NCBI GenBank assembly: GCA_900316475.1
Contig: ONDA01000032.1
Coordinates: forward strand, 1-64,000
Origin: an uncultured Prevotellaceae bacterium
GTDB lineage: Bacteria; Bacteroidota; Bacteroidia; Bacteroidales; Bacteroidaceae
Direction of reading: 5' to 3'
DNA: 64,000 nt
Shown here piece by piece: positions 1-64,000 of this stretch. Each line of letters begins with the position of its first letter. Position 1 is the first letter of the stretch. Made by a program: the position numbers and the translations under genes. Under the pieces are notes generated by a model. That model ran no database searches. It was not told the DNA's origin and worked only from the letters and a program-made list of their open reading frames with translations.

Positions 1-29
1 AACCTTTTAAGAACCATAAATTTTATAAT

Positions 30-404
30 GAACTACGAATTTCACTAATTACACTAATTGAATAATGAACAAAGATTTGAAGATTTAAAAGATTTTGAGA
101 CGACAGACGACAAAGACTACACTATATCGAACTACGAATTTCACTAATTACACTAATTGAATAATGAACAAAGATTTGAAGATTTAAAAGATTTTGAGAC
201 GACTGGCGACAAAGACTACACTATATTGAACTACGAATTTCACTAATTACACTAATTGAATAATGAACAAAGATTTGAAGATTTAAAAGATTTTGAGACG
301 ACAGACGACAAAGATTACACTATATTGAACTACGAATTTCACTAATTACACTAATTGAATAATGAACAAAGATTTGAAGATTTAAAAGATTTTGAGCCGA
401 CAGG
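30..404. repeat. 99-bp direct tandem repeat, four copies
   Basis: Units start at about 30, 129, 228 and 327 with an exact 99-bp period. The last copy is partial and ends near 404. Each unit is AT-rich and begins GAACTACGAATTTCACTAAT. Copies differ at only a few positions. No open frame crosses the units. The rest of 405-597 holds a short direct repeat (GATTATTTCTAATT at about 436 and 463) and a CACCTCT-rich microsatellite at about 490-536. No gene was seen there. Confidence 0.9.
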
Positions 405-597
405 CAACCACGAAAACGGTGTGATAGATTTGTGTGATTATTTCTAATTTGTCGAGACAGATTATTTCTAATTATATGTCACGGCCTTACACTTCTCACC
501 TCTCACCTCACACTTCTCACCTCTCACCTCTCACACTGGATCTCCGTACTCGTTGCTTGCACGCTCGCCCTATACTCTCTCGACGACGAAAGGATGC

Positions 598-1158
598 TTA
601 ACCCAAGAACACCTGACGATAGAACTCGGCCTTCTTCTCGACAGACAGAGGATAGGCCCTCGACGAACTGGGCATGCGGAAGAGGCGCATCGGCCGACCC
701 TCGAAACAGAAGGCGACGGACTCCCCCACCCTCGGTTCGCCGACACCGAACTGGGCAGCACAGAGCGATGTGGCCAGCTGACCAGCCGTGACAATCGTCG
801 CGCACGCCGGCAGACGGCGCAGCAACGCCGCCACATCGGTCTGCTCCACCACCTGCAGGTCCTTGTCGCTGGCCGTATTCTTGGTGCGGATGATGCGTGT
901 GCAGGTGTCGTAAAGGGCGATGCCCTGCCGCGAGAGGAAGCTTTTCAGTTCCTCTAAACGGTAATGCCGTCCGTCGTCGGCCACGAAGTGCTGCTTGTCG
1001 CCGAAGAAGCACAGTCCCACGATGCGCCACATGTCGTTGGTGAAGTTAGGATAGTAGAACGGCATCGACCACCGTTTCTCGGCGGGCGGGAAGGTGCCGA
1101 GCATCAGCAGTCTGGCGCCTTCGGGCATAAAGGGTTCAAAGGGATGGCTCTCTATCAT
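598..1158 (-). CDS. Uracil-DNA-glycosylase-like family protein
   Basis: A 186-residue protein of the uracil-DNA-glycosylase superfamily (Mug/TDG-like group), probably a base-excision glycosylase. This is a family-level call. The N-terminal part has the motif MLGTFPPAEKRW, typical of the G(T/S)xPg loop that contacts the uracil pocket, followed by MPFYYPNFTNDMWR, as in proteins of this branch. The ATG at 1158 is preferred over an in-frame ATG at 1281. The family homology begins just after it, and the extension (1159-1281) is arginine-rich with rare codons and is better read in another frame. The start overlaps the stop of that upstream frame as ATGA. The gene is the last of an operon with the HAD phosphatase. 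Function in vivo is inferred, not shown. Confidence 0.75.
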   Translation of the reverse strand: MIESHPFEPFMPEGARLLMLGTFPPAEKRWSMPFYYPNFTNDMWRIVGLCFFGDKQHFVADDGRHYRLEELKSFLSRQGIALYDTCTRIIRTKNTASDKDLQVVEQTDVAALLRRLPACATIVTAGQLATSLCAAQFGVGEPRVGESVAFCFEGRPMRLFRMPSSSRAYPLSVEKKAEFYRQVFLG

Positions 1159-1281
1159 GGTCGTATTTGTTCGTCGGCAGTGGGCAGGCAAAGCATACGC
1201 AGCCTTTCCGTCAGTTCGCGGTCGTCTTCGAGCAGGTTCCATCTGCTGTTCCATCTTCTTGATTCTTGCTATCTGATTCAT
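1155..1281 (-). pseudogene. Short coding frame, apparently frameshifted, upstream of the glycosylase gene
   Basis: From the ATG at 1281 the first 14 codons read MNQIARIKKMEQQM. Near 1240 the natural-looking frame shifts by one base and continues NLLEDDRELTERLRML to a TGA at 1155-1157, which overlaps the ATG of the next gene (ATGA). Joined, this would be an acidic helical protein of about 41 residues. The start resembles short DUF4298-type proteins, but that is a weak impression. Unshifted, the first frame becomes an unlikely arginine-rich extension of the glycosylase. The gap to the HAD gene stop at 1299 is 17 nt, consistent with operon membership. A one-base sequencing error is a simple alternative. 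Confidence 0.4.
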
Positions 1282-1298
1282 GGGTCGCCATTATAAGA

Positions 1299-2087
1299 CT
1301 ATACTACCCCGAAGTGGCGGAGGGCATGGAGCACCCCGTCATCGTCGACCGGCGTCGTGACGTAGTCGGCCTGACGCTTCAGCTCGTCGATAGCGTTGCC
1401 CATGGCCACGCCGATGCCCGCCTGCAGTATCATCGAGGTGTCGTTGCCGCCGTCGCCGAAGGCCATGGTACGGCTGACGTCGAAGCCCTCGTGACGGGCC
1501 ATGGCGACGATGCCCTTCCCCTTGTCGGCACCATTGGCGGTGATGTCGGTGAACTCCGGGTGCCAGCGTCCCGAGACGCACTGCGGCAGGCGTGCCATCA
1601 GCTGCGGCTCGTAGCCGGCGGGGAAGAAAGGCGTCAGCTGCAGGATGTCCTGCTGCAACACCACGTCCAGGGGCGATGCCTTGTCGAGGTTCTTCACGGC
1701 CAGCATCTGGCGGAAGATGCGGTCGACGTCGCCCGTGGGGTCGAGCACGGCCACGTCCTTCCGTCCCACGACGATGAGACTGTAGCCCTTCTCACGAGCG
1801 TCGTCTACACACGTCATGACATCGTTCTTGGCGATGGGTTGGCAGCACACCATCTCGTCGCCGACGTAGCATAACGCGCCGTTGGTGGTGATATAGCCAT
1901 CTATGAGATGCTCTATGGCGCCGAGGTTGGTGATGATAATCGGCGGACGCCCCGTAGCGATGTAGACGCGCGAGCCGTTGGCCTTGGCCTGCGTCAGGGC
2001 GAGGATGGCTGATGGCGGTATCTCGTGGGTCTTGAAACTCACGAGCGTACCGTCGATATCGAAGAATAATGCGTATCTCTGTGCCAT
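1299..2087 (-). CDS. Cof-type HAD-IIB family phosphatase
   Basis: A 262-residue cytosolic sugar-phosphate or nucleotide phosphatase of the haloacid dehalogenase superfamily, subclass IIB (Cof/YbiV type). Motif I is FFDIDGTL, with the nucleophile Asp10 and acid/base Asp12. Motif II is YIATGRPP (about residue 44). Motif IV is FGDGGNDTSM (about 210-219), which binds Mg2+. The C2 cap between them and the length are normal for the family. The ATG at 2087 is the only good start and lies 8 nt behind the stop of the 46-residue gene. The substrate cannot be read from sequence. Confidence 0.9.
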   Translation of the reverse strand: MAQRYALFFDIDGTLVSFKTHEIPPSAILALTQAKANGSRVYIATGRPPIIITNLGAIEHLIDGYITTNGALCYVGDEMVCCQPIAKNDVMTCVDDAREKGYSLIVVGRKDVAVLDPTGDVDRIFRQMLAVKNLDKASPLDVVLQQDILQLTPFFPAGYEPQLMARLPQCVSGRWHPEFTDITANGADKGKGIVAMARHEGFDVSRTMAFGDGGNDTSMILQAGIGVAMGNAIDELKRQADYVTTPVDDDGVLHALRHFGVV

Positions 2088-2094
2088 AGTCTGC

Positions 2095-2235
2095 TTACTT
2101 CACCACCCCAATGACACCGTCGACGACGTACAAGCCCGCTGGTCGGCAGTCCCGTCCGTTCATGGGCTGCTGCGAGCGGCCTTCCGTTGCGATGCCCATA
2201 GCGAGCATCGCCATAAGTATCTGTCGGGTTTTCAT
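2095..2235 (-). CDS. 46-residue secreted peptide with sorting-tail-like end
   Basis: The sequence starts MKTRQILMAMLAMGIATEG, a plausible signal peptide, and ends AGLYVVDGVIGVVK. That end resembles the C-terminal GxYIVxGKKVxVK tail of the large secreted proteins elsewhere in this window. Almost nothing lies between the two, so it looks like a secretion signal joined directly to a sorting tail. It could be a functional small exported peptide or the remnant of a larger protein after an internal deletion. A longer in-frame start at 2340 would run through the rpsJ terminator and is rejected. It is followed after 8 nt by the HAD gene. Confidence 0.5.
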   Translation of the reverse strand: MKTRQILMAMLAMGIATEGRSQQPMNGRDCRPAGLYVVDGVIGVVK

Positions 2236-2251
2236 ATCATTCCGGTATTTG

Positions 2252-2290
2252 AAAAAACGGCGTACCCGGGGATACCTCGGATACGCCGTT
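2252..2290 (-). terminator. Intrinsic terminator of rpsJ
   Basis: On the minus strand AACGGCGTATCC and GGGTACGCCGTT pair across a short loop and run into TTTTTT. It lies 25 nt beyond the rpsJ stop and separates rpsJ from the HAD operon. Confidence 0.85.
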
Positions 2291-2314
2291 GTTAATATTG
2301 GCAGATTCAAGGTA

Positions 2315-2620
2315 CTATACCTTAATCTCAACCTCGACACCGCTGGGGAGTTCGAGCTTCATCAGGGCGTCGACGGTCTTGGCGGTCGAGCTGTAGATGT
2401 CGATCAGACGCTTGTAGTCTGACAGCTGGAACTGCTCACGAGCCTTCTTGTTGACGAAGGTAGAGCGGTTGACGGTGTAGATACGCTTGTGTGTGGGAAG
2501 GGGGATAGGACCACTGATGATGGCACCGGTAGCCTTCACGGCCTTCACAATCTTCTCGGCTGACTTGTCCACGAGTTTGTGGTCGTAGCTCTTCAGCTTG
2601 ATACGAATTTTCTGACTCAT
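2315..2620 (-). CDS. rpsJ: 30S ribosomal protein S10
   Basis: 101 residues, full length, starting [20 protein letters not shown] and ending GVEVEIKV. S10 sits in the 30S head and, as NusE, joins the NusB antitermination complex. In most Bacteroidales it is the first gene of the long S10 operon and directly follows fusA. Here it stands alone. It has its own promoter upstream (2710-2717), an rho-independent terminator directly downstream, no rplC after it, and about 11 kb of secreted-protein genes between it and fusA. No coding defects are seen. Confidence 0.98.
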
Positions 2621-2663
2621 GTCTTAAAATAAAAATTAAATACTAAAAATTAAATTTCAGAAC

Positions 2664-2693
2664 TGCCGCTAAAGAGTCATTTGCTCAGCGGCA
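2664..2693 (-). promoter_or_regulatory. Hairpin in the rpsJ 5' leader
   Basis: TGCCGCT and AGCGGCA pair across 16 nt in the roughly 80-nt leader of rpsJ. This is a candidate structured leader for autogenous control. There is no direct evidence for a ligand. Confidence 0.4.
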
Positions 2694-2709
2694 CTCTCAT
2701 TTCGGGCTG

Positions 2710-2717
2710 CAAAGGTA
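2710..2717 (-). promoter_or_regulatory. rpsJ promoter (-7 box)
   Basis: Minus strand TACCTTTG followed by GCAGCCCGAA. This matches the Bacteroidetes -7 consensus TAnnTTTG, about 90 nt upstream of the rpsJ ATG. Confidence 0.75.
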
Positions 2718-2805
2718 CACATTTCCCACGAAATTCCAACAAGCAGGCAAAGCAAAAGCCAAGTTATTAAGCATTTTTAATATTTCCGTAAAAGTCAGTG
2801 GTCGC

Positions 2806-2842
2806 AAAAAACCTGCGGAAGGCACAGGAGGCCGTCCGCAGG
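2806..2842 (-). terminator. Intrinsic terminator after the 47-residue peptide gene
   Basis: Minus strand CCTGCGGACGGCC pairs with the later TTCCGCAGG and runs into TTTTTTG. It ends the operon of the 387-residue secreted protein and the 47-residue peptide. Confidence 0.8.
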
Positions 2843-2873
2843 CTATATCACACGGAGCTAAGTCCGTTTGGAC

Positions 2874-3017
2874 TTAACGGATGTCGTCTGCGTTGAAACC
2901 GTCTGGAGTATATCCTTCATATTCAAGGTCTAAATTCGACTGAATGCTTGTGCAGAGCATCTGTGACTGCTGTATGCGAACCACCTGCGCGGTGGGGGCT
3001 AAATAAGTTTTCTTCAT
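2874..3017 (-). CDS. 47-residue peptide, family of short MKK-Y-P-VV-IQ proteins
   Basis: An ATG at 3017 opens 47 codons to a TAA at 2874-2876. The start is MKKTYLAPTAQVVRIQQSQM and the C-terminal half is acidic (LDLEYEGYTPDGF). It has no hydrophobic signal. It lies 46 nt behind the stop of the 387-residue secreted protein and before that operon's terminator. A second member of the same type occupies 5085-5219 in the same relation to another secreted protein. Shared features are M(K/R)KxY..P, VVxIQxQ, a Leu-rich spot and QSN. Comparable short proteins are common in Prevotella genomes to my knowledge. No function is known to me. Confidence 0.7.
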   Translation of the reverse strand: MKKTYLAPTAQVVRIQQSQMLCTSIQSNLDLEYEGYTPDGFNADDIR

Positions 3018-3063
3018 TGGTCTGTACTGTTTTTAATGTTATATCACTAAATCACCGCTCGGT

Positions 3064-4227
3064 TTACCGCTTGTCTCCGACAAGAACTTTCTTTCCATTC
3101 ACGATGTTAATGCCCTTCTGCGGAGCACTGAGGCGCTGGCCGCTGAGGTTGAAGATGCCTTCCACACCACTACCACGGTTGCCGTCCACCGTGATACCAT
3201 CGATGTAGGTGGTCTGCTGGTCGCCATCGCCGAAGTCCAGCACGAACTCGCGGGCTGAAGCTATATCGAAAGTATGTGAGAAGTAAGCGCGTGTGGGATA
3301 GACCCAAACATTCTTGTTGGGCTTATAGAGCTTGTTCTCGCTACCGAACACAAGGGCATTGCTGCCCGATGTCAGCTGAACCGGACCAATCTGCGCCTCG
3401 AAACGAAGACCATTGGACTCTGTTTCGTAACAGTTGTATTCATCGTCTAAGTCTTCTTGACTTATACTTTCTACTTCAACATTCGTGAAGCTGGGGTTCA
3501 CGATGGTCTCGCCAGTGGCTGTTTCGGGCGTCCCCCAGCGGATGATGTAGGGCACACCGGCTACGATCTCACCTGATTCTGAGAAGTTGATGGTCAGCTT
3601 CTGATTTCCGCCGTCCCACGATGCACTCTCGAACAGGCGGATATCGGCACCGGCAAGACAGGTGGTGGCCAGCTTCTCGGACGAGAGGCTGAACGGCAAC
3701 GTCAGCGTGTTCCAGTAGCCGTCCTTGTAGAGCTTGCGGTTCTTCAGGTTGACAACTGCATACTTGTCAGGAGTAAAAGATGTCAAAGTAGATTCTGTCT
3801 GGGATCTACAGTCTATCTGACAACCAATATAGACGGTGGTGAACTCAAGGTCGCCATAAATATTGCTGAGATTTACCTCTGTACCGGGCTCATAGATGTC
3901 GCCATTGGGCCCTGCACAATGGCTCGTGGTCTCGCCGAAGGCGCGGCCATACTTGCTCAGCATCCACTTGTAGCCTTTGCCATCTGTTGAAGTGATTGTA
4001 GGCAACGTAATCTTCGCACCACTGCCAAAGGTGTAGGTATCGCTGGTCTTTGAGAGATTCATGCCGTCGGGGGCGTAGTAAGTGATAGTATATGTACCTC
4101 CAGGATTGGCACTTTCAGGTGTACTTGTCTGCACCGGTCCCCAGTTGTCACCGCCGGAGCCCTGTGCCCATGCGCCCGTCACTGCCATGAGCAGGAGGGC
4201 AAGGATTGAAATGTTTTTTTGTTTCAT
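3064..4227 (-). CDS. Secreted protein with C-terminal sorting-type tail
   Basis: 387 residues. The signal peptide is MKQKNISILALLLMAVTGAWAQ, with cleavage expected after AWAQ. The mature part begins with a Gly/Ser/Asn-rich stretch and continues as a beta-rich region (about 45-330) without recognisable catalytic motifs. The last ~35 residues contain IFNLSGQRLSAPQKGINIV and GKKVLVGDKR. This is the typical Prevotella C-terminal tail, thought to serve export or surface anchoring (type IX-like). It is followed by the 47-residue peptide gene. A good promoter was not recognised. A hairpin at 4291-4322 (CTGCTAC...GTAGCAG) lies in its leader. Its function is unknown. Confidence 0.8.
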   Translation of the reverse strand: MKQKNISILALLLMAVTGAWAQGSGGDNWGPVQTSTPESANPGGTYTITYYAPDGMNLSKTSDTYTFGSGAKITLPTITSTDGKGYKWMLSKYGRAFGETTSHCAGPNGDIYEPGTEVNLSNIYGDLEFTTVYIGCQIDCRSQTESTLTSFTPDKYAVVNLKNRKLYKDGYWNTLTLPFSLSSEKLATTCLAGADIRLFESASWDGGNQKLTINFSESGEIVAGVPYIIRWGTPETATGETIVNPSFTNVEVESISQEDLDDEYNCYETESNGLRFEAQIGPVQLTSGSNALVFGSENKLYKPNKNVWVYPTRAYFSHTFDIASAREFVLDFGDGDQQTTYIDGITVDGNRGSGVEGIFNLSGQRLSAPQKGINIVNGKKVLVGDKR

Positions 4228-4381
4228 ACGGGTTTTTGTTTGTAAAGATTAAACTTATTGTAAATAATGTTTGTATGCACGCAAGAGCAACTGCTACAGA
4301 GGAACATGGCTCTCCGTAGCAGCAGAAATGCCCGGTGCCGACTTGCGGCGGCATCACAGCAGTATGGGTTTGCTATAAAGT

Positions 4382-4681
4382 CTAAGAAATTGTGTGTGTT
4401 ATTGGGGGGGGGGTAGAAATCACTCCACTATAACCGCAAACGACAGCCTCAGCGGTCCCGCCTACGAGTGTCGGGCAGGGCGCAGCAGCGAGGGTGTATG
4501 TCAGGGGAAACAATGGCATGGGCTTGATTATCCTTATCTGTATCTTTCTACCGACAAACACGTCGTCAATCCTTCGGTTCAGTTCTTCCCGATGTTCGCC
4601 AACGGCTTTCATAATCAGAGCCTCCGCATCGGCAGGAAACACGGAAAGGATGAAGTATAGAAGCAGCAGCAGTTTGCCCAT
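4382..4681 (-). CDS. Possible short secreted protein ending at a G/C homopolymer
   Basis: 99 codons from an ATG at 4681, starting MGKLLLLLYFILSVFPADAE, a convincing signal peptide. Codons up to about residue 55 look natural (AVGEHREELNRRIDD). The rest is less convincing. The frame runs through ten consecutive C (minus strand, 4404-4413) near its end, so the C-terminus depends on tract length. A -7 box (TATTTTTG, 4711-4718) lies 30 nt upstream of the ATG, which supports expression. I recognise no family. It may be a decaying gene. Confidence 0.45.
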   Translation of the reverse strand: MGKLLLLLYFILSVFPADAEALIMKAVGEHREELNRRIDDVFVGRKIQIRIIKPMPLFPLTYTLAAAPCPTLVGGTAEAVVCGYSGVISTPPPITHTIS

Positions 4682-4710
4682 AAACGTACGTATTCTTTAG
4701 AAATCTGCTG

Positions 4711-4718
4711 CAAAAATA
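4711..4718 (-). promoter_or_regulatory. Promoter (-7 box) for the 99-codon ORF
   Basis: Minus strand TATTTTTG followed by CAGCAG, 30 nt upstream of the ATG at 4681. Confidence 0.5.
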
Positions 4719-4780
4719 CTAAGAATTTTTGACTTATCGTACATTTTTTACAATAAAATCACTGATTTCACATACTCTAC

Positions 4781-4819
4781 CCAAGGTGTAGCCAAGGTGT
4801 ACCCAAGGTGTAGCCAAGG
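4781..4819. repeat. 11-bp tandem repeat, about four copies
   Basis: CCAAGGTGTA recurs with an alternating G or C spacer base. The array is intergenic, downstream of the fusA relic. Confidence 0.8.
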
Positions 4820-4881
4820 TTAAAAGGCTGCCATTACCTTGGGAAGGTGCTGAGTACTGCCTGAGAACAATATGGATATAC

Positions 4882-4914
4882 AAAAAGGGTGAAGGCAAGT
4901 AATTTGCCTTCACT
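4882..4914 (-). terminator. Intrinsic terminator downstream of the fusA relic
   Basis: Minus strand GTGAAGGCAA and TTGCCTTCAC pair perfectly and are followed by CCTTTTTG. It is the expected end of the hydrolase/BspA operon transcript. Confidence 0.75.
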
Positions 4915-4944
4915 CTTGAAATTGTTATTTTGTTAGCCTGACTC

Positions 4945-5070
4945 TTATACCAAGTCGGCACGACCCTTGACCTCCTCCAGCACCGTCTTGGCGATAGCGC
5001 TTGAGAGCGGTGCGTGGTGGCTGTACTCCATAGAGCTGGTAGCACGACCAGAGGTGATGGTACGCTTAGC
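4945..5070 (-). pseudogene. Relic of a fusA 3' end (about 40 codons of EF-G)
   Basis: Minus-strand translation reads [20 protein letters not shown], then [19 protein letters not shown] and a TAA at 4945-4947. This is the EF-G C-terminus. The fusA copy at 13555 has LAKA where this has IAKT, and many synonymous bases differ, so the relic is diverged and not a recent copy. Similarity stops at about 5070 on the upstream side, next to the stop of the 44-residue peptide gene (5085). The fragment has no start and cannot be functional. Confidence 0.85.
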
Positions 5071-5084
5071 CGTGAGTCGCTGGT

Positions 5085-5219
5085 TTATTGTCCGCCTCCA
5101 GAATCCCAGCTGTCGGTCTCATCGACGAAGTTGCTCTGAACGGGGCTGCCAGCAAGCAGTCGGTTCTGATGTTGTATTTGTACCACGCACATGGCGGGTT
5201 TCTCATATTGTTTCCTCAT
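5085..5219 (-). CDS. 44-residue peptide, same short family as 2874-3017
   Basis: An ATG at 5219, only 6 nt behind the stop of the 1111-residue surface protein, opens 44 codons. The start is [20 protein letters not shown] and the end DSWDSGGGQ. It shares with the 47-residue peptide the M(K/R)KxY..P start, VVxIQxQ and a QSN before an acidic tail. The tight spacing suggests translational coupling. It has no signal peptide. Its function is unknown. The repeated position behind large secreted proteins is the main clue. Confidence 0.7.
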
Positions 5220-5225
5220 AGCTTT

Positions 5226-8200
5226 TTACTTTTTTATCTTTTTACCTTTATAGATATACACTCCACTTTGGGGCTTGCCGGGCAGCAGACGGCCGTTGAG
5301 GTCGAAGTAGCGCTCCGTGCCATCAGCGTCGATGGTCCGGATTTGCTGGATGTCAGTAGCCTCGCCGTTGTCTTCAAACACCATGCTGAGCATGCGTGTT
5401 GCAGAAGCACTGGCGGCCTGGAAGTAAGCACGGAAGGGACCGATGTATGCCTTCGGCTGGTTGTTAAGCACCTTGTGCCAGTTGCCGTCGCTCTGCAGGA
5501 TGTAGGTGGGATAGGTAGCATTGTAGAGCGAGCTGTTGGGCATGGTTGTCGTAGTGCCTTTCAGGGCATAGTCGCCCACAGTCCATGAGCCGCCAGTGTC
5601 GGTGCTGACCGTCACCTCTGCATCGGTGCTCAGGTCAACACCGCTACTTCCGCTTACCACGATGTAGTAGGGTTTATATGCCTCGATTGCGTTATTCTCC
5701 ACCTGCTCGAAGGTGATGGTGGTCACACCCGCCTCGACGCTGGTTTCTGCAGGCTTATATACCTTTGCGTTCTCATTGCTGAGTGTCAGGGCGTAAGGCA
5801 GGTAGCAGGTGTAACCCGCTGCGGCGTATTCGTAGTGACCCTCCAGTTGGGTTGTCTCCTTTCCCTCAATGGTAATACTCTCGCCGGTGTCCTCTGTTAT
5901 TTCCACCATATCGGGTTTAAGCATACGGCTGTAGGAGACACCGTTCGTCGCCGTGATGAGCGACACCTTCGGATTGAAGTCCCATTTGTCGTTCAGCATA
6001 ATCTGGTTGGCTGTACCGCCGATAACGGCATTGGGCTCGCCGGAAGCAGCACTGTTCCCTGAAGGCAGATAGACCATCGTATATCCGCTCATGCCATAGA
6101 AGGGACTGTTGGCATCGTTGCGGTCAACGGTCACTGTTGTATCTGTATATCCAGAACTGCTTTCATCCTTAAACCCATCGACATTGCGCATGTCCACATA
6201 GCGGAGATTATAGTCCCCGTCAAAGAGGGCATCGTTCAATACGATATGCTTGTTAGGGGCAGTGATGCTGGTCAGTTTCTCGCAAGTAGCAAAGCTGTAT
6301 GGGAACAAGGTGATGTAACTACACTCTAAATCGGGAATCGTGTAGTCACCCTCCTTACCCGGTGCGCATGCAATAATATAACCATAGTACGTTTCTTTAC
6401 GCTTAATTTTATGTGTCAGCACATTATCCACACAGCTGTAGCCGTTGTCGTTGCCGCGCGATGCCGTCAGCGTGGTCATGCTGGGGCAGTAGGCGAGGAA
6501 GTTGCCCTCATGGTTCTCGAAGCCTGTACCGATGTTAAAACTCGTCAGGTTGTCGCAGCCTCGGAAGGCATCTCTGCCCACAAAGGTCACGGCATCGGGC
6601 AAATCGACGCTGGTCAGCGCATCGCAGTCGTAGAAAGCTTTGGCGTTGATGGTTGTCACGCCAGTGCCGAAGTTGACCGTAGTCAGGGCGTCGCAGTTCT
6701 CGAAGGCGCTCGCTCCGATGGTTGTCACATTATCACCGATGGTGACCGATGTCATCGTGGTGTTGTCCTTGAACACTTCAGGAAGGATGGCTGTGACGTT
6801 CTTACCGTCGTAGGTATCGGGGACAGTGACTGATGTGGCGCTACCTGTATAGGCCACCACCTCGTATTCAGAATCAGCGGCTTTTGCCGGACGATAAACG
6901 AAATCGCCGTCAACCTTATCTACGCAATTGGCAAGATACATGTCCTTCAACGTAGCAGGTATGGGGTAGTCGATGTAGTTGTCGGTGAAATAGTACCAGT
7001 TGTCCTCGCCCAAAACACTCTTGGTCTTGTCCTGGTTCATGTCTGATCGGTCTGTATAACCCTGGTTATCAGTTAAAGTATTATTACTATCTGCTTGAGG
7101 CTGTCCTATCAACAATCTTCCTATATCCAAATATGCACAGTTCTTGATAGTGCTTGTCGTCACATTGTTTGTGCCTCCCACGATGATGCCAGGAAATGTT
7201 GATGGGCTTCCTGTATAGCTAACAGTGTTTCTCGCAAAACAGCGCTCAATGGTGACATAACCGGCGCCACCAACAATGCCGCCAGTGAAAGGCATCTTTT
7301 CAACATATATATTTTTCGTATTCTGTACAAAGTCGGAAGCTGAGCAGTCGGTGATGGTCACGTTAGTGTTTACATTACCGATGATACCGCCTGTCCAACC
7401 AGTTCCCTTTACCCATCCATTGAACAGACAGCGCTCAATGGTGGCATTATTAGCACGACCTACGATACCGCCAACACTACCATTCGTTGCCTTGGCCGTA
7501 TAGCCATCGTTACCGGAGCAATTACTGGTGACCAGTATGTCAGTGATATGGCTATCTTCATCAACATACCCAACCACAGTGCCAACATAGTCAGGACCGG
7601 ACACCGTGGGATTCAGCAGATGCATGTTGTAGATGGTGGCTTTGATGGCATACCCGAACAGACCGTTGTAGTTTGAGCTTCCACTAACATTTAAGTTCTT
7701 GATGACATGGCCACCACCATCGAAGATGCCATCGAAAGGATGTACCGAAGTGCCGATAGGTGTCCAGTTATCAATGCTTGACAGGTCGAGGTCTGTCGTC
7801 AGTGTCACCATCTTGTTGTTGCTGCCTTTATACTTGTTGCCACTGTTCACGGCATCGCGGAAGTCCTCCAAGTCTTGTAGCGATGTAATCTCCTGCGGCT
7901 CGTCGTTCATCTCGTAGATACGTGCAAAGGCTTCCTGCCAGCCTACCTTCTCGTTGGCTCCCGTCAGGGTGCCAGAAGAAGTTCCGTCGAACTTGGTATC
8001 GTTATAGCTGGCAAGTTTGTCTTTAGGAACATAGAGGATGCGCTTCTGCGCCATTTCCTCCATGCTGGCCTTCGTGCCCAGCACGGAGAACACGTCGTTC
8101 CAATCCCAGGTGGGGGCCGTTGTCCCCTTACAAAGGAAAGTCTTCAAACTGCTGAGGTTGCAGAAGGCTCCGGCTCCGATGGTCTGCAGCGAGGCGGGCA

Positions 8201-8561
8201 GCACAATGCTGACCACCGACGAACAGCCAACGAAGGCATAGTTGTCAATCTGCTCTACCCCCTCCCCAATGGTGATACTGGTGAACTTGTCGCACAAACG
8301 GAAGGCAAACTGGCCTACAACGACCTTGTAGGTCTCCTCTTTATAGGTTACCGTTCCAGGAATGTAGAGTGCTCCCGTCTCGTATTGGTTGATACAGGCG
8401 TTGTAGCCATTGCCCAAAGTGGCGGTCTTTGCCTCCGTGTCGTAGATACAGACAGCCTCTATAGCTGGTGCTCCCAGCGTCAGCGTTCCCTGCATCTTCG
8501 CGGCAAAGGCCATTGCCGGCAGCAGGGCTGCTATGATAATAGGAAAAATATATCTTTTCAT
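5226..8561 (-). CDS. BspA-like leucine-rich-repeat and GLUG surface protein
   Basis: 1111 residues. The signal peptide is MKRYIFPIIIAALLPAMAFA. Residues about 60-150 form LRR_5/BspA-type repeats (SITIGEGVEQIDNYAFVGCS, then SIVLPASLQTIGAGAF). About 225-470 carry GLUG-type motifs (NGLFGYAIKATIYNMHLLN, VGGIVGRANNATIERCLF). About 570-800 are a second LRR_5 array (SVTIGDNVTTIGASAFENCD). The last ~35 residues (YFDLNGRLLPGKPQSGVYIY, GKKIKK) are the sorting-type tail. Such proteins are surface adhesins or binding proteins in oral and gut Bacteroidales. The gene is third in an operon after two secreted alpha/beta hydrolases and is followed at once by the 44-residue peptide. No enzyme motif is seen. 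Confidence 0.9.
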   Translation of the reverse strand: MKRYIFPIIIAALLPAMAFAAKMQGTLTLGAPAIEAVCIYDTEAKTATLGNGYNACINQYETGALYIPGTVTYKEETYKVVVGQFAFRLCDKFTSITIGEGVEQIDNYAFVGCSSVVSIVLPASLQTIGAGAFCNLSSLKTFLCKGTTAPTWDWNDVFSVLGTKASMEEMAQKRILYVPKDKLASYNDTKFDGTSSGTLTGANEKVGWQEAFARIYEMNDEPQEITSLQDLEDFRDAVNSGNKYKGSNNKMVTLTTDLDLSSIDNWTPIGTSVHPFDGIFDGGGHVIKNLNVSGSSNYNGLFGYAIKATIYNMHLLNPTVSGPDYVGTVVGYVDEDSHITDILVTSNCSGNDGYTAKATNGSVGGIVGRANNATIERCLFNGWVKGTGWTGGIIGNVNTNVTITDCSASDFVQNTKNIYVEKMPFTGGIVGGAGYVTIERCFARNTVSYTGSPSTFPGIIVGGTNNVTTSTIKNCAYLDIGRLLIGQPQADSNNTLTDNQGYTDRSDMNQDKTKSVLGEDNWYYFTDNYIDYPIPATLKDMYLANCVDKVDGDFVYRPAKAADSEYEVVAYTGSATSVTVPDTYDGKNVTAILPEVFKDNTTMTSVTIGDNVTTIGASAFENCDALTTVNFGTGVTTINAKAFYDCDALTSVDLPDAVTFVGRDAFRGCDNLTSFNIGTGFENHEGNFLAYCPSMTTLTASRGNDNGYSCVDNVLTHKIKRKETYYGYIIACAPGKEGDYTIPDLECSYITLFPYSFATCEKLTSITAPNKHIVLNDALFDGDYNLRYVDMRNVDGFKDESSSGYTDTTVTVDRNDANSPFYGMSGYTMVYLPSGNSAASGEPNAVIGGTANQIMLNDKWDFNPKVSLITATNGVSYSRMLKPDMVEITEDTGESITIEGKETTQLEGHYEYAAAGYTCYLPYALTLSNENAKVYKPAETSVEAGVTTITFEQVENNAIEAYKPYYIVVSGSSGVDLSTDAEVTVSTDTGGSWTVGDYALKGTTTTMPNSSLYNATYPTYILQSDGNWHKVLNNQPKAYIGPFRAYFQAASASATRMLSMVFEDNGEATDIQQIRTIDADGTERYFDLNGRLLPGKPQSGVYIYKGKKIKK

Positions 8562-8588
8562 TGTCGTATGTCCTTTTTAGGTTAATAC

Positions 8589-10430
8589 TTAGTCTGTCTT
8601 TTTCTTCAGCACCCACTTGAACAAAGCGTAGTCGGGCGAGGTGCCCAAGACTTTGCCTAACATAAAGAAGTCCTTACCGGCACCCACGTGGTCATCCGAA
8701 CTATTGGTGTCGTTGATATAGACATCCGCTTTATCTGGGCTTCCAACCGACCACAAAGGATAGGCACCTGCTTGTGACAACCGATAAGAAGAAGTCTCGG
8801 TAATGATATAGTCCGTTTCTGGTTGGATGTAATAGTACAAATATGGCTGATTTTTGACAAACGAACACAGATTGACAAAAGGCACCACAGTGTCGTAAGA
8901 AGAGTGATAGAAGGCCACGCGGTGCTTAGGTGTCCAGCCTACGGTGAGGTTGTTGCTCTCCAAGGCTCGGTGCAGGTCCTGCATGAAGCCGCGACCAGTG
9001 GGAGTCACGCGATTGCCATCGGCATCTTCGAAATTCGATTTAGTTGTGAAATAGGTGTAGCAATCAGGGGTCAACATCTCACTAAGCTTACCATAAGCTG
9101 CGAAAGAACCAATGTTCAAAAAGGGAGTTGACGTATAGTAGAATATATCACCCATCTGTGCGGCTGTGAAGCTGCCACCTACAGCCGCATTACCGCCGTA
9201 TGGTCTGGGAAGCGTGAAGGCGCGGGTGACACCATGTTTGCTTTGCCACACATAGCGTTTTGTGACGTCGTCGGTGCTGAACTGGTCAGCCTTATTGGGG
9301 TTTTTCTTGGCCTCAATCATCTGTAGGGAGCCTGTTGCCAGAAATTTATCGGATAGATACTCGTCGATTGAATGCTGGCGCATCAGCGGGTTGCTGTCGC
9401 ACATACCTTTCAGAATAAGTGGCATCACGATTGGCATCGACACGGTACCGGCTTCGTGCTTCGTCTTTTTACTACCATCATAAGTTTCACCGTTGTCCGT
9501 GATGTAATAGCGCAGATGGGCCACCGGGTCGTAGGGACCGTCGCCACATACGGAGCCGGCATAGTGAAGGTCGGTGTCCAGTCCGTTCTGTTCGATGAAC
9601 TTATGTACGGCCAGTGCCACGCTGCCGCCCTGCGAGTAGCCGAGGCTGACGCTTTGCCAGTTACTCTCTAATGGGTCAAAGTTCTTGCCCGTGCCAATAT
9701 TAGCATTGTAGAATGCCAGTCCGTAGCGCACGGCATCGACCACCTGACGAGCGGTGAGTTCCTGATAGAGATAGGGATGTGCACGGTCGGCAGTGATGCC
9801 ATAGCCCTCGTAGTCGGGCATGATGACCAGACAGCACGGCTGGCGAGTACGATCGTAGCGGGTGTACATCAGCATCATGCCGACACCCGTTTTCCAATCG
9901 CCGCCATTATCACCATTATTATAACTGGTGGGGCATTCCCAGTTGCTCGTGATGGTCTCGTGGCAGGCTATGAGCACATTGCTCGGTGCGGCAAATCCCA
10001 TATTCAACTGCCAGCGCGGCACACCCATCAACGCGGAAAGAATGACCTTGTTGCCGTCGGCATCTACCGAAGGGTATTTATAGGTATAGAGATAGGCACC
10101 AGAACCGATTACCTGCTTGCCTGCATCCGTCAGACCTCCGTATAGGTCTTTGTCGCTGGTGCTGGGCGAACGGCGTGGCGCACGAGCCTGCTCTGTGGCC
10201 TCGTCTATCGGTTTAATTGACGTAATGCCCTCGTCGATGATGAGGGTGTCGGCCCGCCCCGTAACGGGGTCAATCACAATACTATCGCGACTGCTGAATT
10301 CGATCTCGCTGACAGACATAATCTCCACGTCGTTCACATTAACCTCGGGGAGATTGCCCAAAGCACTCTGTGCCCACGTGCCCAACGCCATGAAAGGCAG
10401 GGCTACGATTAAGAATCTTTTCTTCTTCAT
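8589..10430 (-). CDS. Secreted alpha/beta hydrolase (lipase/esterase-like)
   Basis: 613 residues. The signal peptide is MKKKRFLIVALPFMALGTWAQ. The catalytic domain spans about residues 125-600. A nucleophile elbow GYSQGG lies near 264-269, so Ser is the likely nucleophile. Preceding features, such as MPDYEGYGITADRAHPYLYQ, resemble secretory lipase and prolyl-oligopeptidase-like alpha/beta hydrolases. Acid and His candidates lie in the C-terminal third (YHSSYDTVVPF, SSDDHVGAGKDFF). There is no sorting tail, so it is probably periplasmic or released. It starts 26 nt behind the stop of the lipoprotein hydrolase. The substrate is unknown. Confidence 0.85.
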   Translation of the reverse strand: MKKKRFLIVALPFMALGTWAQSALGNLPEVNVNDVEIMSVSEIEFSSRDSIVIDPVTGRADTLIIDEGITSIKPIDEATEQARAPRRSPSTSDKDLYGGLTDAGKQVIGSGAYLYTYKYPSVDADGNKVILSALMGVPRWQLNMGFAAPSNVLIACHETITSNWECPTSYNNGDNGGDWKTGVGMMLMYTRYDRTRQPCCLVIMPDYEGYGITADRAHPYLYQELTARQVVDAVRYGLAFYNANIGTGKNFDPLESNWQSVSLGYSQGGSVALAVHKFIEQNGLDTDLHYAGSVCGDGPYDPVAHLRYYITDNGETYDGSKKTKHEAGTVSMPIVMPLILKGMCDSNPLMRQHSIDEYLSDKFLATGSLQMIEAKKNPNKADQFSTDDVTKRYVWQSKHGVTRAFTLPRPYGGNAAVGGSFTAAQMGDIFYYTSTPFLNIGSFAAYGKLSEMLTPDCYTYFTTKSNFEDADGNRVTPTGRGFMQDLHRALESNNLTVGWTPKHRVAFYHSSYDTVVPFVNLCSFVKNQPYLYYYIQPETDYIITETSSYRLSQAGAYPLWSVGSPDKADVYINDTNSSDDHVGAGKDFFMLGKVLGTSPDYALFKWVLKKKTD

Positions 10431-10456
10431 TGTCTATATCATTTAGTTTTTATCGA

Positions 10457-11812
10457 TTACAGTGAAATACCCGAGAAGTCGTGTATCTTGTCCTTGATAT
10501 ACTCCGTAGCTTTGTCGATGACATCCTGCTGCAGCTGCTGCCTGACATCGTCTGTGCCGGGCATGAAATCCTCCATCTGGATCATGGTGGCACCGATATG
10601 CTGGAAGAGGCCGTAGTCCACGTGGTTGCCCCAGTCGCCAAACTCGGTCTTGACAGTGCAGCCGTGGGCCGTCAGGTAGTCAGCCATTTCCTGACCCACG
10701 TGCCAGTCCATATATTTGTCGCCTGAGGAGTGCATGATGTAGTAGCGCGTCTTGGTATTGGGCTGCCACGTCTGTCCCTCGCCACAGAGGGAGTTCTCGC
10801 GGAACTTCTTGGCGAGCTTCTGGCCGAGGGCTGAGTTGGCATCGAGGGCGGCAGGGGTGAGAATCATGTTGACAGGACAGTCCTTAGCCAGTTTCTCATC
10901 GCCACCGGCAATGAGCTTGTTGATGTCCCACGTACCATAGTCCTTAGAAAGTATCCACTTCTGGATGTTGCTGGCCAGAGGTTCCACAAAAACGTCTTTA
11001 TAGTCGAAGTCCATGTGGTATGTCTCTTTGTAGGCCACCACGACGAGGGGGAAGGAGCAGGCATAACCCGAGGTCTTGGATTCGATGTTGCTCTTATAGA
11101 CGGAATAGATGCTGAAAGGGGCGGCACCTGCCGAGGTGAGCTTCCAGTCAAGGTCGCTACGCCCTTTGGCACGAAGCTCGTCGGAATAGCGCTGCACGGC
11201 AAGTGCCGAGAAACCGCCGCTGCTGTAGCCCACATTGAAGGTGGGCAGACCGCTGATGGCATAGCCCTCGTCTTTCAGAATCTGCATGGCGGCATCCCAA
11301 GCATCGATGGTCTCAACGCTGGTAATCTCAGGACAGCAGTAGGCCTGCGGCTTGTCCTCGGTGAGCGTCCAGCCGTAGAGGTCGGCCGAGACGGCGATGA
11401 GGTTCTGGTACTTGTTCATGTAGAGCCCCATGTCGTCAATCTCTTCCTGTGACGTGCGCTCACGGTGCTTGGCACAGGTGAACTCGTTGTAAAGCATCAG
11501 ACCACGTGGAGCCACCTTTTTATTATATACGGCGGGATTCATTGAAATGACGCCTGTCAGTCGCACAGGTGTCTTCATGTCGGGACCGAGACTGGTATAT
11601 TCAAAGACTATTTGCCTGAACTTCAGATTCAGCGCATCGTGAGCAACCTTCTCCAGCGCATGGCACTCTCGGCGTTCCGTCACCTTCTGGTCTATCTGGT
11701 AGGTCTCACCATCGGGTGCCGATGGATTGTCGTCGCTGGAACAACTCATCATCAAGTGACTGCAAAGCAGGACGGCGGCAAGCACCCATTTCGATTTGTT
11801 TATTATATCCAT
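10457..11812 (-). CDS. Lipoprotein alpha/beta hydrolase
   Basis: 451 residues. The N-terminus MDIINKSKWVLAAVLLCSHL runs into MMSCSSDD, a lipoprotein signal with the acylated Cys at about 24, so it is membrane-anchored and possibly surface-exposed. The fold is the same as in the next gene, with nucleophile elbow GYSSGG near 196-201. A C-terminal GDKYMDWHVGQEM and GNHVDYG could supply acid and His. The two hydrolases are distant paralogues, one anchored and one soluble. It is the first gene of the operon. Its promoter (11837-11844) lies 50 bp from a two-half-site motif (11894-11922) that is also found before the araC gene. Confidence 0.85.
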   Translation of the reverse strand: MDIINKSKWVLAAVLLCSHLMMSCSSDDNPSAPDGETYQIDQKVTERRECHALEKVAHDALNLKFRQIVFEYTSLGPDMKTPVRLTGVISMNPAVYNKKVAPRGLMLYNEFTCAKHRERTSQEEIDDMGLYMNKYQNLIAVSADLYGWTLTEDKPQAYCCPEITSVETIDAWDAAMQILKDEGYAISGLPTFNVGYSSGGFSALAVQRYSDELRAKGRSDLDWKLTSAGAAPFSIYSVYKSNIESKTSGYACSFPLVVVAYKETYHMDFDYKDVFVEPLASNIQKWILSKDYGTWDINKLIAGGDEKLAKDCPVNMILTPAALDANSALGQKLAKKFRENSLCGEGQTWQPNTKTRYYIMHSSGDKYMDWHVGQEMADYLTAHGCTVKTEFGDWGNHVDYGLFQHIGATMIQMEDFMPGTDDVRQQLQQDVIDKATEYIKDKIHDFSGISL

Positions 11813-11836
11813 AAGTTTTTTTACTGTTTATGCCCC

Positions 11837-11844
11837 CAAAGTTA
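11837..11844 (-). promoter_or_regulatory. Promoter (-7 box) of the hydrolase/BspA operon
   Basis: Minus strand TAACTTTG, 25 nt upstream of the ATG at 11812. Its sequence is identical to the -7 box of the araC gene (13298-13305). Confidence 0.75.
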
Positions 11845-11893
11845 GGGTTTTTCTTTATAATTGCATCATAATTCCTCAGTTTAACGCAAAGTC

Positions 11894-11922
11894 GTTGTCC
11901 CCAAGCGGGGATTGTGTTCCCA
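11894..11922 (-). promoter_or_regulatory. Candidate regulator binding site A
   Basis: Plus-strand reading is GTTGTCCC, nine bases, ATT, one base, TGTTCCCA. The upstream edge of the operon -7 box is exactly 50 bp away. Site B (13355-13383) has the same half-sites, internal spacing, orientation and distance to an identical -7 box. The half-sites are about two helical turns apart, as in AraC-family direct-repeat operators. Confidence 0.65.
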
Positions 11923-11993
11923 AAATTGGATTTCACAGACTGCGTATCAGTGATTTTTTCCTTAAAATGGCAAAAAAAAAGAAAATATGTTTG

Positions 11994-12001
11994 TACCTTT
12001 G
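11994..12001 (+). promoter_or_regulatory. Promoter (-7 box) of the small membrane protein gene
   Basis: TACCTTTG followed by CATCC, 27 nt upstream of the ATG at 12029. It is divergent from the hydrolase operon promoter and shares its intergenic region. Confidence 0.7.
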
Positions 12002-12028
12002 CATCCAGTTTAATCAAAGCATGTAATA

Positions 12029-12592
12029 ATGGAATATCAGAAAATAAGCAAAGAGCCTCGCAGGTCACTTATTATTAATAAGGTGGAGAGCGGAATGCCC
12101 CGCTGGCTGATAGAGGTGGGATTTGTCATGATGGCGATCCAGGCCGTCAGCACCGCGTGTGACATCAGCAACTGGATAGAGACGAACGGCATGGTGATTC
12201 CCCGCTCCATCGTCTTCCTGCTGGGCGACATCATCCTGTACTATGCAATGATGCGTGGCATGAAGCCTCTGCGACATCCCTATACGTGGATGTGGTGGCT
12301 GCTGATCGTGCTCAACGTGGCTGGCGACCTAACCTACATATTACCCGAATCCATCCTCAACCTGGCAGTGGCCGTAGCACAGCCGCTGGCCTACCTGCCG
12401 TTAGGTATCTCCATCGGCTACTTCTATCGTGGCCGTCTGCAGTGGGTGGGCATACTGATGGTGGCTTTCATGGTAACGATGATTATCCTCCCCATCATGC
12501 TCATCGACTTCATACCCTACATATTTACCGATGCCCTGGCTATCGTCACGCAGACAGCACTGGCCTGGACAATGCGCAAGATGCTTATTTAA
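12029..12592 (+). CDS. Uncharacterised polytopic membrane protein
   Basis: 187 residues with five or six predicted membrane segments at about 27-45, 58-75, 86-105, 110-132, 137-160 and 164-180. A basic N-terminal stretch (EPRRSLIINK) suggests a cytosolic N-terminus. There are no enzyme motifs and I recognise no family. It is transcribed away from the hydrolase operon across the region with site A. Its 3' end overlaps the convergent araC gene by 8 bp, an arrangement that invites antisense effects. A link to the regulator or hydrolases is inferred only from position. Confidence 0.75.
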   Translation: MEYQKISKEPRRSLIINKVESGMPRWLIEVGFVMMAIQAVSTACDISNWIETNGMVIPRSIVFLLGDIILYYAMMRGMKPLRHPYTWMWWLLIVLNVAGDLTYILPESILNLAVAVAQPLAYLPLGISIGYFYRGRLQWVGILMVAFMVTMIILPIMLIDFIPYIFTDALAIVTQTALAWTMRKMLI

Positions 12593-13289
12593 TCCGTACC
12601 ACGTCGTTGAAACTGTTTTGCCGGTATTGGGCGGGGGTAATACCAATACGCTTCTTGAACTCCGTCTGGAACGTAGAGCGCGACACGAAGCCGGCTTCTT
12701 TGCCGATGGCTTCCATCGAGTACTGCGGATTCTGCTTGATAAGTTCACAGGAATAGAGCACGCGCTTCTCCGTAAGATAGTCGTAGAGACGATCGTAACG
12801 CTGGGAGTCTTTCAGCAATTGCTTGATTTTCTTCTGTGTCAGTCCTAACCGCTGCGCCATGCCTTTCAGGTTGAGGTCAGGGTCGGTGAAGATATGGCTT
12901 TCAGTCATCTGCAGGTCCATCCATGTCCAAAGTTCCTCATCAGTCAGGGTTTTGATGTCGTTGATGTTCTCACGCAGCGATTCTGTCTCCTCTTTCAGTT
13001 CTGTCACCTTGCCATTGCCCATCAACCGTTCCTTCAGTTCGGTCAGCGTCTTTTGCTGCTCCTCGCTCTCCTCTCTCAGCGTGTGAAGCGTTTTTGCCTG
13101 CAAACTATATTGTTCCTGCAGTTTCTCTTGTTTTTTCTTCTGACTTTCCACCTCGTCTGCCAGCTGACTGTTTTCCCGCATCACCCTGTTGGTCTGTCTA
13201 TACGTCAACAAAATACTGATAGCACCAGCTACCAGAAAGGCAAAAAACACAGCTGTAATCAATAGCGCACTTCCTGTCATAAATCGCAA
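12585..13289 (-). CDS. Membrane-anchored AraC-type transcriptional regulator
   Basis: 234 residues. One transmembrane helix (about 6-28, ALLITAVFFAFLVAGAISIL) is followed by a long coiled coil (about 33-110, Glu/Lys/Gln-rich). A C-terminal AraC DNA-binding domain (about 125-232) has two helix-turn-helix units, LNLKGMAQRLGLTQKKIKQL and SMEAIGKEAGFVSRSTFQTE, then FKKRIGITPAQYR. No periplasmic or ligand-binding domain of note is present. The site B motif lies 50 bp upstream of its -7 box and matches the one before the hydrolase operon. The simplest reading is autoregulation plus control of the hydrolase/BspA operon. The signal sensed is unknown. Confidence 0.88.
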   Translation of the reverse strand: MRFMTGSALLITAVFFAFLVAGAISILLTYRQTNRVMRENSQLADEVESQKKKQEKLQEQYSLQAKTLHTLREESEEQQKTLTELKERLMGNGKVTELKEETESLRENINDIKTLTDEELWTWMDLQMTESHIFTDPDLNLKGMAQRLGLTQKKIKQLLKDSQRYDRLYDYLTEKRVLYSCELIKQNPQYSMEAIGKEAGFVSRSTFQTEFKKRIGITPAQYRQNSFNDVVRIK

Positions 13290-13297
13290 TTTGACGA

Positions 13298-13305
13298 CAA
13301 AGTTA
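13298..13305 (-). promoter_or_regulatory. Promoter (-7 box) of the araC-type gene
   Basis: Minus strand TAACTTTG, 9 nt upstream of the ATG at 13289, so the leader is very short. Confidence 0.7.
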
Positions 13306-13354
13306 TCTCTATTTTCTTAAAAAGCCATTAAAAAGTGGGGAGAAAGCCGAAATT

Positions 13355-13383
13355 GTTGTCCCTTAAACATCATTCTGTTCCCA
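13355..13383 (-). promoter_or_regulatory. Candidate regulator binding site B
   Basis: Plus-strand reading is GTTGTCCC, nine bases, ATT, one base, TGTTCCCA. It is the same as site A at all half-site positions and again 50 bp from the -7 box. Confidence 0.65.
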
Positions 13384-13423
13384 GAAAACGAACCCCTCGT
13401 CCGAAAGAAAGTTCTTATATCAC

Positions 13424-13462
13424 AATAACCCCTGCAAAGCACACTGCCTTGCAGGGGTTATT
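13424..13462 (-). terminator. Hairpin terminator downstream of fusA
   Basis: AATAACCCCTGCAA and TTGCAGGGGTTATT form a 14-bp stem about 90 nt beyond the fusA stop. U-tracts are weak on either side, so it may act as a bidirectional terminator or RNA 3' stabiliser. Confidence 0.6.
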
Positions 13463-13554
13463 TCAAATTAAAAATGTATCAATTAAAGAATGTAATAATT
13501 GGCTACGCCGTTTTACATTTTATAATTTTTGCATTCTTACATTGCGCGAAGCGC

Positions 13555-14601
13555 TTATACGAGGTCGGCACGACCCTTGACCTCCTCAAGCACGGCCTTA
13601 GCCAGTGCTGAAGACAGAGGAGCGTGGTGGCTGTACTCCATAGAGCTGGTAGCACGACCAGAAGTAATGGTACGCAGAGCGGTGACATAACCGAACATCT
13701 CTGACAGGGGCACCTTAGCCTTCACGACACGGGCACCGCTGCGAGCCTCGTCCATACCCTCTACCTGGCCACGACGCTTGTTCAAGTCGCCGATGACGTC
13801 ACCCATGTTCTCCTCGGGTGTCACCACCTCGAGCTTCATGATGGGCTCCATCAGTACGGGCTTAGCCTGGGCGCAGACAGCCTTGTAAGCCATCTGGGCA
13901 GCAATCTCGAACGACAGCTGGTCAGAGTCAACGGGGTGGAACGAACCGTCGACGACGACAACCTTCAGCGAATCCATGGGATAGCCACCGAGGATACCGT
14001 TCTTCATGGCAGCCTCGAAGCCCTTCTGGATAGAGGGGATGAACTCCTTGGGGATGTTACCACCCTTCACCTCGTTGACGAACTGCAGTCCGCCGTTCTT
14101 GGCGATATCCCAGTCGTCGTCCACAGGACCGACGTTGACGATAATGTCAGCGAACTTACCGCGACCACCCGACTGCTTCTTGTAAACCTCACGGTAGCCC
14201 ATGACGGTCTTCGTGATGGCCTCCTTATAGTTAACCTGGGGCTTACCCTGGTTACACTCTACCTTGAACTCACGCTTCAGACGGTCGATGATGATGTCGA
14301 GGTGAAGCTCACCCATACCCGAGATGATGGTCTGACCACTCTGCTCGTCGGTACGTACGGTGAACGTCGGATCCTCCTCGGCCAGCTTAGCAAGACCATT
14401 GTCCAGCTTGGCCACGTCGGCCTGAGACTTCGGCTCAACGGCGATAGAAATCACCGTGTCGGGGAAGGTCATCGACTCCAGCACGATGGGCTTCTCCTCA
14501 TCACAGAGGGTATCACCCGTGCGGATGTCCTTGAAGCCTACGCCAGCGCCGATATCACCGGCGTCGATAGACTCCATGGGGATTTCCTTGTTAGAGTTCA
14601 T
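13555..14601 (-). CDS. fusA: Elongation factor G, C-terminal part of a frameshifted fusA
   Basis: The open frame covers EF-G domains II (end) to V. It starts by default at [15 protein letters not shown], and homologous codons continue upstream in this frame to about 14646 ([15 protein letters not shown]). Domain IV is seen in [20 protein letters not shown] and the C-terminus is [12 protein letters not shown]. Together with the N-terminal frame and about ten missing residues, the sum is close to 706, the normal EF-G length. Its true start is in the other fragment, so it would not be translated as a separate protein. See the N-terminal part for the lesion. Confidence 0.9.
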
Positions 14602-15653
14602 CTGGAACAGACGGCTGATACGCTCCTTCTTGCCCGAACGGGGGTTGAGTAGACGCGGAAGAACACCAGACGGCCCATATACGGGTCGGTGGCAATCTTG
14701 AAGGCGAGGGCCGATGTGGGTGCATCCTCAGAAGGCTCACGATCTTCCTCCTCGTCGGTGTTGGGGTTGGTACCCTTGATCACATCGACGTCGACAGGAG
14801 CGGGCAGGAAGGCGCAGACGTAGTCGAGCAGGGGCTGTACACCCTTGTTCTTGTACGAAGAGCCGAGCAGCATCGGGGTACACTGCATAGCGATGGTACC
14901 CTTGCGGATAGCAGCGATAATCTCCTCCTCGGTGATAGAGGCGGGATCGTCGAAGTACTTCTCCATCAGGGCCTCGTCGTACTCAGCGGCAGCCTCGAGC
15001 AGCTTGTTACGCCAGTCGTCGCACTCTGCCTGCAGGTCGGCGGGAATCTCCTCGATGTCGTACTCAGCACCCATCGTTTCGTCGTGCCACAGGATAGCCT
15101 TCATCTTGATCAGGTCTACCAAGCCCTTGAAGTTCTCCTCAGCGCCGATGGGCACCTGGATAACGACAGGGTTGGCACCCAGGATGTCCTTCATCTGCTG
15201 TACAGTCTCGAAGAAGTCGGCACCCGAGCGGTCCATCTTGTTCACATAACCGATACGCGGCACATTGTACTTGTCGGCCTGACGCCATACGGTCTCAGAC
15301 TGAGGCTGCACACCGTCGGCTGCCGAGTAAGTAGCCACGGCACCGTCGAGCACACGCAGTGAGCGCTCCACCTCAGCGGTGAAGTCGACGTGTCCCGGAG
15401 TATCAATAAGGTTAATCTTGAACGTCTTTCCGTTATAGTTCCAGTTACATGTGGTAGCAGCCGACGTGATAGTGATACCACGCTCCTGCTCCTGAGCCAT
15501 CCAGTCCATGGTGGCGGCACCGTCGTGCACCTCACCAATCTTGTGGGTCTTACCCGTGTAAAACAGGATACGCTCCGATGTGGTCGTCTTACCGGCATCG
15601 ATGTGAGCCATGATGCCGATGTTACGCGTCAAATGCAAATCTTGTTTTGCCAT
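14598..15653 (-). CDS. fusA: Elongation factor G, N-terminal part of a frameshifted fusA
   Basis: EF-G moves tRNA and mRNA through the ribosome using GTP. The start [20 protein letters not shown], the P-loop [10 protein letters not shown], the DTPGHVDFT box and NKMD are intact. Homology runs to FFRVYS (14647) and resumes one frame away with [11 protein letters not shown] (14646). About ten residues of domain II (usual form GxLxxGxYVL) plus one base are missing, that is about 31 nt. The frame then ends after 18 unrelated codons. A single complete EF-G is essential, so this is either an assembly error or a dead copy with another fusA elsewhere. It lies 32 nt behind rpsG. Confidence 0.9.
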
Positions 15654-15685
15654 TGTCTCTTTACCTTAATTACCTTTGTTGATGA

Positions 15686-16162
15686 TTAGAAACGGAAGTG
15701 GGCGAAAGCACGGTTAGCCTCAGCCATGCGGTGCATATCCTCCTTACGCTTGAAGGCACCACCCTGATTGTTGAAGGCGTCCATAATTTCAGCAGCCAGC
15801 TTGTCGCTCATCGACTTGCCGCTACGCTTGCGTGCAAACTGAATCATGTTCTTCATCGAGACACTCTCCTTACGGTCGGGACGAATCTCGGTGGGAACCT
15901 GGAACGTAGCACCACCGATACGGCGGCTCTTCACCTCCACCTGCGGGGTGATGTTGTCGAGAGCCTGCTTCCAGATTTCCAGAGCTGACTTCTCGTTGTC
16001 CTTCATCTTCTCCTTTACGGTGTTGAGGGCATTGTAGAAAATCTCGTAAGACTTCGACTTCTTGCCGTCGAACATGAGGTGGTTTACGAACTTTGACACC
16101 TTCTTGTCATTGAACACGGGATCCGGCAGGATCACACGCTTCTTAGGTTTTGCTTTTCTCAT
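15686..16162 (-). CDS. rpsG: 30S ribosomal protein S7
   Basis: 158 residues, full length, starting [20 protein letters not shown] and ending [12 protein letters not shown]7 nucleates assembly of the 16S 3' domain in the 30S head. Family landmarks are the basic N-terminus and [15 protein letters not shown] near residue 85. It sits in the str operon behind rpsL with a spacer of about 150 nt that holds no gene, and before fusA. Confidence 0.97.
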
Positions 16163-16316
16163 TTTTTTGTTTGAATGATTTTTGTCTGCATGGGGGCTGT
16201 TCTTGCACGTTCTTCAACGCTCGCTCTTGAGCATTTACTCAACCTTTATAACACTCCAGCAAAACGGATTTGTTTCTTTTTCTTTGATTGGCCGTCTGAC
16301 CATCTCCGGTCAGTTC

Positions 16317-16697
16317 TTACTTCTTGGCCTTGGGACGCTTGGCACCGTACTTAGAGCGGCGCTGGGTGCGGTTGGCAACACCGGCGGTATCGAGCGTACC
16401 GCGAACGATGTGGTAACGTACACCGGGCAGGTCCTTCACACGACCGCCACGCACCAGCACGATAGAGTGCTCCTGCAGGTTGTGTCCCTCACCGGGAATG
16501 TAACTGTTGACTTCCTTCTGGTTTGTCAGACGAACACGGGCTACCTTACGCATAGCCGAATTAGGCTTCTTCGGGGTCGTTGTGTAGACACGTACGCAGA
16601 CACCGCGACGCTGAGGACAGTTGTCCAAAGCGGGTGACTTTGACTTGTCGACGATTACCCTTCTGCCTTTTCTTACCAATTGTGAAATTGTAGGCAT
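16317..16697 (-). CDS. rpsL: 30S ribosomal protein S12
   Basis: 126 residues. S12 is at the decoding centre. The conserved [13 protein letters not shown] and [13 protein letters not shown] loops are intact. The lysines whose change gives streptomycin resistance are present, so the sequence is of the sensitive type. It is the first gene of the str operon with a clear promoter upstream (16791-16798). Confidence 0.97.
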
Positions 16698-16790
16698 AAT
16701 ACTTTAATTTTTAATTTTTGATATATATTATTTTGTTTATATTCAGCTATTTACGCAATACGCCCTTACACTGTAAGCGAATTCGGGCTG

Positions 16791-16798
16791 CAAAGGTA
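16791..16798 (-). promoter_or_regulatory. str operon promoter (-7 box)
   Basis: Minus strand TACCTTTG followed by GCAGCCCGAATTCG. The start region is almost identical to that of rpsJ. The leader of about 85 nt contains the small palindrome CTTACACTGTAAG (16765-16777). Confidence 0.75.
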
Positions 16799-16833
16799 CA
16801 ACTATTTTCTGATTCTACCTAATATATAGACAA

Positions 16834-16890
16834 GAAAAAAGAGTCAAAAGTGACTTATTTAATAATAAATAACACTTTTAACTCTTTTTT
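16834..16890 (-). terminator. Long AT-rich terminator after the 2200-residue gene
   Basis: AAAAAAGAGT...AAAAGTG...TTATTTA pairs with TAAATAA...ACTTTT...ACTCTTTTTT, an imperfect stem of about 25 bp. A/T runs lie on both sides, so it can act in both directions. It lies 28 nt beyond the stop at 16918. Confidence 0.8.
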
Positions 16891-16917
16891 TATTTACTCA
16901 TTTCGTCCTATGCCTGC

Positions 16918-19900
16918 TCACTTCACCTTCACGGTTTTGCCGCAGTGAATATAGATGCCCGGTTTCGTCGGGGTTTTCTGTCCTATCCGCACGCCTTGCA
17001 GCGTGTACCAGTAGGTGTCAGCGTTAGACGCAGGGGCAGAAACATCTCTTATGCCCGTAGTCTCGTCAACAAAGACAGCCGTATAGGTATGGCTTCCGTC
17101 CACGCTGATGCGTATGGCGGTCTCCTCGGAGAACACCTCACCGTCGCAAAGCCAATGACTCAGCACATAACCCTCGACGGGTACGGCCGACAGCAGCAGT
17201 TTGTCGCCCCAAGTATAGATTCCAGACGTAAAGCCTGTAATGGTTCCATATTCGGTGTCACAGTCTACGACGACATTGCAATCTATGGGCACGAATACCG
17301 CACGCAGTGTAGCGCTACCCGTAACCACATATTCCAATTTCTCCTGTCGGGCAATGGTCTTGCCGTCGGCCTGCCATTGGTCAAAGCGGTAACCTTCAGC
17401 TGCCGCGGCGTTCAGAGTCAGTTTTCCATAGCCGTAGTCGCCACTTTGCTTGTCTATAGAGCCCGCCGTGGCATCAGGACCGACAACCATCTCGAGATGA
17501 GCCGTGGCAGCCACCTTCTCAATCCATGAGATAGCGTACGTGCCATGCCCCGTTTGTCCATCGACATCCTTGAGTCCCTCGGTATCCACGCTCATTATAT
17601 GTGTGCCCGGAGTCACTGCAAGCTTGGTCATATCAATGGTGAACGTAGCACCGTTATCGGCAGACGCAACACTACAGCTATCAGAACGGAACATTGTTTC
17701 GCCGGCACTGATGGAGAAGCGATTGTAACTGAGACGACGCATAGGCCTTGTAAACTCCACGATGGCTTTCACCACAGGCTGCGTCGTTGTCTCGCCGTCA
17801 TGAACCTCCGTGCCATCGTCCGTGAACAGGCGGATACGCATCACCTCTGCCGGTGCGCCCGGCTTCTCAGCAAACGTCAGCTGATAGCTCTCGCTGCTCT
17901 GGCGGAGGGAGTCGGCAAAATGCAGGTTGTTCTCATAGATGATGGAGAAGTCACTCTGTACGTTACGGTCGCTCTGCCAGAAATTGGCTGGACTCATCAC
18001 CATGCCGTCGCTCTGACGCACCACCTTTGTAAGCATCATCTTACCATTCGTCGGGTCGTGCAGGCGTCCATAGACCCAGCCCTTCCCAGTAGCACTGACA
18101 GAAAGGATATAGTTTCCGGCAGAACCAGATATCTCCGACTTTGACGTCACATTCTCCACCGTCTGCTCCTCAGAGCCGTCGGCAGGCCATGCTGTATCGG
18201 GAGTACCATCGGCATCGTTTATCTCGTCAACGAGGAACACGTTACCCTCAGCAATGGCGCTGACCTTATAGTCAAGGTCTATGGGCAGCATCTCTCCACC
18301 ACCGGCCTCAGCCGCCGCAGACTTGCTCATGTCCCTCACCGTGCGAACCAGCGTTTTCGGTGCGTAGACACTCTTCACCCCTGCCTTTCCGCTGACGGAG
18401 AAGGAAAATTGTGAATCCCAATGTCCTGTCTCGTCGGTTCCGTAGATGAAGCGGTGCAGTGAGGTACCCTTGGCAGCCAGCGTGTCGATGACAACCTTCG
18501 CAAACATGGAGTTAGCGGGTGTCATCCTTACAACGTCATTTACCTCTTCGCTGTAAAGCAGCTCATAGCCAATCTGATTCCCGCTTGCACTCGAAACTAC
18601 GCTCGGCTGCGAGTTGGTGACGCTGATGTCGGTGACATCTACCAGACTGGGATTGGTAACGAGTACCGCCATCTCCGCCGGCTCTGTAGCCTCCTTGGCT
18701 TCCGTGGCAGCATCGTCAGCCAGGAAATTCTTCTGCACGAACATCATCACCGTCATTTTGCCCACGGGCTTCACCGTCATTTTCACGCTGGGCAGTGCGG
18801 CGGCGCTCCTTATCTGCTTGCCAAGGTCACGGTAAGCCAGCTGTCCGCCCACGTAGTAGGAGCGCAGCCCGTCGGCAGCGGCCTCGCTCTTAGGCACAAA
18901 CTGCAGGTGCAGCGCGCCGTCGGTATGGCCTTGCAGCTGATAGCCGTCTGCGGTCTTGGTAAACCCGCTGAACTCTCCCTCCTTGACGTCGAACACGTCC
19001 GTAGAGTCCTCGTATGTGTAGTAGCCGAACGCTGTGGGGTAGAAGCCCAACAGGTCGAAGCCCGCATCCTGGCCGTTCTTCACTTCCAGGAGTGCTTTGA
19101 CAGGCATTTCCACCGGCACGTCCTTCAGTTCGTCCTCAAAGGTGAGACGGAAGTAGGAATTATAACTGGGCAGAGGAATCCAGGTGCCGTCAAGCTTGTC
19201 GGAGCCGTCCACGATGATGGAATCGTTAGGATCGTCAAACGGGATGGGGAAGTCATCATCCTCACCGTCTTCACCGTCCGGATTGTCCTCACCGTCGCCT
19301 GGAACCACCGTCTCCGGCGTTTCCGTGCCGTCGCCACAGCCCATCAGCATCTGATAGGCATCCTCCTCGGAATATGACTCACCGTTGATACTGAATCCAT
19401 ACTTCATCAGCATCGTGGCAATGCTGCGACGGTTGCGCGACTCCGGAGCACTGTAGGCAAAGTCTACCACCCACGACTCCTGCGGATAAAGCACAGAGGG
19501 CAATGCACTCACCTGTTTCAGCGTTACGCCCGGCACCTGCGGCAGTGTCACGCCCATGTTCACGGCGGCGCGGGAGCCTACGTTGGTAATCTTCATGGAG
19601 TAGATGGTATCGTTGCATCCCAGGTCGCCAGCTTCAGGCAGCGTCGGGATGACGATGGCCTGCGGTGCTGTGTAGTCAATGTCGATGTCAGAGGACAGCT
19701 CATACTCACCCGTCTCGGCATTGGCTCCAAGTATGAAGTTGGTCAGCACCGCCTTGTAGGGCAGGTAGAGGTCTGTGCGCACGGTCTCGTCAGGGCCTAT
19801 CACCACGCGGCGCTTCACGGTCTTGTGGCGCTGTGCCGAAGCCTCTACGAGGTAGGTGCCGGTGACGATGCTGGCCGACGACCAGCGGCCATCCTTGTCG

Positions 19901-22900
19901 GCATTGCCCGTAGCCACCACCTGGCCGGTACGTTCGTTGGTCACTTTTATCTCAGCCCCACTCACATGGCCGGCTCCCTTGCCGGACTTTGTAAACACGT
20001 CGTGGAGATAGACATCCAGATGCGACGGCACACGAACAGGGTCTATCAACTCCTTGTTGCCCACAATCCTCACGGCCACGCTGAGCGACCTTGGCATTCC
20101 ACTCTCAGGACTCAGCAGTACTGACGTCGAGTAGGTGTTGCCTGTCGCCATATTGATGTTGTGCGTCAGCTGCAGGTAAAGCGTGGTCGACTTGCCCGGT
20201 GCCAGCGAGGGCAGCGTGCGCCCGCTGAGACTCTTCAGCCACGGTGTGATGGTCGGGATGGAGAGTGTTATCGGCCCTGTGGCGCGGAGGCCGTAGTTGG
20301 TAACCTTCACGCTGAGCTCACGGCTGCCCGCCCACAGCAGGGTGGTAGATATGCTCGACGGCGACAGGCTCAGGTTGCCCGACGTGGCCCGGCAGAAGTA
20401 GTTGACTTGCAGGTTGGCCGACGCCCCTTCGCTGCATTTGGCCGTCAGCATGAAGGTGGCGTAGCTGCCTGTCATGCTCTTCTTAGGCACCACGGTATAG
20501 CTGATGACAGCCGACGCCCCGGCGGCCAGTGTCTGCGGCACGCCCTCCAGCTGCAGTTCACAGCCGTCCGGCAGGGTGCTGTGCGTCAGCGTAATGCCCG
20601 TGATGGTCTTGCCCGACGTGTTTTTGAGGGTCAGCTTGCCTGTCCGGCTGTAGTTCACGTTTTCAGTCCAGTAAGTCTTGTCGGCTGTCAGCGTCATGTT
20701 CCACACGTTGATGTTCACCTGCTTGGCCGACTCCGTCTGTCCCAGTGCCAGCGCCATCACCTTCATGATGCCCGCTGCCGAGCGGTCTATGGCCACCTGC
20801 GTGCGGAACGACCCGTCGGCGCCCATCTTCGTGTCGCTGTAGGTGCGCTGGCCGCTGCCTTTCAGTGTCACGCGGACGGTCTGTCCGTTCAACTTCCCGC
20901 TGACGCGGCCTGTCACGAGTACCAGCTCGCCGGGCAGGTACGACTCGCGGTCGGTCTGCAGACTCTCCACGCTGAACGGTGCAGCCACGAACACCTTTTT
21001 AAATACGCGCGATACGTTGTTCGACGTTGAGAACTCCTTTATCTTCTCGTCGCCGTTGACACGGGCATAGAGCCAGTAGTCGCCAATCACCTGCGGGATG
21101 TCGGCTGTGAACTTCAGTTTCTGCACGTCGCCGATGGCCAGTTCGCGCTCGGTGTAGACCGTCGTGATGTGCGTGCTCTTAGCATAGCGGTTGAGTGTGC
21201 TCGACGTACACAGGTAGAAGTCTATCCTCATGCCGGTGGGCAGTATGGCGGTGCCCTCATTGCCTATTTCGGCATACAGCGTGGCCGGTGTGCCGGCGTA
21301 GAACTGGTTATCATCGTAATCCACCGACAGGCACACGGCGTCGGGCAGTGTGCGGTCGCTGACGCGCAGGGTCAGCGCTGCCGGTTCTATGTTGCTGGCC
21401 ATGGCCGTGAGCGTCACCTGGCGGTCGTCGCCCTCGCTCTGGTTCTTGGTGGCCTGGGCCGTGAATGTCGTGGCATAGCTGCCCGACGGAATCGTCACCG
21501 TCTTCGGTACGGTCACGCCGGCATCGCTGCTGCCGAGGGTGACGGTCAGGCTGCCGCTGGCAGAGGCCACATAGCGGCGCACGGTAATCGTGGCCGACGA
21601 ACCCTCCTTGATCGTGCTGACACGCGAGGTCAGCGTCAGGTAAGGCACCTCGTCATCGCTCACGCGCAGACTGGTGGTGGCGTAGGCGCGGTCGCCGCTG
21701 CCGGCATAGCTGTTGCTGCCCTCCACAAACAGCTGGGCAGTGATGGTGGCCGAACGTTCGCCGTCAACGGAGCTGTTGTCCGACACGCTTACGGGCACCT
21801 CCACCGACTTCGCACCGACGGGAATCACTACAGACGTGCTCTTCAGCACCACGTCGCTGCGCGAGCTGCTGAGCTTCACACGCATGGCCTGATCCAGGCC
21901 GCGGTCGCGGCTGACGATGACCGTCGAAGCCGCCTCTCCGGCATTCTCCGCCACTATCGACGGCGTACATACAGCACTGATGGCTGGCCGGTCGTCATCC
22001 AGCAGGCTGACCGTCACCGCTGCCGACTGATAATCGGCGGGTGAGGTGCTGAAGCGGACGGTGCCGTCGAGCTGCGGCGTGTTGTCGTGGATAGCCGTCG
22101 TCGTCACGGAGCCGGAGGTCTGCCCTGCCGGAATCTCGATGGTGAGCGGGGCTGTAAACCGATAGGGCTGTGAGCACGACAGGGTCAGCTTCAGATGGTC
22201 GGTCAGCTCGCCGCCACGGGTGGCGGTGATGGTGAGTTGCTGCCCCTCATGGACCGACGCAGCCGACGCTTTCAGTGTCAGCGGGTTGCGGTCGTTGTCG
22301 ATACGGGTGATATGGCAGCTCACCTGATTGTAGCCGTTGGCCTGCGGAATCGTGACGTCACACTCACGTGTACGCACTATCTGGTCGTCAACGGCATAGA
22401 TGCGGAACGAGGCGCCCTCAGAGCCGGCCGGAATGGTGATGTTCACCGGCAGGACGTAGCTGCCAAGCTTCAGCAGTCCGGAGACGTTGCACTGCACGCG
22501 AAACGTCTCAGCCCGCGACCAGTCGCCCGTCCGGGTGAGCTTCATCGTGATATAGTCATCACTCCAGTAGGAGCCGTAGTACCGGACACGGCCCTCGTTC
22601 AGCGTGTTCTTGTCGTAAGTCAGGCGGAGCAGCTTGGTCAGCGTAACGGTGGCGGCAGACACTCCCGTATTGTTCCAGTCATCCACCTTCAGTTCGCCTG
22701 TGTCGTGGTTGGGCACCATTTCCACCACAGCCTTCACCTTGCCGTCTACATGAGGGGCAGAGGGGATAGTAAACTGCAGGCTGCGCTGTACGCTGCCGCC
22801 GGCAGCCAGCGTGCCGGTATAGGCCACGCTGCCTAAGTAGCAGCGTCCGTCGGTGACGGTGCTCTGCAGGTAGTATTTCTCCGTCCAGCCCGAACGTGTG

Positions 22901-23520
22901 GGGCCATTGCCTATGTTCTTGGCCGTATAGCCTATGGTGACCTTCTCGCCGGGAGTGAGTGTCGTCGGACTGAGCGTGACACTGGCCGGTGTCAGGTCGG
23001 GCAGGTCCTCACGGGTCACGGTGTAGGTACACTCCGCCGTCTTGCTCGTGGCTATGTTGTTGCCCTTCTTGTCGGTCAGCACCACATTGCTGACTTTTAT
23101 CTTGTGCGACAGCACACCCTTGTCCTGAGCCGCCATGGGCAGCGACAGCAGCAGTCCGCTGTTGCCGGCCACGGGCGCATTGGCCGTATTCATCATCACC
23201 ACCCGGTAGGTGGTGTTGGCAGCACTCACGGTGTGGACGCTGGCCGAGTGGCCGTGTACCTGTGCGCGTCCCCCGAGGCGCGGCGTGCCGCCAGCGGGCA
23301 TGGAGAACGGCAGCTCGATGTCAAACTGTATGCCTATCACCTCGTCGCTGTTGTTCATGTAGATGGGCACGCTGACGGTGCGGTTGACGCCGCCCACGAA
23401 GTCCTCCAGCACGATGACGTTCTCACGGGTCTGTGCCACGGCGGCAAGTGCGGTGGCGGTCATGGCTATCAGCGACAGCATGACTCGTTTCATGTTGATT
23501 AGTCTGAATATCTGTTTCAT
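16918..23520 (-). CDS. Giant surface protein with CARDB, Calx-beta and InlB-like repeats
   Basis: 2200 residues. Translation starts at 23520, or more likely at the ATG at 23493 (MKRVMLSLIAMTATALAAVA, a signal peptide). Approximate order: a CARDB-like domain (165-290, PDLTPASVTLSPTTLTPGEK); three or four Calx-beta-like modules (310-720, with IPAGQTSGSV, VSVSDNSSVDGERSATITA, IPSGSYATTF); more CARDB/Ig-like domains (730-1300); a carboxypeptidase-like strand region; an acidic Asp/Glu linker near 1400; two InlB-B-type repeats (about 2020-2160, AAEGYRFDQWQADGKTI and VPVEGYVLSHWLCDG); and the tail YWYTLQGVRIGQKTPTKPGI, GKTVKVK. It is an elongated adhesin-like surface protein. The gene follows the 1468-residue gene by 24 nt. 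Confidence 0.85.
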   Translation of the reverse strand: MKQIFRLINMKRVMLSLIAMTATALAAVAQTRENVIVLEDFVGGVNRTVSVPIYMNNSDEVIGIQFDIELPFSMPAGGTPRLGGRAQVHGHSASVHTVSAANTTYRVVMMNTANAPVAGNSGLLLSLPMAAQDKGVLSHKIKVSNVVLTDKKGNNIATSKTAECTYTVTREDLPDLTPASVTLSPTTLTPGEKVTIGYTAKNIGNGPTRSGWTEKYYLQSTVTDGRCYLGSVAYTGTLAAGGSVQRSLQFTIPSAPHVDGKVKAVVEMVPNHDTGELKVDDWNNTGVSAATVTLTKLLRLTYDKNTLNEGRVRYYGSYWSDDYITMKLTRTGDWSRAETFRVQCNVSGLLKLGSYVLPVNITIPAGSEGASFRIYAVDDQIVRTRECDVTIPQANGYNQVSCHITRIDNDRNPLTLKASAASVHEGQQLTITATRGGELTDHLKLTLSCSQPYRFTAPLTIEIPAGQTSGSVTTTAIHDNTPQLDGTVRFSTSPADYQSAAVTVSLLDDDRPAISAVCTPSIVAENAGEAASTVIVSRDRGLDQAMRVKLSSSRSDVVLKSTSVVIPVGAKSVEVPVSVSDNSSVDGERSATITAQLFVEGSNSYAGSGDRAYATTSLRVSDDEVPYLTLTSRVSTIKEGSSATITVRRYVASASGSLTVTLGSSDAGVTVPKTVTIPSGSYATTFTAQATKNQSEGDDRQVTLTAMASNIEPAALTLRVSDRTLPDAVCLSVDYDDNQFYAGTPATLYAEIGNEGTAILPTGMRIDFYLCTSSTLNRYAKSTHITTVYTERELAIGDVQKLKFTADIPQVIGDYWLYARVNGDEKIKEFSTSNNVSRVFKKVFVAAPFSVESLQTDRESYLPGELVLVTGRVSGKLNGQTVRVTLKGSGQRTYSDTKMGADGSFRTQVAIDRSAAGIMKVMALALGQTESAKQVNINVWNMTLTADKTYWTENVNYSRTGKLTLKNTSGKTITGITLTHSTLPDGCELQLEGVPQTLAAGASAVISYTVVPKKSMTGSYATFMLTAKCSEGASANLQVNYFCRATSGNLSLSPSSISTTLLWAGSRELSVKVTNYGLRATGPITLSIPTITPWLKSLSGRTLPSLAPGKSTTLYLQLTHNINMATGNTYSTSVLLSPESGMPRSLSVAVRIVGNKELIDPVRVPSHLDVYLHDVFTKSGKGAGHVSGAEIKVTNERTGQVVATGNADKDGRWSSASIVTGTYLVEASAQRHKTVKRRVVIGPDETVRTDLYLPYKAVLTNFILGANAETGEYELSSDIDIDYTAPQAIVIPTLPEAGDLGCNDTIYSMKITNVGSRAAVNMGVTLPQVPGVTLKQVSALPSVLYPQESWVVDFAYSAPESRNRRSIATMLMKYGFSINGESYSEEDAYQMLMGCGDGTETPETVVPGDGEDNPDGEDGEDDDFPIPFDDPNDSIIVDGSDKLDGTWIPLPSYNSYFRLTFEDELKDVPVEMPVKALLEVKNGQDAGFDLLGFYPTAFGYYTYEDSTDVFDVKEGEFSGFTKTADGYQLQGHTDGALHLQFVPKSEAAADGLRSYYVGGQLAYRDLGKQIRSAAALPSVKMTVKPVGKMTVMMFVQKNFLADDAATEAKEATEPAEMAVLVTNPSLVDVTDISVTNSQPSVVSSASGNQIGYELLYSEEVNDVVRMTPANSMFAKVVIDTLAAKGTSLHRFIYGTDETGHWDSQFSFSVSGKAGVKSVYAPKTLVRTVRDMSKSAAAEAGGGEMLPIDLDYKVSAIAEGNVFLVDEINDADGTPDTAWPADGSEEQTVENVTSKSEISGSAGNYILSVSATGKGWVYGRLHDPTNGKMMLTKVVRQSDGMVMSPANFWQSDRNVQSDFSIIYENNLHFADSLRQSSESYQLTFAEKPGAPAEVMRIRLFTDDGTEVHDGETTTQPVVKAIVEFTRPMRRLSYNRFSISAGETMFRSDSCSVASADNGATFTIDMTKLAVTPGTHIMSVDTEGLKDVDGQTGHGTYAISWIEKVAATAHLEMVVGPDATAGSIDKQSGDYGYGKLTLNAAAAEGYRFDQWQADGKTIARQEKLEYVVTGSATLRAVFVPIDCNVVVDCDTEYGTITGFTSGIYTWGDKLLLSAVPVEGYVLSHWLCDGEVFSEETAIRISVDGSHTYTAVFVDETTGIRDVSAPASNADTYWYTLQGVRIGQKTPTKPGIYIHCGKTVKVK

Positions 23521-23544
23521 ATTTTGTCTGGCCTCCTACCTTAT

Positions 23545-26500
23545 TTATTTCTTTAGTACTTTCACTGTCTTGCTGGTACCGTCGGCTTCTATGGTGCGGA
23601 CGATGTAGACGCCCGGCGCCAGGCGCGTCTCGATGACGGTCTTGCCGTCGGCGGCACTGCGCACCTCGCTGATGCCAGTGGGTGTGCCTATGGCGGCTTT
23701 CACCTCACGGGCGGTAGTGTCGGCACAGCGTATGGCGACAGGTACGGCACTGTGCGACAGGGCGAGCACCGCCGCTCCCGTGCCTGCGGGGATGGTGGCT
23801 CCGGTCGTCGAGAAGATGACGTAGCGCGAGCCGGTGGCGGTGTTCTGGCCTATCATGCTGAAGTCCTTGTGCCTGAGCAACAGGCTCACCTCGTCAGTAC
23901 TTGCGCCCTCCACCTCAATGTCTATGGCGGCGATGTCGTCAGCCGATGTCAGGGCAATGCGCCCGTTCTGCTCATACACCCAGCAGCTGGCGTCGGCAGC
24001 GTCGTCGGCCCTGCGGTCCAAGCTGCGAGCCCGGTCGCTGCGGCGGGCGTTGTTAGGCAGTCCGAGCATGATGTTCACCGTGCAAACGATGTCCTGCACG
24101 TTGATATTCTGGTCTGTGTAGGTGTTGGCAGCCCAATAGTTGAAGGGCTGTGCCGTGGCCAGGATGTAGTTCAGCGTGTGCTGCACGTCGAGCACGTCCA
24201 CCGTGCCGTCGATGTTGGCGTCGCCAAGGAGTACGCTGAGCTGTGCCGGACAGGCCGACCACTGCTGCCACTTGCCCCGGGTGACGAGTGCCACGAACTT
24301 CTTATCTTCTAACGATATGCTGGTCTGCTGCTGCGGTGTGAACTTCCACCCGCTGTTGGCGCCGTTGTAGGAATAGGTGCCGTAGACGGTTTCCGGCTTG
24401 TTGACGTCCACCACCTGGATGTCGGCTCGCAGGCTGTTGTCGTTCTTGTCGGCGTCATAGTAGAAGAGTGACGGCAATGCCAGCGACACCGCCTGGCCTA
24501 CAGGGGCCGTCGTGGGGGTGAGGCTCCCGGACACCAGCGGGTTAATGAAATTTTCGGAAGAAGGAGTAACAGCGGAGCTTGCCGTGCGCATCTGGCTGGC
24601 AGCGTTGAACGTGGTGATCGTAGCAGGCAGCAGCCCCGACACCTGCGTGATGCGGTTGTAGCTGACGTTGAGAGTCTTCAGCTTCGGCATCTTGGCCACC
24701 AGTGGTGTTATGTCGCCGTAAATGTTGTTGCGGCTCAGGTTCAGCAGTGTGAGTTCCGGCAGCGACGGCATCCAGCTGGTGCTGAGCGTACCGGTCAGGC
24801 CACGGTTGGCGAGGTTGATTTCTATGACGCGATGGTTGAGGAAGGTCACGCCGGGGAAGTCGCTCTCATAGCGCCCGTTGTTGGCGAAGTTCCAGTAGCC
24901 GCCGAGCCCTAAGTTGTCGCTGATAAGCTTCAGGGCAGCCAGGTCGTCGGCATTGATATAGTCAATGGACGGGGCGGTCAGCTTGATTTCCTTGACATAC
25001 ACCACCGTCGATTTGGATCCGCAGAAGGCACGCAGATACAGCGTGTGGCTGCCTGTCAGTCCGCCGCAGTCTATGCTGTAGTTGTGGCGCTCGATGCCCT
25101 GGCCGGCGTCGTGGCCTCCGTCTACTATGCAGTGGCCGTTCTTCTGGCCGGGGTCGTTGTCCCAGTAGTATTCCACCCAGTCTATCAGGCCGCCCTCAGC
25201 CGCCACGGCGAACGAAATCTTATAGTCGGTGTTGACGCCCGACGTGGGGAAGTCGACCAGCGAAAACACGGGCGTGGGGTCGGTGACCGTCTGCTGTTCT
25301 ATAGTGACCTCTTTGGTTGTCACGGCCCAGTAGCCGCTGTAGCTACAAGTCCTTACCACCAGCGTATGCCTGCCGGCGCTGAGTCCCGTGGTGCTTACGG
25401 TAAATCCCTTCTCCCATCCGTTTGCTACGTAATTGTTGTTTGCATTTTTCAGCGGACTACCCTTTGTCCAGCCGGGATCAGTGTCCCAGAAATATTCTAC
25501 CAGTTTGGGGGAGTCTATCCCACTAATCATATAATTGACAGGTACAGCTTCACCTTGACTGACGGTTGTCTGAGTCCACCTGTCAAATTCCGTGAACATT
25601 GGCAGGTCAGAGGGGTATTCTGAATAGCCGGTTGTCCATCCTATTTGCTGTTTTTTGACATAGCTGTTTGTGACGACCCAGTCATATCCATTACTGTCAT
25701 CCACATTGCCATAGACATAGCAGCTGTTGACAATGGCATTGTCACATTCCCAGTTAAGGCCACTCAAAATGTTGTTTGCCCGGCAATGCTCTATCAGTGC
25801 ATCATTGTCGCGGACGACAATGTCTTTGTTCACCAGAATATAATCTACAGTGACTTGCGGTGCTTCAATATAGAGGTTCTCTATCAGAGAATTTAGCCCT
25901 TTCTCATAAATCTTCTGCCCCACGATCTTTACGCTCTTCGAAACGGTCTGGTCGCCGGACACAGCGGAAAAGAAAACAAGCAGCACGTCGCCATCCTTCA
26001 CCTGGTTGCTCGCCATAGCTGCGTTGATGCTTTCAAAGTCATAGCGTATAGGTGCATAGTTGCCAATCATCCAGGTGCGGCCGTTGTAGGTCCTGGTGTC
26101 CGTCCCCGTGCCGGCACCCTTCAGCGTGAGATAACCGCCCTGCCCAGCGTAAGCCTTGGTTTTGTCCATGTAGTTTGAGTTGTATTTTGTCCCGTCGCCA
26201 CCAACAAGACTTGTGCATCCACTAAACATTTCATCCGAATAAGTCACGTTTGTTGTGCTCCATTCTCCGCCAACGACAATAGTTTTTAGAGAACTGCAGC
26301 CACAGAACATAGCAAACATGTCTGTCACATTCTGCGTATTAAAGCTGCTCAAGTTTAAACTTGTAAGAGAACTGCAGTATTCGAACATAAAACCCATGCT
26401 TGTCACATTCTGCGTATTGAAGCTGCTCAAGTTTAAACTTGTAAGGGAACTGCAGCCTTCGAACATACCATACATGTTTGTCACATTCTGCGTATTGAAG

Positions 26501-27951
26501 CTGCTCAAGTTTAAACTTGTAAGAGAACTGCAGCCATCGAACATCGATTCCATGACTTTCACATTCTGCGTATTGAAGCTGCTCAAGTTTAAACTTGTAA
26601 GGGAACTGCAGCCACCGAACATATAGGACATGTCTGTCACATTCTGCGTATTGAAGCTGCTCAAGTCTAAACTTGTAAGAGAACTGCAGCCAGAGAACAT
26701 CGAACCCATGTTTGTCACATTCTGCGTATTGAAGCTGCTCAAGTTTAAACTTGTAAGAGACCTGCAGCCATCGAACATCAATCTCATGTTTGTCACATTC
26801 TGCGTATTGAAGCTGCTCAAGTTTAAACTTGTAAGAGAACTGCAGCCATAGAACATAGCATACATGTTTTTCACATTCTGCGTATTGAAGCTGCTCAAGT
26901 TTAAACTTGTAAGAGAACTGCAGTCATCGAACATCGATTCCATGACTTTCACATTCTGCGTATTCAAGTTCTCAATCCCGGAAATTGTAGTCATCTTGCT
27001 ACATCTGTAGAACCAAAAAGCAGTGCTGGTCAATCCTGTATAATTCGCATAGGAATTGTCAAACACCACCTTCGTTATATTGCTCCTGTAAGCCCCCCAA
27101 CTGTCATTAGAACTTTTACGAAAGTTTGCTGCGGTGTACACCGTACCGGAGCGGCTGCTCTTGTACGTGTCATAATAGAAAGAGAGTGTGGTTTGGTCGG
27201 TACTCAGCACGGCGTAAGCCTCCTTGGTGCCGGCATCCTTCAGCGTGAGATAACCGCCCTGCCCGGCGTAAGCCTTGGTTTTGTCCGTGTAGCTTGAGTT
27301 GAATTTTGTACCGTCGCCACCAACAAGACTTGTGCATCCATAAAACATTTGTGCCGATTCAATCACCTTTGTTGTGCTCCATTCTCCGCCAACGACAATA
27401 GTTTTTAGAGAACTGCAGTCCTGGAACATCCAACACATGTTTGTCACATTCTGCGTATCGAAGCTGCTCAAGTTTAAAGTTGTTAGAGAACTGCAGCCAA
27501 AGAACATACAATTCATGTATGTCACATTCTGCGTATTGAAGCTACTCAAGTTTAAACTTGTAAGAGAACTGCAGCCAGAGAACATAAAGGACATGCGTGT
27601 CACATTCTGCGTATTCAAGTTCTCAATTCCGGAAATTGTAGTCATCTTGCTACATCCGTAGAACCAATTAGCAGTGCTGGTCAATCCTGTATAATTCGCA
27701 AAGGAACTGTCAAACACCACCTTCGTTATATGACTCCTGTAAGCCCCCCAACTGTCAGAATCATATTTACGAAAGTTTGCTGCGGTGTACACCGTACCGG
27801 AGCGGCTGCTCTTGTTCGTGTCATAATAGAAAGAGAGTGTGGTTTGGTCGGTACTCAGCACGGCGTAAGCCTCCTTAGTGGCGGCATGCACGGCTGTCAG
27901 ACCTGTTACCTGCGTGACGAGTAACATAAGATAAAGAAGAAATCTTTTCAT
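23545..27951 (-). CDS. Giant surface protein with BspA/DUF285 repeats and a dockerin-like module
   Basis: 1468 residues with signal peptide MKRFLLYLMLLVTQVTGLTA. Two homologous blocks (about 25-240 and 243-600) each open TKEAYAVLSTDQTTLSFYYD. They contain 26-residue DUF285/BspA repeats of the form MFxGCSSLTSLNLSSFNTQN-VTNM, few in block one and about nine in block two. Then come a beta-helix-like stretch (about 640-770), two Ig-like segments (800-1000), a short LRR (1010-1110), a dockerin-like pair (about 1265-1325, GDANIDGTVDVLDVQHTLNY and DQNINVQDIVCTVNIML) and the tail APGVYIVRTIEADGTSKTVK. Similar repeat proteins bind host or fibre surfaces. The 78-bp DNA repeats are nearly identical. It is the first gene of a two-gene operon. 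Confidence 0.87.
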   Translation of the reverse strand: MKRFLLYLMLLVTQVTGLTAVHAATKEAYAVLSTDQTTLSFYYDTNKSSRSGTVYTAANFRKYDSDSWGAYRSHITKVVFDSSFANYTGLTSTANWFYGCSKMTTISGIENLNTQNVTRMSFMFSGCSSLTSLNLSSFNTQNVTYMNCMFFGCSSLTTLNLSSFDTQNVTNMCWMFQDCSSLKTIVVGGEWSTTKVIESAQMFYGCTSLVGGDGTKFNSSYTDKTKAYAGQGGYLTLKDAGTKEAYAVLSTDQTTLSFYYDTYKSSRSGTVYTAANFRKSSNDSWGAYRSNITKVVFDNSYANYTGLTSTAFWFYRCSKMTTISGIENLNTQNVKVMESMFDDCSSLTSLNLSSFNTQNVKNMYAMFYGCSSLTSLNLSSFNTQNVTNMRLMFDGCRSLTSLNLSSFNTQNVTNMGSMFSGCSSLTSLDLSSFNTQNVTDMSYMFGGCSSLTSLNLSSFNTQNVKVMESMFDGCSSLTSLNLSSFNTQNVTNMYGMFEGCSSLTSLNLSSFNTQNVTSMGFMFEYCSSLTSLNLSSFNTQNVTDMFAMFCGCSSLKTIVVGGEWSTTNVTYSDEMFSGCTSLVGGDGTKYNSNYMDKTKAYAGQGGYLTLKGAGTGTDTRTYNGRTWMIGNYAPIRYDFESINAAMASNQVKDGDVLLVFFSAVSGDQTVSKSVKIVGQKIYEKGLNSLIENLYIEAPQVTVDYILVNKDIVVRDNDALIEHCRANNILSGLNWECDNAIVNSCYVYGNVDDSNGYDWVVTNSYVKKQQIGWTTGYSEYPSDLPMFTEFDRWTQTTVSQGEAVPVNYMISGIDSPKLVEYFWDTDPGWTKGSPLKNANNNYVANGWEKGFTVSTTGLSAGRHTLVVRTCSYSGYWAVTTKEVTIEQQTVTDPTPVFSLVDFPTSGVNTDYKISFAVAAEGGLIDWVEYYWDNDPGQKNGHCIVDGGHDAGQGIERHNYSIDCGGLTGSHTLYLRAFCGSKSTVVYVKEIKLTAPSIDYINADDLAALKLISDNLGLGGYWNFANNGRYESDFPGVTFLNHRVIEINLANRGLTGTLSTSWMPSLPELTLLNLSRNNIYGDITPLVAKMPKLKTLNVSYNRITQVSGLLPATITTFNAASQMRTASSAVTPSSENFINPLVSGSLTPTTAPVGQAVSLALPSLFYYDADKNDNSLRADIQVVDVNKPETVYGTYSYNGANSGWKFTPQQQTSISLEDKKFVALVTRGKWQQWSACPAQLSVLLGDANIDGTVDVLDVQHTLNYILATAQPFNYWAANTYTDQNINVQDIVCTVNIMLGLPNNARRSDRARSLDRRADDAADASCWVYEQNGRIALTSADDIAAIDIEVEGASTDEVSLLLRHKDFSMIGQNTATGSRYVIFSTTGATIPAGTGAAVLALSHSAVPVAIRCADTTAREVKAAIGTPTGISEVRSAADGKTVIETRLAPGVYIVRTIEADGTSKTVKVLKK
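26280..26970 (-). repeat. 78-bp coding tandem repeats in the DUF285 region
   Basis: About nine near-identical 78-bp units, visible as recurring AAGTTTAAACTTGTAAGAGA every 78 bp (for example 26351 and 26429). Three further units lie at about 27400-27610. They are prone to copy-number change. Confidence 0.9.
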
Positions 27952-28325
27952 AAACTATAGTTTTTTAGTTCTTGACAATTTCGTTCCACGCCAAATTGAC
28001 ACCCCGGAATTGACCATCTCTATAGGTTCACGTCTGCTTATGACATAGAATACGTAGGTGTCTGTTCTTTTGCCCATCCTGGATACACAGGCCTTCGCAT
28101 TGCCCAAACCACACAGGATAGACAACGCTCATCAGCCCACGCCAGCACGGACTATATAAAATAAGGTATATAGAAACGCACTACGCAGACGCCTCGGTTG
28201 TCATCTGCCTGCTGTGAGTTTAACGGATTTGCGAAGTTCGTGTATCACAACGACAGACGTTCGAAAACGTCTTTCTCATACATAAGACCGCCCGCCACCC
28301 ACGAATGGGCTAACAAGCGACGGCG
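27952..28325 (-). ncRNA. Long structured 5' leader of the giant surface-protein operon
   Basis: Transcription from 28326-28333 would give a leader of about 365 nt before the ATG at 27951. On the minus strand it contains a 12-codon reading frame (MYEKDVFERLSL then stop), which overlaps the hairpin GACGTTTTCGAACGTC (28256-28271). It also contains the 7-bp stem CTATATA/TATATAG (28152-28173) and the longer-range pair ATCCTG/CAGGAT. No known riboswitch class was recognised. It may be a regulatory leader or a cis-acting RNA. The boundaries are inferred. Confidence 0.45.
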
Positions 28326-28356
28326 CAAAGTTATGAAAAAAAATGGAACTGACAAA
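28326..28356 (-). promoter_or_regulatory. Promoter of the giant surface-protein operon
   Basis: Minus strand TTTG (28353-28356), 19 bp, TAACTTTG (28326-28333). This is a perfect Bacteroidetes -33/-7 arrangement. Confidence 0.8.
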
Positions 28357-28419
28357 GAAATTCTTCAGAAAAAATTGTTCTTTCCCCTTTACAGTTGATT
28401 GGCCCTTTTTCCCACTCCA

Positions 28420-28778
28420 CCCGTCTTAAAAAGCGCAATTATCCGCTTATCCGCAAACTCCGCTGATTGCCAGGTGGTTAGCGTGAAATTATCCGTCAAT
28501 TATCCGCCAATTATCCGCCATAATCGGGTTTTATCCGTTATTTCCAGGGTTTTATCGACGTTCGAGTGCACAGCAGGACGGCTCCGCTGTGCAGTCCGAC
28601 GGCCGCGGACAAAAGTCCGCAAGCGTCGGACTGTTGCTAAATGGCCGTTACGTTTCAGCGCCGAAGAAGGTAAAAATGGCGGATAATTGACAGATAAATG
28701 GCGGATAATTTCACGCTAACCATCTGATACTCAATAGAGTTTGCGGATAAGCGGATAATTGCGTTTTTTAAGACGGGG
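28420..28778. mobile_element. Inverted-repeat element with TTATCCGC arrays (MITE-like)
   Basis: Arms of about 100 bp (28420-28521 and 28676-28778) are reverse complements with few mismatches. Both carry CCGTCTTAAAAA, AATTATCCGCTTATCCGCAA and GGTTAGCGTGAAATTATCCG. Some nine copies of TTATCCGC occur in total. The 150-bp centre holds two further hairpins: CACAGC...GCTGTG, and a nested AGTCCGACG...CGTCGGACT with GCGGAC/GTCCGC inside. No transposase frame is present. A non-autonomous mobile or structured intergenic element is the best label. Confidence 0.6.
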
Positions 28779-28899
28779 GCGAAAGCCATTCAAGGGGCGT
28801 TCACCATACAATTTGTAGCTAATCATGAGGGGCGGGATGGGCGGGATGTTTTCCGCTTTCACTACCCTACGCGCGCGTACGCGGGAAAACTCTTACGGG

Positions 28900-29034
28900 G
28901 AGGAGTCGGGATGGAGCAATGAGGCCATTGCCGACTACTGCGGCTTCAGCGACCGCAGCTACTTCCAGAAGAAGTTCAAGGAGTCGACGGGCATGACGCC
29001 CACCGACTATCTTGCTTCAATAAGTAAGAAGTAA
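28900..29034 (+). pseudogene. C-terminal fragment of an AraC-type regulator
   Basis: The frame reads SNEAIADYCGFSDRSYFQKK, then FKESTGMTPTDYLASISKK and a stop. This is the second helix-turn-helix and end of an AraC/XylS DNA-binding domain. Everything upstream is missing and is replaced by GC-rich sequence (GCGCGCGTACGC, 28871) next to the inverted-repeat element. The apparent ATG at 28825 belongs to that junk sequence. It is a remnant and is unlikely to be expressed. Confidence 0.75.
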
Positions 29035-29035
29035 G

Positions 29036-29128
29036 AAGGAATAAGTAAGAAGTATGATTACTTGATTCGCGAGTTTTTAGACCATGAGATTTCGCGAGTT
29101 TTTGTAATCATACTTCTTTCTTCTTACC
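29036..29128. terminator. Inverted repeat between the AraC relic and the DUF3467 gene
   Basis: AAGTAAGAAGTATGATTAC pairs with GTAATCATACTTCTTTCTT. The loop contains the direct repeat TTCGCGAGTTTTT twice. It is the likely end of the DUF3467 transcript. Confidence 0.5.
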
Positions 29129-29148
29129 TCTTACTTCTTACTTCAAAA

Positions 29149-29466
29149 TTATGCCTCTCCCTTACTTGTGCCAAAGGGTGCAATGGTACGCGGTTCCTGA
29201 TTAGGAATCTTTATCTGTCCATACTCACGTTCGTAACGCATGATGTTCTCCTGCAGAGCGGCCAACAGGCGCTTGGCGTGTTCGGGAGCCAGGATGACGC
29301 GGCTCTTGACCTGCGTCTTGGGCACACCGGGAAGGACACGGGCGAAGTCGAGGATGAAGTCGCTCGACGAGTGGGTGATGATGGCAAAGTTAGCGTACTC
29401 GCCCTGAGCTATCTCGGGCGTTAATTCAATCTGCAGCCCCTGCTGCTTGTTATCGTTTTCGTTCAT
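29149..29466 (-). CDS. DUF3467 family protein
   Basis: 105 residues, starting MNENDNKQQGLQIELTPEIA. The core THSSSDFILDFARVLPGVPK and SRVILAPEHAKRLLAALQEN is typical of DUF3467, a small cytosolic family of unknown function. In Bacteroidales this gene usually sits between rpoC and rpsL, which identifies it as a normal member of the rif-str cluster. Here it is separated from rpoC by the WG-repeat gene and from rpsL by the giant surface-protein operon. It starts 14 nt behind the stop of the WG-repeat gene. Confidence 0.9.
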   Translation of the reverse strand: MNENDNKQQGLQIELTPEIAQGEYANFAIITHSSSDFILDFARVLPGVPKTQVKSRVILAPEHAKRLLAALQENIMRYEREYGQIKIPNQEPRTIAPFGTSKGEA

Positions 29467-29480
29467 AGCTATGTTATTTT

Positions 29481-31235
29481 TTATAAGTCAAATATTGGAG
29501 GCTTCGTACCAGGCCTCGGAGTAGGTTTCTTGGTTCTCAGACGAGCAGTGGCCACCGGCTTTGTCACGGTTGCTGACTGAGTTTTCTGCTTACCCGTTTG
29601 ACTATTCTTTACTTCAAGACTGAATGGGTAAGAAATGGTCGGGCAATCGTCTTCTGTCACATCGACACTGAATTCAACTTTATCGTTCTTCCAGTTGTAG
29701 AGTTGTGCTTTATAAAGTTCCTCCGTCACCTTAGTGATGGTACTGATGACGGAATCTTCTGCTTCAACAGAAACTTTCTTGAAGTAGGTGTTGTCGCTCT
29801 CACCCGTATACTTCACTTGTATATCCACCTCCAACTTACCGCCAGTTATCTGATGCTTAGGCAACTCGACATAGTAATTGTTGACATACCATGCATTGAA
29901 GGAGATTTCCTGCGGCGCAAACTTCAGACCGTCGTAATTCAGGGCCACCGCCGTCTTGGCCGACGAGCGCTCCAGCCCTATCTTCTTGGGAATAGACAGC
30001 GTACACTCATAGCGCAGCACCGCCGACTCCACATTCGAGGACTCGCTACGGGTGTCGCTGTTGATGATGCACGCCGTGTCGCAACTGGTAAGCGACATCT
30101 GCGAGAGCTTCATCGTGGGCGGACAGACAACCTTGATATTGGTGTTTACCGTCTTGTGCTCGAAACCGATGTCAAGATTGTCGTTGAGGATGAAACGGCA
30201 CGAGCGCTTCGTGTCGACCGTCAGCACGCCATACTTGCCATTGACCTGGACCAGCGCCTCGTCGCCTACCAGCTTGGAGATACGCTCAAACTGAGCGGGC
30301 AGCAGGATGTCGCCATGATACGACAAGCCTAACAGTTCCGTATCGTCGAAGGAGACGCCGCGGAACGCACTGACGGGTTCAGGCTCAACGTCTTCAGGGA
30401 CGTCGAAGAACTGTGGCTCCTGCCCATTGTAGCGAATAGCCGTCAGGCGCATCCTGTCGTCAAACGACATGGAGCCGTCCTTCAGGGCTACGACATAGCC
30501 CTTGCCCTGCTGGACGGGGACTACCAGACGCTCGGGGGTATAGACGCGGGCCTTCTTGTTATCAGTGCCATCCATCGACAAGGGCCTCATAGAGCCATCG
30601 CTGAAATCGTACTCGTAAACACGCTTCTTGGCCACGACAATCGACTTGCCGTTACTGACAGAAGAGAGAAAATCGACGTCGTCGGCATCAATGTCTGACG
30701 TCGGAAGACTGACGGGCTGGCCCGTATCGGCAGAGATGTACTGCAGGACGGAAGTGCCGTCGAACACATGCTTGAGCGACTTGGGAATTTTCACTGCGGC
30801 ATAGCCCTCGGAGAAGGGCATACCGTCGGAGAAAGGGCCAATGGTAGCGCCGGTCTTGGCATGGACGAAATAGTAGCCTGTCCTATTGCTGACAAGAAGG
30901 TAGTCGTCGGCGAAAGCGAACGACGCGACAGGTGCATAGCTATGGGCAGCAATGTCGGTCAGCCGTCCCTTGTCATCGACAAAAGCCACGAACTTGCCAT
31001 TTTGATAAAGCAGGGCCATGCCATCCTTGAACTGCGACATATTGTCGTACTCCAAAGGCACCACTACCTCTTCCTTAGAATTCATCATTCCGTACTTACC
31101 GTTCAGGGAGACGACATAGTAGCCGTTACCAAGAAGTTTGATACTGGAATATTTAGGATGGAGAACCCATTGAGGTATCTGAGCAGACAGCACAGACGCC
31201 ACCATCAACAATACAACTAAGAGAGTCTTTCGCAT
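29481..31235 (-). CDS. Secreted WG-repeat (KWG-like) protein
   Basis: 584 residues with signal peptide MRKTLLVVLLMVASVLSAQ. The N-terminal part (about 35-130) has WG/KWG-type repeats, for example VVSLNGKYGMMNSKEEVVVP and LLYQNGKFVAFVDDKGRLTD. A further repeat near residue 330 is VQVNGKYGVLTVD. The second half (about 360-560) is beta-rich without named motifs. The end is Pro/Thr/Lys-rich (TKKPTPRPGTKPPIFDL). WG repeats are thought to form ligand-binding or scaffold propellers. It starts 22 nt beyond the rpoC terminator with no obvious own promoter, so read-through from rpoC is likely. Confidence 0.8.
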   Translation of the reverse strand: MRKTLLVVLLMVASVLSAQIPQWVLHPKYSSIKLLGNGYYVVSLNGKYGMMNSKEEVVVPLEYDNMSQFKDGMALLYQNGKFVAFVDDKGRLTDIAAHSYAPVASFAFADDYLLVSNRTGYYFVHAKTGATIGPFSDGMPFSEGYAAVKIPKSLKHVFDGTSVLQYISADTGQPVSLPTSDIDADDVDFLSSVSNGKSIVVAKKRVYEYDFSDGSMRPLSMDGTDNKKARVYTPERLVVPVQQGKGYVVALKDGSMSFDDRMRLTAIRYNGQEPQFFDVPEDVEPEPVSAFRGVSFDDTELLGLSYHGDILLPAQFERISKLVGDEALVQVNGKYGVLTVDTKRSCRFILNDNLDIGFEHKTVNTNIKVVCPPTMKLSQMSLTSCDTACIINSDTRSESSNVESAVLRYECTLSIPKKIGLERSSAKTAVALNYDGLKFAPQEISFNAWYVNNYYVELPKHQITGGKLEVDIQVKYTGESDNTYFKKVSVEAEDSVISTITKVTEELYKAQLYNWKNDKVEFSVDVTEDDCPTISYPFSLEVKNSQTGKQKTQSATVTKPVATARLRTKKPTPRPGTKPPIFDL

Positions 31236-31256
31236 CTTATTTCCTCACAGTGTTTC

Positions 31257-31295
31257 AAAAAGCACCTGTCCCCGCATGATAACGGAAACAGGTGC
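31257..31295 (-). terminator. Terminator downstream of rpoC
   Basis: Minus strand GCACCTGT and ACAGGTGC enclose an 18-nt loop and are followed by TTTTTG. It lies 18 nt beyond the rpoC stop. Confidence 0.85.
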
Positions 31296-31312
31296 GTCAA
31301 AAGTGTCAAATA

Positions 31313-35647
<4,335 letters not shown>

Positions 35648-35685
35648 AATTTTCAATTTTCAATTTTCAATTTTCAATTACCAAA

Positions 35686-38600
35686 TTAGTCCATGGTTAT
35701 GCTAAGACCTAAGCCACGCAACTCGTGCAGCAGCACGTTGAGCGACTCGGGAATGCCCGGCGTAGGCATGGGGTCGCCCTTGACGATGGCCTCGTAGGCC
35801 TTGGCACGACCGACGGTATCATCAGACTTGATAGTAAGAATCTCCTGAAGCACGTGGCTGGCACCGAAGGCCTCCAGTGCCCAGACCTCCATCTCACCGA
35901 AACGCTGGCCGCCGAACTGGGCCTTACCGCCAAGGGGCTGCTGCGTGATGAGTGAGTACGGGCCGATAGAACGGGCGTGCATCTTGTCCTCAACCATGTG
36001 ACCGAGCTTGAGGAAGTAGGTGATGCCCACCGTTGCCGGCTGGTCGAAGCGCTCACCCGTCTCACCGTCGTACAGGTAAGTAGAGCAGAGGCGGGGCAGA
36101 CCGGCCTTGTCGGTCCATTCGGCCAGGTCGTCGAGCTTGGCACCGTCGAAGATAGGTGTGGCAAACTTCACGCCGAGACGCTTGCCGGCAGCACCGAGGA
36201 TAGCCTCGAAGATCTGGCCGAGGTTCATTCGGGAAGGCACACCCAGCGGGTTCAGCACGAGGTCGACGGGACGACCGTCCTCAAGGAACGGCATATCCTC
36301 CTGACGGACAACCTTCGAGACGATACCCTTGTTACCGTGACGACCGGCAAGCTTGTCACCGACACCAATCTTACGCTTCTTGGCCACATAGACCTTGGCC
36401 ATCTGCAGGATGCCTGAGGGCAGCTCGTCGCCGATAGTGATGGCAAACTTCTTACGCTTCATCTCAGCGTCGAGCAGCTTGTACTTCTTCATGAAGTTGA
36501 TAATCAGCTGGGCAATGAGCTGGTTGTTATGCTCGTCGGTAGTCCAGTTGCTGATCTGAACGTCGCCGTACTCTAAGTTACGCAGGGCCGTAACGGTAAA
36601 CTTCGAACCCTTGGTGATAATCTCGGCACCGGTATAGTCCTTCACGCCCTGAGAGGTCTTGCCCTTGGTCAGCGTGACGAGCTTGTCGATGAGGATATCC
36701 TTCAGGTCGTCAACCTTTGCCTCGTATTCCTCGTCAATCTTCTCGAGCAGTTTCTTGTCCTGCATCTTGGTCTGGCGGGTCTTGATGGCACGGGCGAAGA
36801 GCTTCTTGTCGATGATGACACCCGACAACGAGGGATTGGCCTTCAGTGAAGAGTCCTTCACGTCGCCGGCCTTGTCGCCGAAGATGGCACGGAGCAGCTT
36901 CTCCTCAGGCGACGGGTCGCTCTCGCCCTTCGGCGAAATCTTACCGATGAGGATGTCGCCCGGCTCGACACGGGCACCGACACGGATGACACCGTTCTCG
37001 TCGAGGTCCTTGGTAGCCTCCTCGCTGACGTTGGGAATATCGGCTGTGAACTCCTCGACACCACGCTTCGTCTCACGGACGTCGAGAGAGTACTCGTCGA
37101 CATGGACGGAGGTGAGGATGTCTTCACGGACGATGCGCTCGTTGAGCACGATAGCGTCCTCATAGTTGTAACCCTTCCAAGGCATGTAAGCCACAAGGAG
37201 GTTACGGCCAAGTGCCAGCTCACCGTTCTCGGTGGCGTAGCCCTCGGTAAGGATGTCACCGGCCTTCACGCGCTGTCCCTTGTTACAGATGGGGCGCAGG
37301 TCGATGGTCATATTCTGGTTCGTACGGCGGAACTTCGCAATACGATATTCTTTCAGAGCGGGTTCGAACGAGACAAACTCCTCGTCCTCGGTACGGTCGT
37401 AGAGAATGCGGATGGTGGTGGCATCGACATACTCGACAACACCATCGCCCTCGGCGGTCACCATCGTGCGGGAGTCCTCACAAACCTGCTTCTCAATACC
37501 GGTACCTACGATAGGTGCCTCGTTGTGGAGCAGGGGCACTGCCTGGCGCATCATGTTCGATCCCATCAGTGCACGGTGGGCGTCATCGTGCTCCAGGAAG
37601 GGGATGAGCGAGGCGGCGATAGAGGCAATCTGCTGCGGCGAGACGTCCATCAGGTCGACATCCGTCGGGGGAACGACGGGGAAGTCGGCATCCTGACGGC
37701 ACTTCACCACGTCGCGGATAAACGTACCGTCATCGTTCAGCGGAGCGTTACCCTGTCCGATGATATGCTCTGCCTCTTCCTCGGCGGTCAGGTAGACAAT
37801 CTCGTTGTTGTCGAGGTTGGCAACACCATTCTCCACCTTACGGTAAGGCGTCTGGATGAAGCCCAGCTCGTTAATCTTGGCATAAACGCAGAGCGACGAG
37901 ATAAGACCGATGTTCGGGCCTTCAGGACTCTCAATAGGACAGAGACGGCCGTAGTGGGTATAGTGTACGTCACGCACCTCGAAGCCGGCACGCTCACGCG
38001 ACAGACCGCCAGGACCCAGTGCCGAGAGACGACGCTTGTGGGTCACCTCAGCCAGCGGGTTCGTCTGGTCCATGAACTGCGACAGCGGGTTAGTGCCGAA
38101 GAACGAGTTGATGACGCTCGAAATGGTCTTGGCATTGATAAGGTCCATAGGAGTAAACACCTCGTTGTCGCGGACGTTCATACGCTCACGGATGGTACGG
38201 CTCATACGGGCCAGGCCGATAGAGAACTGGTTCGACAGTTGCTCACCGACGGTACGCACACGACGGTTCGACAGGTGGTCGATATCGTCGACGGTGGCCT
38301 TAGAGTTGATGAGCTGGATGAGATACTTGATAATCTCAATAATGTCTTCCTTGGTCAGCACACGGACATCCATGTCGGTATTGAGACCAAGCTTCTTGTT
38401 GATACGATAGCGACCTACGTCGCCCAAGTCATAGCGCTTGTCGGAGAAGAACAGGTTCTGGATGACCTCACGTGCCGAGGCATCATCAGCAGGGTCGGCA
38501 TTACGCAGCTGGCGGTAGATATACAGCACAGCCTCCTTCTCAGAGTTCGACGAGTCCTTAGCCAATGTGTTGAAAATGATGCTGTAGTCCTGAGCGGCCT

Positions 38601-39498
38601 GCTCGTCCTTATGGACAAGGATGGTCTGGGCACCACTCTCCAAGATGTCCATCATGTTCTCCTCAGTAATCTCGGTCTCACGCTCCATGATAACCTCGTT
38701 ACGCTCAATGGAAACCACCTCACCGGTGTCCTCGTCGACGAAGTCCTCGTTCCAACTCTTCAACACACGGGCGGCAAGCTTCGAACCGACGACACCCTTC
38801 AGAGCCTTCTTGTTGACCTTAACCTCTTCGGCAAGATTGAAGATCTCAAGGATGTCCTTATCGGACTCAAAACCGATGGCACGCAACAGCGTCGTAACAG
38901 GCAACTTCTTCTTACGGTCGATATAGGCGTACATCACGTTGTTGATGTCAGTAGCGAACTCGATCCACGAACCCTTGAACGGGATGATACGGGCGGAGTA
39001 GAGCAACGTACCGTTAGCATGGACGTTCTGACCGAAGAAAACACCCGGCGAGCGGTGCAACTGTGACACCACGACACGCTCGGCGCCGTTGATGACAAAC
39101 GTACCGTTGGCCGTCATGTAAGGGATGGGACCAAGGAACACATCCTGAATAACCGTACCAAAATCCTCATGGTCGGGATCGGTGCAATACAGCTTCAGCT
39201 TAGCCTTCAAGGGTACGCTATACGTCAGGCCACGCTCCAGACACTCTTCGATGGTGTAACGGGGCGGGTCGATATAGTAATCCAGGAACTCAAGGACAAA
39301 GTTGTTACGTGTATCGGTGATAGGGAAGTTCTCGGCGAACACCTTATACAGACCGTCGTTCTTGCGTTCCTCAGGCGGAGTGTCCAACTGTAGGAAGTCT
39401 TTGAAAGACTTTAATTGCACGTCAAGGAAATCGGGGAATGGCATGGGATTCTTGACGCTGCCAAAGTTTACTCTGTTGTCTATTACTTTTGATGCCAT
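35686..39498 (-). CDS. rpoB: RNA polymerase subunit beta
   Basis: 1270 residues, complete. The rifampicin region reads [20 protein letters not shown], then SALGPGG, with the Asp, His and Ser positions of the sensitive type. The C-terminal [18 protein letters not shown] and [18 protein letters not shown] are intact. It starts at 39498 ([20 protein letters not shown]). It is separated from rplL by a spacer with an attenuator hairpin (39573-39610), which would lower its expression relative to rplJL. Confidence 0.98.
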
Positions 39499-39515
39499 AA
39501 TTATTTATTTGTTTC

Positions 39516-39562
39516 TAGTATTCTAGTATTTCTAGTACATCTAGACATCCTAGAGATACTAG
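39516..39562. repeat. CTAG-rich spacer repeat
   Basis: CTAG occurs six times in about 47 bp (TTCTAGTATTCTAGTATT and onwards) just upstream of rpoB. CTAG is usually scarce in bacterial DNA. Confidence 0.75.
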
Positions 39563-39572
39563 CAAAGACAAG

Positions 39573-39610
39573 AAAAAGGTTAGGAGCCCTCGACTGGAGA
39601 GTTCCTAACC
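39573..39610 (-). terminator. rplL-rpoB attenuator
   Basis: Minus strand GGTTAGGA and TCCTAACC enclose a GC-containing loop and are followed by TTTTTC. It lies 24 nt beyond rplL and 75 nt before rpoB. It is placed like the attenuator between these genes in other bacteria. Confidence 0.8.
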
Positions 39611-39633
39611 AAAAGATATTGATGTGTGACTGA

Positions 39634-40014
39634 TTACTTCAGCTCAACCTCGGCACCAGCGGCCTCGATGGTCTTCTTCAGGTTCTCAGCCTCTTCCTTG
39701 CTCAGACCTTCCTTAACGGTAGCGGGAGCACCGTCAACGAGATCCTTAGCCTCCTTCAGGCCAAGACCGCAAGCCTCTTTCACAGCCTTCACAACCTGGA
39801 GCTTAGCAGCACCGGCTGACTTCAGGATGACGTCGAAAGAAGTCTTCTCCTCAGCAGCAGCGGCCTCACCGCCAGCTGCGGGACCAGCAGCAACAGCAAC
39901 AGCTGCAGCGGCGGGCTCAATTCCATACTCGTCCTTCAGGACAGTTGCCAACTCATTTACTTCTTTTACAGTAAGGTTTACCAACTCTTCTGCAATAGCT
40001 TTAATATCTGCCAT
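39634..40014 (-). CDS. rplL: 50S ribosomal protein L7/L12
   Basis: 126 residues. The N-terminal dimer domain ([20 protein letters not shown]), Ala/Gly-rich hinge (about 36-54, with [14 protein letters not shown]) and C-terminal factor-binding domain ([19 protein letters not shown]) are all present. It forms the stalk that recruits EF-G, EF-Tu and initiation factor 2. It follows rplJ by 48 nt. Confidence 0.97.
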
Positions 40015-40062
40015 TTTATTTTAAAATTTAATTGTTTTTAATGTTAATGTTACTTTTTTCGC

Positions 40063-40578
40063 TTATTTGTTACGCTCAGCGATAGCGTCAAGCAGGCCGT
40101 GAATCTTGCCACCAGCGTTCAGGCCAGAGACAACATTCTTGATAGGAGACTGCAACAGTGCAACAACATCGGCAATAAGCTCGCTCTTGCTCTTGATAGC
40201 AACCAGCTCCTCGAGCTTGTCAGCACCAACGAAGAAGCTCTCCTCAGCATAAGCACCCTTCAGGGCGGGGATACCTTCCTTCTTGTACTCCTTGATCAGC
40301 TTAGCGGGAACGTTAGCTGTCTGGGTGAACATAATAGCAGTGTTACCCTTCAAGCAGTCGTACAACGGAGAGAAGTCAATGTCAGATGCCTCAAATGCCT
40401 TGTGAAGAAGCGTGTTCTTCACCATCAGCAACTTAATCTCGTTCTTGAAGCACTTGCGGCGCAGCTCAGAGGTCTTCTCAGCATTCAGACCGGCCAGGTC
40501 GACCAAGTAGAAGTGAGGAAAATTCTTCAGCTGTTCGCCAAGCTCTACAATAATAGTATCTTTTACTTCCTTTTTCAT
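40063..40578 (-). CDS. rplJ: 50S ribosomal protein L10
   Basis: 171 residues, starting MKKEVKDTIIVELGEQLKNF. L10 is the base of the L7/L12 stalk and binds 23S rRNA next to L11. Family marks are LVDLAGLNAEKTSELRRKCF and, at the end, the helix that holds L7/L12 dimers. It lies 33 nt behind rplA. A gap at this site would be the place for L10 autoregulation, but I see no clear structure. Confidence 0.96.
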   Translation of the reverse strand: MKKEVKDTIIVELGEQLKNFPHFYLVDLAGLNAEKTSELRRKCFKNEIKLLMVKNTLLHKAFEASDIDFSPLYDCLKGNTAIMFTQTANVPAKLIKEYKKEGIPALKGAYAEESFFVGADKLEELVAIKSKSELIADVVALLQSPIKNVVSGLNAGGKIHGLLDAIAERNK

Positions 40579-40611
40579 TTGAATTCGTTTAATTTAGTGA
40601 AATTAGTGGCC

Positions 40612-41304
40612 TTATTCAACTGATTTAGGATCGACCTTGATACCCTTACTCATAGTGCTTGACACAAAGATACTCTTGATGTATGTACCCTTGGCGGCAG
40701 CAGGCTTCAGCTTGATAATAGTAGCGATAAACTCCTTCGCATTCTCAAAAATCTGATCAGCGGTGAAGGTCACCTTACCAATTGAAGTATGCACAATACC
40801 AGCCTTGTCAACCTTGAAGTCAATCTTACCCTGCTTAACCTCTTTTACTGCCTTAGCAACATCCATAGTCACAGTACCACTCTTCGGGTTCGGCATCAGG
40901 CCACGAGGACCGAGGATACGACCGAGAGGACCGAGCTTACCCATGCAAGACGGCATCGTGATGATAACATCAACATCAGTCCAACCCTGCTTGATCTTGT
41001 CGATATACTCGTCAAGACCAACATAGTCGGCACCGGCCTCCTTGGCAGCAGCTTCCTGGTCGGGTGTACAGAGAGCGAGCACGCGAGTGACCTTACCAGT
41101 ACCGTTCGGCAGCGATACCACGCCACGAACCATCTGGTTAGCCTTACGCGGGTCGACGCCCAAGCGTACATCGATATCTACGGAAGCCTCAAACTTTGTC
41201 GTGGTGATTTCCTTCACCAGCGCAGCGGCTTCTTTCAACGTGTAGGCTTTCCCTGCTTCAACCTTATCAGCTACTAACTTTTGATTTTTTGTCAGTTTAC
41301 TCAT
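40612..41304 (-). CDS. rplA: 50S ribosomal protein L1
   Basis: 230 residues, complete. [20 protein letters not shown] opens it, and the signature [18 protein letters not shown] is present near residue 125. L1 forms the mobile L1 stalk at the E site and usually represses its own operon by binding the rplK leader. A candidate target is at 41765-41790. It lies 21 nt behind rplK. Confidence 0.97.
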
Positions 41305-41325
41305 TTCCTTAATTGAAGTTATTTG

Positions 41326-41731
41326 TTATTTACCAGGGAACTCCCCTTGTACAGTGATACCCATACTACGAGCAGTACCAGCAATCAGCTTCATAGCAGA
41401 CTCTACAGTAAAGCAGTTCAGGTCAGCCAACTTGTCTTCGGCGATGGCACGAACCTGATCCCAGGTCACTGAAGCCACCTTCTTACGGTTAGGCTCAGAA
41501 GAACCACCCTTGACCTTTGCTGCCTCCATCAGCTGGACAGCTGCGGGAGGAGTCTTAATAACGAAACTGAATGACTTGTCAGCGTAGTAAGTGATAACAA
41601 CAGGAAGAATCTTTCCTGCCTTATCCTGGGTTCTGGCGTTGAACTCTTTGCAGAATCCCATAATGTTGATACCCTTTGAACCCAGTGCATTTAATCTGTA
41701 ATTTGATTAATCCAGCAACTTCTTTAGCCAT
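41326..41731 (-). CDS. rplK: 50S ribosomal protein L11, frameshifted by an internal deletion
   Basis: Translation from the ATG at 41731 gives [14 protein letters not shown] and then leaves the family frame. The family frame resumes as [20 protein letters not shown] and runs to the stop at 41326. Its open part alone is 111 codons from 41661. Between the two, about 12 residues (usual form GGAANPSPPVGP) are reduced to one base, a deletion of about 35 nt at 41689/41690. The missing loop is the proline-rich N-terminal region that faces 23S rRNA and EF-G and binds thiostrepton. Restored length would be about 146, as usual. Either the assembly is wrong here or this copy is inactive. Confidence 0.92.
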
Positions 41732-41764
41732 TTCTGTTTTGTAATTATTTTGATTGTTATATAA

Positions 41765-41790
41765 GTCACGAGAGTGGAAGCCTCCCTGAC
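41765..41790 (-). promoter_or_regulatory. Candidate L1-binding hairpin in the rplK leader
   Basis: Minus strand GTCAGGGAG-GCTTCCA-CTCTCGTGAC can fold with GTCA/TGAC outside and GGGAG/CTCTC inside. It lies 34 nt before the rplK ATG, where L1 autoregulation acts in many bacteria. A second hairpin, GGACGT...ACGTCC, lies at 41805-41829. Assignment to L1 is inference. Confidence 0.35.
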
Positions 41791-41828
41791 CGTATATACG
41801 AAAGGGACGTACCGTAACAAATTACGTC

Positions 41829-42374
41829 CTATTCTTTTTCTACTTGATTAAATGAAAGTTCTAACGGCGTCTTACGTCCGAATATCTTCACATTCACCTT
41901 CAGCTTGTGCTTCTCAGCATTTACCTCTTCGATAATGCCGCTGAATCCGCTGAACGGGCCATCAGTCACCTTCACAGACTCATCGACTGAGAAAGGCACC
42001 ATCACGTCCTCAGTACGAATAGCAGTCTCTTCTGCCGTACCGAGAATACGGTTAATGTCAGCCTGACGGACAGGTGAAGGATTGTCAAGACCACCAAGGA
42101 AGCCAAGCACGTTTGGCGTAAAGCGCAAAGTATGTGCCACCTCACCCTGGAGATTAGCCTCTACAAGAACATAGCCCGGAAGAAACAGCTTCTCCTTCAC
42201 AACACGTTTGCCGTTGCGAAGTTGTGCGTATTTTTCTGTAGGAAGCAGAATCTGACCAACATTTGCCTCAAGCACCTTGTCATGCTTCATTAAAGCCTCA
42301 AGATACTCTTTGACCTTCGCCTCTTTTCCGCTAACAGCACGCAGTACATACCATTTCATTCCTGACTCTGCCAT
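41829..42374 (-). CDS. nusG: Transcription termination/antitermination factor NusG
   Basis: 181 residues. The NGN domain has [20 protein letters not shown] and the [18 protein letters not shown] motif. The C-terminal KOW domain has [20 protein letters not shown]. NusG binds RNA polymerase and couples it to Rho or to the ribosome through S10. Start at 42374, or at the ATG six codons later (MKWYVL), which fits the family equally well. It lies 23 nt behind secE. Confidence 0.96.
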
Positions 42375-42397
42375 CTCTCAATCTTCATTTACTGGAA

Positions 42398-42595
42398 TTA
42401 CATTCCGAGTGAATAGATACCTGTCATCACAAACTTGAACAAACTGTCCATAGCCCATACCACCAAGGCTATTACCAAAGAGGCAGACAATACAACAACG
42501 GCACTGTGAGTCAACTCAGAGCGCGTCGGCCATGTCGTCTTATGGGCAAGCTCGTCATAGCAAGCCTTGCAATACTCAATAAACTTCTTGAACAT
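42398..42595 (-). CDS. secE: Preprotein translocase subunit SecE
   Basis: 65 residues, starting MFKKFIEYCKACYDELAHKT. The amphipathic helix with TTWPTRSEL and one membrane helix (about 30-55, AVVVLSASLVIALVVWAMD) are the minimal SecE form. It stabilises SecY in the inner membrane. It follows the tRNA-Trp gene by 19 nt and precedes nusG. Confidence 0.93.
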   Translation of the reverse strand: MFKKFIEYCKACYDELAHKTTWPTRSELTHSAVVVLSASLVIALVVWAMDSLFKFVMTGIYSLGM

Positions 42596-42614
42596 CTTTA
42601 TTATCTTCTTTTAG

Positions 42615-42687
42615 CACGGGAAGGAGGACTCGAACCCACGACCCTCGGTTTTGGAGACCGATGCTCTACCAACTGAGCTATTCCCGT
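42615..42687 (-). tRNA. tRNA-Trp (CCA)
   Basis: The acceptor stem ACGGGAA/TTCCCGT encloses a normal cloverleaf. The anticodon loop is CTCCAAA with anticodon CCA, and the T loop is TTCGAGT. CCA is not encoded. It lies between tuf and secE. Confidence 0.95.
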
Positions 42688-42768
42688 AAATAAGCCCCCG
42701 CCCATTGACGGGAGCTTGGTCTTATTGTTGTTTTGTGTATTGCTGTGGCACAGCAATATACCTAACGA

Positions 42769-43953
42769 TTAGTCCTCGAAGACCTCAGTGATCTGACCAG
42801 AACCAACGGTGCGGCCACCTTCACGGATAGCGAAACGCAGACCCTTGTTCAGAGCAACAGCGTAGATGAGCTCAACAGTGATCTCAACGTTATCACCAGG
42901 CATCACCATCTCAACGCCAGCGGGCAGAGTAATCTCACCCGTGCAGTCCATGGTGCGGAGGTAGAACTGGGGACGATACTTGTTGCCGAACGGAGTGTGA
43001 CGGCCACCCTCTTCCTTCTTCAAGACGTAGATAGAAGCCTTGAACTTCTTGAAGGGCTTGATCTGACCCGGATGGCAGAGCACCATACCGCGCTTGATCT
43101 CGTTCTTATCAATACCGCGGAGCAGCAGACCTACGTTATCACCAGCCTGACCCTCATCAAGAATCTTGCGGAACATCTCAACACCGGTAACAACCGACTT
43201 CTTGTCCTCACCAAGACCGAGCAGCTCAACCTCGTCACCAACGTGGATGACACCAGTCTCGATACGGCCGGTAGCAACAGTACCACGACCTGTGATAGAG
43301 AACACGTCCTCAACAGGCATCAGGAAGGGCTTGTCGGTAGCGCGCGGAGGCTCCTGAATCCACTCGTCGCAGGTGTTCATCAGCTCCATCACCTTCTCTT
43401 CCCACTTGGCAACACCGTTCAGGGCACCGAGGGCAGAACCACGGATGATAGGAGTATCTTCCTCGAACTCATACTGCTCCAGAATCTCGCGGACCTCCAT
43501 CTCAACGAGCTCCAGCATCTCCTCATCCTCAACCATATCACACTTGTTCAGGAACACCACCAGACGGGGAACGTTCACCTGACGAGCGAGCAGGACGTGC
43601 TCACGAGTCTGAGGCATAGGACCGTCAGTAGCAGCAACTACGAGGATAGCACCATCCATCTGAGCAGCACCAGTTACCATGTTCTTCACATAGTCGGCGT
43701 GTCCCGGGCAGTCAACGTGAGCATAGTGACGCTTTGCAGTCTCATACTCAACGTGAGCGGTGTTAATGGTGATACCACGCTCCTTCTCCTCGGGAGCATT
43801 ATCAATCTGGTCGAAAGACTTCACCTCGGAGAGACCCTGCTTAGCCAGCACAGTGGTGATAGCAGCAGTCAGAGTAGTCTTACCGTGGTCAACGTGACCG
43901 ATAGTACCAATGTTTACGTGCGGTTTGGTGCGCACAAAATTCTCTTTTGCCAT
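42769..43953 (-). CDS. tuf: Elongation factor Tu
   Basis: 394 residues, complete. G1 is GHVDHGKT, G3 is [10 protein letters not shown]4 is NKCDMV. The switch residues and domains II and III are intact to the end ([12 protein letters not shown]). EF-Tu brings aminoacyl-tRNA to the ribosome. It is placed between the tRNA-Thr(GGT) gene upstream and tRNA-Trp downstream, the usual thr-tyr-gly-thr-tuf-trp arrangement. The spacer behind it has a perfect stem TATTGCTGTG/CACAGCAATA but no U-tract, so transcription probably continues into secE-nusG. Confidence 0.98.
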
Positions 43954-44024
43954 TGTTTTGTTTGTTTATTAATTTTGTATATTTTGAATACTTATGTTTT
44001 TGCTCCTCCTCATTTCTCTCAGAG

Positions 44025-44096
<72 letters not shown>

Positions 44097-44108
44097 ATTT
44101 GTTCATAG

Positions 44109-44181
44109 AGCGGAAAACGGGGCTCAAACCCGCGACCCCCAGCTTGGAAGGCTAGTGCTCTATCAACTGAGCTATTTCCGC
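44109..44181 (-). tRNA. tRNA-Gly (TCC)
   Basis: The acceptor stem is GCGGAAA on the 5' side, paired with TTTCCGC. The anticodon loop is CTTCCAA with anticodon TCC. The cloverleaf is complete. Confidence 0.95.
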
Positions 44182-44199
44182 AAAAACACCTCTTGAGAG

Positions 44200-44282
44200 T
44201 GGGTGGAGATGGATTCGAACCACCGAAGGTAAAAACCAGCAGATTTACAGTCTGCCCCATTTGGCCACTCTGGTATCCACCC
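44200..44282 (-). tRNA. tRNA-Tyr (GTA)
   Basis: The acceptor stem is GGGTGGA/TCCACCC. The anticodon loop is CTGTAAA with anticodon GTA. It has a long variable arm (class II), as expected for bacterial tRNA-Tyr. Confidence 0.95.
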
Positions 44283-44356
44283 AATTTATAGACTTGCGTC
44301 TTGTCTTCCTCTCTTTTTTTTGAGACGTGCGGCTTGGATTGCTTTCGCTATCCTTG

Positions 44357-44430
44357 AGCCTCTTGTCGGATTCGAACCAACGACCCCGAGATTACAAATC
44401 ACGTGCTCTGGCCAACTGAGCTAAAGAGGC
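44357..44430 (-). tRNA. tRNA-Thr (TGT)
   Basis: The acceptor stem is GCCTCTT/AAGAGGC. The anticodon arm is CGTGA-TTTGTAA-TCTCG with anticodon TGT. The third stem pair is a T-T mismatch, and the other pairs are normal. It is the first tRNA of the cluster after the promoter. Confidence 0.93.
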
Positions 44431-44439
44431 TTCTCAAAG

Positions 44440-44484
44440 CAGCCGTTCTCTGTTTCAGATTTACGACCTGTCGGAAAACGGCTG
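44440..44484 (-). promoter_or_regulatory. Leader hairpin before the tRNA cluster
   Basis: CAGCCGTT and AACGGCTG pair at the two ends of the transcript leader, just behind the promoter and before tRNA-Thr(TGT). Confidence 0.45.
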
Positions 44485-44515
44485 CAAAGTTACGACTTAT
44501 TTTTGAATTACCAAA
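44485..44515 (-). promoter_or_regulatory. Promoter of the tRNA-tuf-secE-nusG cluster
   Basis: Minus strand TTTG (44512-44515), 19 bp, TAACTTTG (44485-44492), followed by GCAGCCG. This is a perfect -33/-7 arrangement. Confidence 0.85.
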
Positions 44516-44532
44516 ACTTTTTCGAGTTTTTT

Positions 44533-44832
44533 TTAATGATTCCTCAATTTTTCCTTAAATTTCTGCAGTTGAGCCCGCATTGAGTCGACGCAAAGGTCGG
44601 TACTCTCCTCAAAAGAGTCGGTTGTTTTCTCTACAAAGAGAGTCGACCCAGGGACAGCCACAGAGAGGCTGACTTCCTTATTCTGAGCGGTAGCAGGCTT
44701 GACAACTTTCAATTGCACCTCTACTTTCTGTATATCTTCAAATGATTTCTCTAACTTGGCGACCTTCTTTTCGATGAACGCCTCTAACTTCTCGGTGGCG
44801 TCGAAGTGAATCGACTGAATCTTAATTTCCAT
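44533..44832 (-). CDS. hpf: Ribosome hibernation promoting factor, short form (HPF/RaiA)
   Basis: 99 residues, starting MEIKIQSIHFDATEKLEAFI. It has the beta-alpha-beta-beta-beta-alpha pattern of the S30AE domain and nothing else, so it is the short form. Such proteins bind the decoding centre of resting ribosomes and favour 100S dimers or block translation. The gene lies 36 nt behind xerC and immediately upstream of the promoter of the tRNA-tuf cluster. The end is basic (QKFKEKLRNH), as is common in the family. Confidence 0.85.
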   Translation of the reverse strand: MEIKIQSIHFDATEKLEAFIEKKVAKLEKSFEDIQKVEVQLKVVKPATAQNKEVSLSVAVPGSTLFVEKTTDSFEESTDLCVDSMRAQLQKFKEKLRNH

Positions 44833-44868
44833 AGTTACCTCCTATTTTTAAATAGTTATTAAATAAGG

Positions 44869-45750
44869 TTATGCCCTTGGATGGGCTTCATTGTAAACTC
44901 GTTTTAGCTGTTCCAACGTTGTGTGCGTATAAATCTCCGTCGTCTCCAAGCTCTCGTGACCGAGCAGCTTCTTGACACTCTCGAGACCTGCGCCGTTGTT
45001 CAGCATAGCGGTGGCAAAGCTGTGTCGCAACACGTGAGGCGAACGTTTCTTCAGCGTCGTAAACCCCGTCAGGTGTGTTTTGACAATGCGCTGCACCACG
45101 CTCCGGCTGATCCGCTCGCCTTTCCTGTCTAGGAACAGAGCCGGCGACTGGCGTTCTACCTCCCGGTCACGCCGTGCGACATAGTCGCGTAGTGCGGCGG
45201 CAAGTTCTTCACCAAAAGGGACGATGCGCTGTTTGTTGCGCTTGCCAGTCACCTTCAGTTGCATGGCTGCCAGATCGACATCAGCGTCGTCCAGTCCCAC
45301 CAACTCTGCCAGACGGATACCTGTTTCATAGAACAATAATATAATAGTACGCGCACGTACATTATTATAATCGTCCTTCCAATGCTGTTCGTCCAGCAAT
45401 TCGTCCATCTCCGACTCCCGCACAAACTGCGGCAGCGGCTTGGGTTTCTTCGGGCCGATCACGGCGTGAGCCGGATCTTTTGCCACGATATGCCTCGAAA
45501 GGGCGTAGCGGTAGAAAGTCCTAATGGCGCTCAGCTCCAAGTTGACCGTCGTCGGCTTCTTACCCTCATCCATCAGGAGCTCCACCCAACTTCGGACGAC
45601 ATCAGTATCAACCGTTTCCAACGAAAGACAATCGTCCAACCCCTGAACATACGTTTCGAAATCGCGAAGACTCTTTTCGTACAACTGCACCGTACGAGGG
45701 CTTCTGTTCCGCTCGTAGCGCAGGTAATTCAGGAACTGGTCGACCATCAT
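44869..45750 (-). CDS. xerC: Tyrosine recombinase XerC/XerD-type
   Basis: 293 residues. The SAM-like N-terminal domain (about 1-90, FLNYLRYERNRSPRTVQLYE) is followed by the catalytic domain. Catalytic residues are seen in YETGIRLAEL (Arg), HVLRHSFATAML (His and Arg), LLGHESLETT (His) and IYTHTT (Tyr nucleophile). Length and sequence fit the chromosome-dimer resolvases that act at dif rather than a phage integrase. Its place in the housekeeping cluster between rpsU and hpf agrees. A stem CGTTGCC/GGCAACG (45754-45778) lies directly before the ATG and could hide the ribosome binding site. Confidence 0.88.
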   Translation of the reverse strand: MMVDQFLNYLRYERNRSPRTVQLYEKSLRDFETYVQGLDDCLSLETVDTDVVRSWVELLMDEGKKPTTVNLELSAIRTFYRYALSRHIVAKDPAHAVIGPKKPKPLPQFVRESEMDELLDEQHWKDDYNNVRARTIILLFYETGIRLAELVGLDDADVDLAAMQLKVTGKRNKQRIVPFGEELAAALRDYVARRDREVERQSPALFLDRKGERISRSVVQRIVKTHLTGFTTLKKRSPHVLRHSFATAMLNNGAGLESVKKLLGHESLETTEIYTHTTLEQLKRVYNEAHPRA

Positions 45751-45825
45751 AAACGTTGCCTTTCAGAATTTGGCAACGAATTTACGGAAATTTTTTCAAT
45801 CCACCAAATTTTCGGGGAACTTTTT

Positions 45826-46017
45826 TTATTCCTCGTTGGTACGGAGCTGCTGTACGTAGATGGCGTGCTCCATCTTCAGGCGCTTCAGAACAGAGGGCTT
45901 GTCGAACTGCTGACGGCGACGGAGTTCCTTCACAACGCCAGTCTTTTCAAACTTTCTCTTAAATTTCTTGAGAGCCTTCTCGATGTTCTCACCTTCTTTT
46001 ACAGGTACGATAATCAT
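45826..46017 (-). CDS. rpsU: 30S ribosomal protein S21
   Basis: 63 residues, starting MIIVPVKEGENIEKALKKFK, then RKFEKTGVVKELRRRQQF. This is a full-length S21, which in Bacteroidetes takes part in hiding the anti-Shine-Dalgarno end of 16S rRNA. It has its own promoter at 46087-46094 and is followed by xerC after 75 nt. Confidence 0.95.
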   Translation of the reverse strand: MIIVPVKEGENIEKALKKFKRKFEKTGVVKELRRRQQFDKPSVLKRLKMEHAIYVQQLRTNEE

Positions 46018-46086
46018 TTTGCTTTTGTTTTAAATTTTTAATTGTTTAACTTCATGCTTCTGGCCAGGGACCACGAAAAGCGGGTG

Positions 46087-46094
46087 CAAAGGTA
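46087..46094 (-). promoter_or_regulatory. rpsU promoter (-7 box)
   Basis: Minus strand TACCTTTG followed by CACCCGC, 70 nt before the ATG. TTGG lies about 20 bp upstream of it. Confidence 0.7.
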
Positions 46095-46266
46095 CTACTT
46101 TTTAACCAAACTACCAAGTTTTTAGCTAACTTTTTCAATATTTGCACATTACTGAGTGTTTTCTTAGCGGAAAAAGCTATCAGAGAGACCTGAAAGAGCA
46201 CCTTTCACGTCTTAAAAACGCGATTATTTAAGCTTGTAAGAAGACCTATATAGAGCACGTAAAAAC

Positions 46267-48045
46267 CTATAATGGCGCACAAGCCTGGCGCAACCACTCC
46301 ACTTCGTCGGCATCAAGATGCGGTGAAAGCCGGTCGAAGACCGTCTGGTGATAGCCGTTAAGCCAGTCGACCTCCTCCTGCGACAACATCTCGGCAATGA
46401 TGGGGCGCTTGTCGATAGGACAGAGCGTCAGCGGCTCGAACTGCAGGAACTGGCCGAACTCCGTCTCTTGATAAGGTACGACGAGCAGGGTGTTCTCGAT
46501 GCGCACGCCAAAGCGGTCTGCCAAGTAGATGCCGGGCTCGTCGGTGACGGTCATACCGCTGACGAGGGGTGCGGGTTTCCACTCCATCCGAATCTGATGC
46601 GGACCTTCGTGGACAGAGAGGTAGCAGCCCACGCCGTGCCCCGTTCCATGCAGGTAGTTAAAGCCTTCACGCCACATAGCAGCTCGTGCCAGCACGTCGA
46701 GCTGCGAACCGCTGATGCCCGAGGGGAACTTAGCCAGTTCTATCTGGATGTGCCCTTTCAGTACCAGCGTATAGACACGCCGCTGCTCATCGGTCAGAGG
46801 GCCGAGGGCGATAGTTCGTGTGATGTCAGTAGTGCCGTCGAGATATTGGGCACCGCTGTCCAACAGCAGCAGACCGCGTGGTTCCAGCGGACAGTCGGTC
46901 TGTGTTGTCGCCTCATAGTGAACAATGGCGGCGTGGGCACCGTAGGCGGCTATCGTGTCGAACGAGAGGTCGCGGTAGAGCGGCTGTTCAGCACGGAGGG
47001 CCGTCAGCTTGCGGTCGACGGAGAGTTCGGTCTCATTACCCTCACCCCTCTCCTCAAGCCATTTCAAGAACTTCACCATAGCGATGCCGTCACGCAGCAT
47101 CGCCGACCTAAAACCCGCCATCTCTGTGGGGTTCTTCACGGTCTTCATCCGCTTCACGGGCGACTCATCCTCCACCCGTTCGCGGGTCACCGCCTTGTAG
47201 AGCGTGTAGTTCACCTCGTCCGGGTCTATCAGAATGTTGTACTCAAAATAGTCCTTCAGTCCTTTCACGACATTCTCGTAGCCATCTACACTAACGCCCT
47301 CCTGCTGCAGATAGGCCGACACCTCGGGTGTCAGCTTAACCTTATCTATATAGAGGGTGACATTCTGTGTCGAGATGAGCAAGTAACTGACGAACACTGG
47401 ATTGCAATGTACATCCGTACCGCGCAGGTTCAGCGTCCAGGCGATGTCGTCGAGGGCTGCCATCAGCATACCGTCGGCATGCTTCTCGCGCAGAGCCTTT
47501 CGGATGCGGGCTATCTTGCTGGCCGTCGTCTCGCCGGCATATTCCGTTGGGTAAATCTCCAACGCGTTCTCGGGTATAGCCGGACGGTCACGCCAGATCA
47601 GCTTCAACGGATCGAAGTTGGTGCGCACGGTGATGCCTCCCTGACGGCGCAGGTCGGCTATCAGTTCCTTGACGCTGTTGGCGGAATTAACCATTCCGTC
47701 GACAGCAACCTCGGCTCCCGCTCCACATTCGCGGCCCAGCCATTCAGCGATGGTGGGCGTGCCCTCCACCTTCAGCTTCATCAGCTGATATTCCGTGCCT
47801 TTCAGTTGTTCCTCGGCAGCGAGGAAGTAGCGGGAGTCAATCCAGAGCGCTGCGGCATTCAGTGTGACAACGGCGGTACCGGCGGAGCCGTTGAAGCCGC
47901 TGATAAACTCACGTCCCTTCCAGTGGTCGGGAACATATTCGCCCTGATGCGGGTCGGTACTGGGGAAGATAAACGCGGCAATGTGTTCGCGCCGCATCAC
48001 CTCGCGGAGGTCTTCCAGTCGTTGGTTCACTGTGTTATTCATCAT
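46267..48045 (-). CDS. Xaa-Pro aminopeptidase (M24B)
   Basis: 592 residues, the long three-domain form. Two creatinase-like N-terminal domains (about 1-310) precede the pita-bread catalytic domain. Metal ligands are seen in LLDSGAQYLDGTTDITR (two Asp, about 385-400), HGTGHGVG (His, about 465), DEPGIY (Glu, about 501) and the Glu of RIENTLLV (about 516). It removes N-terminal residues that precede proline, in the cytosol. Start at 48045 (MMNNTVNQRLEDLREVMRRE). The promoter at 48065-48072 is back to back with that of the divergent gene at 48157. Confidence 0.92.
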   Translation of the reverse strand: MMNNTVNQRLEDLREVMRREHIAAFIFPSTDPHQGEYVPDHWKGREFISGFNGSAGTAVVTLNAAALWIDSRYFLAAEEQLKGTEYQLMKLKVEGTPTIAEWLGRECGAGAEVAVDGMVNSANSVKELIADLRRQGGITVRTNFDPLKLIWRDRPAIPENALEIYPTEYAGETTASKIARIRKALREKHADGMLMAALDDIAWTLNLRGTDVHCNPVFVSYLLISTQNVTLYIDKVKLTPEVSAYLQQEGVSVDGYENVVKGLKDYFEYNILIDPDEVNYTLYKAVTRERVEDESPVKRMKTVKNPTEMAGFRSAMLRDGIAMVKFLKWLEERGEGNETELSVDRKLTALRAEQPLYRDLSFDTIAAYGAHAAIVHYEATTQTDCPLEPRGLLLLDSGAQYLDGTTDITRTIALGPLTDEQRRVYTLVLKGHIQIELAKFPSGISGSQLDVLARAAMWREGFNYLHGTGHGVGCYLSVHEGPHQIRMEWKPAPLVSGMTVTDEPGIYLADRFGVRIENTLLVVPYQETEFGQFLQFEPLTLCPIDKRPIIAEMLSQEEVDWLNGYHQTVFDRLSPHLDADEVEWLRQACAPL

Positions 48046-48064
48046 GCTTTCCCGGTTTTTGTTG

Positions 48065-48072
48065 CAAAGGTA
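48065..48072 (-). promoter_or_regulatory. Promoter (-7 box) of the aminopeptidase gene
   Basis: Minus strand TACCTTTG followed by CAACAAAAACC, 20 nt before the ATG at 48045. Confidence 0.7.
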
Positions 48073-48104
48073 GCATTTTTCTTGGTTATTTCAAAAGAAA
48101 ATGC

Positions 48105-48112
48105 TATTTTTG
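48105..48112 (+). promoter_or_regulatory. Promoter (-7 box) of the secreted lipocalin-like protein gene
   Basis: TATTTTTG followed by CACAGC, 45 nt before the ATG at 48157. Confidence 0.65.
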
Positions 48113-48156
48113 CACAGCATTTCACAAACTTAGGTATACTTAAACCGCTAACCAAT

Positions 48157-48981
48157 ATGAACAAAGCAATGAAAATGTTTATGGCAGCAGCCATCCTATT
48201 ACTGCCAGCCCTCTCGAACGCACAGACTGAGAACCCGCGTGGCATCTACAAGCTGATGACGCTCACCGGGAAGCAGGGCGAAGTGAAGGCGCCGTTCGAG
48301 CAGTACAAGATCTGTACCGACAGCGTGACGCTCATGCTCTCGATGCGGCAGGCCGCCTTTATGATTTCCCAAAACGACAAGACAGTGTTCAACTACACGG
48401 GCGATCACCATGAGGACACGAACGACAAGAGCACCCTCATCTACGACAGCAATGCCGACCATTTCAGTATGAAGTGGTGGAGCACGTACAGGAACCACGC
48501 CTATTTCCCCGAGAACGACTGGTGCATAGAGAAATACGAGGCCAACCAATACTCAGAGCCAGCACGTTTGGCCTTCGATGCGCTGAACGCCATCCCCGTT
48601 GCCGACAAGGCCAACCCGCTGCTCGGCACCTGGCGCGTGCTGGGCGACGTGGACGAGCTGCGTGACGTGAAAAAGGCATTGCCGGTGATGCTCGAGAAGT
48701 ACGAGGACAGCAAGTACCGCAACACGTTCTATGTCTTCACGCCTCAGAGCTTCGCGCTGGTGATGCTTGGCCGGGGAGGCATCGCTAACCCTGTGGAGTA
48801 TATTGGCAAGAAAGCCTACAAGCTGGGCTTCAACAACGTCTCGAAAGTCAAGTGGCTAACCAAGGACCGCATTGCCGTGGAGGAGCACATCGACTACCGC
48901 ATAGACTGGAAGATACTGGAGCACGTCAACGACGGCCAGTCCATGATGAGTCGCATTGCAGGCTATATCTGCAATCATTAG
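48157..48981 (+). CDS. Secreted protein with two lipocalin-like (DUF4488-type) repeats
   Basis: 274 residues from the ATG at 48157. The signal peptide is MNKAMKMFMAAAILLLPALS-NAQ. The first unit begins NPRGIYKLMTLTGKQGEVKA and the second at about 155 with NPLLGTWRVLGDVDELRDVK. The G-x-W/Y start and strand pattern suggest two small beta-barrels, as in DUF4488-like proteins of Bacteroidales. That family name is a cautious guess. A longer open frame that begins at 46348 is only the antisense of the aminopeptidase gene. The promoter right before the signal peptide supports this start. It converges on the thioredoxin-like gene with a 13-nt gap. Confidence 0.8.
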   Translation: MNKAMKMFMAAAILLLPALSNAQTENPRGIYKLMTLTGKQGEVKAPFEQYKICTDSVTLMLSMRQAAFMISQNDKTVFNYTGDHHEDTNDKSTLIYDSNADHFSMKWWSTYRNHAYFPENDWCIEKYEANQYSEPARLAFDALNAIPVADKANPLLGTWRVLGDVDELRDVKKALPVMLEKYEDSKYRNTFYVFTPQSFALVMLGRGGIANPVEYIGKKAYKLGFNNVSKVKWLTKDRIAVEEHIDYRIDWKILEHVNDGQSMMSRIAGYICNH

Positions 48982-48994
48982 TACCAACCGGGGC

Positions 48995-50089
48995 TCACTC
49001 ACCGAAGATTCTCTGCAGGCGCCTGTGCAGATTCTTGCCGCGAAGGCCGCGGTCTGTAATCTTGCCCTGCGGGTCGATGAGGATATTGTCGGGAATAGCA
49101 TCAATCTTATAGACCGGAGCAGCGGCACACTCCCACCCTTTCAGGTCAGAGAGTTGCATCCACGGGAGGTTGAGCTGCTTGACGGCTTTCATCCACGCGT
49201 CTTTCTTGTTATCGAAAGAGATGCCGACAACCTCGAAGCCCTTGGTATGATACTTATTGTAAGCCTCAAGCACGTTAGGCATCTCCGCACGGCAGGGACC
49301 GCACCAGGAAGCCCAGAAGTCGACGAGCACCCATTTCCCCTCGCCTACCAGCTCGCTGACCTTGTGTAGCTTGCCGTCGGGGTCGGCCATCTCGAGGTCG
49401 GTAAACGTCTGGCCTATGAAGGCCGTCTTCGGACCGTCCTCCGGCTTTAGCAGCTCGGCAATAATGTCTCTCGACTTCTTCAGCACAGGATGGTTAGCAA
49501 AAACAACCTGCTCCTTGACCAACTGGTCGTACGCCTCCACGCCGTTGTCGTAGAAGTACAATTCCGAAAAGGCCAGAGGAATCAGCGTATTGCGCTCGTC
49601 GGCAAAAATCTTGTTTGCCAAGGCTATCTGACCGTCAATCACTTTCTGCATCTCGTTGGTCACCTCATCGGAATGCGCTCTTATCTCTGCCTCCGACATC
49701 GCCGCGACTTTCTTTGTGAAAGCCGTCTGCGGACGGGTCATCTGCAGATCGTATGCCGACAAACGCTCGTTGAGCGGAGAGCCCTTCAGCGTACTGTCGT
49801 TTAAGTTGACCACTACAGGCGTGCCGTCGTTGAAGAACATGCTTCTCCACTTTGTATTCTCAGCCTGAACACCCAGCAGGGCGTCCTTGTCGGCAGAACC
49901 GCTGAAGGCAAACTTGCCGTCGGCGACGACCACACTGTCAAGAGCCTTTTCGGTGAGTTTGTCTGTCAGATAGACCTTCTTCCCATTGTCTGCATAACTT
50001 CCCTTAACGGAATACTTCACTTGCTGTGCCATAAAGGGCATAGCGGCTGCCATCAGTACGGTGAATAAAAGAAATCTCTTCATTGTCAT
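48995..50089 (-). CDS. TlpA-like thioredoxin-fold protein with DUF4369 domain
   Basis: 364 residues. Start at 50089 (MTMKRFLLFTVLMAAAMPFM) or at the ATG two codons later. The signal peptide is followed by a beta-rich DUF4369-type domain (about 22-130), a helical linker, and a C-terminal AhpC/TSA-TlpA thioredoxin domain with WASWCGPCRAEMPNVLEAY near residue 262. The CxxC pair is intact, so it is a periplasmic or surface thiol-disulfide reductase. Such proteins are numerous in Bacteroidales and often help cytochrome or envelope-protein maturation. The partner is unknown. Confidence 0.9.
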   Translation of the reverse strand: MTMKRFLLFTVLMAAAMPFMAQQVKYSVKGSYADNGKKVYLTDKLTEKALDSVVVADGKFAFSGSADKDALLGVQAENTKWRSMFFNDGTPVVVNLNDSTLKGSPLNERLSAYDLQMTRPQTAFTKKVAAMSEAEIRAHSDEVTNEMQKVIDGQIALANKIFADERNTLIPLAFSELYFYDNGVEAYDQLVKEQVVFANHPVLKKSRDIIAELLKPEDGPKTAFIGQTFTDLEMADPDGKLHKVSELVGEGKWVLVDFWASWCGPCRAEMPNVLEAYNKYHTKGFEVVGISFDNKKDAWMKAVKQLNLPWMQLSDLKGWECAAAPVYKIDAIPDNILIDPQGKITDRGLRGKNLHRRLQRIFGE

Positions 50090-50164
50090 ATATTTTTATT
50101 CTTGTTTCACATCCACTCAACTCCTAAGGAGTCTGTCCAGCACCTGCTGCGAGAGATTCTGCTG

Positions 50165-50172
50165 CAAAGTTA
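50165..50172 (-). promoter_or_regulatory. Promoter (-7 box) of the TlpA-like gene
   Basis: Minus strand TAACTTTG followed by CAGCAGAATC, about 75 nt before the ATG. Confidence 0.7.
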
Positions 50173-50185
50173 ATCATTTTTTTCG

Positions 50186-50281
50186 ACTAACCGCCCAATT
50201 CCAACTGATTTTTCACCAACTCATAGTACTTACCACGACTATCTACCAGTTGTTGGTGAGTTCCGACCTCCACAACACGTC
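50186..50281 (-). pseudogene. C-terminal fragment of an ABC transporter ATPase
   Basis: The minus-strand frame reads RVVEVGTHQQLVDSRGKYYE, then LVKNQLELGG and a TAG stop at 50186. This matches the end of exporter-type ABC proteins (GxVVExGTHxELL...GxYYxLvxxQ). The Walker and signature motifs are absent. Upstream, 50282-50365 continues as a different, unrecognised coding-like stretch (MVKLTTEGMLTQVDGTLLGQ). The region up to mdh holds no intact gene. Confidence 0.65.
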
Positions 50282-50391
50282 ACCCGACGCAAGTTGTCCT
50301 AAGAGTGTTCCGTCTACCTGTGTCAACATACCTTCTGTTGTCAGTTTTACCATAGGGCGATGACCTTTCACCGTCACACGAAGGCAGAAGC

Positions 50392-50484
50392 GACGATGAG
50401 ATCATGCGCATCCTGGGCATCAGCGACAGCACCATGCGCTCCACCCGCTCACGAATTAACAACAAGAGGAATGTCGGATCTTGA
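50392..50484 (+). pseudogene. Fragment of a helix-turn-helix regulator C-terminus
   Basis: The frame DDEIMRILGISDSTMRSTRS, then RINNKRNVGS and a stop resembles the last helix-turn-helix of LuxR/sigma-like regulators found in Bacteroidetes. There is no upstream part. It is a relic between the ABC fragment and mdh. Confidence 0.5.
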
Positions 50485-50616
50485 CCTTACATCAACGCAG
50501 CGATGCGAAATACCATTTCCGGCTTCGATAATCGTATTTTGAAACGTCGAGTTTGCAAAGAAGCAACGCCAAATATTAATCTCTGTTAATACGCTGGCAC
50601 TCTGATTTTTTTTGTG

Positions 50617-50624
50617 TATCTTTG
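50617..50624 (+). promoter_or_regulatory. mdh promoter (-7 box)
   Basis: TATCTTTG followed by CACCAC, 37 nt before the mdh ATG. Confidence 0.75.
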
Positions 50625-50660
50625 CACCACTTAAATTTAAAAAACAATACACGCAAGATT

Positions 50661-51653
50661 ATGGCAACATTAACAAACGACAAACTGGTCATCGTCGGCG
50701 CAGCTGGCATGATTGGTTCAAACATGGCTCAGACAGCCCTGATGATGGGTCTGACAAGTGAAATCTGTCTCTACGACGTCTTCTCACCCGAGGGTGTGGC
50801 CGAGGAGATGCGTCAGAGTGGCTTCGACGATGTGAACATCGTGGCAACGACCAACGCCGAGGAAGCTTTCAAGAACGCTAAGTACATCATCTCCAGCGGC
50901 GGCGCTCCCCGTAAGGCTGGCATGACCCGCGAGGACCTGCTGGCAGGCAACTGCAAGATTGCCGAGGAACTGGGCCAGAACATCAAGAAATACTGCCCCG
51001 ACGTGAAGCACGTCGTCATCATCTTCAACCCCGCCGACCTTACCGGTCTGGTAACCCTGCTCTACTCTGGCCTGAAACCCGGACAGGTGACGACGCTCGC
51101 CGCACTGGATACCACCCGTCTGCAGAGTGCTCTGGCCAAGAAGTTCGGCGTGATGCAGAACGAGATTACCGGTTGCGCTACCTACGGTGGCCACGGCGAG
51201 CAGATGGCCGTCTTCGGCAGCCACGTGGAGATTAAGGGCCGCAAGCTGACCGACATCATCGGCACAGCGGAGTTCCCCGTCGAGGAGTGGGAACAGATGA
51301 AGACCGACGTCACCAAGGGAGGTGCCAAGATTATCGAGCTGCGCGGCCGTTCGTCGTTCCAGAGCCCGGCCTACCTCTCTGTTGAGATGATCCGTGCCGC
51401 TATGGGTGGCGAACCCTTCCGCTTCCCCGTAGGCACCTACGTGAAGACCGACAAGTACGACCACATCATGATGGCCATGAAGACCACGATGACGGCCGAG
51501 GGTGCTAAGTTCGAGGTCCCCCAGGGCACGCCCGAGGAGAACGCCAAGCTCGACCAGAGCTACGAGCACCTCTGCAAGATGCGCGACGAACTGGTGACGC
51601 TGAACATCGTGCCCCCCATCTCGGAGTGGAGCAAGATCAACCCCAACCTCTAA
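50661..51653 (+). CDS. mdh: Malate dehydrogenase (lactate/malate dehydrogenase family)
   Basis: 330 residues. The Rossmann start MATLTNDKLVIVGAAGMIGS has the GxxGxxG NAD motif. SSGGAPRKAGMTREDLL is the substrate-loop region with Arg residues, and TYGGHGEQM has the catalytic His. It interconverts malate and oxaloacetate, in Prevotella mainly in the reductive branch towards succinate. The ATG at 50661 is chosen because homology starts there. An in-frame ATG at 50622 lies within the promoter. The gamma carbonic anhydrase follows after 7 nt, which may link CO2/bicarbonate supply to C4-acid formation. Confidence 0.93.
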   Translation: MATLTNDKLVIVGAAGMIGSNMAQTALMMGLTSEICLYDVFSPEGVAEEMRQSGFDDVNIVATTNAEEAFKNAKYIISSGGAPRKAGMTREDLLAGNCKIAEELGQNIKKYCPDVKHVVIIFNPADLTGLVTLLYSGLKPGQVTTLAALDTTRLQSALAKKFGVMQNEITGCATYGGHGEQMAVFGSHVEIKGRKLTDIIGTAEFPVEEWEQMKTDVTKGGAKIIELRGRSSFQSPAYLSVEMIRAAMGGEPFRFPVGTYVKTDKYDHIMMAMKTTMTAEGAKFEVPQGTPEENAKLDQSYEHLCKMRDELVTLNIVPPISEWSKINPNL

Positions 51654-51660
51654 GCTCATC

Positions 51661-52182
51661 ATGGCACTAATCAAATCATATCGCGGTCTCGCTCCCAAAT
51701 GGGGGCGAGACTGCTATTTCAGTGAGAACGCTACCATCGTTGGCGACGTGACGATGGGCGACGAGTGCTCGGTATGGTTCAATGCCGTGGTTCGCGGCGA
51801 CGTAGCTCCCATCACCATCGGCAACTGCACCAACGTGCAGGACGGCTCATGCATCCACGTGACCCACGAGACGGGACCGACGCACATCGGCTCATACGTG
51901 ACGATAGGCCATAACGTCACCGTCCACGCCTGCACCATCCACGACCATGCACTCATCGGCATGGGCAGCACACTGCTCGACGGCTGCGAGGTTGGCGAAG
52001 GTGCGATAGTGGCAGCTGGCGCCTTAGTACTGCAGAACATGAAGATTCCCGCTGGCGAAATCTGGGGCGGCGTCCCGGCCAAATACATCAAGCCCGTACG
52101 CCCCGGCCAGACCGACAACGCCGAGCATTACGTACAGTATTCCAAATACTATCTGACAGAAGACAGAAACCAGACTACGTGA
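51661..52182 (+). CDS. Gamma-class carbonic anhydrase family protein (left-handed beta-helix)
   Basis: 173 residues. The hexapeptide-repeat beta-helix (about 15-140) has residues typical of the YrdA/CaiE group: NVQDGSCIHVTHETGPTHIG and VTIGHNVTVHACTIHDHALI. These carry the metal-binding His positions (His62 area, His83/His88 area by rough count). The family binds Zn or Fe. Carbonic anhydrase activity is established only for some members. It is co-transcribed with mdh. Confidence 0.88.
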   Translation: MALIKSYRGLAPKWGRDCYFSENATIVGDVTMGDECSVWFNAVVRGDVAPITIGNCTNVQDGSCIHVTHETGPTHIGSYVTIGHNVTVHACTIHDHALIGMGSTLLDGCEVGEGAIVAAGALVLQNMKIPAGEIWGGVPAKYIKPVRPGQTDNAEHYVQYSKYYLTEDRNQTT

Positions 52183-52204
52183 GAAGTCAACTTCCACTTC
52201 ATCT

Positions 52205-53335
52205 TCACCTCAAACCTGCTTTTCGGTTTCCGTCTGTAGAACTTAGCGTTGCCACCACATATTCCGACTGAGTGCCAATACGGAACTTACCGCCCCAGAT
52301 ACCGATGCCGCTCGAAATGTAATACCGCGTATTGCCACGCTGGTAGCTACCCCACGAACATTCATAGATGGCATCGGTAATCCACGAGATAGGCCACACC
52401 TGTCCACGATGGGTATGCCCGCTGAGTTGGAAGTCGATACCGGCTCTCTCTGTTCGGTCGAGGTTGTAGGGCTGATGGTCGAGGAGGATGGAATAAGGCA
52501 GAGTCCCCCCGGGGGCTGTTGGGGAGGCTGTCGGGACTACGTTTCGTCTCATATTCGTACGGTCGTCACGGCCGATGATGACGATGGAGGAGTCGACGAC
52601 AACACTGTCGTCAATAAGCAGACGGATGCCGGCATCGCGGTAGAACTGCCGGGCCTCTGGTATGCCGCTGTAATACTCATGGTTCCCCAGACAGGCATAG
52701 ACGGGTGCCTGCAGGCGCCGGAACTCCTCGGCCATGCGTTCCTCGATGAGAGGGCGTATGGAGCCGTCAATGATGTCACCAGCAATCAGTATGAAGTCCG
52801 GGTGTTCGGCATTGACGAGGTCTACCCAGCGGGCCAGTTCCCGCCGCGGATTGTGGTAACCGATGTGCAAGTCGCTCATCATGACAATCTTGTAGTCATG
52901 CGCCAATGGCTTGTCGGTCTTCAAATCCAGCGTCACGCGTACCTTATTCTTATAATGGATATTGCCGTAGAGGAAGACGCCTACCATCGCCACCAGGATG
53001 GCAGCGGCCGTCCATCCGTTCTGATAGAGCCATGAACGGGGCACAAGGCGGACGAGACGCCCCAGGTCGAGCACAAGAAACAGCATCACAAGATAGAGCA
53101 TGACGAAAAGGCTCGACGTGCCTATCTCATAGAAAGCCTGAGCTACAGGCAACGGCAGACCGTCAAACCGCCGTCCGAAATTGATGAAGAGCAGCAGGAA
53201 CGAGCCCACGCCCAGTAGGATAACGAACGCCTTCCATATCTTAGCCATGGGGAGAAGTACCCACACATGCCACGACAGATAGGCGACGGCTATCAGCGGC
53301 AACACCATAAAGAGCAGCATCCACATAGGTTTCAT
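52205..53335 (-). CDS. Membrane-anchored metallophosphoesterase (YaeI-like)
   Basis: 376 residues. Four N-terminal membrane helices (about 4-28, 34-52, 70-90, 108-125) precede a calcineurin-like domain. Metal-binding motifs are in order MMSDLHIGY (D, H), LIAGDIIDGS (D), LGNHEYYSG (N, H) and LSGHTHRGQ (H, H). Homologues include lipid pyrophosphatases, but the substrate here is open. A Pro/Ala-rich insertion (TASPTAPGGTLPYS) before the last motifs is coded by a copy of the GC-rich palindrome (52502-52529). The start is 1 bp behind the waaA stop, so the two genes are coupled. Confidence 0.88.
   Translation of the reverse strand: MKPMWMLLFMVLPLIAVAYLSWHVWVLLPMAKIWKAFVILLGVGSFLLLFINFGRRFDGLPLPVAQAFYEIGTSSLFVMLYLVMLFLVLDLGRLVRLVPRSWLYQNGWTAAAILVAMVGVFLYGNIHYKNKVRVTLDLKTDKPLAHDYKIVMMSDLHIGYHNPRRELARWVDLVNAEHPDFILIAGDIIDGSIRPLIEERMAEEFRRLQAPVYACLGNHEYYSGIPEARQFYRDAGIRLLIDDSVVVDSSIVIIGRDDRTNMRRNVVPTASPTAPGGTLPYSILLDHQPYNLDRTERAGIDFQLSGHTHRGQVWPISWITDAIYECSWGSYQRGNTRYYISSGIGIWGGKFRIGTQSEYVVATLSSTDGNRKAGLR
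52502..52529. repeat. Diverged copy of the GC-rich palindrome inside a coding region
   Basis: AGTCCCCCCGGGGGCTGTTG and following GGGAGGCT match the element at 53732-53760 with changes. It lies inside the metallophosphoesterase frame. Confidence 0.55.
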
Positions 53336-53336
53336 A

Positions 53337-54605
53337 TTATAGCTTGACGCTGGCTAAGATTTTCTCCACGGCACCTGCCTTACCCATAACGTAATCGCCG
53401 GCAGCACGGCCGGCCTTTTGCAAAGCGTCGGTATCAGCAGACAAGCGGTCCATGATACGGGCAAAGTCATCGTAGTCCTTAATCTCAAGGCCTCCACCGC
53501 AAGCCTTCAGCTCCTGAGCCTCCTGGAACTTCTGATTCTCCGGTCCGAAGATGACGGGCTTGCCCCACACTGCCGCCTCCACAGTGTTGTGGATGCTGAC
53601 GCCGAAGCCACCGCCGACATAGCAGACGGTAGCGTAGCGGTAGATGCTGGATAGCAAGCCGAAGCAGTCGATGATTAAAGCCCCCCCTACGGCCCCCGAG
53701 GGGGCTTCATTACCTTGCTGCAACACACTTGTAGCCCCCTCGGGGGCGGAGGGGGGGGCTGTATAGCGCTGCACGCTCCAGCCTTCGAGCTTTTGTTCAA
53801 TCTGCTGCAGGTGATCCTCGCCGATGACATGGGGGGCAATGACCAGCTTCCACTCAGGATGCTCCTTAAAATAACGGATGAAAATATCTTCATCGGGGGG
53901 CCACGACGAACCAGCAACAAACACCTTGGGAGCCTCGCCGACAAACTGCTCTACTATAGGCAACTGCTTCGCCTGCTCCTTAATCTGCAACACGCGGTCG
54001 AAGCGGGTGTCGCCGACGACGGTGGCACAGGTAATGCCAATCGTTGCCAGCAGTTCGCGGCTCTGCTCGTTCTGCACGAAGAAATGGGTGAAGCATTTCA
54101 GCACTCGGCTGTAATGACGGCCGTACCACCTAAAAAAGACCTGGTCCGGACGGAATATCGACGACACACTGTAGGTAGGCACGCCGCGCTGCTTCAGGAT
54201 ATGCAGGTAGTTGTACCAGAACTCGTACTTGATGAAGAAAACCGCCACGGGCTGCACCGCCTTGAGGAAGCGGCGGGCATTGCTGATGGTGTCGAGAGGC
54301 AGGTAGCAGATGATGTCGGCCCCCTCATAGTTCTTGCGCACCTCGTAGCCGCTGGGCGAGAAGAACGTCAGCAGGATTTTATACGCCGGATGGTCACGCC
54401 GCAACTGTTCCATGAGTGGTCGTCCCTGTTCAAACTCACCTAACGAGGCGGCATGGAACCACACGTACTTCGCTTCGGGGTCGACCTTTTCCTTGAGAAC
54501 GCGGAAAGCCTCCCGCTCGCCACGCCACATCTTGCGCACCTTCTCATTGAACAGGCTGCAGACGGCTACGCCGAACAGGTACAAGTATATGAACAGGTTA
54601 TACAT
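53337..54605 (-). CDS. waaA: 3-deoxy-D-manno-octulosonic acid (Kdo) transferase
   Basis: 422 residues. It adds Kdo to lipid A precursor at the cytosolic face of the inner membrane. A membrane anchor (about 3-20) precedes the GT30 domain with VWFHAASLGEFEQGRPL, whose Glu is catalytic. The C-terminal half has IIDCFGLLSSIYRYATVCYV and GGGFGVSIHNTVEAAVWGKP with the CMP-Kdo site. Between about residues 282 and 308 lies an insertion of Pro/Ala/Gly/Ser residues (APPSAPEGATSVLQQGNEAP) coded exactly by a palindromic element (53678-53760). Other family members lack it. The frame stays open, so the enzyme probably tolerates it as a surface loop. Confidence 0.92.
   Translation of the reverse strand: MYNLFIYLYLFGVAVCSLFNEKVRKMWRGEREAFRVLKEKVDPEAKYVWFHAASLGEFEQGRPLMEQLRRDHPAYKILLTFFSPSGYEVRKNYEGADIICYLPLDTISNARRFLKAVQPVAVFFIKYEFWYNYLHILKQRGVPTYSVSSIFRPDQVFFRWYGRHYSRVLKCFTHFFVQNEQSRELLATIGITCATVVGDTRFDRVLQIKEQAKQLPIVEQFVGEAPKVFVAGSSWPPDEDIFIRYFKEHPEWKLVIAPHVIGEDHLQQIEQKLEGWSVQRYTAPPSAPEGATSVLQQGNEAPSGAVGGALIIDCFGLLSSIYRYATVCYVGGGFGVSIHNTVEAAVWGKPVIFGPENQKFQEAQELKACGGGLEIKDYDDFARIMDRLSADTDALQKAGRAAGDYVMGKAGAVEKILASVKL
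53678..53760. repeat. Inverted pair of GC-rich palindromes inserted in waaA
   Basis: AAGCCCCCCCTACGGCCCCC with GAGGGGGCTT (53678-53707), 24 bp, then AGCCCCCTCGGGGGCGGAGG with GGGGGCT (53732-53760). Each half is itself a hairpin and the two halves are reverse complements. The whole sits in frame within waaA. Confidence 0.85.
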
Positions 54606-54611
54606 AAGCTA

Positions 54612-54641
54612 AAGCCCCCCCTACTGCCCCCGAGGGGGCTT
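54612..54641. repeat. GC-rich palindrome, intergenic copy
   Basis: AAGCCCCCCCTACTGCCCCC with GAGGGGGCTT, almost identical to the left half of the waaA copy. It lies between waaA and the DUF559 gene. Confidence 0.85.
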
Positions 54642-54649
54642 CTATAGTT

Positions 54650-55027
54650 TTACGCATATAGGTTTTCTTCAATGCTTTCTAAAACTTTATTTATATCGTT
54701 AAACAACTCTTGGTTCGTAAATCTAATGACTCTGTAGCCCATGGCTTCCAACCATTGCGTACGTTGGGCATCACTTATCTGTTGGCAAGCCAATTGATGG
54801 TATCCACCATCCAGCTCTACTATCAACTTATGAGACAGACAAACGAAGTCGGCTATGTAATCGCCAATGATATGCTGCCTCTTATACTTTACCCCCAGTC
54901 CGTTGGCGTTTAGATATTCCCAAAGGAGTGCCTCTGCTTCCGTCGGATGATTGCGGTTCCGTCGTGAGAAGTCCTTAAGAAGTTGATACAAAGCAGGGTC
55001 GGCAGTCTGGTAGTCATACCCCATCAC
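54650..55027 (-). CDS. DUF559 / Vsr-like endonuclease-fold protein
   Basis: 125 residues. The sequence RNRNHPTEAEALLWEYLNAN, then KYKRQHIIGDYIADFVCLSH and KLIVELDGGYHQ, is the DUF559 pattern. It carries the Glu, Asp and Glu of a PD-(D/E)xK nuclease fold related to very-short-patch repair enzymes (D of YIADF, E of IVELDG). Stand-alone DUF559 proteins are widespread, and their role is unproven. The gene is flanked on both sides by copies of the GC-rich palindrome. The arrangement suggests that it arrived with them or was placed between them by recombination. Confidence 0.85.
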   Translation of the reverse strand: MMGYDYQTADPALYQLLKDFSRRNRNHPTEAEALLWEYLNANGLGVKYKRQHIIGDYIADFVCLSHKLIVELDGGYHQLACQQISDAQRTQWLEAMGYRVIRFTNQELFNDINKVLESIEENLYA

Positions 55028-55029
55028 CG

Positions 55030-56583
55030 TTAATTACTTGTAGTCCCCTCGGGGGCAGAATGGGGGGCTTCCAACACTTCGATGGCTTTCTTCATTCGTC
55101 TGATAGTCTCCTCCTTGCCGAGAAATGCCGAGATGTCGAACATACCAGGACCTTTACCCTCGCCAACCAGCGTCAGTCGCCAGGCATTCATGATATTTCC
55201 AAGCTTATACGCTTTCTCCTCTATCCACTTGTGGACGATCTGCTCCTGGTTCTCAAGCGAGAAGTCGGCGATGCCTTCAAGTACGGTGATGAGTTCCGTC
55301 AACTGCTGCGCAGAGTCTTCTTTCCAGCGCTTCTTCACCGTCTTCTCATCGTACTCTGTAGGTGCCTCAAAGAAGAACGAGCAGAGCGGCCACAGCTCCT
55401 TGACGAACGACACGCGGTCCTTCATCATCTCGCAGACCTTCGTCACACGCTCAAGCGTCGCCTGCGGACAGTGCTGCTGCACCTCGGGCAACCAGATTCT
55501 GGCTATTTCGTCGGCAGACTTCTTCAGGATATACTCGTGGTTGAACCAGATGCCCTTGTCGTAGGCAAACTTTGCTCCGGCCTTCGAGCACTTCGTGATG
55601 TCGAACAGCGGTACAAGCTCGTCCAGGGTGAAGAGTTCCTGCTCCGTGCCGGGATTCCAGCCCAACAGGGCGAGGAAGTTGATGACAGCCTCGGGGAAGT
55701 AGCCGTCCTCACGGTAGCCACGGCTCACGTCGCCGGTCTTCGGGTCGTGCCACTCCAAGGGGAAGACGGGGAATCCCAGACGGTCGCCGTCGCGTTTCGA
55801 CAGCTTGCCTTTGCCGTCGGGTTTCAGCAGCAGCGGCAGGTGGGCGAACTGCGGCATGGTGTCGGCCCAGCCGAAAGCCTCATAGAGCAGCACGTGGAGC
55901 GGTGCCGACGGCAGCCATTCCTCGCCACGGATGACGTGGGTAATCTCCATCAGGTGGTCATCGACGATGTTCGCCAGATGGTAGGTGGGCAGCTGGTCGG
56001 CACTCTTATAGAGCACCTTGTCGTCGAGGATGTCGCTCTTCACGCGCACCTCGCCACGGATAAGGTCGTTGACCAGCACCTCGCGTCCCGGCTCAATCTT
56101 GAAACGCACGACATACTGCTTGCCATCGGCTATCAGCTGGTCGACCTCCTCCTTGGGCAGGGTCAGCGAGTTGCGCATCTGACTGCGGGTGTGGGCGTCG
56201 TACTGGAAGTTCTGTATCTCGCCACGCTTGGCCTCCAGCTCCTCGGGCGTGTCAAAGGCGATATATGCCTTGTCATCATCCAGCAGCTGCTGCACATACT
56301 TCTTATAAATATCGCGGCGCTCGCTCTGGCGATACGGGCCTTTGTCGCCACCGAAGCTGACACCCTCGTCAAACTTGATGCCCAGCCACTTGAACGACTC
56401 GATGATATACTCCTCGGCACCGGGCACAAAGCGGTTGGAGTCGGTATCCTCGATACGGAACACCAGGTCGCCGCCGTGCTGCTTGGCAAACAGGTAATTA
56501 TACAAGGCGGTGCGTACTCCGCCGATATGCAAAGCCCCCGTAGGACTTGGGGCAAAACGTACTCTAACTCTTCTTTCTGACAT
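55030..56583 (-). CDS. gltX: Glutamyl-tRNA synthetase
   Basis: 517 residues from the ATG at 56583 ([20 protein letters not shown]). An in-frame extension to 56649 lies across the promoter and is rejected. It has the class I motifs [11 protein letters not shown] (HIGH) and [10 protein letters not shown] (KMSKS). It charges tRNA-Glu. The C-terminal tail [13 protein letters not shown] is coded by a copy of the GC-rich palindrome (55042-55070), so the end of the protein has been replaced or extended by the repeat. The stop is 2 nt from the start of the DUF559 gene. Confidence 0.94.
55042..55070. repeat. GC-rich palindrome at the gltX 3' end
   Basis: AGTCCCCTCGGGGGCAGAAT and GGGGGGCTT. It codes for the last residues of gltX and is inverted relative to the copy at 54612. 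Confidence 0.8.
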
Positions 56584-56604
56584 ATCTTTACTGAAATTTG
56601 TGTG

Positions 56605-56612
56605 CAAAGATA
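56605..56612 (-). promoter_or_regulatory. gltX promoter (-7 box)
   Basis: Minus strand TATCTTTG followed by CACACAAATTTC, 21 nt before the ATG at 56583. Confidence 0.75.
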
Positions 56613-56656
56613 CAAAATAATTCATAATAATTAATTCATAATTCAGCATTTTTTTC

Positions 56657-56664
56657 TAACTTTG
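56657..56664 (+). promoter_or_regulatory. Promoter (-7 box) of the 7TM-HD gene
   Basis: TAACTTTG followed by TCGGCG, 21 nt before the ATG at 56686. It is divergent from the gltX promoter with about 45 bp between the two -7 boxes. Confidence 0.75.
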
Positions 56665-56685
56665 TCGGCGAAACGTGAAAAAACA

Positions 56686-58737
56686 ATGAAGAACCAACCC
56701 ATCATCAAGAACATATTCCTGCGCAACCTGCTCATTAAGGTTGCCCTCGTCGCCTGTACCGTCGCCCTCATCGTCTGGGCCATGCCCCGCGACAACAGTA
56801 CCAACTTCAAGGTGGAGATTGGCAAGCCTTGGCGCTATGCCGACTTCACCGCCCCGTTCGACTTCCCCATCTACAAGAGCGAGAAGCTGGTGAACAAGGA
56901 GCGCGACAGCCTGCTCCGGGAGTTTGAACCTTACTATGAGTATCAGCCCACAGTAGAGAACGTCAAGATACACCAGCTGAGACAGGACTACCCGGACGGC
57001 ATCCCCGGGCTGCCCAACGGCAGTGTCGACCTGATAGCCTACGAACTGCACCACATCTATCAGCAAGGCATCTTGAACTCGTCGGAATACAACAAGCTGT
57101 CTGCCGACACCTCAAAGACCATACGCATGGTCGACGGGAAGAAAGCCTTCAGCACGCCCGTCAGCAAGCTGTACTCCACCGTTGGGGCTTACGAGCAGCT
57201 GATTCTCAACCCCAAGCTGTCGGACTACAAGGCGATTCTCGTGAAGTGCAACCTCAACGACTATATCATGGCCAACCTCAGTTACGACAAGGAGCGTAGC
57301 GAGGCCGGCCTCGACGACCTGCTGAGCAACATCCCCTTGGCAAGCGGCGTTGTGCAACGCGGCCAGAAGATTATTGACCGCGGCGAGATTGTCAACGAGC
57401 GCACCTATAATATTATGGAGTCGTTTTTCCGCGAAAGCGAGCGCCGGCAGAATGCTGACGCCAAGTTCAGCTTTATCATCTTAGGCGAAATACTCTACGT
57501 CGGGCTACTCGTCATCTGCTTCACCGTCTACCTCAGCCTGTTTCGGAGAGACTACTACGAGAAGCCCCGTTCCGTGATGATGCTCTACTCGCTCATCCTG
57601 CTCTTCGCGATAGCCGCCTCACTGATGGTCAGTCACAACATCCTGCACGTCTTTATCATTCCGTTTGCCATCGTGCCTATCTTCATCCGAGTCTTCATGG
57701 ACTCCAGGACGGCTTTCGTGGCCCACACCGTCATGGTGCTTATCTGTGCCGCCATGCTCCAGCATCCGTTGGAGTTCATTGCCGTAGAAGAGGTGGCCGG
57801 CATGGTGGCCATCCTCTCGCTGCGCGAGCTGTCGAGCCGCTCGCAGCTGTTCTGGACGGCTGTCCTGGTGACGGGAGCCACGATGCTGACCAACATCGCC
57901 ATCTACTGGATACAGCATAACGACATAGCCAGTATAGACTACAGCGAATACAACTACCTGTTCATCAACGGCCTGGTACTATTCTGCTCTTACCCCCTGC
58001 TCTACATCGTCGAGAAGACCTTCAACTTCACGTCGAACATCACGCTCATCGAACTGTCGGACATGAACAAGGAACTGCTGCGCCGCATGAGCGAGGTGGC
58101 GCCCGGCACGTTCCAGCACTCCATACAGGTGGGCAACTTAGCCGCCGAAATAGCGAACAAGATTGGCGGCAAGAGCCAGCTGGTGAGAACAGGTGCCCTA
58201 TACCACGACATCGGAAAGATACAGAACCCCATCTACTTCACCGAGAATCAGGCGGGCATCAACCCGCACGAGGGGAAGACCTACATCGAGAGTGCCCAGA
58301 TGCTCATCAGCCATGTCACCGAGGGCTTGAAACTGGCCGAGAAATACAACCTGCCACAGGTCATCCGTGAGTTTATTGCCACCCACCACGGACTGGGCAA
58401 GACGAAATACTTCTACGTCAAACAGAAGAACGAGTTCCCCGAAGAGGACGTCGACGACCTGCTGTTCACCTATCCCGGTCCCAACCCGTCGACCAAGGAG
58501 CAGGCCATCCTGATGATGGCCGATGCCGTAGAGGCCGCCTCACGGTCGCTGCCCGACTATACGGAACAGAGCATCCGCGAACTCGTCTGCCGCATCATCG
58601 ACTCTCAGGTAGACGAGGGCTACTTCCGCGACTGTCCCATCACCTTCCGCGACATCCAGTACACCAAGACCGTACTCATAGAGAAGCTGAAGACCATCTA
58701 CCACACACGCATCAGCTATCCCGAGCTCAAAAAGTAG
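56686..58737 (+). CDS. 7TM-HD family phosphodiesterase (PgpH-like)
   Basis: 683 residues. One N-terminal membrane helix (about 12-32) is followed by an extracytoplasmic 7TMR-HDED domain (about 40-265), then seven membrane helices (about 265-445, for example FIILGEILYVGLLVICFTVY). The cytosolic HD domain (about 470-660) has LYHDIGKIQNP as the HD motif, HEGKTYIES, and FIATHHGLGKT with further metal ligands. Members in Firmicutes and others degrade cyclic di-AMP. The same activity here is likely but not proven. The ATG at 56686 is used because the earlier TTG at 56662 lies in the promoter. Confidence 0.9.
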   Translation: MKNQPIIKNIFLRNLLIKVALVACTVALIVWAMPRDNSTNFKVEIGKPWRYADFTAPFDFPIYKSEKLVNKERDSLLREFEPYYEYQPTVENVKIHQLRQDYPDGIPGLPNGSVDLIAYELHHIYQQGILNSSEYNKLSADTSKTIRMVDGKKAFSTPVSKLYSTVGAYEQLILNPKLSDYKAILVKCNLNDYIMANLSYDKERSEAGLDDLLSNIPLASGVVQRGQKIIDRGEIVNERTYNIMESFFRESERRQNADAKFSFIILGEILYVGLLVICFTVYLSLFRRDYYEKPRSVMMLYSLILLFAIAASLMVSHNILHVFIIPFAIVPIFIRVFMDSRTAFVAHTVMVLICAAMLQHPLEFIAVEEVAGMVAILSLRELSSRSQLFWTAVLVTGATMLTNIAIYWIQHNDIASIDYSEYNYLFINGLVLFCSYPLLYIVEKTFNFTSNITLIELSDMNKELLRRMSEVAPGTFQHSIQVGNLAAEIANKIGGKSQLVRTGALYHDIGKIQNPIYFTENQAGINPHEGKTYIESAQMLISHVTEGLKLAEKYNLPQVIREFIATHHGLGKTKYFYVKQKNEFPEEDVDDLLFTYPGPNPSTKEQAILMMADAVEAASRSLPDYTEQSIRELVCRIIDSQVDEGYFRDCPITFRDIQYTKTVLIEKLKTIYHTRISYPELKK

Positions 58738-58738
58738 A

Positions 58739-59270
58739 CGGGAGTACCGTTCTACGACAGGAGAACGTTTAGACAGGAGTACAAGAGAACTTTTTGACAA
58801 GAGGACAAGAGTACAGTTTAGACAGGAGTACAAGAGAACATTTTTGACAGGAGTACAAGAGAACATTTAGACAAGAGTACAAGAGAACTTTTTGACAGGA
58901 GTACAAGAGAACAGTTTTGACAAGAGTACATGAGAACAGTTTAGACAAGAGTACAAGAGTACAGAAGAACTTTTTGACAGGAGTACAGGAGTACAAGAGG
59001 ACAGAAGGAAAAGGTACTCATGTCTCTCTTGTTCTCATGTACTCATGTCTAAATGTACTCTTGTACTCATGTCTCTCTTGTTCTCATGTACTCATGTCTA
59101 AACTGTACTCTTGTACTCATGTCTAAACTGTACTCTTGTACTCATGTCTCTCTTGTTCTCTTGTACTCATGTCTAAACTGTACTCTTGTACTCATGTCTC
59201 TCTTGTTCTCATGTACTCATGTCTAAACTGTACTCTTGTCGAAAAAAGGTACTCTTGTGCTCTGTACTCA
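58739..59270. repeat. Self-complementary array of GAGTACAAGAG / CTCTTGTACTC units
   Basis: 58739-59010 is a run of about ten units of the type GACAGGAGTACAAGAGAACA with TTT or TTTTT spacers. 59013-59270 is a run of about ten units of the opposite orientation (CTAAACTGTACTCTTGTACT, then CATGTC). The two halves are reverse complements in register over roughly 250 bp and meet at GAAGGAAAAGG. Transcribed RNA would fold into one very long imperfect hairpin. No gene or spacer-like unique sequence lies inside. Confidence 0.85.
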
Positions 59271-59277
59271 TGTATTT

Positions 59278-59310
59278 TTGCACAAATACGCCGTATTTTG
59301 TGCAATTTTC
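59278..59310 (+). terminator. Hairpin after the repeat array
   Basis: TTGCACAAATACG and CGTATTTTGTGCAA pair almost perfectly and are followed by TTTTC. It is the likely terminator of the 7TM-HD transcript, before the porin promoter. Confidence 0.6.
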
Positions 59311-59364
59311 GTTAATCTTCCTTAACTTTGTGTCCGTAAACAGTCTAATTCCGAACAATTTATT

Positions 59365-59372
59365 TACCTTTG
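59365..59372 (+). promoter_or_regulatory. Promoter (-7 box) of the first OmpP1/FadL gene
   Basis: TACCTTTG followed by CAGCCGAAATTTT, 29 nt before the ATG at 59402. Confidence 0.75.
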
Positions 59373-59401
59373 CAGCCGAAATTTTAAGAAGTTTTTAGGA
59401 T

Positions 59402-60955
59402 ATGAACAAAACTCGAATCATTTTGGCCAGTGCGATGCTGGCAATGACAGCCACCACAGCCCTTGCCGGTGGTATTCTCACCAACACCAACCAGAGTATT
59501 GACTTTCTGCGCAACCCCGCCCGCGATGCCGCCATCGGCCTCGACGGCGTCTACAGCAATCCCGCCGGCGTTGTTTTCATGCCCGAGGGTTTCCATTTAG
59601 GCGTCAACTGGCAGTACGCCCATCAGACGCGTACCATCACTTCGACGGACGACTTCTTTGCTTTGGGCAAGAAGAACAACGGACAGACGACAAAGGTCTT
59701 CGAGGGCGTTGCCGACGCTCCCGTCATACCCTCCATTCAGGCCGCCTGGAACAAAGGCGACTGGAGTGTACAGTTCAACTTCTCCGTCCCCGGTGGCGGC
59801 GGTAGCTGCGAGTTCGAAAACGGTCTGGGCTCTTTTGAGCGTAAGGTGGGCGAGATTGCCGCCACCTTCATGAGCCTCGATGCTTTTGCCAACACGCTGA
59901 ACGGTCTGACAGGCTCCGCCATTACCGACAACAGGGTGACGGGCTACAACATGAACAGCTATATGGAGGGCCGCCAGTACTATTTCGGTTTCCAGCTCGG
60001 TACTGCCTACAAAATCAACCCCAAGCTCTCAGCCTACGGCGGTCTGCGCGTACTCTACGGCACTGCCACCTACAAAGCTCGTATCAGCAACATCCAGGTA
60101 CGCACTGAGAACGGCGACCTGGACTTCGGCACCTTCCTGCCCCACGTCAGCCAGCAGGTGACTGAGATGATGCCCGTGGCCACACAAGTCTACACGCAGT
60201 TGGCCACGAAAGAGGCAATGGGCATACCCTTGTCACAGCAGGAGACGGCTCTCAAGACCGCCATCGAGGGACTGGCCGCTACGCAGCAGAGTGGCGAGCT
60301 GAACAGTCTGGCGAAATACTCCTCTGGCGTCAACCTGCTCTGCAACCAGTCGAGCGTCGGTGTGGCACCGGTGATTGGCCTCGACTACAAGCTGAATGAC
60401 CAGTTCAACTTCGCCGTCAAATACGAGTTCAAGACACAAATCCGCATGAAGAACGAGTCTTCCGTCTTCGAAGCCAGCGAAATTGAGGCCGTCAACAAGT
60501 TCCGCGACGAGGAAAAGGTGAACGAGGACATCCCTGCCCTGCTCACCCTCGGTGCCCAGTGGACGCCCGTCAACGAGGTACGCCTCAACGTGGGCGGCCA
60601 CTACTACTTCGACAAGCAGGCCGAGTGGTATGGTAACGCTCAGGACAAGCTCGACCATAACTCCTACGAGATTCTGGCTGGCGCAGAGTGGGACGTCACC
60701 GACCGGTTCACCATCTCACTTGGCGGACAGCTGACACGCTACGGACTGACCGACGATTACATGAACGACATGTCGTTCGTCGTCAACAGCTACAGCATCG
60801 GCTTCGGCGGCAACTACAAGGCTACCGACCGCCTGACACTGAAGGCCGGCTTCTTCCAGACAGAATACGGAACCTACGAGCGCACGACACCTACCAAAGA
60901 CAGCTTTACACGCACCAACCGCGTATTAGGCGTAGGTTGCGAGGTCGCTCTGTAA
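59402..60955 (+). CDS. Outer membrane protein, OmpP1/FadL/TodX family (first copy)
   Basis: 517 residues with signal peptide MNKTRIILASAMLAMTATTA. The mature start GGILTNTNQSIDFLRNPARD, then AIGLDGVYSNPAGV is the conserved N-terminal plug sequence of the FadL family. The rest alternates as in a 14-strand beta-barrel, ending with an aromatic/hydrophobic strand (TNRVLGVGCEVAL). These porins take up hydrophobic compounds through the outer membrane. It is a tandem paralogue of the next gene, which has its own promoter. Confidence 0.9.
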   Translation: MNKTRIILASAMLAMTATTALAGGILTNTNQSIDFLRNPARDAAIGLDGVYSNPAGVVFMPEGFHLGVNWQYAHQTRTITSTDDFFALGKKNNGQTTKVFEGVADAPVIPSIQAAWNKGDWSVQFNFSVPGGGGSCEFENGLGSFERKVGEIAATFMSLDAFANTLNGLTGSAITDNRVTGYNMNSYMEGRQYYFGFQLGTAYKINPKLSAYGGLRVLYGTATYKARISNIQVRTENGDLDFGTFLPHVSQQVTEMMPVATQVYTQLATKEAMGIPLSQQETALKTAIEGLAATQQSGELNSLAKYSSGVNLLCNQSSVGVAPVIGLDYKLNDQFNFAVKYEFKTQIRMKNESSVFEASEIEAVNKFRDEEKVNEDIPALLTLGAQWTPVNEVRLNVGGHYYFDKQAEWYGNAQDKLDHNSYEILAGAEWDVTDRFTISLGGQLTRYGLTDDYMNDMSFVVNSYSIGFGGNYKATDRLTLKAGFFQTEYGTYERTTPTKDSFTRTNRVLGVGCEVAL

Positions 60956-61000
60956 CAGATTTGTCCTTTTCCGGCATTTTTCTTTCTAAAAATTCGGCTG

Positions 61001-61024
61001 CAAAGATATTTTTTAGTACCTTTG
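61001..61024. promoter_or_regulatory. Palindromic divergent promoters before the second OmpP1/FadL gene
   Basis: The plus-strand -7 box TACCTTTG (61017-61024) directs the second porin gene, with its ATG at 61054. The minus-strand box TATCTTTG (61001-61008) points into the 3' end of the first. Both are followed by CAGCCG, so CGGCTGCAAAG and CTTTGCAGCCG form an 11-bp inverted repeat. Confidence 0.65.
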
Positions 61025-61053
61025 CAGCCGATTTTACAAATTAATAGGAGAAA

Positions 61054-62445
61054 ATGACCAAAAGGATTTTCACATTCGCACTGGCTGCCGCTTCGCTGCT
61101 GACAGCCAACGCTGGTGGTCTGATGACCAACACAAACTATCACATAGCCTTTGACCGCATGATGGCCCGGGGCGCATCTACAGAGATTGACGCCGTTTTC
61201 TCGAACCCTGCCGGTCTGGCCTGGGGCTACGACGGTTTCCAGATGTCGCTCAACTTCCAGAAGCCTTGGCAGAACCGCGACATCACCTACAACGACGTGA
61301 AGTACGAAGGAGTGGCTTCGGCACCTATCGTCCCCGCACTGTTCGCTGCGTACAAGAAAGACCGCTGGGCCGTGTCCGGCATGATTGGCATCGTGGGCAG
61401 CGGCGGCTTCGTGAAATACGACAATGGCGTTCCTATGTTCAACGTGCTGCTGGGCAGCACCATCACCAAACTGACAAAGGAACTGAACCAGGCCACACAG
61501 GGCTTTGCGCCCGTCGTTACTCCCAACGAGTTTGACTCCGAAATGAAGGGGAAGCAGTATATCTATGGCGGTCAGTTCAACTTTACTTACAAGCTGCTCG
61601 ACTGTCTCTCGGCTGCCGCCGGCATCCGTGCCAACTACTACGACGGCTACTACCGTGGTCACGTCAAGGCCAACCACACCGAGAAGGGCAACCTCGCCAG
61701 CCTGGCACTCGACGTCGACCAGAAGGGCTGGGGCTTCACTCCGCTGGTTAGCGTCAACTATCGCCAAGGGCCGCTCACGCTGACCGCCCGCTACGAATTC
61801 CGCACGAAAATCAGCACCGAGAACGAGACGAACTCGCTGTCGGCCTCGCTCAACTCCGACCTGCTGATTGCGGCTCCACTGGCGCAACTGGTGGCCGCTG
61901 GTGCCATGTCGGTAGAGCAGGCTACGGCCATGTCCTCACAGATTAAGAGTACGGTAGAAAGCGGGTTGGCTGCCTATACTGCACCTTACGAGAACGGTGC
62001 CCACACGCGCTACGACATGCCGGCACTGCTCGCCGTGGCCGCCGGCTTTGAGTTTACCCCGAAGCTCCGTGCCACCCTTGAGTATCACTTCTTCGACGAC
62101 AAGAACGCCAAGATGGCTGGCGACCGCCAAGAGGAGCTTACCCACGGCACCCACGAGATTCTGGCTGGCATAGAATACGACATCAACGACAAGTTCACCG
62201 TCAGCTGTGGCGGTCAGCGCACCGACTACGGACTCTCCGACGGCTACCAGCAGAACACGTCGTTCGCCTGCGACAGCTACAGCATCGGTCTGGGCGGCGC
62301 TTGGAACGTCAACGAGAAACTGCGCCTGAATGCCGGCTATTTCATCAGCCTCTACAGCGACTACAACAAGCAGGCATCCTACGGACAGGAGACCTACTCG
62401 CGCACGAACAACGTCATCGGCGTGGGCGTAGACTACAAGTTCTGA
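61054..62445 (+). CDS. Outer membrane protein, OmpP1/FadL/TodX family (second copy)
   Basis: 463 residues with signal peptide MTKRIFTFALAAASLLTANA. The mature N-terminus GGLMTNTNYHIAFDRMMARG, then STEIDAVFSNPAGLAWGYDG matches the first copy in layout. Both share the later blocks HYYFD/HHFFD, NSYEILAGAEW/GTHEILAGIEY and SYSIGFGG/SYSIGLGG. The last strand is TNNVIGVGVDYKF. It is shorter by about 50 residues in the mid barrel loops. The pair looks like an old tandem duplication, perhaps with different ligands. It has its own promoter at 61017-61024. Confidence 0.9.
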   Translation: MTKRIFTFALAAASLLTANAGGLMTNTNYHIAFDRMMARGASTEIDAVFSNPAGLAWGYDGFQMSLNFQKPWQNRDITYNDVKYEGVASAPIVPALFAAYKKDRWAVSGMIGIVGSGGFVKYDNGVPMFNVLLGSTITKLTKELNQATQGFAPVVTPNEFDSEMKGKQYIYGGQFNFTYKLLDCLSAAAGIRANYYDGYYRGHVKANHTEKGNLASLALDVDQKGWGFTPLVSVNYRQGPLTLTARYEFRTKISTENETNSLSASLNSDLLIAAPLAQLVAAGAMSVEQATAMSSQIKSTVESGLAAYTAPYENGAHTRYDMPALLAVAAGFEFTPKLRATLEYHFFDDKNAKMAGDRQEELTHGTHEILAGIEYDINDKFTVSCGGQRTDYGLSDGYQQNTSFACDSYSIGLGGAWNVNEKLRLNAGYFISLYSDYNKQASYGQETYSRTNNVIGVGVDYKF

Positions 62446-62455
62446 AAACACAGTA

Positions 62456-62796
62456 GGTGACACCTCTTACACCTGGCACTTAACTCACTGATTTTCAGAA
62501 TAGATTTTTTATGAGTTGGTCGCACCAGTGGGCACACCAATGGTCGCACCAACACACCTACCAACAGTCCCACCAACAGTCCCACCACGCCACGGCCTCT
62601 GGTAAAAATTTCACGCCTATATTTTTTCACGAGAGGCCGTGAGATTTTTCTCAGAGGCCGTGACGTTTTCACGAGAGGCCGTGACGTTTTCCCGGTTCAG
62701 GTGTCAGTGCCGGTGTGGGCATTGGTGCTACCACTGGTGCTACCATCCGCCGCCGCAACTGTCTGATAATCAGTATTAGGTGTGCTGGGTGTCACC
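62456..62796. mobile_element. Inverted-repeat element with GAGGCCGTGA units (MITE-like)
   Basis: The ends are GGTGACACC (62456) and GGTGTCACC (62788). Further matches inside each arm (ACACCT, ACTGATTTTCAGA against CTGATAATCAGT, GGTCGCACCA/TGGTGCTACC) make an imperfect inverted repeat of about 150-bp arms. The centre holds GAGGCCGTGA three times and one inverse copy. No gene was seen. Beyond it, ATGCGCGCGTACGCATGCGC (62819) recalls the GC-rich stretch next to the element at 28.4 kb. Confidence 0.5.
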
Positions 62797-62864
62797 AACT
62801 TTCGCCATTTCGCTGTAATGCGCGCGTACGCATGCGCGAGACGCGTTTATCATGGCCGCGACAA

Positions 62865-64000
62865 CTACAGCGGGTCGACATCGTAATAGACCTGCAAGGA
62901 GGCGTAGCGCTTGTCCTGAAGCATCTGCTGCTGGGCGAGGGCTAAGTAGCGGCGCACATCGGCCAGGTTCAGGGTGTTCTCGAGTTTCAGCACGAGCTTG
63001 CGGATGCTGAGCGACTTCACACGGGCGACACCGGGCTTGTCGGGACCCAGCACACGACCGCCGAACCACTGGCGCAGACGGAAGCCCAACTCCTGGGCGG
63101 CGGTCTCGACGAGGGTGTCGTTGCGATGTTTCAGATAGACATTGATGAGGCGGTAGAAAGGCGGATAGTGAAAGGCTAAACGCTCGTTGCAGAGCGTGCG
63201 GTAGAGGGCGTCGTAGTCGTTGCTGACAACCTGCTGGATGATGGGCAGCTGCGGCTGTCGCGTCTGCAGGATGACGAGTCCGCGCCGTCCTTTGCGTCCC
63301 GCCCGTCCGCTGACCTGTGCCATCATCATATAGGCGTGCTCGTAGGCTCGGAAGTCGGGATAGTTCAGCATGGTGTCGGCATTGAGGATGCCGACGACGC
63401 TGACGCGGTCGAAGTCGAGTCCCTTGGAAATCATCTGCGTGCCGATGAGCAGGTTGGTGCGCCCGGAGCCGAAGTCGCTGATGAGCCGTTCGTAGGCATT
63501 GCGGGTGCGGGTGGTGTCGAGGTCCATGCGACTGATACGCGCTTCGGGGAAGATGTCGCGCACGTCGGCCTCAATCTTCTCCGTGCCGTAGCCGCGTGTC
63601 TGCAGCTCCGTTCCGCCACAGGCAGGGCAGGTCACGGGCACCTGGTAGACGGCGCCGCAGTAGTGGCATACCAGCTGGTTCATCTGGCGGTGCAGCGTCA
63701 GCGAGACGTCACAGTTCTGACAGTGGGGCACCCAGCCGCACTGCTTACACTCTATCATCGGGGCATAGCCTCGGCGGTTCTGGAAGAGGATGGCCTGCTC
63801 GCCACGTGCCAAGGCTTCACGCACACGGGTGAGCAGCAATGGCGAGAACGGGCCGCGCATCATCTTGCGGCGCTGCAGGTCGCTGGTGTCTACCACCTGT
63901 ATCTCGGGCAACTGGATGCCGGCATGGCGTTCCGTCAGCAGTACATAGCCATACTTACCCGTCTTGGCGTTATGGTAGGATTCCATCGAGGGGGTGGCGG
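62865..64000 (-). CDS. priA: Primosomal protein N' (replication restart helicase), C-terminal part
   Basis: The frame is open to the right edge of the window, so the N-terminal DNA-binding and helicase-1 regions lie outside. Present are the zinc-binding cysteines ECKQCGWVPHCQNCD and CHYCGAVYQVPVTCPACGG, helicase motifs IGTQMISKGLDFDRVSVVGI and QVSGRAGRKGRRGLVILQTR, and the C-terminal domain to YASLQVYYDVDPL. PriA loads the replisome at stalled forks. No defect is seen in the part covered. The internal ATG at 63986 is not the real start. Confidence 0.93.
   Translation of the reverse strand, partial: ATPSMESYHNAKTGKYGYVLLTERHAGIQLPEIQVVDTSDLQRRKMMRGPFSPLLLTRVREALARGEQAILFQNRRGYAPMIECKQCGWVPHCQNCDVSLTLHRQMNQLVCHYCGAVYQVPVTCPACGGTELQTRGYGTEKIEADVRDIFPEARISRMDLDTTRTRNAYERLISDFGSGRTNLLIGTQMISKGLDFDRVSVVGILNADTMLNYPDFRAYEHAYMMMAQVSGRAGRKGRRGLVILQTRQPQLPIIQQVVSNDYDALYRTLCNERLAFHYPPFYRLINVYLKHRNDTLVETAAQELGFRLRQWFGGRVLGPDKPGVARVKSLSIRKLVLKLENTLNLADVRRYLALAQQQMLQDKRYASLQVYYDVDPL

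Follow-up and report, generated by a model that had tools for sequence, protein, structure and literature searches.

The window, a stretch of 64,000 nucleotides from an uncultured Prevotellaceae bacterium, appears to carry a compact regulatory module in which a membrane-tied AraC-type activator would act through paired half-sites on its own gene and on a neighbouring operon for secreted proteins, together with a conserved membrane protein partner. We put the probability of this reading at about 0.8. An autoregulated membrane AraC circuit over a secreted-hydrolase operon had been proposed earlier from a sequence-only reading of this DNA, and it is supported by operators that are kept in relatives, by a recognition helix that varies in step with them and by pattern searches in genomes. 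The features of the module are collected in Table 1.

Table 1. Predicted features of the module in the window. Distances are from the proximal half-site to the -7 box.
Feature	Position	Strand	Description and basis
Regulator gene	12585..13280	-	231 aa; about 3 residues ahead of one membrane helix, then a long coiled coil and the AraC/HTH_18 domain (Pfam, sequence, model)
Site 1, whole operator before regulator gene	13355-13383	+ reading	GTTGTCCC-N9-ATT-N-TGTTCCCA
Site 1, distal half-site	13376..13382	-	GGGAACA; site present in 9/9 class-A loci
Site 1, proximal half-site	13357..13363	-	AGGGACA; 19 bp from distal
-7 box of regulator gene	13298..13305	-	TAACTTTG (CAAAGTTA on +); 51 bp
Partner membrane protein gene	12029..12592	+	187 aa with about six membrane helices; convergent with regulator gene, the gene ends overlapping by 8 bp
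-7 box of membrane protein gene	11994..12001	+	TACCTTTG; outside the fixed operator distance
Site 2, whole operator before target operon	11894-11922	+ reading	GTTGTCCC-N9-ATT-N-TGTTCCCA
Site 2, distal half-site	11915..11921	-	GGGAACA
Site 2, proximal half-site	11896..11902	-	GGGGACA
-7 box of target operon	11837..11844	-	TAACTTTG (CAAAGTTA on +); 51 bp
Target gene 1	10457..11812	-	451 aa; lipoprotein-like, lipase-like hydrolase family; clusters with L071 and L076 proteins
Target gene 2	8589..10430	-	613 aa; secreted hydrolase, LIP-like (LIP below cut-off)
Target gene 3	5226..8561	-	1111 aa; BspA-type LRR surface protein (LRR_5, E 1.5e-42)
Short ORF	5085..5219	-	44 residues, 6 bp behind gene 3; no Pfam family

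Two promoters in the window share a direct-repeat operator

The sequence-only reading had placed two operators of identical sequence on the plus strand, one upstream of the regulator gene (site 1) and one upstream of the target operon (site 2). Both were found there, and the -7 boxes of the same sequence, at an equal gap from the operator in both promoters, could be read directly. We take these boxes to be of the type known from Bacteroidota promoters. The half-site spacing of 21 bp that had been given was not borne out because this register aligns non-equivalent positions; comparison with the relatives gives direct repeats with a period of 19 bp. A simple duplication of the two promoters, already dismissed earlier, was ruled out, since the spacers and flanks differ between the sites and both sites recur in relatives, being present in all nine class-A loci (the window counted).

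In the own genome (3.29 Mb, 91% complete), the exact operator matches were these two only and the reversed control gave none. With up to two mismatches to TTGTCCC-N13-TGTTCCC, 10 matches were obtained (two exact, none with one mismatch and eight with two) and 11 in the reversed control, the excess over the control being the two exact sites only. A search with the degenerate class-A operator and box together recovered site 2 alone, site 1 being missed because it reads TGTCCCT. A larger regulon in the own genome was rejected, as no extra site was seen at 0-1 mismatch and the degenerate pattern with box gave only site 2. Within the 64-kb window, the degenerate operator with up to one mismatch matched three times versus 0.27 expected, at both sites and at 12965; this last match (12965-12990, plus strand, one mismatch) lies within the regulator reading frame and is probably due to chance. 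Separately, repeat arrays resembling GACAGGAGTACAGGAGAACA were seen at three places of the own genome, L141 (G000:C39), L142 (C47) and L143 (C57), as separate intergenic arrays in which the second half is the reverse complement.

The regulator is predicted to be a membrane-tied AraC-type protein

ATG 13280, which gives the MT- start of most relatives, is the most likely start codon of the regulator, in preference to TTG 13289. The earlier description of the protein as a membrane helix, a coiled coil and an AraC domain agrees with the present analysis, the helix and coil coming from sequence and model and the AraC domain from Pfam. The protein belongs to AraC/XylS by its matches to PF12833 (46 bits, cut-off 33.6) and PF00165 (38.6 bits, cut-off 26.6); the HTH_18 match had an E of 6.7e-12, and the SoxS structure 7w5w was matched with an E of 1.9e-9. 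A model built with 8 sequences predicted a single helix over residues 3-110 followed by the HTH domain, with a mean pLDDT of 77 and a pTM of 0.50, values at which the relative placement of the parts is untrustworthy. On the DNA side, the direct repeats of the operator were found, from sequence comparison only, to be conserved together with the gene.

Regulators at E <= 1e-25 were found in 28 of the 398 genomes of the genus, and close relatives on 7 named Prevotella contigs. A total of 36 loci was studied, consisting of the window, the 7 named Prevotella contigs and 28 loci from the genus genomes; the copies in G018 and G064 resemble L070 and L068 and were excluded.

A multi-pass membrane protein accompanies the regulator

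The model of the membrane protein (pLDDT 79, pTM 0.73) contained six helices of 17-24 residues at 25-41, 56-78, 84-102, 109-132, 136-158 and 164-186. No known family or fold was found for it, as nothing exceeded the curated cut-off when 20 members were compared with Pfam (best E 0.026) and the structure search with the model gave no match (best E 1.2). Its gene is convergent, downstream of the regulator gene and at most ~0.7 kb away in 32 of the 36 loci. As exceptions, it lies ~6.5 kb off in L093 and is divergent in L099, and the fetched stretches of L085 and L094 showed no partner, their genomes having one copy beside another regulator. Among the genus genomes, the partner profile matched 32 of 396, including all 28 with the regulator and 4 of the remaining 368 (those without a regulator at E <= 1e-25). 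In two of these extra genomes (G229, G239) a more distant regulator adjoins the partner, and in the stretches fetched around the weak or partial matches of G202 and G211 no regulator was found. In an order-wide sample of 295 genomes, with three family-mates of other genera among those listed, the partner was matched in the own genome only.

It had been suggested that the protein encoded at 12029 could belong to the circuit, and its conservation as a partner (28 of 28 regulator genomes) makes it a member of the module. Operator control of its promoter is doubtful, because the gap to its -7 box varies: it is 41-102 bp across loci (with a box in 26 of 27) and 59-72 bp within class A. With such variable spacing, the idea that the operator also governs this gene was left unsupported.

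The membrane protein might also be an output of the module, for example a protective or secretion-helper protein, the regulator alone sensing the membrane or another cue. Such a role would suit a protein of no known family or fold whose own promoter has no fixed operator spacing, as well as the L085 and L094 regulators, which have no partner in the fetched stretch while the single copy of their genomes stands beside another regulator. We consider it less likely, because the partner is kept where the downstream operon differs and shares a ~1.4 kb cassette with the regulator, of which only about three residues lie outside the membrane. Since the regulator has nearly nothing outside the membrane, the conserved six-helix partner would be the likely sensor or gate that controls it.

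The operator geometry is nearly fixed among relatives

For the operator counts, L099, where no operator was seen, was set aside, leaving 35 loci. An operator precedes the AraC gene in 28 of these and the downstream operon in 30. The period of the half-sites was 19 in 57 of the 58 sites and the gap from the proximal half-site to the box was 51-53 bp in all 58, in a search that allowed a period of 18-20, a gap of 48-55 and a loosened box. A site of fixed geometry before the regulator was absent in seven loci, namely all four of class C and class-B L085, L091 and L097 (the last without upstream DNA), and autoregulation is therefore not universal. The downstream site was absent in five (L078, L092, L093, L100 and L101), of which L078 and L101 are short of downstream DNA.

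The half-sites, with the class assigned per locus by hand, are GRGRACA-like in class A (9 loci), TGCGCA in class B (22 loci) and CTTACA in class C (4 loci, none with a site before its own regulator). A fourth type, TTTGAGCGA, has in L183 a period of 20 and a 51-bp gap, as worked out from the sequence; this operator sits between divergent regulator and membrane genes in L183 and L184, one base differing in one copy of the latter. In a repeat test, at least 8 of 9 bases were repeated at 47 of 359 -7-like boxes versus 0 of 359 with shuffled upstream DNA, the test being blind to the letters of the half-sites but its geometry having been learned from these same loci. The regulator or downstream-operon promoters of the module account for 42 of the 47 positives.

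Two other arrangements of repeats were noted. Before the downstream operon of L067 (2883-2928) there are three consecutive half-sites with spacings of 20 and 19, and in L093, where the membrane gene is far off, tandem 22-bp units of GGGAACAAATTATTCCC stand between it and the regulator (3357-3407 in regulator-strand coordinates).

The sign of control is not given by sequence alone, and the regulator could repress both promoters until a signal releases it. This seems rather improbable to us, as the proximal half-site lies 51-53 bp upstream of the -7 box, outside the promoter proper, in 58 of 58 sites, and an upstream direct repeat suits AraC-type activation better than repression. As an activator, a pair of regulator molecules held together by the coiled coil would bind the two direct-repeat half-sites 19 bp apart and recruit polymerase from upstream (~51 bp before the -7 box). 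The operator before the regulator's own gene would then provide autoregulation, and the second one would control the secreted hydrolases and the surface protein. The sequences themselves show the sites with their geometry and conservation, the parallel variation of half-site and recognition helix 2, the joint occurrence of regulator and partner, and the exchange of the downstream operon; that the regulator binds, dimerises and activates instead of repressing, and that the partner senses, we infer from them.

Operator classes vary in step with the recognition helix of the regulator

The class-A operator with its box was found in 5 of the 398 genomes, which are all the class-A regulator genomes (G000, G018, G064 and G107) and a stray one (G149). 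The class-B operator with its box was found in 24 of 398, 19 of them with the regulator; in G105, G380 and G413 it adjoins a broken or truncated regulator gene, and it is a stray in G187 and G268. The controls for both scans gave 0. The exact class-B pattern missed 3 of the 22 class-B regulator genomes (G009, G034 and G230), whose boxes or period deviate. L144, L147 and L148, in which class-B operators stand beside truncated or broken regulator genes, are decayed modules, and no partner gene was matched in these stretches.

The regulators of class A (9), class B (22) and class C (4) have different residues at positions 199, 200, 202 and 208, which lie in recognition helix 2 or close to it; a single class-B protein is an exception at residue 200. 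In the comparison with SoxS, this part of the protein is aligned with the second HTH. The regulator protein and its operators seem to have changed together, a covariation that is supporting evidence but not independent of descent, since the classes are also regulator clades. Two regulators (at 1e-25) occur in three genomes, G009, G201 and G230, and in each a class-B regulator is paired with one of class C. Avoidance of cross-talk would predict such pairs, though three cases are few. That the sites are bound by another regulator encoded elsewhere, with the neighbouring AraC gene as just one target, is very improbable: the sites are known by sequence only and the AraC query has 12 other matches in the own genome, all of them weaker, but site and box are almost confined to genomes with the regulator or its remains, half-site and recognition helix vary in step, and a global regulator would have many sites where the own genome has two exact ones.

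The downstream operons encode varied, mostly secreted proteins

In the window, target gene 1 had no Pfam match of its own, and the L076 protein in its cluster matches LIP; the relatives of target gene 2 in L086 and L089 are above the LIP cut-off. The 44-residue ORF is presumably part of the target operon. Two short ORFs on the minus strand of the window, of 47 aa (2874-3017) and 44 aa (5085-5219), have starts that are alike and are perhaps one small peptide family.

Among relatives, the content of the downstream operon varies and is mostly secreted, with peptidases, lipases and BspA-like proteins. The first ORF behind the site was secreted or lipoprotein-like in 27 of the 29 loci having both site and ORF, by a crude rule whose background is high (10 of 21 ORFs in window positions 16001-64000). 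Pfam matches among 23 cargo proteins (20 + 3) included the C10 peptidase with Spi inhibitor, S8 subtilase, C11, C13 and M15 peptidases, secretory lipase, GH3 and BspA-type LRR; no Pfam family was found for 7 of the 23, nor for two more in the L068/L074/L081 group. When 72 cargo proteins (up to three ORFs per locus) were clustered, 24 clusters were obtained, of which the three largest extend over classes A, B and C. Judged from gene content, the secreted enzymes that the module appears to switch on vary from one relative to another.

Outside the module, class-B sites were found in G065 and G197, in both cases ahead of a gene whose product begins like a secreted protein, and an outlying class-B site in G096, before a protein like the cargo of the L077 module, is probably a target of that module itself on another contig. 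A secreted family of ~258 aa recurs in L068, L072, L075, L079, L082, L083, L085, L088, L089 and L098, that is with all three operator classes; it is the first gene in 9 of the 10, one copy is shortened to 94, and the L068 member had no Pfam match. T9SS-type C-terminal tails, suspected by eye in several cargo proteins, found no support in the family search with the window protein.

Near-identical cassettes lie in different surroundings

A homologous upstream ORF was common to only one of the 378 pairs formed by the 28 loci with enough upstream DNA, and the upstream DNA of 31 loci gave short matches in two pairs. Five pairs of loci have regulators that are 95-97% identical. In all five, the DNA ceases to match 0 to 118 bp upstream of the operator that precedes the regulator, the upstream DNA at hand being 409 to 5889 bp. 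At the other end, two pairs, L067/L068 (93.9% over 1377 bp) and L070/L071 (88.5% over 1414 bp), lose the identity 58-68 bp short of the target operator; it runs past the membrane gene in L077/L078, into the cargo in L086/L090 and to the contig end in L069/L074. Thus two pairs differ on either side of the cassette and three only upstream of it. By these alignments, near-identical cassettes adjoin unrelated DNA.

In L070/L071 the cargo differs and the formate-THF ligase DNA is 77% identical. At third positions the identity of the regulator genes is 0.85 and that of the membrane genes 0.78, against 0.51 in the ligase; judged against this one housekeeping gene, the L070/L071 cassette looks horizontally exchanged. 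Exchange was not shown for L069/G107, where secDF is 92% and the cassette 91.9% identical, and therefore only a change of place is suggested. When an empty site was sought in G107, the contig was found to end inside secDF. For the L067 pair, the comparison query, taken to be parE, gave no match.

A wider reading, whose chances we put a little short of even, is that a portable cassette of ~1.4 kb, made of regulator, operator and partner, has been exchanged between Prevotella lineages and set before varied secreted-hydrolase operons. Operators and recognition helices would fall into at least four classes, which would keep a pair of cassettes in the same cell from cross-talk, and the multi-pass partner would be the sensor.

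Discussion

The regulator resembles the AraC/XylS regulators AraC, SoxS and MarA in its double helix-turn-helix and in a direct-repeat site upstream of the promoter. Unlike these, it has a membrane helix and a coiled coil and not a ligand domain, and the module has a 19-bp repeat period, a Bacteroidota -7 box and a conserved membrane partner. The hybrid two-component systems of Bacteroides are also membrane proteins with an AraC-type output that control secreted enzymes, and they unite a periplasmic sensor, a kinase and a receiver in a single polypeptide. The module differs from them in that its regulator, of 231 aa, has no large periplasmic sensor, kinase or receiver by Pfam. In TcpP and ToxR, the output domain is a winged helix and a periplasmic domain is present.

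The pair TcpP/TcpH consists of a membrane-tied transcription regulator and a second, controlling membrane protein (PMC11323476), and the module is like this and the ToxR type in having a membrane-tied regulator with a second membrane protein. As in these proteins, the membrane helix of the regulator is joined to its DNA-binding domain, by sequence and model. Unlike TcpP/TcpH, the output is AraC-type and not winged-helix, there is almost no periplasmic part (about three residues before the helix, with the topology deduced from charge), and the partner is multi-pass where TcpH is single-pass. Membrane-bound AraC regulators as such are already known: in Saccharophagus degradans, membrane AraC-type DNA-binding proteins are described near cellulose-degradation genes and were proposed as detectors of extracellular polysaccharides (PMC2386152). 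These are like the module in being AraC-type and membrane-bound, and in the part of the description compared, an operator, a partner and an exchangeable operon go unmentioned (PMC2386152). Among the open-access literature at abstract level, where part of the search was swamped by 'arachidonic' matches, no paper was recognisable as describing the module.

The loci form a natural AraC-type series, in which operator and recognition helix vary in step and the promoter geometry is nearly fixed, and this series offers a direct test of how the large AraC family reads DNA. The findings also point to a route, without description in the literature searched, by which Prevotella deploys surface proteins as well as secreted peptidases and lipases. 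They point, too, to a membrane protein family, so far uncharacterised, that may sense the signal.
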